Shown: piece after piece, positions 1-36,044 of the stretch | How the letters are laid out: every line of letters begins with the position of its first letter | Position numbering within the stretch: position 1 is the first letter of the stretch | NCBI GenBank assembly: GCA_017483665.1 | Contig: JAFUVM010000070.1 | Location: 1 to 36,044, forward strand | Source of the DNA: Bacteroidaceae bacterium | Lineage (GTDB): Bacteria > Bacteroidota > Bacteroidia > Bacteroidales > Bacteroidaceae | DNA: 36,044 nucleotides | Direction of reading: 5' to 3' | Translations under genes and position numbers: made by a program | Notes under the pieces: generated by a model | The model's input: the letters and a program-made list of their open reading frames with translations, nothing else | Told to the model about the DNA's origin: nothing | Databases searched by the model: none

Positions 1-177
1 CCTCCCGATAATAATGCAAGTGAAAGGGGCATCAGAAAAGTAAAGATCAAAATGAAGAACTCAGGCACTTTCCGTTCCGATGCTGGGGCAAATGCCTTTC
101 TCGATCTGCTCTCAATCGTAGAGACCACTAAGAAACACAACCACTCACCATACGCTGCTATCCGCGCCTTGTTCTAA
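1..177 (+). CDS. IS66-family transposase, C-terminal end (cut by window edge)
   Basis: An open frame runs in from the left edge and stops at TAA 175-177, giving 58 residues. It contains DNNASERGIRKVKIKMK, which matches the DDE-domain end of IS66-type transposases (usual form DNNxxERxIR), followed by a short helical tail. The Glu in this motif is normally the last acidic catalytic residue. The rest of the protein and the left end of the element lie outside the window, so whether the copy is intact cannot be told. No clear terminal inverted repeat is visible downstream, although a run of eight C (221-228) lies about 45 bases after the stop. Confidence 0.75.
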   Translation, partial: PPDNNASERGIRKVKIKMKNSGTFRSDAGANAFLDLLSIVETTKKHNHSPYAAIRALF

Positions 178-362
178 GCACGGACTACTGCTATATGGCA
201 ATCGCTGAATAGTTACATTACCCCCCCCGTGCGTTAAACAATGTTAAATGGAGGCATTTTATTTGTCTTAATGTCCGAATTGCTTGCCAAAGTATCGCTT
301 TTCCTCAGAAAGACAAAGTTTTCACGCCTTGACATGAAAATCTTCCCAGCCTGCAATAAAAC
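178..362. other. Intergenic stretch with no recognised gene
   Basis: This AT-rich stretch lies between the transposase stop and the repeat array beside sdaA. I see no open frame with coding character, no tRNA and no clear promoter. The only notable mark is C8 at 221-228. It probably holds the right end of the IS66-type element plus degenerate flanking DNA. Confidence 0.4.
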
Positions 363-535
363 TATTTCAAAGGCTTGGAAATAAATTTCAGTGCCTCGGA
401 AATATATTTCCAAGCTTTTGAAATATATTTCCGAGGCACTGAAAAAGTTTTGTTCCGCGGGGCGAGGGATTTGTTCCCGAAGGATGAGAAATTTGTTCGT
501 GTACGGGAAAGAAGTTGTTTCCGCGGGGCGGGCTT
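363..535. repeat. Degenerate tandem array of 21-23 bp units next to the sdaA stop
   Basis: About eight units of roughly 22 bp follow one another, mostly of the form TTTC-N9-GAAA at the left and TTGTTCC-GCGGGGCG at the right. Within it, 386-406 and 424-444 are a perfect 21-bp inverted repeat (TTTCAGTGCCTCGG arm), so 386-444 could fold into a long hairpin. Read on the minus strand, the array begins with the sdaA stop codon itself (TAAGC at 536-532), the same arrangement as the cleaner TAAGC arrays elsewhere in the window. It may serve as the 3' end of the sdaA transcript. Confidence 0.7.
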
Positions 536-1742
536 ATTCTTCGCTGAGCTTGGCCAGGCCGCCTTCGGAGGTTTCCTTGTAGAGCGAAGGCAGGTCCTTG
601 CCTGTCTGCTTCATGACGCGGACGACGCGGTCGAAGCTGACGCGGTGCTGACCGTCGGAGAGCGAGGCGTAGAAGTTGGCGTCGAGGGCGCGGGCGGCGG
701 CGAAGGCGTTGCGCTCGATGCAAGGTATCTGCACGAGGCCGCAGACGGGGTCGCACGTCATGCCCAGGTGGTGCTCCAGCCCCATCTCGGCGGCGTATTC
801 TATCTGCGACACGCTGCCGCCGAAGAGCTGGCAGGCGGCGGCTGAGGCCATCGCGCTGGCAACGCCCACTTCCCCCTGGCAGCCTACGTCGGCGCCGGAG
901 ATGCTGGCGTTGTGCTTCACGAGGTTGCCGATGAGTCCGGCTGTGGCGATGGCGTGCAGGATGCGCTCCTCGGCAAAGTTATGGCCCAGCGACAGGTGGT
1001 AGAGGACTGCGGGCAGTACGCCGCACGAGCCGCAGGTGGGAGCCGTCACGATGCGTCCGCCCGAGGCATTCTCCTCGCTGACGGCCAGGGCATAGGCGTA
1101 GACCAGGCCGGAGCTCTGCAGGTTGGCCTTGTAGCCTTTGGCTTTGGTGTAGTAGGTAGGCGCCTTGCGTTGCAGTCCGAGGGGGCCGGGCAGGATGCCC
1201 TCGTGATTGATGCCGCGCTCCACGGCTTCCTGCATCACGTACCATATCTCGCGCAGGTATTCCCAAATTTCCTTGCCCTCGCATTGTTCCACGTACTCCC
1301 AAAAGGTATGACCCGTCTCTTGGCACCAGGCCTTGATCTCCTTCATCGTGTTCAAGGGATAGAGCTGCGGGGTGTCGGCAGGCGTTTCCTCGTCCTTGCC
1401 TTCCGAGAGTGCACCGCCGCCAATGCTGTAGACGGTCCACTCGTCGCTGAGGGTGCCGTCGGGCTCGCAAACGGCGAACTTCATCCCGTTGGGGTGGAAG
1501 GGCAGGAAGATGCTTGGCTCCCAATGAATGGTGACGCTGCCTTTGGGCTCGAGTACGCCGAGGATGGCAACGTCGGTCATGTGTCCCTTGCCGGTGGCGG
1601 CGAGGGAACCGTAGAGTGTGACATCGAAGGCTTTGGCTTCGGGATGCCGCTCGAGATATTGGATGGCAGCGGCCTGCGGTCCCATCGTGTGACTGCTCGA
1701 CGGGCCAATGCCAATGCGGAAAAGTTCTCTTAAAGAATCCAT
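534..1742 (-). CDS. sdaA: L-serine ammonia-lyase (L-serine dehydratase), iron-sulfur type
   Basis: The product converts L-serine to pyruvate and ammonia in the cytoplasm. The 402-residue protein has the single-chain layout of an N-terminal beta domain (about 1-130, with GPSSSHT at 13-19) and a C-terminal alpha domain. Cysteine motifs for the labile 4Fe-4S cluster are present: CGSC (237-240), GCQGE (C288) and CDPVC (C330, C334). Length is typical for the one-chain form (400-460). The start at 1742 gives the usual opening before GPSSSHT. The gene stands alone, with a structured leader upstream (1757-1839) and a 22-bp repeat array starting at its stop codon. The family assignment is secure; regulation is not visible. 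Confidence 0.95.
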   Translation of the reverse strand: MDSLRELFRIGIGPSSSHTMGPQAAAIQYLERHPEAKAFDVTLYGSLAATGKGHMTDVAILGVLEPKGSVTIHWEPSIFLPFHPNGMKFAVCEPDGTLSDEWTVYSIGGGALSEGKDEETPADTPQLYPLNTMKEIKAWCQETGHTFWEYVEQCEGKEIWEYLREIWYVMQEAVERGINHEGILPGPLGLQRKAPTYYTKAKGYKANLQSSGLVYAYALAVSEENASGGRIVTAPTCGSCGVLPAVLYHLSLGHNFAEERILHAIATAGLIGNLVKHNASISGADVGCQGEVGVASAMASAAACQLFGGSVSQIEYAAEMGLEHHLGMTCDPVCGLVQIPCIERNAFAAARALDANFYASLSDGQHRVSFDRVVRVMKQTGKDLPSLYKETSEGGLAKLSEE

Positions 1743-1756
1743 ATTGTTTTTAGTCT

Positions 1757-1841
1757 ATTTAAGTTTCGGGAGTTAAAATGGGAGTTAAAATGGAAGTTAA
1801 CTCGCTACTATTTAACTTCATTCTATAACTTCCGAAACTAA
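1757..1841. repeat. Imperfect inverted repeat with 12-bp direct repeats upstream of sdaA
   Basis: The arm AGTTTCGGGAGTT (1762-1774) pairs with AACTTCCGAAACT (1827-1839), with one mismatch in 13, and the pairing extends a few bases outward. Between the arms, GGGAGTTAAAAT is repeated in tandem (about 1769-1792), followed by GGAAGTTAA. In the sdaA transcript this would be a long hairpin just before the start codon. It could be a terminator-like or regulatory leader, or only a repeat remnant. Confidence 0.5.
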
Positions 1842-1884
1842 AATTAGTTTATAGTTCATAATTCATCGTGTCGTAGCTCTTGGT

Positions 1885-2565
1885 TCATCGTTGCGGACGG
1901 CAGCTATCCAGCAGGGCTCGCACCAGACTCGCATCGGTGTGGCCGCCGCTGCGAAGCGAGCCGTGTATCTCGCGGGCTCCCGTCTCGGAGAGGATGCGAC
2001 AGGCATTCTTGGGACTGACGCCCGCTCCGGGCATGATGATGATGCGGCCCGATGCCTGCTCCACCAGCCTCCGGAGCATGGGGATGCCTTGCTCGGCCGA
2101 TGGCGCCTGCCCCGATGTGAGCAGACGATGGCAGCCCAGGGAGATGATCTGCTCGAGGGCTTCCTCCGGATGCGCACAGACATCGAAGGCGCGGTGGAAG
2201 GTGATGCTCATGCCCTCGGCTTCGCCGGCAAGCCGACGCGTTGTCTCCTCGTCGATGCTGCCGTCGGGTCTCAGAGCTCCTATCACTACGCCGCCGGCGC
2301 CCAGCCTGCGGGCATGGCGTATGTCGCGCTGCATGCAGAGCACCTCGTCCCTGTCGTAGACGAAGTCTCCCTCGCGGGGACGGATGAGCACCTGCACGTG
2401 TATGCCCATGCCCACGGCCGTTTCTGTCATTCCCGCCGAGGGCGTCAGTCCGTCCAGGCCCAGCGCCTGGCACAGCTCTACGCGGTGGGCGCCTCCCGCC
2501 ACGGCTGCCCGGACGCTCTGCAGGTCGGCGCAGCAAACCTCTAACTTCAGTTCATTGTTCATCAT
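1885..2565 (-). CDS. cutC: CutC family protein (putative copper homeostasis protein)
   Basis: The protein has 226 residues, the usual CutC length, and folds as a TIM barrel. Diagnostic stretches are LEVCC near the N-terminus, GAHRVELC at about 26-33, VQVLIRPREGDFVY at about 58-71, TFHRAFD in the middle and IMPGAGV near the C-terminus. CutC was named for copper tolerance in E. coli, but its biochemical role is still unsettled, so the functional name is cautious. ATG codons occur at 2565 and 2562. A -7 box and an intrinsic terminator lie far upstream (2762-2769 and 2672-2704), so the gene may have a long attenuated leader or its own unseen promoter. Confidence 0.92.
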   Translation of the reverse strand: MMNNELKLEVCCADLQSVRAAVAGGAHRVELCQALGLDGLTPSAGMTETAVGMGIHVQVLIRPREGDFVYDRDEVLCMQRDIRHARRLGAGGVVIGALRPDGSIDEETTRRLAGEAEGMSITFHRAFDVCAHPEEALEQIISLGCHRLLTSGQAPSAEQGIPMLRRLVEQASGRIIIMPGAGVSPKNACRILSETGAREIHGSLRSGGHTDASLVRALLDSCRPQR

Positions 2566-2671
2566 TCACCATTTATAATTGACTTCTGTCGTGCTTTATT
2601 TCGTCGTTGATACTTGCCTTCTTTTCTGTACAGACCGCGCTTTTCCAGATGGCAGGGCGTGGGAACTATAC

Positions 2672-2704
2672 AAAAAAAGAGAGTGGCTTCACAGCTGCTC
2701 TCTT
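2672..2704 (-). terminator. Intrinsic terminator (minus strand)
   Basis: Read on the minus strand, AGAGAGCAGC (2703-2694) pairs with GCCACTCTCT (2687-2678) around a short loop, with two wobble pairs, and is followed directly by a run of T. This is a good rho-independent terminator. It lies about 60 bases downstream of a promoter-like -7 box and upstream of cutC, so it either ends a small RNA or attenuates cutC. Confidence 0.7.
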
Positions 2705-2755
2705 CCGCTTAGGTATTAGCTTTTGTTTAAGGTAAAAAGATTGTTTTCAGGATAA
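2672..2755 (-). ncRNA. Candidate small RNA or attenuated leader upstream of cutC
   Basis: A TAACTTTG box (2769-2762, minus) would start transcription near 2755, and the terminator at 2704-2672 would end it, giving an RNA of about 85 bases. No open reading frame of note lies in it. I do not recognise it as SRP RNA, 6S RNA or a known riboswitch. It may be an independent small RNA or the terminated leader of cutC. Confidence 0.3.
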
Positions 2756-2761
2756 CGGTTG

Positions 2762-2769
2762 CAAAGTTA
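2762..2769 (-). promoter_or_regulatory. Bacteroidetes-type -7 promoter box
   Basis: TAACTTTG on the minus strand matches the TAnnTTTG -7 consensus of Bacteroidetes primary sigma promoters. It lies in the gap between the kinase gene and cutC and points toward cutC. Confidence 0.5.
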
Positions 2770-2851
2770 CGGCATTTTTATGCACTTTGCAAGAGTTTGC
2801 CGTATGTTATACAACATGTTTTGCTTTTTTGTGCGCTTAAGAGAGCTTTTT

Positions 2852-3700
2852 TCACTCGGAGAGGTGGTATTTTGCCATTTCTTCGATGGGTCGACGCAAG
2901 ATTTTTCCCATTATCATGCCTTCTTCGGCTACAGCTTCGGTCAGCTCCGCGGTGAACTGATATGCTATGCCGCCGACGCAGTTGACAGGCATCGCGGGCT
3001 GACTGTAGGCAGCGACGTTTCGTGTCAGGAACAGCCGGAAAGCACGCGTCAGCATGTCGTGGACGGCGGGATGGGCACGGTGCTCTGCCAGGAAGGGCAC
3101 GAAGGAGGCCAGGAAGGCGTTGGCGGCGGACTTGCGGTAGACGTGCTCTATGACGTCGGCCTGCGTGAGCTTGTACCTGTCGAGGAAAGCCTGTCGGAGT
3201 TCTGCGGGCAGGATGCCCTTGAAGATGTCCGAGAGCAACGTCTTGCCCAGGAAGGAGCCGCTGCCTTCGTCGCCCAGGATGTAGCCCAGCGGCGGCGTGT
3301 TGCAGGTGATTCCTCGACCGTCGTACAGACAGCTGTTGGCACCTGTGCCCAGGATGCAGGCAATGCCCGGCGTGTGTGCGCAGAGGGCTCTTGCCGCTCC
3401 GAGCAAGTCGCTCTCCACCTCGACCTTGCAGCCGGGCAGGAGTTCGGCGAGGACACTTTCTACATTTCTGCTGAAGGGCTCGATGCAACCTGCACCATAG
3501 AAATGGACGGCTTGCAGCTCCGTTTCGGGCGGAAGTTGAGGCAGCAGTTGCCGGGACAATACATTATATATAATATCGCGCGCGTCGCGCGCGGGATTGA
3601 TGCCGTCGGTGTGCAGTTCGGTGCGTACGCCGTCGGGGGTGGCGAGAAGCCAGTCGGACTTCGTCGAGCCGCTGTCGCAGATGAGTAATCCTTTGTTCAT
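2852..3700 (-). CDS. BadF/BadG/BcrA/BcrD ATPase family protein, N-acetylglucosamine kinase-like
   Basis: This is an ASKHA-fold sugar kinase-like protein of 282 residues if it starts at ATG 3700. The phosphate-1 motif DSGSTKSDW is at residues 9-17, the phosphate-2 motif GTGANS is near 117-122, and GDEGSGSFLG follows, as in bacterial glucosamine/N-acetylglucosamine kinases of this family. A TTG five codons upstream could also start it, but it lies in the arm of a hairpin (3707-3732). The gene follows secG on the same strand. Residues 36-42 are encoded by an alternating GC tract (3577-3593), but the frame stays open. The likely role is phosphorylation of amino sugar from cell wall or glycan turnover; the substrate is inferred from the family only. 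Confidence 0.85.
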   Translation of the reverse strand: MNKGLLICDSGSTKSDWLLATPDGVRTELHTDGINPARDARDIIYNVLSRQLLPQLPPETELQAVHFYGAGCIEPFSRNVESVLAELLPGCKVEVESDLLGAARALCAHTPGIACILGTGANSCLYDGRGITCNTPPLGYILGDEGSGSFLGKTLLSDIFKGILPAELRQAFLDRYKLTQADVIEHVYRKSAANAFLASFVPFLAEHRAHPAVHDMLTRAFRLFLTRNVAAYSQPAMPVNCVGGIAYQFTAELTEAVAEEGMIMGKILRRPIEEMAKYHLSE

Positions 3701-3706
3701 ATAAGT

Positions 3707-3732
3707 AGGGGGCAAGGATTTCCTTGCCCCCT
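3707..3732. terminator. Perfect inverted repeat between secG and the kinase start
   Basis: GGGGGCAAGGA (3708-3718) pairs perfectly with TCCTTGCCCCC (3721-3731), plus an A-T pair outside. On the plus strand it is followed by TTTT. On the minus strand the U-tract is poor and the kinase ATG starts six bases later. It may end the secG transcript partially or affect initiation of the kinase. Confidence 0.55.
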
Positions 3733-3751
3733 TTTACTTTACTTGGCGAGA

Positions 3752-4111
3752 TTACTGGGCAGGAGTCTCGGCGGGAGCCTCGGCAGGTGCCTCTGTAGCA
3801 GCGGGCTGTTCCATAGCGGGCACGTTGGCGGGGTTGGTGGCAGCCTGTTCGATGGCCTGCTGCATAATGACAGAGTCGGAGCTGCCCGTGCCGGGCAGGA
3901 AAGCGACGCTGATGACGCTCAGGGCAATCATGGCAGCAGCAAGGCCCCATGTTGCCTTTTCGATGAAGTTAGTTGTTTTGGGAGCACCCAGAATCTGGTT
4001 GTTGCTTGAATAGTCGGCAGCCAGTCCGCCGCCCTTTGATTCCTGAATCAGTACGATGAGGCACATGAGAATGGAGGCCAATACAATCAGGATAACGATA
4101 GATGTGTACAT
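3752..4111 (-). CDS. secG: Preprotein translocase subunit SecG
   Basis: SecG is the small membrane subunit of the SecYEG channel. The 119-residue protein has a first membrane helix at about 3-22, the conserved loop QESKGGGLA (23-31), a short amphipathic stretch, and a second helix at about 54-72 (TWGLAAAMIALSVISVAF). The tail from about residue 75 is acidic and rich in Ala, Pro and Glu, as often seen in Bacteroidales SecG. It starts three bases after the stop of the TPR gene and so is probably co-transcribed with it. Assignment is secure. Confidence 0.95.
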   Translation of the reverse strand: MYTSIVILIVLASILMCLIVLIQESKGGGLAADYSSNNQILGAPKTTNFIEKATWGLAAAMIALSVISVAFLPGTGSSDSVIMQQAIEQAATNPANVPAMEQPAATEAPAEAPAETPAQ

Positions 4112-4114
4112 GTG

Positions 4115-4915
4115 TTATTTGTGTTTATTATTTATTATTAGTTTCTCTAAGAAGCGTATTTGGTCTGCAAAGTAACGATTTTTTTTTGGATATTTCAAGG
4201 AAAGTTGCCTGATAATTTTGACTGCGTTCTCATATTTGCCTTGTTTGATGTAAATACCGGCCATAATTTCAGTCAGAATTTCGTTATCAGCGTCCTTTTT
4301 GGGTGTTTTCGCTGTTTGCGGTTCATCGCTTTCGGCAGGTTGTCCGCCGGCTTCGTCCGGGGTGGTTCTTTCTGGCTCGTCCTCCGGGAAGTTCGCGGCG
4401 TCTTTGTTGTCATCGAGGACAATTCTTCTGCTGTTGCTGTTGTTCTCCAGGAAGTCCTCTACGACGCCGCCGCCGTTCATCGGGAGTGCTTCCTGCCTTC
4501 CGCGCCCTTCCTGGCTTTCGCGCTGCAGCAGGTAGCCGATGTAGTCCTGTGCCGCATCGATGGGATGGCTGACGGGCAGGGCAGGCGTCTGTGCTTCGAG
4601 GAAGTTGTCTATCAGGCTTACGGTGCGGGAGGCTGATGTCTCGCTTGTCTCGTCGTAGCGCTTGCGTTCTTCGGCATGTGTATAGTGCGGTTCTTCTGTG
4701 AGCCTGAAGATTGCTTCCCGTCCGGGCACAAGGATGGCGGTTCGGCGCAGGGTCTCGTCGTAGGCAGGTGCGTGCATCTTATAGAGTGCCTGCAGGAGCA
4801 GGATGCGTGCCACGTGGAAGTAGGGATGCTCCTGTGTGAGTGCAAGCAGGTAGCTGACAGCGTCTTCGTCGATGGTGTCGGGGCGCCGGATATAGTCTAT
4901 GAGGTGTCGTTGCAT
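4115..4915 (-). CDS. TPR-like protein of the lptE-secG operon, unknown function
   Basis: The 266-residue protein has no signal peptide. Residues 1-75 are helical (IDYIRRPDTIDEDAVSYLL onward). The middle, about 85-205, is low in complexity and acidic. The C-terminal 50 residues hold a tetratricopeptide-like pair of helices (IMAGIYIKQGKYENAVKII). Genes of this kind sit between lptE and secG in other Bacteroidales, from general knowledge, but I know no tested function. A 56-bp heptamer repeat array lies in the spacer before its start. It is separated from secG by three bases. Confidence 0.75.
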   Translation of the reverse strand: MQRHLIDYIRRPDTIDEDAVSYLLALTQEHPYFHVARILLLQALYKMHAPAYDETLRRTAILVPGREAIFRLTEEPHYTHAEERKRYDETSETSASRTVSLIDNFLEAQTPALPVSHPIDAAQDYIGYLLQRESQEGRGRQEALPMNGGGVVEDFLENNSNSRRIVLDDNKDAANFPEDEPERTTPDEAGGQPAESDEPQTAKTPKKDADNEILTEIMAGIYIKQGKYENAVKIIRQLSLKYPKKNRYFADQIRFLEKLIINNKHK

Positions 4916-4927
4916 GGAGAAGGTTAA

Positions 4928-4983
4928 AGTTCAGAGTTCAGAGTTCATAGTCCATAGTCCATAGTCCATAGTTCATAGTTTAA
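4928..4983. repeat. Heptanucleotide repeat array (AGTTCAT/AGTCCAT), 8 units
   Basis: Eight consecutive 7-bp units run without a break: AGTTCAG twice, AGTTCAT, AGTCCAT three times, AGTTCAT, AGTTTAA. The array fills most of the spacer between the lptE stop (4995) and the TPR gene start (4915), so a change in copy number would alter the spacing in the operon but no protein. Confidence 0.9.
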
Positions 4984-4994
4984 TGGTCAATGTT

Positions 4995-5516
4995 TTACCA
5001 GTTGGCTACCGTGGCGTTGAATATCTGGTCGGTGATGTCCTTGACCATCTGCGTGACGAGCTCTTCCTGTACGGCTGTGAGCTGCTGCGAGGCGTCGTAG
5101 TCGGCGGTTGCCGAGAACTGTCGTTCGAAGTCGTCGGTGTGCTTCTTGTTGTTGACGAAGCGCACGTTGACCGTCATCTTGAGCTGCACCTGGCTGCTGT
5201 AGCCGTCGCTGGAGATGCCTTTGTTGTACTGGTCGAACCCGGTTATCTCGCCTGCGAGCTGCATGTCGCCGTTCTTCTTCACCTGCCGGAGCTTTGTCTG
5301 GCTGGCGAAGATGTCCGTCAGGCGGTTCTGGAAGATGCTCTGCATAGGAGCCCAGACGTAGGTGCTGCGGATGGGGAAGTTGTCTATCTGTATGGTCTTC
5401 GTCGTCTCGTAGTCGATGCTGGCGCCGTTGAACCGGTAGCTGATGGTGCATGCCGAGACGATGAGCGCGAGGAGCAGCGGCAAAGCGCGGAGCAGACGTT
5501 TATTCATCGATTCCAT
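4995..5516 (-). CDS. lptE: LptE family outer-membrane lipoprotein (LPS assembly)
   Basis: LptE is the lipoprotein plug of LptD, which inserts lipopolysaccharide in the outer membrane. The 173-residue product has a lipoprotein signal (LLLALIVSAC, lipobox Cys at residue 23), then YRFNGASIDY and IQIDNFPIRS, the opening of the Bacteroidetes LptE family, and a beta-rich body ending near FNATVANW. ATG at 5516 or 5507 can start it. Both lie inside the end of the sigma-54 regulator gene, so the two are probably translationally coupled. It is followed by the TPR gene and secG, which fits an envelope operon. Confidence 0.88.
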   Translation of the reverse strand: MESMNKRLLRALPLLLALIVSACTISYRFNGASIDYETTKTIQIDNFPIRSTYVWAPMQSIFQNRLTDIFASQTKLRQVKKNGDMQLAGEITGFDQYNKGISSDGYSSQVQLKMTVNVRFVNNKKHTDDFERQFSATADYDASQQLTAVQEELVTQMVKDITDQIFNATVANW

Positions 5517-6753
5517 AGGCTTTGATTTTCCTGTATAGTGTGCGTTCGCTGATGCCGAGCTCTTCGGCGGCCAGCTTGCGGCGGTAGTGGTTGCGCTGGA
5601 GTGCGAGCAGGATGTTGCGCTTCTCCATGTTGCCGATGTTGAGCGTGTCGTCGTCTACGATTTCCTCGGCTGTGGGGATATCCATGTCGAGCGGCTGGGC
5701 GCTTCTGCCTTCGGGCAGGGAATGGTAGGAGTGTGCCATGGGCGATGCCTTTTGCGTGTTGATGGGCACGGGCATCGTGGTGCCGGCCTGTTCGTGCCAA
5801 GGTTCGCCTCTCTGGAGCTTTTCCTTGAGTTCCTGGACTTCGGAGCGAAGCTCGAAGACGGCGTGTGCCAGAATCTTTATCTCCTGTTCGTAGTCATGCT
5901 GAGTGCCCGACCTGCTGCTTCCCGCCAAGGCGACCATGCCGGTATCGGCATCGGAGTTGGGCGTGATGCCGTGCTTGGCAAGCATCTCCGGCGTGATGCT
6001 CCGGCTCTCGGAGAGAATGCTCATCTGCTCCGTGATGTTGCGCAGCTGTCGTATGTTGCCGGGCCACTTGTAGGAGTTGACTACGGCCTCTGCCTCGGGG
6101 GTGAGGCGTATGGGTTCGGGGATGTTGTAGCGCTGAGCCGTGTCGAGCGCGAACTTCTTGAAGAGGAGGACGGCATCTCCCTGCCGGTCGCGCAGGGGCG
6201 GAATCTTGATGTTGATGGTGCAGAGGCGGTAGTAGAGGTCTTCGCGGAAGCGTCCCTGCTTGATGGCGTTGGGTATGTCGACGTTTGTAGCGGCCACGAT
6301 GCGTGCGTTGGTCTTGCGCGGTGTGCTGCTGCCGACGCGCAGGTATTCGCCTGTCTCGAGTACGCGGAGCAGCCGTGCCTGTGTGCTCATGGGCAGTTCG
6401 CCCACCTCGTCGAGGAAGAGTGTGCCGCCGTCGGCTGCGCCGAAGTAGCCTTCGTGTTCGCCGATGGCGGAGGTGAAGGCGCCCTTCTCGTGTCCGAAGA
6501 GCTCGCTGTCGATGGTTCCTTCGGGTATCGAGCCGCAGTTGATGGCGATGTAGGTCTTGCCGCGTCGCTTGCTGTGGTCGTGAATGACGCGTGGTATGAC
6601 TTCCTTGCCCACGCCGCTCTCTCCCTGTATGAGTACGGAGAGGTCGGTGGGTGCCACGAGAACGGCTGTGGCGAGGGCTTCGCGCAGAGCCTCGTTGCGA
6701 CCCACTATGCCATAGCGGTTCATCAGCGTCTGCATGTCGGGATTTGCTGTCAT
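5500..6753 (-). CDS. Sigma-54-dependent transcriptional activator (AAA+ and Fis-type HTH)
   Basis: The 417-residue protein starts almost directly with the AAA+ domain. Walker A GESGVGKE is at 44-51, the sigma-54 contact loop reads GAFTSA at 91-96 (canonical GAFTGA), Walker B GTLFLDEVGE is at 110-119, and FREDLYYRL follows. A variable linker spans about 265-370, and a Fis-type helix-turn-helix ends the protein (NHYRRKLAAEELGISERTLY). There is no receiver, GAF or PAS domain, so its activity is not controlled through an N-terminal sensor in this chain. It overlaps the PdxA-like gene by 4 bases (ATGA) and lptE by 17. Targets are unknown; the setting suggests envelope stress or assembly. Confidence 0.93.
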   Translation of the reverse strand: MTANPDMQTLMNRYGIVGRNEALREALATAVLVAPTDLSVLIQGESGVGKEVIPRVIHDHSKRRGKTYIAINCGSIPEGTIDSELFGHEKGAFTSAIGEHEGYFGAADGGTLFLDEVGELPMSTQARLLRVLETGEYLRVGSSTPRKTNARIVAATNVDIPNAIKQGRFREDLYYRLCTINIKIPPLRDRQGDAVLLFKKFALDTAQRYNIPEPIRLTPEAEAVVNSYKWPGNIRQLRNITEQMSILSESRSITPEMLAKHGITPNSDADTGMVALAGSSRSGTQHDYEQEIKILAHAVFELRSEVQELKEKLQRGEPWHEQAGTTMPVPINTQKASPMAHSYHSLPEGRSAQPLDMDIPTAEEIVDDDTLNIGNMEKRNILLALQRNHYRRKLAAEELGISERTLYRKIKAYGIDE

Positions 6754-7559
6754 GATTCCTTTTCGGAGTTATCTGTTTCGTTGTTTGCCTGTTGTGTCTC
6801 GTTTTTCTTGCGCTCGTCCCGTTTGTCGCGGAAGAGCTTGGGCAGGATGTTCTGCCGTGCCTCGTCGTAGGAAGCGCGGTTGCGGATGATGTCGATGGCT
6901 GTGTAGAAGGGGTGTGTCAGCCACGAGACGTCGGCCATTCCCTCCTCCGGCTCGTCGGTCCGCCCCGGTTGGCAGATGGCTGTGACGACCGCCTCGCGGC
7001 CTGCATAGTAGCGTACCGGTGCTTCCTGCCGGGTGTCTCCGATGATGCGTTGCAGCAGTTCTTTGCCTCTGACGATGATGCCGTCGAAGTGTATTGCCGT
7101 GTCGTCGGCCAGGATTTGTTCCGGGGTGTAGGGTCCGTAGGTGTTGATGCCGGATGCTTCCGTCACTTGGCTGGCGAGGTCGGGGTTCTGCATGGCGGTC
7201 TCCTGGACGAAGGCGATGCGCGGCGAGCGCAGGTCGAAGTCACGCTCCAGGATGTCGCGAAGCCTGACGATGTCCTCGGCGGTCGGCTCCTCGGCAAGGG
7301 GCATGAGGCAGGTCTTCTCTGTCACGACTATCTCGAAGGCGTTGGCGGGGCACTTCGCCGGCCCGTCTGTCGGGGCGAGCACCAGGGCGTCCACCTTGCC
7401 TTCGTCCACGTCGCGAAGTGCCTGCTCTTCTTCGCCTGCTCCGTAGGGAACGGGTGTGCAGAGCTCGAGCATCGCGGGGTCCTCGAGAATCTTGGCGGAG
7501 AGTTCCTGCGCCGAAGCGGTGTATTTACCGGAAGTGATGGCTATCTTTAGCTTTTCCAT
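6750..7559 (-). CDS. Degenerate PdxA-like protein
   Basis: The 269-residue protein aligns by eye along much of 4-hydroxythreonine-4-phosphate dehydrogenase: LKIAITSGKY and EDPAMLELCTPVPYG at the N-terminus, GKVDALVLAPTDG at 54-66, ILERDFDLRSPRIAFVQ at 103-119, GINTYGPYTPEQIL at 137-150, FDGIIV at 158-163, and FYTAIDIIRNRASYDEA near the end. It is clearly shorter than PdxA (about 330-365), and the motifs that carry the metal and substrate ligands (GHTE, YHDQG and SPDHGTA in PdxA) are absent or changed. Enzyme activity is therefore unlikely. The gene is intact and coupled to the sigma-54 regulator, so it may have a new role. Confidence 0.7.
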   Translation of the reverse strand: MEKLKIAITSGKYTASAQELSAKILEDPAMLELCTPVPYGAGEEEQALRDVDEGKVDALVLAPTDGPAKCPANAFEIVVTEKTCLMPLAEEPTAEDIVRLRDILERDFDLRSPRIAFVQETAMQNPDLASQVTEASGINTYGPYTPEQILADDTAIHFDGIIVRGKELLQRIIGDTRQEAPVRYYAGREAVVTAICQPGRTDEPEEGMADVSWLTHPFYTAIDIIRNRASYDEARQNILPKLFRDKRDERKKNETQQANNETDNSEKES

Positions 7560-7636
7560 GTGTCTGTTTTATTATGTTGTCACGTGTTTGTGTGCGTTTC
7601 GCCGTGTGTCGGTTTCCGTCGCGGCGTGGGCGTTTC

Positions 7637-7702
7637 GTTGAATTGTCATGAATGTTCAATTGAATCTTCATGAATGTTCAATTGAATCATCATGACAATT
7701 CA
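7637..7702. repeat. Three 22-bp palindromic units (TTGAATTGTCATG family)
   Basis: Exactly three units of 22 bp (7637-7658, 7659-7680, 7681-7702), each close to the palindrome formed by TTGAATTGTCA and its complement. On the minus strand the first unit begins TGA, which is the stop codon of the DUF4837 gene. A nearly identical three-unit copy lies at 26296-26361. Confidence 0.9.
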
Positions 7703-8812
7703 ATGGTTCTTGCCTGCTGTGTCTTTTGTGTCGCTGTGTTGTGCCGGTTTCTTCTCCTCTTCCAGCCCTGTGTCGATGAGCGTGAACTGTTCCTCGGGGA
7801 GCTGCAGGGTGTAGAGCGAGCCTTCGAGTCGGCGTATGAGTCCGCGCTTCATCTTCTCCGGCGCATAGACGAAGCCTTCGACTACGATGACGCGGTTTGT
7901 CTCTGTGTCGACGCGTGAGTGGCTGACGAAGGGGCCGCCCATGCAGTCGTTCTCCATGTACCAGAGGCCGCGGGCCTCCATTGCATAGCGGTTGTGGACG
8001 ACGATGGGCTTGACTGCCGAGCACAGCGTGTCGGTCTTCATGTACATGCCGGGGCGCTCGCCGGGCAGGTTCGCCTTCATGACAGAGTCGCGCTTGGCAA
8101 GCATGTACGCCTTGTTGAACGTCTCGGGTCCCTCGTAGGGATAGCTGTACATGACGATGTTCTCCAGTCCGCTGGCCGTGTTGTTGCTCGTCCAGAAGAA
8201 CTGTTCGCCCTTCTTGAAGCTGGTCAGTTCCTTGGGCGCATGGAAGTGGCAGGCGAAGATTTGCCACGCCAGGTCGTAGGTCACCTTGGAGTATTTCTTC
8301 TCCAGCTCCTTGATGAGGCGGTTCATCTCGGAGCGCGTCAGGAAGTCGATGACCTCCTGCTTGTGGTCGATGCAGAACTGCCGGAGGTCGTCCTTGCTGG
8401 GGCTGTTGATGGTGAGCACAATCTGGTCCATAGCATACTTGTTGCGCATGAAGCGCATGCCTGTGCGTGAGAACTGCGTCCGGTCGATGTTGACCTGGAT
8501 GATGTTGCGGAAGATGCTGAAGGTCTGGTCCAGGTCCTTCGGCTCGATCTGCATGATGCGGAACGAGCGTTCGCTCTGCGGCAGGAAGGGCACGTCGGTG
8601 TCGAGGATGTCGAACAGGGCGCGTCCGGCAGGCTCCTCCCACGTCTTGTTGTCGAGCACGACGAGCACCTCATAGGGGCGTCCGCTGGCCTGCGGGAAGA
8701 AATGCTCCTTCTTGCAGCCGGACAAAAGAAATAAACAGAGGAGTAGAGCCAGCCCCCTCCCCGCTCCCCCTTTGGGGGAGTGCTTGAAACAATATGGTAT
8801 CATGTTCTTCAT
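7700..8812 (-). CDS. DUF4837 family lipoprotein
   Basis: The 370-residue protein is exported as a lipoprotein: LALLLCLFLLSGCKK gives a lipobox with Cys near residue 33. The body (GRPYEVLVVLDNKTWE at the start, YSYPYEGPETF and GLWYMENDCMGGPFVSH later) fits the Bacteroidetes family DUF4837, whose function is unknown. Residues 10-20 (KHSPKGGAGRG) come from a palindromic repeat inserted into the n-region of the signal peptide. The stop codon is the first base triplet of a 22-bp repeat unit. It follows rlmN, and its start codon lies in the loop between two inverted repeat copies. Confidence 0.8.
   Translation of the reverse strand: MKNMIPYCFKHSPKGGAGRGLALLLCLFLLSGCKKEHFFPQASGRPYEVLVVLDNKTWEEPAGRALFDILDTDVPFLPQSERSFRIMQIEPKDLDQTFSIFRNIIQVNIDRTQFSRTGMRFMRNKYAMDQIVLTINSPSKDDLRQFCIDHKQEVIDFLTRSEMNRLIKELEKKYSKVTYDLAWQIFACHFHAPKELTSFKKGEQFFWTSNNTASGLENIVMYSYPYEGPETFNKAYMLAKRDSVMKANLPGERPGMYMKTDTLCSAVKPIVVHNRYAMEARGLWYMENDCMGGPFVSHSRVDTETNRVIVVEGFVYAPEKMKRGLIRRLEGSLYTLQLPEEQFTLIDTGLEEEKKPAQHSDTKDTAGKNH
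8753..8785 (-). repeat. SPKGG-type palindromic element inside the DUF4837 gene
   Basis: The core CTCCCCCTTTGGGGGAG is flanked by GC-rich sequence. Read on the minus strand in frame it encodes HSPKGGAGRG in the signal peptide of the DUF4837 lipoprotein. It is an inverted copy of the element at 8841-8871, with 30 of 31 positions matching. Confidence 0.85.
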
Positions 8813-8840
8813 TTATAGATGTATTTGTTCTCTGTTGGAG

Positions 8841-8873
8841 GCACTCCCCTAAAGGGGGAGCGGGGAGGGGGCC
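8841..8873 (+). repeat. SPKGG-type palindromic element at the rlmN 3' end
   Basis: GCACTCCCCTAAAGGGGGAG followed by CGGGGAGGGGG. It supplies the last codons (PSPLPL) and the stop codon of rlmN on the minus strand. Together with 8753-8783 it forms an inverted pair with 31-bp arms around the DUF4837 start codon. Confidence 0.85.
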
Positions 8874-9877
8874 GCATGCAGCAGTCCGCAGGCGGCGTAG
8901 ATGTCCTGTCCGCGGCTGGCCCGGATGGTGCAGGTCACGCCGTGATGCGTCAGGTAGTCGCGCAGCCAGACCATCTTTTCATCCGGAGCACCCATGTAGG
9001 GCGAGTCGGGAATCTTGTGGAAGCGAATCAGGTTGACGCGGCATTCCAGGGGCGAGAGCAGGCGCACCAGCTCGCGGGCGTGCCGCTCCGAGTCGTTCAG
9101 ACCGCCGAAGACGATGTACTCGAAACTGAGTCTTCGCTGGTGGCTCCAGTCCTGTTCGCGCAGCAAGGCCAGCAGTTCCTGCAGTCCGAAAGCTTTCTCA
9201 GCCGGCATCATCCCGAGGCGCTCCTCCGGAAACGGGTTGTGCAGGCTAACGGCAAGGTGGCAGTCGCTCTCCCGAAGGAAGCGCTCCACGCCTTTCCGTA
9301 CGCCTACGGTCGAGACCGTGATGCGCTTCGGGCTCCATGCCCAGCCGTCGGGAGCCGTGAGCAGCTCCGTGGCTCTCAGCACGGCATCGAGGTTGTCCAT
9401 CGGCTCGCCTTGCCCCATGAAGACGATGTTGGTGAGTTGTTCGCTGCCCGGCACGGAGTAGACTTGGTTCAGAATGTCCGTGGCCGAAAGGTTTCCTCCG
9501 AAGCCTTGTCTGCCCGTCATGCAGAAGCGGCACCCCATGCGGCATCCCACCTGACAGCTCACACAGAGCGTCGCCCGGTCGCCATCGGGGATGAAGACGC
9601 ACTCCACCTGCCCTCCGCTCTCCGTCGGGAACAGGTACTTGGCAGTCCCGTCGACGCTCTTCTGCACGTCGCTCGGCTCGCGGCAGCCTATCTCGTAGCG
9701 CTCCGCCAGGGCAGTCCGCGCCTTGAGCGAGAGATTCGTCATCTCATCGATGCGCCTCACCCGCTTGCCGTAGAGCCACCCCGCCATCTGCTTTGCCGCA
9801 TAGCCGGGCAGTCCCACCTCAGCACCGACGGCCTTCAGTTCGTCCGTCATCATGCCAAGCAGCTTCTTCTTTTCCAT
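8849..9877 (-). CDS. rlmN: Dual-specificity 23S rRNA (A2503) and tRNA (A37) C2-methyltransferase RlmN
   Basis: RlmN is a radical SAM enzyme that methylates C2 of A2503 in 23S rRNA and of A37 in some tRNAs. Counting from ATG 9877, the Cx3Cx2C motif for the 4Fe-4S cluster (CRMGCRFC) is at 112-119, and MGQGEPMDN, which binds SAM, follows. The C-terminal cysteine of the methyl-transfer cycle lies in DIYAACG. Length (342 residues) is normal. An earlier in-frame start at 9907 lies upstream of the predicted transcript start, so 9877 is preferred. The last six residues and the stop come from a palindromic repeat. A TATCTTTG promoter box lies 20 bases before the start. Confidence 0.95.
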   Translation of the reverse strand: MEKKKLLGMMTDELKAVGAEVGLPGYAAKQMAGWLYGKRVRRIDEMTNLSLKARTALAERYEIGCREPSDVQKSVDGTAKYLFPTESGGQVECVFIPDGDRATLCVSCQVGCRMGCRFCMTGRQGFGGNLSATDILNQVYSVPGSEQLTNIVFMGQGEPMDNLDAVLRATELLTAPDGWAWSPKRITVSTVGVRKGVERFLRESDCHLAVSLHNPFPEERLGMMPAEKAFGLQELLALLREQDWSHQRRLSFEYIVFGGLNDSERHARELVRLLSPLECRVNLIRFHKIPDSPYMGAPDEKMVWLRDYLTHHGVTCTIRASRGQDIYAACGLLHAAPSPLPL

Positions 9878-9896
9878 TTCGTGCCTAATTATTATG

Positions 9897-9904
9897 CAAA
9901 GATA
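9897..9904 (-). promoter_or_regulatory. rlmN promoter, -7 box
   Basis: TATCTTTG on the minus strand matches TAnnTTTG and would place the transcript start about 13 bases before the rlmN ATG at 9877. Confidence 0.6.
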
Positions 9905-9978
9905 CATTATTATTATTATATAAGGTACGAGAAGAAGAAAAAGTTGTGAATTTAAGTTTCTTTTGCGAAAAAAGCATG

Positions 9979-10006
9979 TTTGTTTGGAATAAATTCCTTA
10001 TCTTTG
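9979..10006 (+). promoter_or_regulatory. GH109 operon promoter (-33 TTTG and -7 TATCTTTG)
   Basis: TTTG at 9979-9982 (also 9983-9986) and TATCTTTG at 9999-10006 match the Bacteroidetes -33/-7 promoter form with usual spacing. Transcription would start near 10013, about 25 bases before the ATG at 10039. Confidence 0.65.
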
Positions 10007-10038
10007 CCACGGATATAACCGTAAAAACACTATAAACA

Positions 10039-11619
10039 ATGAATTTCAAACAAATCTTGACCGTTTCTCTTGCGGTCGTTTTCTCTTGTGCAACAGCATT
10101 GGCACAGAGTCTCAGTCCCAGCACAAAGTATCACTGGGACAAAGGAACCCTCGTCGTTGAAACTCCCACCCGACCCGTCGGCCAGCAGAATGTGCTCGGC
10201 CTCACGGCTCCGAAGCTTTCCACCGTGCGCGTGGCTTTCGTCGGACTGGGCATGCGCGGCCCTGGTGCCGTGGAGCGTTTCACCTATATCCCCGGTGTGC
10301 AGATTGTTGCCCTCTGCGACTACGAAGAGGCACGTGCCGAGGGTTGCCAGAAGTATCTGCGTAAAGCCGGACTGCCGCCAGCAGACATCTATAGCGGCGA
10401 GAAGGGCTACGAAGAAATCTGCAAGCGCCCCGACATCGACCTCGTCTATGTGGCTACCGACTGGGACCATCACTTCCCCGTTGCCAAGTGCGCCCTCGAG
10501 AACGGCAAGCACACGGCCATCGAGGTGCCCAGCGCCATGAACCTCGAACAATGCTGGGAGCTCATCAACCTCTCGGAGAAGACACGTAAGCATTGCATGA
10601 TTCTCGAGAACTGCTGCTACGACTGGTACGAGCTCAACACGCTCAACATGGCGCAGCAGGGCGTCTTCGGCGAAGTGCTCCGTGGCGAGGGTGCCTACAT
10701 CCACAACCTCGACGACTTCTGGGCCTATTACTGGAAGAACCCCGACGGCAGCGACATCCAGAACCTGCATTGGCGACTGAAGTATAACAAAGAGAATCGC
10801 GGTGATGTCTATGCCACTCACGGCCTCGGTCCCGTTGCCCTTGCAATGGATATCCATCGTGGCGACCGCTTCACGACGTTGGTCGCAATGGACACCAAGA
10901 GCTCGCACGGCAAGGAACTGGTGGAGAAGACCACTGGCCGTCCCTGCGCTGAGTTCCGCAATGGCGACCACACCACGACATTGATGCGTACGGCAAACGG
11001 CAAGGTGGTGGAGATTCAGCACAACGTCATGAACCCCCAGCCCTATAACCGCCTCTACAAACTGACCGGTACGAAGGGCTATGCCACCAAGTATCCCGAA
11101 CAGCACTATGCTCTCGACAAGAGCCAGCTTTCTGCCAGCGGCGTCGCTCCCAAGGTGGACGACCTCAGCTCGCACGGCTTCCTGCCGAAGGCTGAACAGG
11201 AAGCTCTCGTAGCCAAGTACCAGCATCCCATCATCAAGAAGTATGGCGAGATGGCTCAGAAGGTGGGCGGTCACGGCGGCATGGACTTCTTCATGGACGC
11301 ACGCCTCGTTTACTGTCTGCAGAACGGACTGCCCCTCGACATGGACGTATACGACCTGGCCGAGTGGTGCTGCCTTGCCGAGCTGGGAGCACTTTCGATG
11401 GACAACAACTGCTGCTCCGTTGCTTTCCCCGACTTTACCCGTGGCTATTGGGACGTAATGCCTGGCTTCCAGTTTGCTTGGGCAAGGGCTGAGGACGAAG
11501 CCGCAGCTCAGGCCGCAGCTGAAGCCAGCACTCAAGCCCAGAAGGATCTCTGTGCCAAGAAGAAACTTTGGGAAGAGTACGACAAGGCAAAGGAGGCAGC
11601 TAAGAAGGCCAAGAAGTGA
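10039..11619 (+). CDS. Gfo/Idh/MocA-type oxidoreductase, GH109-like glycosidase (alpha-N-acetylgalactosaminidase type)
   Basis: The 526-residue product has a Sec signal peptide (to about residue 22, ALAQ) and an NAD-binding fold with VAFVGLGMRG at 65-74. The sequence YVATDWDHHFPVA, EVPSAMNLEQCWEL and YATHGLGPVALAMDIHRGD follows the GH109 glycosidases, which remove GalNAc by an NAD-dependent mechanism in the periplasm. The expected end lies near FPDFTRGYWDVMPGF. After it comes an extra tail of about 40 residues rich in Ala, Glu and Lys (483-526), probably a coiled coil, which I do not expect in the family. Its stop codon overlaps the GTG start of the next gene. The substrate is inferred from the family. 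Confidence 0.85.
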   Translation: MNFKQILTVSLAVVFSCATALAQSLSPSTKYHWDKGTLVVETPTRPVGQQNVLGLTAPKLSTVRVAFVGLGMRGPGAVERFTYIPGVQIVALCDYEEARAEGCQKYLRKAGLPPADIYSGEKGYEEICKRPDIDLVYVATDWDHHFPVAKCALENGKHTAIEVPSAMNLEQCWELINLSEKTRKHCMILENCCYDWYELNTLNMAQQGVFGEVLRGEGAYIHNLDDFWAYYWKNPDGSDIQNLHWRLKYNKENRGDVYATHGLGPVALAMDIHRGDRFTTLVAMDTKSSHGKELVEKTTGRPCAEFRNGDHTTTLMRTANGKVVEIQHNVMNPQPYNRLYKLTGTKGYATKYPEQHYALDKSQLSASGVAPKVDDLSSHGFLPKAEQEALVAKYQHPIIKKYGEMAQKVGGHGGMDFFMDARLVYCLQNGLPLDMDVYDLAEWCCLAELGALSMDNNCCSVAFPDFTRGYWDVMPGFQFAWARAEDEAAAQAAAEASTQAQKDLCAKKKLWEEYDKAKEAAKKAKK

Positions 11620-12149
11620 AAAGGTTCCTGCGCCAATACATCCGCGCACAGAAGAAACAGTACACCGCTGCTGAGTTGGCGGCGATGTCTGAAGAGATAG
11701 CGAACAGGGTGCTTGTCTCTGCCTGGTGGCAGGAGGCAGGCATCCTGTTGCTTTATTACCCTTTGGCCGACGAGGTGGATGTCCGTCCGCTTATCAGAGA
11801 GGCTTACAGGGAGGGCAAGCACGTGCTGCTTCCTGTAGTCAAGAGCGAGGAACTGGAGCTGCGCCTCTACAAAGGCGAGACATCCCTGCGGGAAGGCGCC
11901 TTCGGCATCATGGAGCCCACAGGGCCGTCGCTTGTCCACGAAGACTACGACGAGATAGAGCTTGCCCTCGTTCCCGGCATGGCGTTCGACAGGGCAGGGC
12001 ATCGCCTGGGGCGTGGCAAAGGCTACTACGACCGCCTCCTGCCTCGGCTTCCGAAAGCTCGTCTCATGGGCATCTGCTTTCCCTTCCAACTCCTCGACGA
12101 AGTGCCTGCCGAGGCTCACGACATTCCTGTACACGAAGTGATTGCCTAA
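11616..12149 (+). CDS. 5-formyltetrahydrofolate cyclo-ligase
   Basis: The enzyme converts 5-formyl-THF to 5,10-methenyl-THF with ATP in the cytoplasm. The 177-residue protein starts with a Lys/Arg-rich helix (MKRFLRQYIRAQK) and carries the signature LALVPGMAFD and GRGKGYYDRLLPRLP, which bind ATP phosphates and folate. Length fits the family (170-200). The start is GTG at 11616, and GTGA overlaps the stop of the GH109 gene by four bases, so translation is coupled. A link between folate metabolism and the exported glycosidases on each side is not obvious; the operon looks like one of convenience. Confidence 0.93.
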   Translation: MKRFLRQYIRAQKKQYTAAELAAMSEEIANRVLVSAWWQEAGILLLYYPLADEVDVRPLIREAYREGKHVLLPVVKSEELELRLYKGETSLREGAFGIMEPTGPSLVHEDYDEIELALVPGMAFDRAGHRLGRGKGYYDRLLPRLPKARLMGICFPFQLLDEVPAEAHDIPVHEVIA

Positions 12150-12178
12150 GCAAAGTTTACATCGAATACTGGCAAAGC

Positions 12179-15100
12179 ATGAAACGCCTTCACATTATTT
12201 ATATATTATTTGCAATTGCGCTGAGTGTCGGACCGAACCTGTCGGCACAAGGGAATCTGTCGGCCGTGCCCGATACGGCAGAGCTGCGCCGTCCCTTCTC
12301 GAAGGATGACCGGGCAGCTTTCCTGCATCCTGGGCGCATCTACTACCCCGAGACGTGGTTCCACTTCCTCAACGGCAGCATCCGTCGCGAAGGCATCACA
12401 CGCGACCTCGAAGCCATCGCTGCCTCCGGCATCCAGGGCGTGCAGTTCTTCCACGGACAGGTGGGCGACCCTGCCGACTGGCCCGGGACGGAGGAACACG
12501 TGGAATGCCTGAGCCCGAAGTGGGAGTCGCTGGTACGCCACACGGCAGAGGAAGCGCATCGTCTCGGCCTGCGCTTCAGCCTGCAGACCTGTCCCGGCTG
12601 GGCCATGAGCGGCGGGCCGTGGATAAAGCCCGAGCAGGCCATGCGTCACCTCAGCTACTCGCGCACGGACATCACCGGAGGTAAGGAGACGGACGTCGAA
12701 CTGCCTGTCCCTCACAAGGAGGAATGGCGTGACTGGCGCGACATCGTCGTGCTGGCCTTCCCCGCTCCCGAAGGCGACACAGGGACATATTGTCAGGTGG
12801 AGACGGTGGAGACGGAGGAACTTCAAGCTGAGTGGCAGAAGTTCTTCAATGGAGAGCAGAACTCCAGCTTCACTCTTCAGCCCACTACTCAGCAGAAACC
12901 CCACCGCGTGCACGTCAAGATGAAGGACGCAGCCAAGGTCCGCTCCATAGAGTTCAACCCCATTGACGGCTTCAACCATGACTTCTGCGTGCAGCCCGAC
13001 ATCCATCTGCGCGTCCTCACACCCGGAGGGACCGTCCTGCTCGACACGGACTTCCCCTATGCCAACTGGCAGGACCACGAGAAAGGCATGACCTTCGCCC
13101 TGCCGGAGCACAGGCAGGGCGGCGACTACATCCTGGAAATTGCCAACCTGCACCCTATGCGCCTCTCGCGTCTGCGTTTCTCGTCGGCTACGCGTGGCCA
13201 TAACTGGGAGATGGAGTCTGCCTGGACGCTCCGCAGCCTGCTTCCCCTGCCGGAGAACATGAACGAGAACGGCAGCGGCTTCGTTCCTCGCAGCAGCATC
13301 CTCAACCTGACAGACAAGATGACCTCCGACGGACATCTCCGCTGGACGGCTCCCGACGGACGATGGATTGTCCTGCGCATCGGGCACGTCAACTCAGGCC
13401 AGCGCAACGGACCGGCACCTGCCGAGGCAACGGGCTGGGAGGTGAACAAGCTCGACACAGCCTACGTCGCCTATCAGTTCCGCAGTTACATCGGTCGCCT
13501 CACGGACGGACCGCTGAAGGGACTTGTGAACAACATGTTGATGGACAGCTGGGAATGTTCCTCGCAGACGTGGACGCGACACATGCAGCAGGAGTTCCTG
13601 AGCCGGCAGCACTACGACCTGCTCACCTGGCTGCCTGCCGTCTTCGGCTGGGTGATTGACGGCAGAGAAGAGACAAGCCGCTTCCTCTCCGACTGGCGTC
13701 GCACCGTGGGCGACCTCTTCGTGGAGAACTTCTACGGACAGATGAGCCGCATGGCCCACGAGAAAGGCATGACCGTCAGCTACGAGACGGCGGCGGGCGA
13801 CATCTTCCCTGCCGACCCGATGGAATATTACAAGTATGCCGACGTGCCGATGTGCGAGTACTGGCAGCCCTTCGGCAACTTCCTTGCCAACCGCAACTAC
13901 AAGCCCATCCGCCCCACGGCCTCTGCAGCCCACCTCTACGGCAAGCCGCGTGTCTCGGCAGAGTCCTTCACGTCGTTCGAACTGACGTGGAACGAGCATC
14001 TCAGCATGCTGCGCGAGGTGGCGAACCAGAACATGGTGGAGGGCGTCACGCATACCGTCTTCCATACCTATACGCACAACCCCGATGCCGACCGCTACTT
14101 TCCCGGCACCTCGTTCGGAGGCGGCATTGGCACACCGTTCCTCAGGAAGCAGACGTGGTGGCCCTTCATGAAGAGCTTCAACACCTACCTGGCCCGCTGT
14201 GCCTTCATGCTGGAGCGCGGACTGCCCGTGAGCAGCGTGCTCTGGTACATCGGCGACGAGATAGAGCAGAAGCCCGACCAGCTCGTGCCGTTCCCGGGTG
14301 GCTATCTTTACGACTACTGCAACACCGATGCCCTCCTGCACCGCCTCAAGATAAGGAACGGACGTTGGACGACGCCCGACGGCATCCGCTACGATGTACT
14401 TTGGATTCCCGACACGAAGCGCCTTCTGCCCGAGACCGAGGCGAGGTTGCAGATAATGGAAGCTCAGGGCGGGCGCATCATCCGCGACGTTCCCTTAGCT
14501 GGACTGGAAGAAGCCCTCGGAAGGCAAAGCCTCCTTCCCGACGTGAAGCCGACCGACCTCCGCTGGCTGCATCGCCGGATGAAAGGAGCCGACTGGTACA
14601 TGGTTTGCCCGCAGAAGGAAAAGGACTTCAGCGGCGAGGTCTCGTTCTGTCAGGAGGGACGTGCCGAACTTTGGAACCCCATGAACGGCAGCATTCAGAT
14701 GGCCGATGCCGAGCGCGACGGCGAGTACACGCGAGTGCGGCTCAACCTCCAGCGAGGCGAGATGTTCTTCCTCGTCTTCCGTCACGATGCACGGCCCAAA
14801 CGATGGAGGGGCAATGGGCTTCCGCCTGCGTCTGAGCAAAGCGAAGAAGGAGCAGGGAGCGAGAGCGTTGTGCCCTTGCAGAACTGGAAGCTCACCTTCC
14901 CCGAAGGGTGGGGCATCGCGCAGCCGCTGACGCTGGCAGAGCTGAAGCCCTGGAAGGACCTGCCGCTCAGCGACGAGGGCCGCGCCTTCTCCGGCACAGC
15001 CGCCTACGAGACCACCTATCAGGTCGATGGCACGAGCCAGGCCCGGCAGTATCTGCTCCGCCTTGGCGAAGTGGAAGAGATAGCCGTCATCAAGGTGAAC

Positions 15101-15340
15101 GGCGAGACAGTCGACACCCTATGGGCAGCGCCCTATCAGACCGACATCACGTCCCGCCTGCGCCGAGGCAGCAACACCATCACCGTCGAAGTTACCAGCA
15201 CCTGGTTCAACCGCTTGGTCTATGATGCCGCTCAGCCCAAGGAGCAGCGCCGCACGTGGGTCATCAACGGCCCCTCGGCGGGGCAAGCCCTGCGTCCCTC
15301 CGGCCTGCTGGGTCCCGTGGAAATCGTCAAGAGACAATAA
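12179..15340 (+). CDS. Exported glycoside hydrolase, GH106-like (alpha-L-rhamnosidase type)
   Basis: The protein has 1053 residues from ATG 12179, which gives a clean signal peptide (MKRLHIIYILFAIALSVG...SAQ). The frame is open further upstream, but that part overlaps the cyclo-ligase gene and has no signal. The N-terminal catalytic part has WFHFLNGSIRREGITRDL, GIQGVQFFH and TCPGWAMSGGPW, the pattern of GH106 alpha-L-rhamnosidases. Candidate catalytic glutamates lie in PMCEYWQPF and SAESFTSFE. The C-terminal 130 residues form a beta-sandwich (RGSNTITVEVTSTWFNRLVY), as in GH2-like sugar-binding domains. It is exported, so it would act on plant pectin or other rhamnosides. A bidirectional terminator follows. 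Confidence 0.8.
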   Translation: MKRLHIIYILFAIALSVGPNLSAQGNLSAVPDTAELRRPFSKDDRAAFLHPGRIYYPETWFHFLNGSIRREGITRDLEAIAASGIQGVQFFHGQVGDPADWPGTEEHVECLSPKWESLVRHTAEEAHRLGLRFSLQTCPGWAMSGGPWIKPEQAMRHLSYSRTDITGGKETDVELPVPHKEEWRDWRDIVVLAFPAPEGDTGTYCQVETVETEELQAEWQKFFNGEQNSSFTLQPTTQQKPHRVHVKMKDAAKVRSIEFNPIDGFNHDFCVQPDIHLRVLTPGGTVLLDTDFPYANWQDHEKGMTFALPEHRQGGDYILEIANLHPMRLSRLRFSSATRGHNWEMESAWTLRSLLPLPENMNENGSGFVPRSSILNLTDKMTSDGHLRWTAPDGRWIVLRIGHVNSGQRNGPAPAEATGWEVNKLDTAYVAYQFRSYIGRLTDGPLKGLVNNMLMDSWECSSQTWTRHMQQEFLSRQHYDLLTWLPAVFGWVIDGREETSRFLSDWRRTVGDLFVENFYGQMSRMAHEKGMTVSYETAAGDIFPADPMEYYKYADVPMCEYWQPFGNFLANRNYKPIRPTASAAHLYGKPRVSAESFTSFELTWNEHLSMLREVANQNMVEGVTHTVFHTYTHNPDADRYFPGTSFGGGIGTPFLRKQTWWPFMKSFNTYLARCAFMLERGLPVSSVLWYIGDEIEQKPDQLVPFPGGYLYDYCNTDALLHRLKIRNGRWTTPDGIRYDVLWIPDTKRLLPETEARLQIMEAQGGRIIRDVPLAGLEEALGRQSLLPDVKPTDLRWLHRRMKGADWYMVCPQKEKDFSGEVSFCQEGRAELWNPMNGSIQMADAERDGEYTRVRLNLQRGEMFFLVFRHDARPKRWRGNGLPPASEQSEEGAGSESVVPLQNWKLTFPEGWGIAQPLTLAELKPWKDLPLSDEGRAFSGTAAYETTYQVDGTSQARQYLLRLGEVEEIAVIKVNGETVDTLWAAPYQTDITSRLRRGSNTITVEVTSTWFNRLVYDAAQPKEQRRTWVINGPSAGQALRPSGLLGPVEIVKRQ

Positions 15341-15382
15341 ACCGTCGCATTCCGCGAACTCCGACATCGCGTAGAGAATTAC

Positions 15383-15426
15383 AAAAAAAGAGGGTCTGTT
15401 TGTTTGTTTTGACACACCCTCTTTTT
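15383..15426. terminator. Bidirectional intrinsic terminator
   Basis: AAAAAAAGAGGGT pairs with ACCCTCTTTTT around a 20-base loop. With A and T runs on both outer sides, it can end both the GH106 transcript and the cupin transcript, which converge here. Confidence 0.85.
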
Positions 15427-15463
15427 CGTGTCTTCGGTTTCCGGCTGACTGTTCCTGCTGGCT

Positions 15464-16054
15464 CTACTTTTTCTTGTTGGCGGCTTCCACCTCGCGGATG
15501 CAGCTGAGGGCGTTCAGCGTCCGTGGGTAGCCTATGAGGGGAAGGTTCGACGAGATGACGGCAGAGCCGGGCAGCTTGTCGTAGACCTCGTCCGTGACTG
15601 GTTCCAGCCATTCATTGGAGGCTCCTTCCTCTACTTTGGTCATGTAGGTCAGATGCTGGAACCATGAGTCGCGGGCCGCCCCGTGCCAGTGCTTGACTTC
15701 TGCGGGAATGGCGATGACAGTTCCCGGGCGCATCACCACGGGCTCCTTCCCCCATTCCTGGTACCAGCCTCGGCCTGCCACACAGACAAGCACCTGCACC
15801 GACTTGTGGTGAATGTGCCAGTTGTTGCGGCAGCGTGGCTCGAATGTCACGTTCATGGGCCCGCCGTTCTGAGCATCGAGCGGGGCCAGATAGCTGTTTC
15901 CGATGAAATACTGTGCGTAGGCGGCGTTCAGTTCGCCCTTCGGCCATACGTTGAAGTCTACTTCTTGTGTCATATTCTGTGCTTTTACGTTTGTTCCAGC
16001 GGTCAGCGTGAAGGCTGCGAGGAACAGAACAATTCTAAAATGTTTTAGTTTCAT
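15464..16054 (-). CDS. Exported cupin-domain protein
   Basis: The 196-residue protein has a Sec signal peptide (VLFLAAFTLTAGTNVKAQ) and a single cupin. NNWHIHHKSVQVLVCVAGRG (76-95) gives the first metal-binding motif with HxHH and Gln, and PGTVIAIPAEVKHWHGA (111-127) gives the second with His. The C-terminal part (TDEVYDKLPGS) and the layout resemble cupins related to carboxymuconolactone decarboxylase. Export of a cupin is unusual for the housekeeping members. It has its own promoter box at 16090-16097. The substrate is not predictable from the sequence. Confidence 0.82.
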   Translation of the reverse strand: MKLKHFRIVLFLAAFTLTAGTNVKAQNMTQEVDFNVWPKGELNAAYAQYFIGNSYLAPLDAQNGGPMNVTFEPRCRNNWHIHHKSVQVLVCVAGRGWYQEWGKEPVVMRPGTVIAIPAEVKHWHGAARDSWFQHLTYMTKVEEGASNEWLEPVTDEVYDKLPGSAVISSNLPLIGYPRTLNALSCIREVEAANKKK

Positions 16055-16089
16055 GCAATGTCAGATATTGTCGTGTGGTTTTCCGACTG

Positions 16090-16097
16090 CAAAGTTA
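16090..16097 (-). promoter_or_regulatory. Cupin gene promoter, -7 box
   Basis: TAACTTTG on the minus strand fits TAnnTTTG and would start transcription about 30 bases before the cupin ATG at 16054. Confidence 0.55.
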
Positions 16098-16221
16098 GCG
16101 AGAAAATGTGAATTGCCACATACAAATCTTACGGATTCTATTACCATTATTACTGATTTTGCAGTTTAGCCGGGCCGCCGGAGCCTGCCGTGTCGATTAT
16201 CGCCGCACGTCGTGCCGTGGG

Positions 16222-16331
16222 TAAGCGCCTTGCTCTTCCAAAATAAGCGCGAGGCGCTTCGGGAATAAGCGCGAGGCGCTTCGGGAATAAGCACGAGGCG
16301 CTTCCGAAATAAGCGCGAGGCGCTTCGGGAA
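16222..16331. repeat. Five 22-bp TAAGC units abutting the mutY stop
   Basis: Five units of exactly 22 bp begin at 16222, 16244, 16266, 16288 and 16310. Each starts TAAGC and most continue with GCGAGGCGCTTC, so each unit holds an internal dyad (GCGC/GCGC, AAGC/GCTT). The array ends at 16331 and the mutY stop (16332-16334) follows directly. Related units lie at 19541-19565 and 35151-35272. Confidence 0.95.
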
Positions 16332-17432
16332 CTACTCCCTTTCCAATCTCTCCAGAAGCTTCTCCAGAAGGCGGGGCAGGGCGTAGCGGTCGAGGTCGGA
16401 CTCCTTGACCCATTGACCATTGATTATTGACCATTGACCATTAACCATTGATTGTTGACCATTGATTGTTTGGCTTTCCGGGGCTTTTGCCAATTCGTCG
16501 TTGACTTGGGGTAAGGCCAGAAGGTACAGGTCGGCATGCAGGCGCTGGTGGGTGAGCTGGTGGCGGACGTCGCTGGCAATGAGGGTCAATGCCCCTTTGG
16601 CAGAGAGGCGCTGCTCCACTTCTGCCATTGCGAGCGGCTTTTCCGACTCTATCAACGGGAACTCGAACAGGCCTTGCCAGATGTCACCGCTGCCGCGACG
16701 GTGGAGTAGGGTGTGGCCGTCCCTCGTGCGCACGTATATATAAGTAAGGTAACGGTCGCGGACGGCGGTGCGCTTCGACTTGGCGGGCAGCCTGTCGACG
16801 CTGTGCTCCCTGAGTGCGTGGCAGGTGTCTTGGAGCGGACAGGTGCTGCAGAGCGGGGAGACAGGCTTGCACAGCAGGGCACCGAAGTCCATGATGGCCT
16901 GGTTGTAGAGGGCGGGTCGGCGGCGGTCGAGCATCTCGTCGGCCAGGGCGCGGAGCAGTTTCTTTCCCTTCGTGGTGTCAACGGGTTCGTCGATGCCGAA
17001 GTGGCGGGCCAGTACGCGCTGCACGTTGCCGTCGAGCACGGCGTACGGTTCGTCGAAGGCAAAGCTCATGATGGCGGCTGCGGTGTAGTCGCCCACGCCG
17101 GGCAAAGCCCTGACGGAAGCATAGTCCCGGGGAAAGCTGCCTGCCTGTGCAACCTGCTTAGCGGCGGCATGCAGGTGGCGCGCCCGGCTGTAATAGCCCA
17201 GGCCTTGCCAGAGCAGCATCACGTCCTCCTCGCTGGCAGCGGCCAGGTGTTCGGCCGTAGGATAGCGCTGTGCAAAGCGCAGATAGTAGTCCATGCCCTG
17301 GCTGACCTGCGTCTGCTGCAGGATAAGCTCCGAGAGCATGATGAGGTAGGGGTCGCGTGTGTGACGCCAAGGCAAGTCGCGTCCGTGCTCGGCGTACCAA
17401 TGCTCCAAAAGGTCGGAAAAAGCGGATGTCAT
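16332..17432 (-). CDS. mutY: A/G-specific adenine glycosylase MutY
   Basis: MutY removes adenine paired with 8-oxoguanine. The 366-residue protein has the catalytic Glu in SELILQQTQVSQG, the helix-hairpin-helix LPGVGDYTAAAI, the catalytic Asp in VLDGNVQRV, and the 4Fe-4S motif Cx6Cx2Cx5C (CKPVSPLC-STC-PLQDTC). The C-terminal NUDIX-like domain, which reads 8-oxoG, is interrupted near residues 320-341 by a stretch (INGQQSMVNGQWSIINGQW) encoded by a heptanucleotide repeat array, after which the usual end (KESDLDRYALPRLLEKLLE) resumes. A TACTTTTG box lies five bases before the ATG, so the mRNA may be leaderless. Function is secure; the repeat is odd. Confidence 0.95.
   Translation of the reverse strand: MTSAFSDLLEHWYAEHGRDLPWRHTRDPYLIMLSELILQQTQVSQGMDYYLRFAQRYPTAEHLAAASEEDVMLLWQGLGYYSRARHLHAAAKQVAQAGSFPRDYASVRALPGVGDYTAAAIMSFAFDEPYAVLDGNVQRVLARHFGIDEPVDTTKGKKLLRALADEMLDRRRPALYNQAIMDFGALLCKPVSPLCSTCPLQDTCHALREHSVDRLPAKSKRTAVRDRYLTYIYVRTRDGHTLLHRRGSGDIWQGLFEFPLIESEKPLAMAEVEQRLSAKGALTLIASDVRHQLTHQRLHADLYLLALPQVNDELAKAPESQTINGQQSMVNGQWSIINGQWVKESDLDRYALPRLLEKLLERLERE
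16412..16467. repeat. Heptanucleotide repeat array (ATTGACC) inside mutY, 8 units
   Basis: Eight contiguous 7-bp units, mostly ATTGACC with ATTGATT and ATTAACC variants. On the minus strand in frame they encode NGQW/SMV-type heptapeptides within the MutY C-terminal domain. Because 7 is not a multiple of 3, loss or gain of one unit shifts the frame of the last 25-30 codons. Confidence 0.93.
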
Positions 17433-17436
17433 GCTG

Positions 17437-17444
17437 CAAAAGTA
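17437..17444 (-). promoter_or_regulatory. mutY promoter, -7 box
   Basis: TACTTTTG on the minus strand ends five bases before the mutY ATG (17432). With the usual 5-7 base distance to the start of transcription, the mRNA would begin at or next to the ATG. Confidence 0.55.
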
Positions 17445-17506
17445 CGGATTTTTGTCATGAAACGGGGTGATGAGGGACTTTTTTCTGCAAAAAAAGAAAA
17501 AAATTC

Positions 17507-17527
17507 TTCATTCTTCATTCTTCATTC
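17507..17527. repeat. Heptanucleotide repeat (TTCATTC) in a promoter region
   Basis: Three exact TTCATTC units, with a partial unit on each side, lie 13-33 bases before the TACCTTTG box of the mini ribosomal protein gene. They cover the region where the -33 element should be. Confidence 0.8.
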
Positions 17528-17539
17528 TTCTTTTTTTTG

Positions 17540-17547
17540 TACCTTTG
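17540..17547 (+). promoter_or_regulatory. Promoter of the mS38-like gene, -7 box
   Basis: TACCTTTG matches TAnnTTTG. It would start a transcript near 17554, about 47 bases before the ATG at 17601. The upstream region is a poly-T and heptamer tract. Confidence 0.65.
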
Positions 17548-17600
17548 CAGTCCGAAAAGGTGTAAACATATAATAGTACTAACCATAAATACCCCAAATT

Positions 17601-17690
17601 ATGCCAAACGGAAAGAAGCATAAAAGACACAAGATGTCGACGCACAAGCGTAAGAAGAGACTGAGAAAGAACAGACATAAGAGCAAGTAA
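17601..17690 (+). CDS. COX24/AURKAIP1 (mS38-like) mini ribosomal protein
   Basis: The 29-residue, extremely basic peptide starts MPNGKKHKRHKMSTHKRKKR and ends RKNRHKSK. This pattern matches the COX24/AURKAIP1 domain, known from mitochondrial ribosomal protein mS38 and the related small protein bS22 of some bacteria; Bacteroidetes genomes carry such a gene. It would bind rRNA in the small subunit. It has a good promoter box upstream and an intrinsic terminator downstream (17752-17786), so it can be made as a single-gene transcript before RNase G. Because of its size it is easily missed by gene callers. Confidence 0.85.
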   Translation: MPNGKKHKRHKMSTHKRKKRLRKNRHKSK

Positions 17691-17751
17691 CGTACTTCTT
17701 GGATGCTTTAGCACCAAGTCGTGCCTTATGTGCTCGGAGCTCAGAGCCCAG

Positions 17752-17786
17752 AAAAGGTGGCAGGACTCAGCTCTGTCACCTTTTTT
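17752..17786 (+). terminator. Intrinsic terminator between the mS38-like gene and RNase G
   Basis: AAAAGGTGGCAG (17752-17763) pairs with CTGTCACCTTTT (17773-17784) with one G-U pair, followed by more T. It ends the short transcript. RNase G would be made by read-through, so this hairpin may control its level. Confidence 0.85.
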
Positions 17787-17793
17787 GTAATAC

Positions 17794-17808
17794 ATGAAAA
17801 ACAAGTGA
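17794..17808 (+). other. Four-codon upstream ORF overlapping the RNase G start
   Basis: ATG AAA AAC AAG TGA encodes MKNK. Its stop overlaps the GTG start of the RNase G gene (GTGA), the arrangement of translational coupling by termination and re-initiation. There is no other in-frame ATG for RNase G close to its conserved N-terminus. Confidence 0.4.
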
Positions 17809-19379
17809 CAAGCGAATTATTCATTGACGTACAACCAAAGAAAATCTCCATTGCCCTGACCGAGGACAAGCGTCTGGCAGAGTATCAGGAGGAGGAACAG
17901 AGCGTATCCTTCTCCGTGGGGAATGTCTATCTGGGCAAGGTGCGCAAGCTGATGCCCGGGCTGAATGCATGCTTTGTCAACGTGGGCCACGAGCGCGATG
18001 CCTTCCTGCACTACCTGGACATGGGCACGCAGTTCGCTTCGTATGCCAAGTACCTCAAGCAGGTACAGAGCGATCGCAAGAACCTCTATCCCTTCGAGAA
18101 AGCTACGCCCCAGCCCGAACTGCCCAAGGACGGCAGCGTGCAGACATACCTGCAGCAGGGCCAGGAGGTGCTGGTGCAGATCGTGAAGGAGCCCATCAGC
18201 ACCAAAGGTCCGCGGCTGACCTGCGACATCTCCTTCCCCGGACGTTTCCTTGTCTTCTCCCCATTCGGCGACAAGGTCTCGGTCTCCAACAAGATAAAGA
18301 GTGCAGCGGAACGTGCCCGCCTCAAGCAAATCATACAGAGCATCAAGCCCGCCAACTGCGGCATCATCGTCCGTACCGTGGCCGAAGGCAAGAAGGCCAG
18401 CGAGCTGGACGCCGAGATGAAGATACTCGTCACGCGCTGGGAGGACACACTGCGCAAGGTGCAGCTGGCCAAAGAGCTGCCTACCCTCGTCAGCGAAGAG
18501 ACCAGCCGTGCCGTAGGCATGCTGCGCGACCTCTTCAACCCGAGCTTCGAGAACATCTACGTCAACAGCGTGGAGGTCTACCACGAGGTGCGCGACTACG
18601 TCAGCCTCATTGCCCCCGAGTGCATCGAGGTCGTGAAGCTCTACAAGGGCAAGCTGCCCATCTTCGACAACTTCGACATCACGCGGCAGATAAAGTCCCG
18701 CTTCGGTCGCACCGTCTCCTACAAGCATGGTGCCTACCTCATCATCGAGCATACCGAAGCCCTGCACGTCGTCGACGTGAACAGCGGTAACCGTACCCGC
18801 AACAAGGACAGCCAGGAGGCCAATGCTCTGGAGGTCAACATGGGAGCCGCCGAGGAGCTGGCCCACCAGCTGCGTCTGCGCGACATGGGCGGCATCATCG
18901 TTGTCGACTTCATCGACATGAAGCTGGCCGAGGATCGTCAGCAGCTCTACGACCACATGTGCGAGCTGATGAAGCGCGACCGCGCCCGCCACAATATCCT
19001 TCCCCTGAGCAAGTTCTGCCTGATGCAAATAACGCGTCAGAGAGTGCGCCCTGTCATGGATGTGGCCGTCGAAGAGACGTGTCCCACCTGTCACGGCACG
19101 GGCAGCATCAAGAGCAGTTTCCTCTTCGAGAGCGTGCTGGAGGGCAAGATAAAGTTCCTCTATCACAAGCTCGGCATCAAGCGCTTCACGCTCCACGTTC
19201 ATCCCTACGTGGCAGCCTTCCTGAATCAGGGCCTCTTCAGCATCCGCCGCAGGTGGCAGTTCAAGTACGGCTTCGGCGTGAAGGTCATCCCCAGCCAGAA
19301 GCTTGCCTTCCTGCAGTATGAGTTCTACGACAAGGACGGGCAGGAAATCGACATGAAGGAAGAGGTGGAGATACGCTAA
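17805..19379 (+). CDS. rng: Ribonuclease E/G family endoribonuclease
   Basis: This single-strand endoribonuclease acts in rRNA maturation and mRNA decay. With the GTG start at 17805 it has 524 residues and opens TSELFIDVQPKKISIAL, as in Bacteroidales RNase G. An S1-type RNA-binding part covers about 35-130 (GNVYLGKVRKLMPGLNACFVNVG). The catalytic Mg-binding aspartates lie in VVDVNSGN (about 320-327) and GGIIVVDFIDM. The Zn-link motif CPTCHGTG (about 426-433) supports dimerisation. The frame is open upstream to 17721, but that part overlaps a terminator hairpin. It follows the mS38-like gene, so both are tied to the ribosome. Confidence 0.93.
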   Translation: MTSELFIDVQPKKISIALTEDKRLAEYQEEEQSVSFSVGNVYLGKVRKLMPGLNACFVNVGHERDAFLHYLDMGTQFASYAKYLKQVQSDRKNLYPFEKATPQPELPKDGSVQTYLQQGQEVLVQIVKEPISTKGPRLTCDISFPGRFLVFSPFGDKVSVSNKIKSAAERARLKQIIQSIKPANCGIIVRTVAEGKKASELDAEMKILVTRWEDTLRKVQLAKELPTLVSEETSRAVGMLRDLFNPSFENIYVNSVEVYHEVRDYVSLIAPECIEVVKLYKGKLPIFDNFDITRQIKSRFGRTVSYKHGAYLIIEHTEALHVVDVNSGNRTRNKDSQEANALEVNMGAAEELAHQLRLRDMGGIIVVDFIDMKLAEDRQQLYDHMCELMKRDRARHNILPLSKFCLMQITRQRVRPVMDVAVEETCPTCHGTGSIKSSFLFESVLEGKIKFLYHKLGIKRFTLHVHPYVAAFLNQGLFSIRRRWQFKYGFGVKVIPSQKLAFLQYEFYDKDGQEIDMKEEVEIR

Positions 19380-19422
19380 AGTGGCGCCCGACGCAAAAAC
19401 ACGGGAAAGTTCCGGCTAACAT

Positions 19423-19505
19423 CAACGGATTCCACGTATTTCTCGGATAGAGTGCATGCAAATTGACTGCATGCAGATTTTCCGCGAAATTCGTGGAATC
19501 CGTTG
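19423..19505. repeat. Long inverted repeat between RNase G and pdxT
   Basis: The 24-base arm starting CAACGGATTCCACG (19423-19446) pairs with 19482-19505 with two mismatches. Inside, two TGCATGCA palindromes (about 19454-19461 and 19469-19476) face each other around a 7-base loop. The whole could form a hairpin of more than 30 bp. It lies between two converging genes and could act as a terminator or be a small mobile repeat. Confidence 0.8.
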
Positions 19506-19540
19506 TTTCTTTATTGCCTTGTTCGTATAGCGGCACGCGC

Positions 19541-19565
19541 TTATTCCGGAAGCGCCTCGTGCTTA
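19541..19565 (-). repeat. 22-bp TAAGC unit carrying the pdxT stop codon
   Basis: On the minus strand the pdxT stop is the first triplet of a full unit (TAAGCACGAGGCGCTTCCGG then AA), followed by the start of a second (TAAGCGCG). The unit is nearly identical to those in 16222-16331. Confidence 0.85.
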
Positions 19566-20135
19566 GTTTCCTGACGCGACCATCTTCAGGAACAGTTCAT
19601 GGATGCTGGTGTCGTCGGTCAGCTCAGGGTGGAAGGCTGTGACGAGCATATTGCCTTGCCGGGCTGCCACGGCTTTGCCATCGACGCGGGCAAGGATGTC
19701 GACCTCCGGACCTGCCTCTTCGATGTAGGGAGCGCGGATGAAGGTCATGGGGACGCGTCCGATGCCCGCAAACTCCCCCTCCGTGTTGAAGCTTCCCAAC
19801 TGTCTGCCATAGGCATTGCGACGGGCCGTGAGGTCCATCACACCGAGGTGGTTCCGGTCGAGCATGATGAGGCCGGCACAAGTCCCGAGCACAGGAAGTC
19901 CGTCGAGAATGGCCTGTCTGAGAGGCTCGAACAGGCCTTCGTCCTTCATGATGCGCATCATGGCTGTGCTCTCGCCGCCGGGGATTGCCCACCCTCTCAT
20001 TCCCCCAAAGGGGGAAGACATGAAGTTACGCCAATCTGCCAAGTTGCGGATGAGTGTTGTCTCAGCCCCAAGTTGCCTGAACATCTGTTCGTGCTCAGCA
20101 AAAGCTCCTTGCAGAGCAAGTATAGCAATCTTCAT
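19563..20135 (-). CDS. pdxT: Pyridoxal 5'-phosphate synthase glutaminase subunit PdxT
   Basis: PdxT frees ammonia from glutamine for PdxS in the DXP-independent vitamin B6 pathway. The 190-residue protein has GALQGAF-type opening ([11 protein letters not shown]), PGGEST, the nucleophile in GTCAGLI and the HxE pair in FHPELTDD. Compared with B. subtilis PdxT there are about eight extra residues just before PGGEST (SSPFGGMRG, about 40-48), encoded by a palindromic repeat in the gene. The residues lie on the way to the active-site loop, so activity should be tested. The gene overlaps pdxS by four bases, and its stop is in a 22-bp TAAGC unit. Confidence 0.95.
19999..20016 (-). repeat. SPKGG-type palindromic element inside pdxT
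   Basis: TTCCCCC-AAA-GGGGGAA lies in frame in pdxT and encodes SSPFGG on the minus strand. It belongs with the elements at 8753, 8841, 28715 and 35741. Confidence 0.75.
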
Positions 20136-21004
20136 AACCCCCTCTCCGCCATCAGCAATTGTATCTCGCTCTCGTTGATGCCGACCATCGCTTCGCCGAG
20201 GTCCTCGCTGAGCTGAGCCAGGACGGCCGGGTTGTCGTAGTTCGTGACGGCTTTGACGATGGCCTGCGCCCGCTTCTCGGGATTGCCGCTCTTGAAGATG
20301 CCGCTGCCCACGAAGACGCCCTCCGCGCCGAGCTGCATCATCAGGGCAGCATCGGCAGGCGTTGCCACACCTCCGGCGGCGAAGTTCACGACGGGCAGTT
20401 TGCCGTTCTCGTGAACAAAGCGTACCAGGTCGTAGGGCACGCGGAGCTGCTTGGCGGCTTCGTAGAGTTCGTCATCTTCGAGCGAGACGAGCCGCCTTAT
20501 TTCGCTTTGCATGAGGCGCATGTGGCGGACGGCCTGAATGATGTCGCCCGTGCCGGGTTCGCCCTTGGTGCGTATCATCGTGGCGCCCTCGTTGATGCGT
20601 CGGAGCGCTTCGCCAAGGTCCTTCGCTCCGCAGACGAACGGCACGCGGAACTTCCGCTTGTCGATGTGGTAGACGTCGTCTGCGGGGGAGAGCACTTCGC
20701 TCTCGTCGATGTAGTCTATCTCGATGGCCTCGAGTATCTGCGCCTCCGCGAAATGACCGATGCGGCACTTCGCCATCACGGGAATCGTCACGGCCTCCTG
20801 TATGCCCCGTATCATCTTCGGGTCGCTCATGCGGCTCACGCCACCGGCTGCCCGAATGTCGGCCGGTATGCGTTCCAATGCCATTACTGCGCACGCTCCC
20901 GCTGCCTCGGCGATGCGAGCCTGCTCGGGAGTCGTCACGTCCATAATCACGCCGCCCTTCAGCATCTGAGCCAACTGGCGGTTAAGTGTTGTCCTTTCTT
21001 CCAT
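20132..21004 (-). CDS. pdxS: Pyridoxal 5'-phosphate synthase subunit PdxS
   Basis: PdxS builds PLP from ribose 5-phosphate, glyceraldehyde 3-phosphate and ammonia. From ATG 21004 it has 290 residues, the usual length, and opens with [17 protein letters not shown]. Conserved blocks are [31 protein letters not shown] (active-site Lys), [25 protein letters not shown] and [19 protein letters not shown]. The frame extends upstream to 21286, but that part overlaps a terminator and promoter and has no family match. A TACCTTTG box lies 48 bases before the start. pdxS and pdxT are coupled by an ATGA overlap. Confidence 0.97.
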
Positions 21005-21051
21005 ACTTCTTCTTCTTCTTTTATCTTCTTCTATCTTCTTGTTTCTCGCTG

Positions 21052-21059
21052 CAAAGGTA
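21052..21059 (-). promoter_or_regulatory. pdxS promoter, -7 box
   Basis: TACCTTTG on the minus strand fits TAnnTTTG and would give a leader of about 40 bases before pdxS. Confidence 0.65.
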
Positions 21060-21065
21060 AAGACA

Positions 21066-21099
21066 AAAACGGGAACAGACAACCGTCCGTTCCCGTTTG
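21066..21099 (-). terminator. Intrinsic terminator of the serpin gene
   Basis: On the minus strand AACGGGAAC-GGAC pairs with GTCTGTTCCCGTT around a short loop, followed by TTTT and further T. It lies between the serpin stop (21186) and the pdxS promoter, so it separates the two units. Confidence 0.8.
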
Positions 21100-21185
21100 G
21101 TAAAGAGGAACTCCGAAGATGACAAAGCCGGGCAAGCAGCGCGATGTCTTCGGGCGTTATGCTCAGGCTATGGTCTGTATGCGTC

Positions 21186-22559
21186 TCATTTGACGAGGAC
21201 CTTTCTGCCTGTCCTGCCGTCGATGTAGAGGCCCTTGGCAGGCGGCGCAGAGAGCTTGCGGCCGGAGAGGTCGAACCATTGACCATTTAGCCATTTGCCG
21301 TTTTCCGTTTCCTCCGCATGCCGGAGGTCTATGGCAGTCGTATTGCCGCTAACGACGTTCTCGCCCATGTACTGCCCGATGAAGAGGATGGTGCCTGTGC
21401 TACGCTCGCTGATGACGTAGAGGAAGGGGCGGTCGGCATGGAACTCGCGGTACTCCGGCTTACCGGGCATGCCAGTGCCGCCCTCTATGACAGTCACGGC
21501 GGCGGCTTCTGTTCCTTCTTCGTCCATCTTGATTCTGGCTACCTGGAACATGTTGCTGATGTATTGCGGCACGTTGATGTAGTTGGGAATGTCGGCAGTC
21601 TGCGGGTCGAAGGCCGATGGCATGCCCAGTTCCTTCATGGTCTCCACGAGGTTCTGGTTTGTGGTGATGTCCATGCGCGGCAGCTTTACATCGACTTCAG
21701 CAATTCCCATCCATTGCAGATCATATAGCCAGGTGTCGGCATCGAGCGAGGCAAGCACATTGTCGATGCTCTTGCCTTCGCGGGGAAGCAGTACCGTCAT
21801 GCGGTAGGACTCGTTGCCATAGGGAAGTGCCAGAGCTTGATAGTTGTCGTTCTCTGTGTAGGGAAGTTCGTTCTTCATGTGCATCATCGGCACGCTTTCC
21901 TTTCCGTTGAACACCTCGTCCTTCGTCTCATCCTTGTCGAACTTCAGCGTCCAGACGCCCTTGAAGTAAACGGCATTCAGCAGGTAGCTGGCAGCAAGGG
22001 GATTGAAGGTCGCCTTGTTGAATACCTCCTTAATCATGCCCATCGTATGGTCGCTAGCCCATTGGCTGATGACGTCCATCGTTTCTCCGTCAGCAAAGTC
22101 GCGTGCCTGCGTCTCGGCTTCGTAGCAGGAGTGCGCTATGTTCAGGAAGTCGGGCAGGAAGTAGCGTGGCTGGTTGAGGAAGATGGCGTTGGAGAGCATT
22201 ACCTTCGTTTGCTCGTCGAGTGCCGGCAGTTCGGTGAGCATCTTGCGGCAGAAGGCGTTGATGCCGTCTGCTCCCGTTTCACCGAAGCCCAGCGTCTGAC
22301 AGATTTCCTCCCGTGTCACGCCTGCTGCCCCGTTGTTGAGCATCCCCAAGGCGTAGGTGACGCTTAGGGGCGATATGACTTGGTTGATGTCGCCGCGCGT
22401 CTCCTTGAAGAGGCGGAAGGAGAAGTCTGTGCTGCCCTTTACCAATGCCTGTTCTTCTTTGGTCAACTCAATCCATTTCGGCTCGTTGTAGTCCTGAGCC
22501 TTTGCAGCTACTGCCAGCATCAAAGCGGCAAGTGCCAAAAGTGTCTTGTGCAGTCTCAT
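21186..22559 (-). CDS. Exported serpin (serine protease inhibitor) with C-terminal tail
   Basis: The 457-residue protein has a Sec signal peptide (to about 22, AKAQ). The serpin core spans about 40-400: [18 protein letters not shown] (shutter region), [11 protein letters not shown], the inhibitory hinge [10 protein letters not shown] at 347-356, and the end [24 protein letters not shown]. The small residues in the hinge indicate an inhibitory serpin; the scissile bond should be near GTGMPG (361-366). After residue 405 comes a tail with [11 protein letters not shown] and [16 protein letters not shown], a short C-terminal motif common in secreted Bacteroidales proteins. It probably protects the cell from host or rival proteases. 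It has its own promoter and terminator. Confidence 0.93.
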
Positions 22560-22608
22560 AGCTTTGGTATTTTAGTGATACGAAACGGTGTGCTTTACAT
22601 GTTGTCTG

Positions 22609-22644
22609 CAAAGTTACACAATAATTCCGAATGCTGCAAGCAAA
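22609..22644 (-). promoter_or_regulatory. Serpin gene promoter (-33 TTTG, -7 TAACTTTG)
   Basis: On the minus strand TTTG at 22644-22641 and TAACTTTG at 22616-22609 have usual Bacteroidetes spacing. The leader to the ATG (22559) would be about 43 bases. Confidence 0.6.
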
Positions 22645-22712
22645 AGCGGAATAAATAGTTCACAAGTGCATCGTGTACAGGTGGAACGGGCACTCAGCCG
22701 CCTGCGCAGGCA

Positions 22713-23660
22713 TTACTTCTGCGCTGTGACGTGCGGCATGTAGCGGCGCATGAAGGGAATGATGGCGAGGTACGATGCTGCCAGAATCAGGAAGCATACA
22801 TAGGGATTGCCGATGCGGGCGATGCCCAGCAGGCGGATGAGCGGTTCGTGCGTGACGAGAAGCATGATGGAGTACCTGCCGACGTAGGAAACATACGGCA
22901 GACGTTTGACGACCTTGCACAGAAGCAGAAGCGTCAGTACGCCCGCGGCGGAGAGCAGCATCTGCTGGATGTATTGCAGGACACGGGAGGCGGGACTGAA
23001 GAAACCCAATGCGATGAAGAGCGTGAGCGACACGGGCAGGACTTTCCGGACGGGCAGCTTTTCTATTACATCGTAGCGCGTAGCCATGTAGCCGAGGTAG
23101 AAGTAGAGGAGGTACCCGAAGGCTTTGCTGATGGAAGCGGGCAGCGACAGGACGTTCCCCAGCACGATGCCCAGCACGAGACAGCACAGACCAAGCAGGA
23201 TGTCGGACTTGATGAAACGCTGCAGGGCGTAGAACGAGACGTTCAGCATGAAGAGCGCCCAGAGGAACCAAAGGGGGATGTTGGGAAAGTCACGGTACGT
23301 CAGGAAGGCATACAGCAGCCGCCAGTCCTGTCCGGTCTCGAAGTTTATGCCCAGCCGGTTGTGCGCCAGGATGGGCAGCAGCACAGATGTTGTCAGATAG
23401 AAGAAGAAGAAGGGAATGAGCAGCCTTTTCGTCTTCTTGTGTATCAGTTGCAGTATGCCGCCATAGGACTTGAAGAACAGACCCGACAGGAAGACGTAGA
23501 GGGGCATGCGGACGGCATTGAGATAGGGGTCGAAAGGGGTGTGTACCCCAAGGTGAAACCAAATGACGAGCAGGATGCAGACGCCCTTTGCCAGGTCGAA
23601 GTACGGAATCCTGTTCCTGCCTGAGCCTGTCGGCTTTGATGAAGAGTCGGAGGGTGCCAT
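22713..23660 (-). CDS. Acyltransferase family 3 membrane protein
   Basis: The 315-residue protein opens with RIPYFDLAKGVCILLVIWFHLG, the start of the acyltransferase-3 family (normally FDxLKGxxIxxVxxxH, with the His in helix 1). About ten hydrophobic segments follow (for example LLIPFFFFYLTTSVLLPIL and LLLVTHEPLIRLL). Proteins of this family acetylate or otherwise acylate sugars of surface polysaccharides or peptidoglycan from the membrane. It is the last gene of the glycogen-cluster strand, 15 bases after the ThiD-AraC gene. Its own substrate is not predictable. Confidence 0.88.
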   Translation of the reverse strand: MAPSDSSSKPTGSGRNRIPYFDLAKGVCILLVIWFHLGVHTPFDPYLNAVRMPLYVFLSGLFFKSYGGILQLIHKKTKRLLIPFFFFYLTTSVLLPILAHNRLGINFETGQDWRLLYAFLTYRDFPNIPLWFLWALFMLNVSFYALQRFIKSDILLGLCCLVLGIVLGNVLSLPASISKAFGYLLYFYLGYMATRYDVIEKLPVRKVLPVSLTLFIALGFFSPASRVLQYIQQMLLSAAGVLTLLLLCKVVKRLPYVSYVGRYSIMLLVTHEPLIRLLGIARIGNPYVCFLILAASYLAIIPFMRRYMPHVTAQK

Positions 23661-23675
23661 GTCGTTCAGGGTTTG

Positions 23676-24740
23676 TCACGAGCGGCAGCGGTACTCGCTG
23701 GGCGAAGTGCCTTGCTGCGCCTTGAAGAACTTGCAGAAGAGAGCCTGGGAGGAGAAGCCGAGGCGGTCGGCTATCTCCTGCATGCCGAGGCGGGAAGTGT
23801 CGAGGTAAGTCTTTGCCTCGCTCACGAGGTAGTCGGCGATGATCTGTTTGGGTGACTTGCCTACGACGCGGTCCGTCACCTGCGAGAGGTAGCGCGTCGT
23901 GATGCAGAGCCGGTCGGCATAGAAGCTGACATCGTGAGCCTCGTGGTAATACTCGGCGACGAGCGACACGAAGCTGTTGTAGATGTCGATGGCACGTCCG
24001 CCTGCCTCGTCGGGCTTCGCATAGACGACTTGCGAGTGGATGAAGTCGTGGGCGTTGCGGACGGCGGTCGGCACGTCGTCGCCCATGCCGAGCCTTGTGG
24101 TGATGGCAGCCGAGAGTGCTGCTGCCACGCCGTGCCGCTGCCAGCCGTCGATGTTGTGGGAGGTGAAGAAACAGTCCCCCTCCCCGCTCAGCAACGCCGT
24201 GAGCCTTCCCTTCGTGTGCTGTCCGCCGCGAAGGAGCACCCATTTGGCTCCCATCCCGTGAAGTCTGCGGGCGGCTTCCAGCATGTCGTCGTCGGTGCGG
24301 ATGCTGATGCCGAGCATCTTCTCCGCGTCTCTCAGACGGAGCATCAGAAGCAAGGCTTCGGGAACAAGATGGCGCGTGATGGCCTCGACGACATCGTCGG
24401 CCACCATTTGCCGCCCGTCTGCATCGAAGATGCCGGGTGCGATGACAAGCTTCCGGCAGGCGATGATTTCGTCGCGCAGCAGGCGGACCGTCTCGCTGTC
24501 GGTCACAAGTCCGACCTTGACGGCTTTCGGGTGAAAGGAGGAGATAACGGACTCAACCTGACTCCTTACGACCTCGGGAGCAAGGGGCAAGGGGCAGGGG
24601 GCAGGAGCGTGCTGGCTGACACAAGTTATTGCCGTGAGTGCATAGCCACCCAAGGCAGCAATGGTCTGTATGTCCGACTGGATGCCGGACTGACCAGTGC
24701 TGTCTGAGCCGCCGATGCTTAGGATGGGAGTGCCCCTCAT
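23676..24740 (-). CDS. Fusion of a ThiD-like kinase domain with an AraC-type DNA-binding domain
   Basis: Residues 1-245 follow the HMP/pyridoxal kinase fold of ThiD (LSIGGSDSTGQSGIQSDIQTI at the start, KAVKVGLVTD at 72-81, KWVLLRGGQHTKG at 166-178). The motif that carries the catalytic residue in ThiD (HGTGC) is replaced by RHGVAAAL (202-209), and the usual TPN before the EA pair is lost (LMLRLRDAEK), so phosphotransfer is unlikely. Residues 255-354 form an AraC helix-turn-helix pair (CITTRYLSQVTDRVVGKSP, RLGMQEIADRLGFSSQALFCKFFK). The protein is probably a regulator that senses a pyrimidine or B6-like vitamer. It overlaps the GH57 gene by four bases. Confidence 0.85.
   Translation of the reverse strand: MRGTPILSIGGSDSTGQSGIQSDIQTIAALGGYALTAITCVSQHAPAPCPLPLAPEVVRSQVESVISSFHPKAVKVGLVTDSETVRLLRDEIIACRKLVIAPGIFDADGRQMVADDVVEAITRHLVPEALLLMLRLRDAEKMLGISIRTDDDMLEAARRLHGMGAKWVLLRGGQHTKGRLTALLSGEGDCFFTSHNIDGWQRHGVAAALSAAITTRLGMGDDVPTAVRNAHDFIHSQVVYAKPDEAGGRAIDIYNSFVSLVAEYYHEAHDVSFYADRLCITTRYLSQVTDRVVGKSPKQIIADYLVSEAKTYLDTSRLGMQEIADRLGFSSQALFCKFFKAQQGTSPSEYRCRS
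24580..24607. repeat. Heptanucleotide repeat (GCAAGGG/GCAGGGG) inside the ThiD-AraC gene
   Basis: Four 7-bp units (GCAAGGG twice, GCAGGGG, GCAGGAG) lie in frame and encode the Pro-rich APAPCPLPL stretch at residues 45-53. A change of one unit would shift the frame early in the protein. Confidence 0.75.
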
Positions 24741-26239
24741 TTCTTAGCCGGAGCCTTTGCCTTAGCCGGAGTTTTTGCCTTGGCCGAAGCTTTGGCCTTT
24801 GGCTCTGCCTTCTTGGCCGGAGCTTTTTTAGTGGCGGGCTTTGCCTTTGGCTCTGCTTTCTTCGCGGGTGCCTTTTGGGGAGCTGGCTTGGGGGCCGGGG
24901 CTGGCGTTTCCTCCTTCGCTGTCTCTTCTTCGGGCGAACCGAGCTGCTTGAGGCGGGCACGCAGGCGGCTTATCTCGCCGGCCTTGACGTTGAGTTCCTC
25001 GCCCATGTTGGCTATCTGCGTGTAGAGGCTGTTGAGCTCGTCGTTTTCTACGGAGTCGGAGAACATGTCCTTGACGCGCTTGAGGAAGTCGCCCAGGATG
25101 TTCATGTAGTTGGTGAAGGCGTCGTACTCGCTGTCGTAGATGCCTCGGCTGATGCCCATGCCGTTGTTCTTGGTGGTCATGAAGCGGAAGTTGTCTGTGG
25201 CCTGCAGGCGGTCCCAGTCCTGCTGTATGCGTCGGTCGCGCGAGGCAAGGATGCGTCCCACGATGTTCTCGTCGTAGAGTTTATTGAAGGCTTCGCGCTG
25301 CATGCCGTTGCCCAACATGCTGCTGGTGTCGCGCTCCTCGTCGTTCCAGCTGACGGGGTAGGTGACTTCGAGCGGGCTGACGGGTTTGTTCTTGGCGAGC
25401 ACCTCGGAGGGTGTGGCAAACTGTATGCCCATCTGCTTGCCTATCTTGGGCAGGGCGCGGAGGAAGTCGAGGATGTGGCTGCTGAGGGGCTGGTACTTGC
25501 CCAGTGCGGCAAGCTCCATCATGATGCCTACGACGTTCTCGCCTTCGGGCAGAGATGCTATCCAGCCCAGCCACTTGTCGGCCATGAGGGGGTACTCCGA
25601 CCAGGATGCGTCGTTGAAGCGAAGGCCGATGTCGTCGCTGAGCTTGTAGTCGCGGAGCAGAAGCAGGAGGCGTGAGTCCTGGGCGCAGGAGTAGATGTAG
25701 TGCGGACTCTTCCATCCGAGGATGTGCTTCGCGCCTTCCACCATGACGCCCTTGAAGCCCATGTCGGCAACGGTGGCGCCTATCTCGTCGTTGTAGATGA
25801 GGGAGCTGTTGCGGAAGACCTTTGGCGTCTGGCCGAAGAGCTGCTTGATTTTCTTGGCCTGCCGCTTGGTCTCTGCCACGAAGTTTTCTGTGTTCCCCAG
25901 CGAGGAGAGGCCGTGGCTGTAGGGTTCGGCCAGGAACTCCACACAGCCGGTGGCCGCCAGGCGGCCCAGGAGCTCGAGCATCTCCGGCGCATATTGCTCG
26001 ATGAGTTCCAGCGAGACGCCGCTGATGCTGAAGGCCACCTTGAAGTCCTTCCCGTTTTCAGCTATCATGTCGAGCATGGTCTGGAGTGCAGGCTTGTAGC
26101 TCGTCTCGAAGAGTTCGGTGATGACGCGCTCGTTCTCGTAGTCGTCGTAGTAGTAGTGGTCGGTGCCGATGTCGAAGAAGCGATAGCGCTTGAGATGTAT
26201 GGGCTGGTGTATCTCGAAGTATAAGCAAATAGTTTTCAT
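24737..26239 (-). CDS. GH57 family glycosidase (alpha-amylase type) with lysine/alanine/proline-rich tail
   Basis: The 500-residue protein has no signal peptide, so it acts on cytoplasmic glycogen. GH57 marks are EIHQPIH at 9-15, VEFLAEPYSHGL at 100-111 (in a position where other GH57 enzymes have conserved region 2), KGVMVEGAKHILGW at about 172-185, and a helical C-terminal part. From about residue 436 a tail of some 65 residues consists almost wholly of Lys, Ala, Pro and Glu (PAKKAEPKAK repeats), like histone H1 tails. The partner genes are a GT4 synthase and a debranching enzyme, as in other Bacteroidales glycogen loci. Exact specificity (hydrolase or branching/transferase) is open. Confidence 0.87.
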   Translation of the reverse strand: MKTICLYFEIHQPIHLKRYRFFDIGTDHYYYDDYENERVITELFETSYKPALQTMLDMIAENGKDFKVAFSISGVSLELIEQYAPEMLELLGRLAATGCVEFLAEPYSHGLSSLGNTENFVAETKRQAKKIKQLFGQTPKVFRNSSLIYNDEIGATVADMGFKGVMVEGAKHILGWKSPHYIYSCAQDSRLLLLLRDYKLSDDIGLRFNDASWSEYPLMADKWLGWIASLPEGENVVGIMMELAALGKYQPLSSHILDFLRALPKIGKQMGIQFATPSEVLAKNKPVSPLEVTYPVSWNDEERDTSSMLGNGMQREAFNKLYDENIVGRILASRDRRIQQDWDRLQATDNFRFMTTKNNGMGISRGIYDSEYDAFTNYMNILGDFLKRVKDMFSDSVENDELNSLYTQIANMGEELNVKAGEISRLRARLKQLGSPEEETAKEETPAPAPKPAPQKAPAKKAEPKAKPATKKAPAKKAEPKAKASAKAKTPAKAKAPAKK

Positions 26240-26295
26240 CGTCGTTGTGTGTTATGTTTAACAATAGGTGTATATTCGGTTGGTGCAGATGGGCC

Positions 26296-26361
26296 GTTGA
26301 ATTGTCATGAATGTTCAATTGAATGTTCATGACAGTTCAATTGAATCATCATGACAATTCA
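26296..26361. repeat. Three 22-bp palindromic units (TTGAATTGTCATG family), second copy
   Basis: Three exact 22-bp units (26296-26317, 26318-26339, 26340-26361) that match the array at 7637-7702 almost base for base. Here it lies between the GT4 gene stop (26424) and the GH57 start (26239). Confidence 0.92.
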
Positions 26362-26423
26362 AAGAGGTCGGCGTGTCGTGTCTGTCTGTGTGGCTCATCT
26401 TCCTTATATATATAATATGGTAT

Positions 26424-27728
26424 TTAGATGTTCTTGACTGCGTTCAGGTACTCTCCGTTGTCGAACCATCCGCGCGAAGTGAGCTGGTTGTAGCATTCGC
26501 GGATGCGCAGGCCAACCTTCTCCCACGTTATCTGGTCCACCTCCTTGATGCCTTCCTCGGCCAGGTAGTCGTGCAGGGCGTCGTACTGGCCGCTGCTGGA
26601 GATGGCGTCGGCCATGGCGTCGAGGTCCCAGAAGTCGACCTTGATGACGTTGCGCAGAATCTCGCCGCAGCCGCTCTGCTTCGAGATGATGGACGGGCAG
26701 CCGCATTGCATGGCCTCGAGGGGAGCGATGCCGAAGGGCTCGCTGACGCTGGGCATGACGAAGACGTCGCTGTTCTTGTAGCACTCGTAGACCTGCCTTC
26801 CGCGCTGGAAGCCGGGGAAGTGGCAGCGGTCGGCAATGCCGTAGCTGGCTGCAAGCTCAATCATGGCGTTCATCATGTCGCCGCTTCCGGCAAAGCAGAA
26901 GCGGATGTTCTGACTGCGTTCCAGCACGCGCTTGGCAGCCTCCAGGAAGTATTCCGGTCCCTTCTGCATGGTGATGCGCCCCAGATACGTCACCACCTTT
27001 TCGCCTTTCTTCTTGTTGGGCACGATGCTGCGTATGTCCTCGCTGAGGGGATAGACGGCGTTGTGCATGGCAACGCACTTGCGCGGGTCCTGATGATACT
27101 GGTTGATGACCGTCTGGCGGGTCAGCTCGCTCACACACATGATGCAGTCGGCATGGTCCATACCGTTCTTCTCGATGCTGTAGACGGTGGGGTTCACCTT
27201 TCCGCGCGAGCGGTCGAAGTCCGTGGCATGGACGTGGATGCAGAGGGGCTTGCCGCTCACCATCTTGGCATGCACGCCGGCGGGGTAGGTCAGCCAGTCG
27301 TGTGCATGGATGAGGTCGAACTGCTCGCTGCGGGCCAGCACACCGGCGATGATGGAGAAGTTGTTGATCTCCTCGTGCAGATTGCCGGGGTAGCCTCCGG
27401 CGAAACCTATGCAGCCCATGTCGTCGAGCCCCTGCAGGTAGTTGAAGTCGGCATAGAGATGGTCGCGGAAGCGGTAGTAGTCCTCGGCCGTGTGGCCTAC
27501 GAAGCGGTCCTTGATGTTGTCGTACCATACATCACGCCAGACGACGGGCACCTGGCTCATGTTCACAATCTTGAGGAACTTTTCCTCCTGTCCCGTCGGT
27601 TTGGGCATGCAGAAGGTGGTCTCGACGTCTCCCTGCAGGCTCAGTCCCTTGGTGATGCCGTAGGAAGCGACTGCAAGGCCGCCGTATATCTTGGGAGGGA
27701 ACTCCCATCCGAACATTAGTACTTTCAT
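26424..27728 (-). CDS. GT4-family glycosyltransferase, glycogen synthase type
   Basis: The 434-residue protein has the GT-B fold: N-terminal MKVLMFGWEFPPKIYGGLA (sugar acceptor and nucleotide-sugar loop KxGGL-like YGGLA), the middle FDLIHAHDWLTYPAGV, then VVTYLGRITMQKGPEYFLEAA, which begins the donor-binding domain, and the retaining motif SVSEPFGIAPLEAMQCG (Glu pair of E-x7-E). Length and position next to a debranching enzyme and GH57 fit the glycogen synthase of Bacteroidales (GT4, not the GT5 GlgA of Proteobacteria). It is followed on the same strand by GH57. A heptamer-repeat spacer lies before the start. Confidence 0.9.
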   Translation of the reverse strand: MKVLMFGWEFPPKIYGGLAVASYGITKGLSLQGDVETTFCMPKPTGQEEKFLKIVNMSQVPVVWRDVWYDNIKDRFVGHTAEDYYRFRDHLYADFNYLQGLDDMGCIGFAGGYPGNLHEEINNFSIIAGVLARSEQFDLIHAHDWLTYPAGVHAKMVSGKPLCIHVHATDFDRSRGKVNPTVYSIEKNGMDHADCIMCVSELTRQTVINQYHQDPRKCVAMHNAVYPLSEDIRSIVPNKKKGEKVVTYLGRITMQKGPEYFLEAAKRVLERSQNIRFCFAGSGDMMNAMIELAASYGIADRCHFPGFQRGRQVYECYKNSDVFVMPSVSEPFGIAPLEAMQCGCPSIISKQSGCGEILRNVIKVDFWDLDAMADAISSSGQYDALHDYLAEEGIKEVDQITWEKVGLRIRECYNQLTSRGWFDNGEYLNAVKNI

Positions 27729-27739
27729 TGCTGAGTCTT

Positions 27740-27774
27740 AATTAAGAGATAAGAATTAAGAGTTAAGAATTATG
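27740..27774. repeat. Heptanucleotide repeat (AATTAAG/AGTTAAG) upstream of the glycogen synthase gene
   Basis: Five consecutive 7-bp units: AATTAAG, AGATAAG, AATTAAG, AGTTAAG, AATTATG. They lie in the 73-base spacer between the debranching enzyme stop and the GT4 start. Confidence 0.75.
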
Positions 27775-27801
27775 TTCATTCTTCTTCTCTAATTCTTAAT
27801 T

Positions 27802-29766
27802 TCATTCTTCATTATATTTGTCAAGCAGTTTCACGATGCGCATGATGCCGGAGACGTTCATGGCGAAGCTGATGGCCCCGCGTCCGTGGAAGGGCGGGTT
27901 GCCGTCGAAGAGCTCGGGTATCGTGCCGATGCAATGGTAGAAGAGCTCTTCCTCGTAGCCCACCAGCAAGCGGTCCACATAGCTCAGCTTGCTCATCCTG
28001 AATATCTTCAGGCAGGCCTCCATGTAGAAGGCGGCGAGCCAAGGCCAGGCGGTTCCCTGGTGGTAGGCGTAGTCGCGCTGTACCTGCGGACCGACGTACA
28101 TCGGGTTGTAGCCGTGGCTCTTCGGCGAGAGCGAGCGCATGCCCTTCGGCGTGATGAGTTCCTTTGTGCAGTAGTCGAGCACACTCTTCTGCTGCACCCT
28201 GTCGAGCGGAGAATAGTCGAGAGCCACGGCGAAGACCATGTTGGGGCGCACGTCGTAGTCGCGGTAGCCGTCCACACAGTAGTCGCACAGGTAGCCGTAC
28301 TCGTTGTAGAACATCGGTGCGAAGTTGTCGGCGCAGAGCTTGGCTGCCGCCTCCAGCTCGCGGATGTACTTCTCGTCCTTCATGAAGCGGCACACTTCGG
28401 CAGAGAACATCAGGGCGTTGTACCAAAGCGCATTAATCTCCACGATGAAGCCTGTGCGCGGCACGATGGGCCGACCGCCGGCTGTGCTGTTCATCCAGGT
28501 GACAGCCTTGTCGCGTCCCTCGCAGCTGACCAGGCCGTTCTCCTCTATCTTGAAGTTGGGATGCTTCCCTGCACGGAGCCATTCCATGAAGTCCCAGAGC
28601 AGGCGGCCGTACTTCTCGACGCATTTCTCCATCGAGACGAAGTTGGCGTACTGCTGTATGCACCATGCCGCCCAAAGCAGCACGTCGGGATGCTCTATTT
28701 CGGTGACGCTGACAGACCCCCCGGCCCCCTTTAGGGGGAGACCCGAGCCTTCGATAAACTGGCGGATGGCCTTCTCGGCAGTATGCATCACGGCTTCGAA
28801 CTTGTCCACCTCGTTGTTCGTGAGCGTCAGGCCAGGCAGAGAGACGAACATGTCGCGTGCCCTGCACTTGAACCACGGATAGCCTGCCAGCACATAGTCC
28901 TCGTGCTTGCGATGCACGATGAACTGGTGGGCGCTGTTGACCAAAGTGTTGTAGAAGTTGTCGCGAGGCGTGCGGACGCTCACCTCGAAGTCGGCAAGCT
29001 CGGCCAGCGTGCCGGTGTCTATCTCCTCCAGTCCTGCGGCAAAGACGACGCTCTCGCCCTTCTTGATGTTGAACTCAAAGTAGCCGGGCACGTAGAGGTC
29101 TTCCGTCGATGCATAGCCGCGTTCCTGCTCCTTCGGGTACTCCAGGCCGCGATACCAGTCGGGTCGGAACACGAACTCGTTCTCCTTGTTTATCTGCATG
29201 AAGAGCGTCGGGTAGCCGGGGTACATGCAGGTGGAGATGCCGTTCTGCACGAGGTTGTAGTTGCGGTTCACTCCGGCATTCTCGTGTGTGAACTCGCGGA
29301 CGCTGCGGAAGGCCAGGAAAGGCTGCAGGCGCAGGGTCGTCTTGGAGTGTGCGTCGACCAGCGTGTAACGGATGATGATGCGGTTCTCGAAGTGCTGGAA
29401 CATCATCTCCCTCTTGAGGATGACGCCGCCAACGCGGTAGACGGTCGTCGGCACTTGCAGGGAGTCGAACTCGCGGATGTACTTGTGCCCACGTGGGCTG
29501 AAGTTGTCTCCACCATACTTGTGGAGGCCAAGGTTAAACTCGGCGCCGTGCTGAATGACGGTTGCGTCGAGGGATGACAGCAGGACGTGGTTCTCGTCGT
29601 CCAGCTCGGGTACAGGCACTACGAGCAGCCCGTGGTACTTGCGCGTGTTGCAGTCCACCAGCGTCGTGCAGCTATAGGCACCCGAACGGTTCGAGCGAAG
29701 CACTTCCTTCGGCAGCGACTCTGCCAGGTTTGTCATCAACGTCTTGTCGAAACGTAAGTAGCTCAT
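27802..29766 (-). CDS. Glycogen debranching enzyme (amylo-alpha-1,6-glucosidase)
   Basis: The 654-residue cytoplasmic protein has an N-terminal beta-sandwich (about 15-260, GAYSCTTLVDCNTRKYHGLL onward) and a C-terminal (alpha/alpha)6 barrel (about 270-650), the two-domain layout of archaeal/Bacteroidetes debranching enzymes. GYPWFKCRARDMFVSLPGL and GRPIVPRTGFIVEINALWYN are signature stretches, and SPKSHGYNPMYVG and YHQGTAWPWL line the active site. About ten extra residues (GLPLKGAGGS, near 341-350) come from a palindromic repeat in the gene. It leads the glycogen operon and diverges from a Crp-type gene. Clear and intact. Confidence 0.92.
   Translation of the reverse strand: MSYLRFDKTLMTNLAESLPKEVLRSNRSGAYSCTTLVDCNTRKYHGLLVVPVPELDDENHVLLSSLDATVIQHGAEFNLGLHKYGGDNFSPRGHKYIREFDSLQVPTTVYRVGGVILKREMMFQHFENRIIIRYTLVDAHSKTTLRLQPFLAFRSVREFTHENAGVNRNYNLVQNGISTCMYPGYPTLFMQINKENEFVFRPDWYRGLEYPKEQERGYASTEDLYVPGYFEFNIKKGESVVFAAGLEEIDTGTLAELADFEVSVRTPRDNFYNTLVNSAHQFIVHRKHEDYVLAGYPWFKCRARDMFVSLPGLTLTNNEVDKFEAVMHTAEKAIRQFIEGSGLPLKGAGGSVSVTEIEHPDVLLWAAWCIQQYANFVSMEKCVEKYGRLLWDFMEWLRAGKHPNFKIEENGLVSCEGRDKAVTWMNSTAGGRPIVPRTGFIVEINALWYNALMFSAEVCRFMKDEKYIRELEAAAKLCADNFAPMFYNEYGYLCDYCVDGYRDYDVRPNMVFAVALDYSPLDRVQQKSVLDYCTKELITPKGMRSLSPKSHGYNPMYVGPQVQRDYAYHQGTAWPWLAAFYMEACLKIFRMSKLSYVDRLLVGYEEELFYHCIGTIPELFDGNPPFHGRGAISFAMNVSGIMRIVKLLDKYNEE
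28715..28744 (-). repeat. SPKGG-type palindromic element inside the debranching enzyme gene
   Basis: The core CCCCCTTTAGGGGG, with GGGG-rich flank, lies in frame and encodes GLPLKGAGG. The host protein would normally pass straight from FIEG to the next helix here. Confidence 0.8.
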
Positions 29767-29928
29767 AACTTAATTCTTCATTTGTTTATGTGTTTCCTGC
29801 TTGTAAAATTACACTTTTTCTCTTAATCCGTAAAGTTTTTGCCTGTCTTTTTCCCTTTGTGACAGAAAATAATTGACCAAAAGATGTTATTTAACACAAA
29901 AAAGTTTGCCTTTCGTCTGTAATTTGTG

Positions 29929-29936
29929 TAATTTTG
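29929..29936 (+). promoter_or_regulatory. Crp-type gene promoter, -7 box
   Basis: TAATTTTG matches TAnnTTTG and would start transcription about 24 bases before the ATG at 29967. A similar but weaker box (TAATTTTA, minus strand, near 29812) may serve the divergent glycogen operon. Confidence 0.55.
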
Positions 29937-29966
29937 CATGTGGAACTAAGGAACGCAAGACCTATA

Positions 29967-30656
29967 ATGATAAGGAATGAAGATGTCCTCGGGATGTTAC
30001 CCGAACTGGACCGTGCGTTGATGCCGCTGGAGCGCAGTCAGGTGCTCGATGGGATGCGCGTACGGGCATACAGGAAGAACGAACAGATATATAAGGAAGG
30101 CGACAGTCCGACCAAAATGCTTTGCCTCATCAGCGGCAAGGTGAAGATATACAAGGATGGAGTAGGGGGCAGGTCGCAGATAGTGCGTGTGATAAATGCG
30201 GTGGAGTGTTTTGGCTACCGTGCAGCTTTCTCCGACGAGAACTACGTCACGGCGGCGGCGGCTTTCGAGCAGTCGGTCATTGCCAGCATCCCCATGAACC
30301 TCATCTTCCAGATTATCCGCCGCAACCCACAGCTGGCCTGCTTCTTCGTCCGTCGCCTGGCTATCGCCTTAGGGCGCAGCGATGCACGAACCGTCAACCT
30401 GACGCAGAAGCACATTCGCGGTCGTCTGGCCGAGAGCATACTCTTCCTCAAGGAAAGCTACGGCACAGCGCAGGACGGTTGTTCCCTGAACGCTTGCCTG
30501 AGCCGCGAAGACATGGCAAGCCTGAGCAACATGACCACCAGCAATGCCATCCGTACGTTGAGCCTCTTTGCGCAGGAGAAGCTTATCTCCCTCGACGGAC
30601 GCAAGATAAAGATACTGGACGAAGCGGCTTTGCAGAAGATATCCAAGATGGGATGA
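29967..30656 (+). CDS. Crp/Fnr family transcriptional regulator
   Basis: The 229-residue protein has a cyclic-nucleotide-binding-type beta roll (about 15-125: VRAYRKNEQIYKEGDSPTKMLCLISGKVKIYK) and a winged helix-turn-helix (about 150-225: LTQKHIRGRLAESILFLKESYG, LSREDMASLSNMTTSNAIRTL). No Fnr-type cysteine cluster is seen. ATG 29967 is preferred over an upstream TTG because the latter lies within the promoter box. The gene diverges from the glycogen operon, which it may regulate, and is followed by the GH84 gene after a heptamer array. Ligand unknown. Confidence 0.9.
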   Translation: MIRNEDVLGMLPELDRALMPLERSQVLDGMRVRAYRKNEQIYKEGDSPTKMLCLISGKVKIYKDGVGGRSQIVRVINAVECFGYRAAFSDENYVTAAAAFEQSVIASIPMNLIFQIIRRNPQLACFFVRRLAIALGRSDARTVNLTQKHIRGRLAESILFLKESYGTAQDGCSLNACLSREDMASLSNMTTSNAIRTLSLFAQEKLISLDGRKIKILDEAALQKISKMG

Positions 30657-30661
30657 GTACC

Positions 30662-30770
30662 ATTGACTATTGACCATTGACCATTGACCATTGAACCATT
30701 GACCATTGACCATTGACCATTGAAGATTGACCATTGAACCATTGAAGATTGACCATTGAAGATTGAAACC
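30662..30770. repeat. Heptanucleotide repeat array (ATTGACC/ATTGAAG) upstream of the GH84 gene
   Basis: About fifteen units of ATTGACC, ATTGAAG and 8-9 bp variants (ATTGAACC, ATTGAAACC) fill the whole spacer between the regulator stop (30656) and the GH84 ATG (30771). The same unit lies in the mutY coding sequence. Copy number changes here would alter the leader or spacing but not the protein. Confidence 0.93.
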
Positions 30771-32861
30771 ATGAGACGACACGTATTCTTTGTGCTGCTT
30801 TGGGCGACATGTCTTTGCAGCTTTGCTGAGAGACGCGAACTGACAGGAACCTTTGGCGATAAGGCCGTCAAAGCTTATCGGAAGAAGATTCCCGAGCAGG
30901 CCGAGGGCTATTATCTGAGGGTCACGCCATCGGAGACCGTTGTGGCCGGCAGGGATGAAAGCGGAACGTTCTACGGCGAGCAGGCGTTAAAGACCCTCTC
31001 TGACTCTTCCCTGAAGGGAGATGAGCTGTTCAGCTATCTTAGAAAACAATATAAGGAAGTCTTCCCTCTGGAAGGAGATTCAGAGGGGACTTCATTTGAA
31101 ATTCGCGACTGGCCGAGCGTCAGCTGCCGAGGTGTCATTGAGGGTTTCTACGGCAACCCCTGGAGCCATGAGGACAGGCTGCGGCAGTTCGACTTCTACG
31201 CTGGGCACCGGCTGAACATCTACGTCTATGGACCGAAGGACGACCCCTATCATCGTGCCCATTGGCGCGAACCTTATCCCGAGGCTGAGGCAAAGAAACT
31301 GAAGGAACTCGTCGAGGCTGCGCATCGCAATCACGTGCAGTTCGTCTGGGCCATCCATCCCGGAGGCGACATCCAATGGAACAGGGCGGACAGCCAGGCC
31401 GTAGTGAACAAGCTGAACCTCATGTACGGGCTTGGCATCCGCACGTTCGCCGTCTTCTTCGACGACATCGGCGGTGAGGGAGCAAGAGGCGAGAAACAGG
31501 CAGGCCTGATGAACTATCTGACCGATGCCTTCGTGCGCAAGCACAAGGACGTGCAGCCGCTCATCATCTGTCCGACGCAGTACAACAAGGCATGGAGCGG
31601 GGGCGACTACCTCTCCACGCTCGGCACGAAGATGTACCCCGAGGTGCGCATCATGTGGACGGGCAATTCGGTGGTCGACATGATAGAGCGCGACGACATG
31701 GAATGGATCAACGCGCAAATCAAACGCAAGGCGTTCATCTGGCTCAACTATCCTGTCAACGACTACTGCCAGAGCCGCCTGCTCATGGGCAAGACCTACG
31801 GCAACGGACTCGACATCGCCGACCTCGTCTCCGGCTTCTGCAGTAATCCTATGGAGTACGCCGAGGCCTCGAAGGTGTCGCTCTGCAGCATAGCCGACTA
31901 CTGTTGGAACATGCCTGCCTACGACGCCGAGCTGTCCTGGAAGCAGGCTCTCGACGAGCTGATGCCGACGAGCAAGGAGGCTTTCCGCTTCTTCTGCGAG
32001 AACAACATCGACCTCGGCAAGACGGGGCACGGCCTGCGTCGCGAAGGTGAGAGTCCCGACTTCGGTAAGGTTCCCAACGAAACTTACTTTTCCCGTCTCG
32101 TCACAGAGGCAGATGCTCTCCTTGCCGACAGCCTTTCTCAGCCCGAGATGTTGCGGGAGATTGCGCCTTGGGTAGAGAGCATGCGGGTGCTCGGACAGCG
32201 GGGACTGCAAGTGACGGCCATGCAGAAGGCTCTCGGACAGCAGGATTCCCTGGGCTTCGTGGCGCATTATCGTGCCTTGCAGAAGCTTGAGGAGAAACAG
32301 AAAGGCATCGTCAGCCGCAACTTCGAAGGCTCTGTCGTCAAGGCAAAACCTGTCGTGAGCGGCACCGTCGTCACGCCATGGATAGCAGAGGAAACGACTC
32401 GTCTCGTCAAGGACTACAAGAAACAGTTCGCCTACGGGCGCGAGTTCTTCCCGCAGCAGGTTGTCGAGGACGGACTATATTATATAATGTATAGGGGCAA
32501 GTACCTGACCGACGTGAATGCGGCGGCCGACCGTACGGGCGACTTCCCGCAGTTCGTGGCCGAGCCGGACACTATCAATCCGCAGCGGCAGCTCTGGAGC
32601 ATCGAGCTCGTGCCTGCAACGGGTCGCTATAAGATAACGAATGCCCAGGACGGTCGCTACGTCAACGAGCAGGGCACCTTCTGGCAGGGCAAGGCTCAGA
32701 ACCCGTTCGAAGCCGAGTGGCACACCTTCATCATCGCCAAAACGACCGATGGCTACACTATCCAGTGCGGCGGCCGTGCCGGCTCAAACTACTGGAAAGC
32801 CGACGCCGACCGCATCAAGAATGACAAGGAAGGAACGGCCTTCCAGATAAAGGCCCCCTGA
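30771..32861 (+). CDS. Exported GH84 beta-N-acetylglucosaminidase (O-GlcNAcase type)
   Basis: The 696-residue protein has a signal peptide (HVFFVLLWATCLCSFA) and the GH84 domain: CRGVIEGFYGNPWSHEDRL (119-137) and the catalytic Asp pair in FFDDIGG (D231, D232), matching the double Asp of Bacteroides BtGH84. A helical region and a C-terminal beta-trefoil-like part (about 560-696, YYIMYRGKYLTDV) follow. It removes terminal beta-GlcNAc from host or dietary glycoproteins in the periplasm or outside. The region at 78-106 (SSLKGDELFSY...GDSEGT) is longer than I expect and may hold another short repeat. ATG 30771 gives the signal peptide; an earlier in-frame codon lies in the heptamer array. Confidence 0.92.
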   Translation: MRRHVFFVLLWATCLCSFAERRELTGTFGDKAVKAYRKKIPEQAEGYYLRVTPSETVVAGRDESGTFYGEQALKTLSDSSLKGDELFSYLRKQYKEVFPLEGDSEGTSFEIRDWPSVSCRGVIEGFYGNPWSHEDRLRQFDFYAGHRLNIYVYGPKDDPYHRAHWREPYPEAEAKKLKELVEAAHRNHVQFVWAIHPGGDIQWNRADSQAVVNKLNLMYGLGIRTFAVFFDDIGGEGARGEKQAGLMNYLTDAFVRKHKDVQPLIICPTQYNKAWSGGDYLSTLGTKMYPEVRIMWTGNSVVDMIERDDMEWINAQIKRKAFIWLNYPVNDYCQSRLLMGKTYGNGLDIADLVSGFCSNPMEYAEASKVSLCSIADYCWNMPAYDAELSWKQALDELMPTSKEAFRFFCENNIDLGKTGHGLRREGESPDFGKVPNETYFSRLVTEADALLADSLSQPEMLREIAPWVESMRVLGQRGLQVTAMQKALGQQDSLGFVAHYRALQKLEEKQKGIVSRNFEGSVVKAKPVVSGTVVTPWIAEETTRLVKDYKKQFAYGREFFPQQVVEDGLYYIMYRGKYLTDVNAAADRTGDFPQFVAEPDTINPQRQLWSIELVPATGRYKITNAQDGRYVNEQGTFWQGKAQNPFEAEWHTFIIAKTTDGYTIQCGGRAGSNYWKADADRIKNDKEGTAFQIKAP

Positions 32862-32875
32862 CTCTCTTTAGGGAA
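32855..32875 (+). repeat. Possible SPKGG-type element at the GH84 stop
   Basis: GCCCCCTGACTCTCTTTAGG resembles the element at 35741 (GCCCCCT-N-TCTCCCCTTA) in degenerate form. It carries the last codons and stop (TGA) of the GH84 gene. Confidence 0.4.
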
Positions 32876-32881
32876 ACGACC

Positions 32882-33073
32882 GCCGTTCTGGCGGATTTGC
32901 AATCCGCCAGCATATACTATAAGCATTTGCAATGCGAAAATAAATACAATGGAAAGAGTTACGGATTACAAATCCTTATATTCAATGCGGTCGGATTGCA
33001 AATCCGACCGAACAGGGCGAACAGGGAAATCCGACCGAACAAGGACGATGTGCTTCCTCTTCGTTATGTTGGT
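32882..33073. repeat. REP palindrome block, copy A, with first 26 bases of the esterase gene
   Basis: The 192-bp block holds palindromes GGCGGATTTGCAATCCGCC, GCATTTGCAATGC, GGATTACAAATCC and GGTCGGATTGCAAATCCGACC. Its last 26 bases (33048-33073) equal the start of the esterase gene (34035-34060). Apart from a 54-bp expansion in copy B, it is identical to 33815-34060. Confidence 0.92.
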
Positions 33074-33074
33074 C

Positions 33075-33143
33075 CCGTTCTGGCGGATTTGCAATCCGCC
33101 AGCCAGAAATATAAGCATTTGCAATGCGATAATAACAGAACCA
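33075..33143. repeat. Partial REP block before the RAYT gene
   Basis: Starts again with CCGTTCTGGCGGATTTGCAA and holds GGCGG/CCGCC and GCATTTGCAATGC palindromes. It lies directly before the RAYT start and is probably the left REP of the transposase unit. Confidence 0.8.
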
Positions 33144-33147
33144 TGAA

Positions 33148-33684
33148 ATGTCAGCATTAACGCGTAATCTCTACTTTACGACTTCAAGTGTTGTCGACTG
33201 GATGGATGCCTTCACACGTCCACTATACAAGCACGTCGTGGTTGATTCGTTGGGGTATTGTCAGAAGAACAAGGGACTTGACATTTATGCGTGGGTGCTA
33301 ATGACCAATCATCTACACATGATTGTGGGAATCGAGGGAGACATAGCCATTGGCGATATTCTTCGTGACTTCAAGAAGTTTACGAGCAAAAGCATAATCA
33401 AAGCCATTTTGGAGAACCCACAGGAAAGCCGGAAGGAATGGCTCATGGGCAGATTCGGCTTTCGTGCTGCCAACGATAAGAAGATAACCGGATTTAAGTT
33501 CTGGCAAGACGGCAATCATGTCGAACACATCGAATCCTATGAATTCTACAAGCAGAAGCTCGAGTATATACACCAAAACCCGGTGAAGCAGGAGATTGTG
33601 GAACGTGCAGAGGACTATCTCTATAGCTCTGCCCGCAATTATGCAGGTTTGGATGGACTCTTGAAAGTGATTGTTGCACCTTAA
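33148..33684 (+). CDS. RAYT (REP-associated tyrosine transposase, IS200-like HUH)
   Basis: The 178-residue protein has the HUH motif in WVLMTNHLHMIVG (His-x-His at 55-57) and a conserved C-terminal Tyr region, KLEYIHQNPVKQEIVERAEDYLYSSA, where the nucleophile Tyr is expected (YIHQNPV). This is the Y1 transposase family that goes with REP palindromes, which surround it on both sides here. It nicks and joins single-stranded REP DNA. The gene is intact. Its insertion is tied to a duplication of REP DNA and of the esterase start, so it may be active or recently so. Confidence 0.9.
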   Translation: MSALTRNLYFTTSSVVDWMDAFTRPLYKHVVVDSLGYCQKNKGLDIYAWVLMTNHLHMIVGIEGDIAIGDILRDFKKFTSKSIIKAILENPQESRKEWLMGRFGFRAANDKKITGFKFWQDGNHVEHIESYEFYKQKLEYIHQNPVKQEIVERAEDYLYSSARNYAGLDGLLKVIVAP

Positions 33685-33710
33685 TGATAACAGCTATGAA
33701 AGTTAATGCG

Positions 33711-33800
33711 GATTACAAATCCTTATATACAGTGCGGTCGGATTGCAAATCCGACCGAACATGCCGAACAGGGAAATCCGACCGAACAGGGCGAACAGGG
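33711..33800. repeat. REP block downstream of the RAYT gene
   Basis: Holds GGATTACAAATCC and GGTCGGATTGCAAATCCGACC palindromes and CCGAACAGGGAAATCCGACC. It is a diverged copy of part of blocks A and B. Confidence 0.85.
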
Positions 33801-33814
33801 TGGCTCTGGCGGAT

Positions 33815-34060
33815 GCCGTTCTGGCGGATTTGCAATCCGCCAGCATATACTATAAGCATTTGCAATGCGAAAATAAATACAATGGAAAGAGTTACGGATT
33901 ACAAATCCTTATATTCAATGCGGTCGGATTGCAAATCCGACCGAACAGGGGATTACAAATCCTTATATTCAATGCGGTCGGATTGCAAATCCGACCGAAC
34001 AGGGCGAACAGGGAAATCCGACCGAACAAGGACGATGTGCTTCCTCTTCGTTATGTTGGT
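33815..34060. repeat. REP palindrome block, copy B, with 54-bp tandem duplication
   Basis: The same 192-bp sequence as copy A, but with a 54-bp unit duplicated in tandem (33897-33950 and 33951-34004). It runs into the esterase gene and ends after 26 bases of it. No gene lies in 33685-34034. Confidence 0.92.
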
Positions 34061-35153
34061 CTTTGCACCTGTTGTGGCGCAGGATTATACTGCCATTCGC
34101 CAGCAATGGCTTGATAGTCTGAAGGCGGCGACGGCTGACATCCTACGCGACAGCATCATCCGGCAGGACGGCGACAGCATGAAGCTCTGGTGGACGACCT
34201 ACGGCGATAGGCCTGCCGACGGGCGTAGCCTCTGGATCAGTCTGCACGGAGGCGGCGGGACGACACCCGAAGTCAACGACCAGCAGTGGCGCAACCAGAT
34301 GCGTCTCTACCGTCCCGCCGAGGGCGTCTACGTGGCTCCGCGCTCGCCCCTCGAGGCGTGGGACATGTGGTGCCAGCAGCCCATCGACAGCATGTATCGT
34401 GTCCTCATCCGCACCATGATAGCACACTACGATGTCAATCCCGACAAGGTCTACATCCTGGGCTATTCGGCGGGCGGCGACGGCGTTTGGCGCATGGCAC
34501 CGCGCATGGCCGACCACTGGGCTGCAGCCAGCATGATGGCGGGGCATCCAGGCGACGTACGGCTGGAGAACCTGCTGAACACGCCTTTCATGATATGGTG
34601 CGGTGCAAACGATGCGGCTTACGACCGCAACCGCCTCGACCGCGAGCGCGGCGTGCAGATGGACTCCCTGGAGCGCACGCATCCCGGAGGATACATTCAC
34701 CAGACGCACATCATGGAGGGCAAAGGACACTGGATGGACCGCGAGGATGCAGCAGCCTTGCCGTGGATGGCGCAGTACAAGCGGCAGGCTTGGCCCCGAT
34801 ACGTCATCTGGCAGCAGGAGGCCGTCCTGCGTCCCGACTTCTACTGGCTCTCGGCTCCTGCCGGTGAGCTGCAGCGCGGCAAGCGCGTCGATGCTGAGGT
34901 CCAGGCAGGCACCATCATCATCCGCCGCTGCGACTACTCGTCCCTGACCCTCTATCTCAGCGATGAGCTCCTCGACCTCTCGAAGCCCGTCACCGTCAGA
35001 TACCTTGGAAAAGACAAGCCACAGGGCAAGGGCAAGAAGGTCTTCAAGGGCAAAGTCACGCCCAGCGCCGAGACTTACCGCCAGACACTCCACCGTCGTC
35101 AGGACCCACGCTTTGCCGCTCCTTGCCGGATAACAGTGGCCCTTCCGAAATAA
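34035..35153 (+). CDS. Exported alpha/beta hydrolase (esterase / PHB depolymerase-like)
   Basis: From ATG 34035 the protein has 372 residues and a short signal peptide (MCFLFVMLVFAPVVAQ). The frame is open upstream through the REP block, but those residues are repeat translation. The oxyanion motif HGGGG is at 71-75, the nucleophile elbow GYSAGGD at 143-149 (Ser145) and the likely catalytic His in EGKGHWMD. The C-terminal 100 residues form a small beta domain. Such enzymes remove acyl or feruloyl groups from polysaccharides. The stop codon TAA is the first triplet of a 22-bp repeat array. The substrate is not determined. Confidence 0.83.
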   Translation: MCFLFVMLVFAPVVAQDYTAIRQQWLDSLKAATADILRDSIIRQDGDSMKLWWTTYGDRPADGRSLWISLHGGGGTTPEVNDQQWRNQMRLYRPAEGVYVAPRSPLEAWDMWCQQPIDSMYRVLIRTMIAHYDVNPDKVYILGYSAGGDGVWRMAPRMADHWAAASMMAGHPGDVRLENLLNTPFMIWCGANDAAYDRNRLDRERGVQMDSLERTHPGGYIHQTHIMEGKGHWMDREDAAALPWMAQYKRQAWPRYVIWQQEAVLRPDFYWLSAPAGELQRGKRVDAEVQAGTIIIRRCDYSSLTLYLSDELLDLSKPVTVRYLGKDKPQGKGKKVFKGKVTPSAETYRQTLHRRQDPRFAAPCRITVALPK

Positions 35154-35272
35154 GCGCCTTGCCCTTCTGCGATAAGCGCCTTGCTCTTCCGAAATAAGCG
35201 CTAGGCTCTTCTGAAATAAGCGCTAGGCTCTTCCGAAATAAGCGCTAGGCTCTTCTGCGATAAGCGCCTTTA
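35151..35272. repeat. 22-bp TAAGC array spanning the esterase and carB stops
   Basis: Five full 22-bp units start at 35151, 35173, 35195, 35217 and 35239, then a partial unit from 35261. The first TAA is the esterase stop, and the carB stop (35270-35272) lies at the other end. The whole gap between the two converging genes is therefore array. Confidence 0.95.
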
Positions 35273-36044
35273 TAGATAAGACAGATAGAGGTAGTTCGTT
35301 TGGGCAGGGTACTCGGCAGCAAGGGTGTCAATCTGGTTGACGACTGGCATGATGCCTAACTCTTTGCGCCATTTGCGAACTGCAAGTCCAGCCTGCTCCA
35401 TATTCTTCGCTTCGCTCAGGCGCAGGCGGGACATGCAGGCTTCGAGGCCAAGAGCCCTGGCAATCTGGAAGTCAGAGAAGCCGCAAGTCTTTGCTTCGAG
35501 CGACAGCGTGGAAAACTCCGGGGCTTCGATGGCTTCGAGAAATTCAGAATACTCCGCGCCAGCATAGTATTCCGCTAACCACGAGAACTCCTTCAGCCTG
35601 TCATTGACCAGCATGATGTGCCTGAGCTTCTCAAGGAACCAGCGGTCTATCTTTGTCAGTTCATGAATCTGTCCTACGGAATACCCCATCGTCATGGCTT
35701 TAGCGACTGCGAAGACACGGATGTCCGTAGCATGCCTGAGTGCCCCCTCTAAATCTCCCCTTAATGGGAGACTTTCGTTTCCGCTTCTATTGCCCACAAG
35801 GCCATGCATCCCCTGCCCAATCATGCGCAAGCCTTTCTGGATGGCCTCCTCGAATGTGCGACCGATAGCCATCACCTCGCCTACGCTCTTCATCGAGGAG
35901 CCCAATTCGTGGTTCACGCCGTGGAACTTCGAGAGGTCCCAACGCGGAATCTTGCAGACGACATAGTCGAGGGCGGGCTCGAAGAAGGCGCTGGTGGTTT
36001 TGGTGACAGAGTTCTTCAGTTCGAAGAGTCCGTAACCCAGCCCG
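35270..36044 (-). CDS. carB: Carbamoyl-phosphate synthase large chain, N-terminal half (ends early; 5' part outside window)
   Basis: The frame enters at the right edge and codes for PRWDLSKFHGVNHELGSSMKSVGEVMAIGRTFEEAIQKGL, which is the end of the first ATP-grasp domain of CarB. The oligomerisation domain follows (ALRHATDIRVFAVAKAM, IHELTKIDRWFLEKL, IMPVVNQIDTLAAEYPAQTNYLYLSY). The normal enzyme (about 1070 residues) then goes on to the second ATP-grasp half. Here it stops at LSYL, inside a 22-bp repeat array. The end falls at the boundary between halves, so the protein may be one part of a split CarB or a truncated gene. An in-frame palindromic repeat adds residues (ESLPLRG) in the oligomerisation domain. 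Confidence 0.9.
   Translation of the reverse strand, partial: GLGYGLFELKNSVTKTTSAFFEPALDYVVCKIPRWDLSKFHGVNHELGSSMKSVGEVMAIGRTFEEAIQKGLRMIGQGMHGLVGNRSGNESLPLRGDLEGALRHATDIRVFAVAKAMTMGYSVGQIHELTKIDRWFLEKLRHIMLVNDRLKEFSWLAEYYAGAEYSEFLEAIEAPEFSTLSLEAKTCGFSDFQIARALGLEACMSRLRLSEAKNMEQAGLAVRKWRKELGIMPVVNQIDTLAAEYPAQTNYLYLSYL
35741..35775 (-). repeat. SPKGG-type palindromic element inside carB
   Basis: CTCCCCTTAATGGGAG with the flank GCCCCCTCTAAAT. On the minus strand it encodes ESLPLRGDLEG, where other CarB proteins have a shorter turn after GMHG-VGN. Confidence 0.8.

Follow-up and report, generated by a model that had tools for sequence, protein, structure and literature searches.

Repeats and adjoining genes in the window

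The window, by which we mean the whole stretch of 36,044 nucleotides analysed here, carries several short tandem repeats between its genes. The following features are referred to throughout.

363..444, no strand: repeat of 21-bp period (GAAATATATTTCC type) near the sdaA end, belonging to a family other than TAAGC (TRF)
7638..7703, no strand: three 22-bp near-palindromes of the form TTGAA-N3-TCATGA-N3-TTCAA, 66 bp in all, overlapping the DUF4837 stop
16220..16329, plus strand: TAAGC-family array of five 22-bp units (AATAAGCGCGAGGCGCTTCCGA type), just beyond the 3' end of mutY (profile)
16332..17432, minus strand: mutY, adjoining the array (HhH-GPD, NUDIX_4)
19546..19567, minus strand: single TAAGC unit, the TAA of which is the stop codon of ORF 19563-20135 (profile)
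26297..26362, no strand: second palindromic element of 3 x 22 bp, between a glycosyltransferase gene and a GH57 gene
35149..35258, plus strand: TAAGC-family array of five units that fills the convergent gap between ORF 34035-35153 and carB (profile)

At a cut-off of 13, the TAAGC profile scored at only three places of the window, namely the mutY end, the single unit at 19546 and the array at 35149. Since mutY lies on the minus strand, its array is antisense to the gene and begins right after the stop codon (16332-16334) in the sense of the gene. The five tandem units described at this site in the initial annotation were recovered, ending within 2 bp of the stop; TRF placed the array at 16242-16331. 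Likewise, the first unit of the array at 35149 does supply, with its TAA, the stop codon 35151-35153 of ORF 34035-35153, which had been called an esterase and gave no Pfam hit, and the TRF version of this array (35142-35270) extends to the first base of the carB stop, in line with the claim that the repeats border it. The stop codon of ORF 19563-20135, for which pdxT is the label of that annotation only, is supplied by a TAAGC unit as claimed, but by a single unit, not by an array. A palindromic 22-bp family was also correctly placed over the DUF4837 stop; this element sits 78 bp before the next ORF (6750-7559). The statement that degenerate units start at the sdaA stop did not hold, as no TAAGC-type unit scores there and the repeat at 363-444 is of a different family with a period of 21 bp. 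This GAAATATATTTCC repeat is followed by CACTGAAAAAGTTTTGTTCCGCGG, and similar modules flank 22-bp arrays elsewhere in both sister species.

TAAGC arrays across the genome

The window belongs to the 3.06-Mb genome (G000) of a rumen-type bacterium. When up to two mismatches were allowed, the pattern AATAAGCGCNAGGCGCTTC matched 365 times in this genome, and the reversed control pattern gave no match. In 858 kb of this genome, we found 262 TAAGC units in 71 arrays, of which 11 were single units. Neighbouring units were chained into an array only when at most 50 bp apart, and the spacing was exactly 22 bp in 188 of 191 neighbour pairs and 44 bp in the other three. These 858 kb comprise 61 stretches (20 unselected, the window, and 40 picked mostly for known array matches), so that array densities and the absence of arrays restricted to the sister species are biased; roughly half of the sister stretches likewise came from contigs with matches. 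In the unselected stretches, TRF gave 8.1 arrays per 100 kb. The sister genome (G061), whose reciprocal-best proteins show a median identity of 89.6% to those of G000 (147 pairs), contained 637 matches to a related TAAGC pattern.

The genome is a 78% complete assembly. The majority of the genomes used are metagenome bins, which could in principle favour an origin of the arrays by assembly artefact or plain chance. We consider such an origin to have a negligible probability, given the silent reversed pattern, the recurrence of arrays at orthologous sites of separately assembled bins, and a 22-bp array in the record of Phocaeicola intestinalis strain Sa1CVN1 (L068), which is not titled as a metagenome-assembled genome.

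Position relative to genes and stop codons

Genes were called with a simple caller based on codon usage, which recovered 36 of 39 E. coli stops in one test stretch. The 71 TAAGC arrays were distributed over tandem gaps (29), convergent gaps (19), divergent gaps (9), stretch edges (11) and called genes (3). Compared with random placement within the same gaps, array edges of the 57 placeable arrays lay more often within 6 bp of a stop codon (12 versus 6.4 expected, P = 0.003) or within 30 bp of one (26 versus 15.4, P = 0.001), and less often within 30 bp of a start (1 versus 6.9, P = 0.002). Convergent gaps held 19 of the 57 arrays against 15% of the intergenic bases (P = 0.0006), and the nine arrays in divergent gaps matched the share of bases there (P = 0.51). 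Coding sequence was not wholly free of repeats: besides the three TAAGC arrays, 3 of 83 TRF arrays and two perfect 22-bp duplications of this genome fell in called genes.

The first TAA coincided with a stop codon in 6 of the 71 arrays (19546 and 35149 in the window; L099 at 17120, L102, L109 and L114), two of which are single units; in the two window cases the letters themselves show the coincidence, and in the other four it was derived from a 5-base overlap. Use of the TAA as a stop codon is a mechanical result of a TAA-bearing unit abutting a gene in the sense orientation. Thus, there is a modest but real bias towards stop codons and a clear avoidance of starts, and the arrays are not a stop-codon module; a strict gene-end rule is ruled out by the arrays between divergent genes.

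The initial annotation had interpreted the repeats as a gene-end module that spreads by copying beside stop codons, and had named the lack of a stop-codon excess or of a fixed 22-bp period as grounds for taking the pattern as chance. The period proved near absolute, and the excess at stops real but modest. That interpretation is therefore partly supported: the arrays are real and form a dispersed, copied family biased to gene 3' ends, but the stop-codon rule applies only in part and a gene-end module acting as RNA did not emerge.

Folding and strand preference

The proposal that the arrays act in RNA, as a hairpin stabiliser or terminator at gene ends, draws on their enrichment in convergent gaps and near stops and on the folding of some of them. 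The mutY array folded better than shuffled sequences on both strands (z -4.2 and -3.6), and both palindromic elements of the window folded as one long hairpin each (z -5.8 and -6.4). However, the array at 35142-35270 was no more stable than its shuffles (z +0.9 and -0.6), arrays in tandem gene pairs showed no strand preference (12 in the same and 17 in the opposite orientation, P = 0.46), and divergent gaps held arrays at the usual frequency. No intrinsic terminator, that is, a GC stem followed by a T run, was seen at the two window arrays scanned. Furthermore, stem positions vary without compensation. At the pair of positions 7 and 13 in the sister units, G-C occurred 128 times, A-C 86 times and G-T 24 times, and A-T was absent from the seven listed classes, which cover 245 of 247 units. 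This uncompensated variation rules out an RNA hairpin kept by covariation. With neither a compensated stem nor a preferred strand, a role as an RNA module at gene ends appears very improbable.

Up to E = 1, Rfam gave no match to either the TAAGC or the TTGAA arrays. A sub-threshold match of the microRNA type on the 21-bp repeat (370-451, E 0.5) was taken as chance. Elsewhere in the window, 2674-2770 on the minus strand gave a sub-threshold match to the Bacteroides sRNA BTnc060 (63 bits, gathering threshold 229).

The units had also been said to contain inner dyads. The full-unit dyad score of 81 arrays of this genome was 5.75, compared with 5.60 in shuffles, and only three of them reached p<0.05, which excludes a dyad common to all 22-bp units. 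An excess was found in relatives, where 6 of 23 units in the near group, 3 of 10 in the genus sample and 5 of 18 in the far group reached this level.

Different units in congeners and comparison of the same sites

Several members of the genus showed one unit amplified to hundreds of dispersed copies. The TAAGC unit had at most eight matches in any of 36 other genomes of the same genus, only G013 having more than one (8), and was not found at up to one mismatch in 117 other genomes of the phylum. Genome G027 contained 448 copies of a different unit, ATCGCCGCACGCGG (ATCGCCGCACGCGGNNATTG), with a single match to the reversed control and at most four in each of ten other genomes, and G036 contained 338 copies of the TATCACGTGGGTAAAATGAA unit, with at most one in each of ten others. 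Spacings in G036 were 22 and also 43 bp, so that 22 is not absolute there.

The same gene boundaries carried different units in different genomes. At mutY ends, 22-bp arrays of three unrelated unit groups were found in five genomes: TAAGC units in G000; TAAGC units plus a second unit in the sister species (L009, 4936-5053 for the TAAGC-family array) and in G020; a unit related to this second one (15 of 22 positions) in G012; and an unrelated unit in G027. No array was present within about 260 bp after the stop at 24 of 28 mutY loci, one of which had a flank of 32 bp only. Upstream of ORF 6750-7559 and its orthologues, arrays of three families occurred at 5 of 10 loci, our own included. The gap at ORF 19563-20135, which holds a single TAAGC unit in the window, is occupied in the sister species by a 22-bp array of a different family (L009, 1594-1755).

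We compared 103 conserved gene pairs between G000 and G061. TAAGC units were present in both species at 10 pairs, in G000 only at four and in G061 only at none; thus, 10 of the 14 arrays that our genome has in these pairs were also in the sister, with the same orientation in 9 of 10. Copy number differed in most arrays common to the two. In 19 array rows anchored on both flanks, some of them reciprocal, 12 differed in length by an exact multiple of 22, including four with zero difference, and the other seven did not. The non-zero differences, from six distinct loci, were 22, 44, 132, 132, 176 and 396 bp, the locus with 396 bp being doubtful as the sister segment is only partly periodic. In places, one species had degenerate units where the other had longer and more homogeneous arrays. 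Many arrays keep their gene boundary in the sister species while their copy number shifts, often by whole units.

A unit length of 22 bp irrespective of sequence

The favoured unit length was 22 bp whatever the letters. At 80 loci of mutY relatives, TRF reported 45 arrays at period 22, 14 at 21 and 11 at 7, and the period-22 arrays consisted of many unrelated units. When families were counted as distinct units among near-perfect tandem duplications, 1617 kb of our genome and its sister G061 yielded 52 dissimilar families at 22 bp, at 194 loci, all 52 of them intergenic. In the same sequence, we obtained 13 families at 21 bp (8 intergenic), 11 at 18 (4), 8 at 14 (4), 8 at 44 (8), 5 at 24 (1), 3 at 20 and 3 at 23. 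Our genome alone had 94 period-22 loci and 29 families in the 858 kb examined. All families at 22 bp were also intergenic in stretches of near relatives and the genus (11 families in 524 kb) and at 66 more distant mutY loci (9 families in 734 kb), a group named by record titles only, mostly Bacteroides, Prevotella, Phocaeicola, Bacteroidaceae and similar. No near-perfect duplication of 22 bp was counted in 339 kb of sequence from the order's other families or in 300 kb of E. coli K-12, although TRF gave one period-22 array in 239 kb of the former.

Autocorrelation of intergenic sequence over lags 5-79 gave 22 as the top lag in four of six groups, with z values of 7.5 in our genome, 9.4 in the sister, 5.8 in near relatives and 3.4 in the genus sample; it did not lead in the far group (1.7; the top lag there was 12) or in the order group (0.9). 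After strong arrays had been masked, the remaining 22-bp period was weak (z 2.3 and 2.0). Perfect duplications of two to fewer than three copies also peaked at 22 bp (34 of 54 intergenic in our genome and 36 of 43 in the sister); 11 and 20 of these, respectively, were not TAAGC-like, and some of the duplications are segments of longer TAAGC arrays.

The families may not all be of separate origin. Many have words in common, CACG and GCAAAC among them, and may share descent; CACG occurs in 29 of 82 families, as compared with 12.6 expected. A partner matching at 14-15 of 22 positions was found for 38 of the 52 families (16 of 52 with 14 or more in shuffled units), and 14 of 52 had no match above 13 of 22 to any other (36 of 52 when shuffled). 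Since many families are related, independent origins are fewer than 52.

Register of the units and palindromic elements

The sister TAAGC units contain a 15-bp core in both orientations inside the same linker. In the sister, AAGCAC was accompanied by the loops GAG, GGG, AGG, TAG, GTG or AAG in 83 of 83 cases and GTGCTT by the loops CTC, CCC, CTT, TTC, CTG or CCT in 21 of 21. Our genome showed the same pairing with few flipped units (50 and 4; among the 50, one loop was CTG and one was CGG). The palindromic core thus looks as if it had been inverted, which template switching, for instance, might bring about. Sister loci L202-L241, e.g., L220 at about 3203, display the core in both orientations with linked loop and stem variants.

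Adjacent TAAGC units differed at 1217 bases, and only one spacing was not a multiple of 22. From the ratio of indels to substitutions in intergenic sequence (0.095), about 116 odd spacings would be predicted, which favours selection on spacing over copying alone; a unit with an indel can, however, drop below the profile cut-off and be missed in this count. TRF supported such a register less strongly: imperfect arrays of the 22-bp type lacked indels in 87 of 100 cases in our genome, 88 of 109 in the sister and 9 of 20 in near relatives, as compared with 56 of 76 and 38 of 56 for arrays of other periods.

The palindromic family shows a further regularity. Its 66-bp element is an imperfect palindrome with at least 11 copies in our genome, and each of the 11 arrays of TTGAA..TCATGA..TTCAA listed there has exactly three units; in the wider TTG..CATG..CAA family, all eight arrays examined, from three genomes, have three. 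A looser pattern gave 24 unit pairs in our genome against 22 expected from 11 arrays of three, indicating that a twelfth array or a longer one exists. Among congeners, the letters change symmetrically, TTGAA/TTCAA going with TCATGA and TTGCA/TGCAA with ACATGT. Head-to-tail pairs of TTG-N6-CATG-N6-CAA occurred in 4 of 201 genomes of the family, all four among the 13 of this genus, and were strongly amplified in G358 (155 pairs).

One explanation for these data is that a putative DNA-binding protein occupies units two helical turns apart, with selection preserving the 22-bp register as letters and protein co-evolve. The nearly indel-free register, the three-unit palindromic arrays, their symmetrical changes between congeners, the excess of dyads in relatives (p<0.05 against shuffles in 14 of 51 units) and a second peak at period 21 in the sister species are all consistent with it. 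On the other hand, 52 dissimilar families at one period are too many for one sequence-specific protein, and sites near starts are avoided instead of used. Two turns of B-DNA are closer to 21 bp than to 22, and yet 21 is far rarer; there is also no peak at three turns (31-33), and the extra palindrome pairs point to a twelfth or a longer array. We regard phasing by a protein as possible, though unlikely, and the two readings, protein phasing and the copying process described below, are not mutually exclusive.

Proposed copying in steps of 22 bp

We favour instead the view that the arrays are satellites dispersed between genes, which a putative copying process builds in 22-bp steps, and give it a little less than an even chance. 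Duplication, gain and loss of units, and copying of units to other sites would all proceed in steps of 22 bp, and the same process may both make and homogenise the arrays. In favour of this view are the common period of many families, the length differences of whole units between the sister species, the amplification of separate units in separate species, the occurrence of unrelated units at one site, and the small number of flanks that arrays have in common. Coding sequence would lack arrays because an addition of 22 bp shifts the frame, and the region before starts because insertions would be harmful at such sites. What remains is gene 3' ends and convergent gaps, which would explain why arrays so often lie beside stop codons and why the TAA of a unit sometimes serves as the stop. 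A bolder form of this view, in which a ruler owned by the lineage, be it an enzyme or a replication complex, makes and amplifies 22-bp intergenic duplications irrespective of sequence, we consider conceivable but doubtful. If it were true, species would acquire their own genome-wide satellites by a fixed-length, sequence-independent form of genome writing, a process for which we found no description in the open-access literature searched. Several results speak against the copying view. Our search revealed no enzyme, the TAAGC register looks maintained by more than copying, 7 of the 19 anchored rows do not fit multiples of 22, many families are related, a few repeats fall in called genes, and G036 also has 43-bp spacings. 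The arrays moreover look static instead of freely mobile, the majority of those in conserved gene pairs being present in the sister as well.

A rival explanation is that REP-type palindromes are moved by a RAYT (Y1 transposase); REPs are likewise intergenic, biased to gene ends and often stop-supplying (PMC3733652). The window does contain one Y1_Tnp gene, the only match in this genome (33148-33684, plus strand; IS200-like, RAYT-type). It is flanked, though, by another repeat (GGCGGATTTGCAATCCGCC / CGGTCGGATTGCAAATCCGACCG) and not by 22-bp arrays. Y1_Tnp was found in 6 of 17 genomes and, within incomplete bins, not in G036 with its 338 units, and neither a GTAG nor a CGTC tag is present on either strand of the unit consensus AATAAGCGCGAGGCGCTTCCGA. 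At the Y1_Tnp loci of G027, G035, G013, G061 and G003, no run of any of the three array units tested was detected, and there was one lone TAAGC-like match, in L325. The different flanking repeat and the array-rich G036, whose incomplete bin gave no Y1_Tnp, led us to reject a RAYT as the driver, and movement of REP-type palindromes in general seems improbable here. The palindromic repeat GGCGGATTTGCAATCCGCC ... CGGTCGGATTGCAAATCCGACCGAACAGGG lies on both sides of the window Y1_Tnp (about 32890-33145 and 33700-34030), which is how a REP element and its transposase are arranged.

Comparison with known repeats

A search of the open-access literature for 22-bp repeats in Bacteroidales, Bacteroidetes, Prevotella and P. 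gingivalis returned only BrickBuilt, REP and heptamer repeats as neighbours. BrickBuilt, a minisatellite-MITE of Porphyromonas gingivalis, has 23-nt units at 19 loci, with a leader, a tail and terminal inverted repeats of the IS5 type, and strain W83 has tandem repeats of 22, 23 and 41 nt (PMC4596501). Going by this account, the arrays have in common with BrickBuilt and the W83 repeats spacer-free intergenic tandem units of about 22-23 nt at many loci, species-restricted sequence and variable copy number, and differ from BrickBuilt in having 22-bp units at 94 loci in 858 kb of our genome, most arrays without common flanks, and many dissimilar families at one period. In our genome, 50 of 60 flanks upstream and 48 of 59 downstream of arrays were unlike any other array flank; in the sister, the figures were 47 of 51 and 34 of 51. 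A minority of downstream flanks are alike. On this basis, we rejected a common leader and tail of the MITE kind.

REPs are tagged palindromes of 20-40 bp, largely singletons or dimers, which often supply the stop of flanking ORFs (PMC3733652). Like REPs and BIMEs as portrayed there, the arrays lie scattered in intergenic DNA, favour convergent and tandem gaps near 3' ends, and provide stops; unlike REPs, they are spaced head-to-tail at 22 bp, carry no tagged palindrome, occur in divergent gaps as well, and showed no cognate RAYT, that is, no Y1 transposase flanked by the same repeat. The TAACTGA heptamer repeats of Beggiatoaceae, Cyanobacteria and Bacteroidetes have a 7-bp unit of one sequence and lie mostly just upstream of starts (PMC4679880). 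They resemble our arrays as fixed-length intergenic direct repeats that occur in many sets by a mechanism not known, and differ from the present 22-bp units, which have many sequences and avoid starts. These three systems share habits with the arrays, but not the combination of a single length with many sequences: the dispersed repeats compared here are defined by their sequence, whereas in the present arrays the length is constant and the sequence free.

Eukaryotic satellite DNA forms species-specific libraries, in which unit length is kept while the sequence is replaced and homogenised in each species. The arrays are similar in their constant unit length and species-specific letters, and different in being small, mostly of 2-10 units, and dispersed between bacterial genes. 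Bacterial genomes are generally regarded as poor in satellite-like DNA. Here, the unit length is constant, and unrelated units have expanded separately in congeners, in part at shared gene boundaries, which makes it possible to test how tandem repeats of fixed length originate. The arrays also blur gene ends by supplying stop codons, and could serve to type strains.

Periods 7 and 14 are frequent in the lineage as well. In the window, an array of ACCATTG-type heptamers lies within the mutY ORF (16405-16465), and residues of about 316-343 of the MutY protein match short stretches elsewhere in this and other genomes. A longer ACCATTG heptamer array, with 14 copies, is located at 30659-30772.
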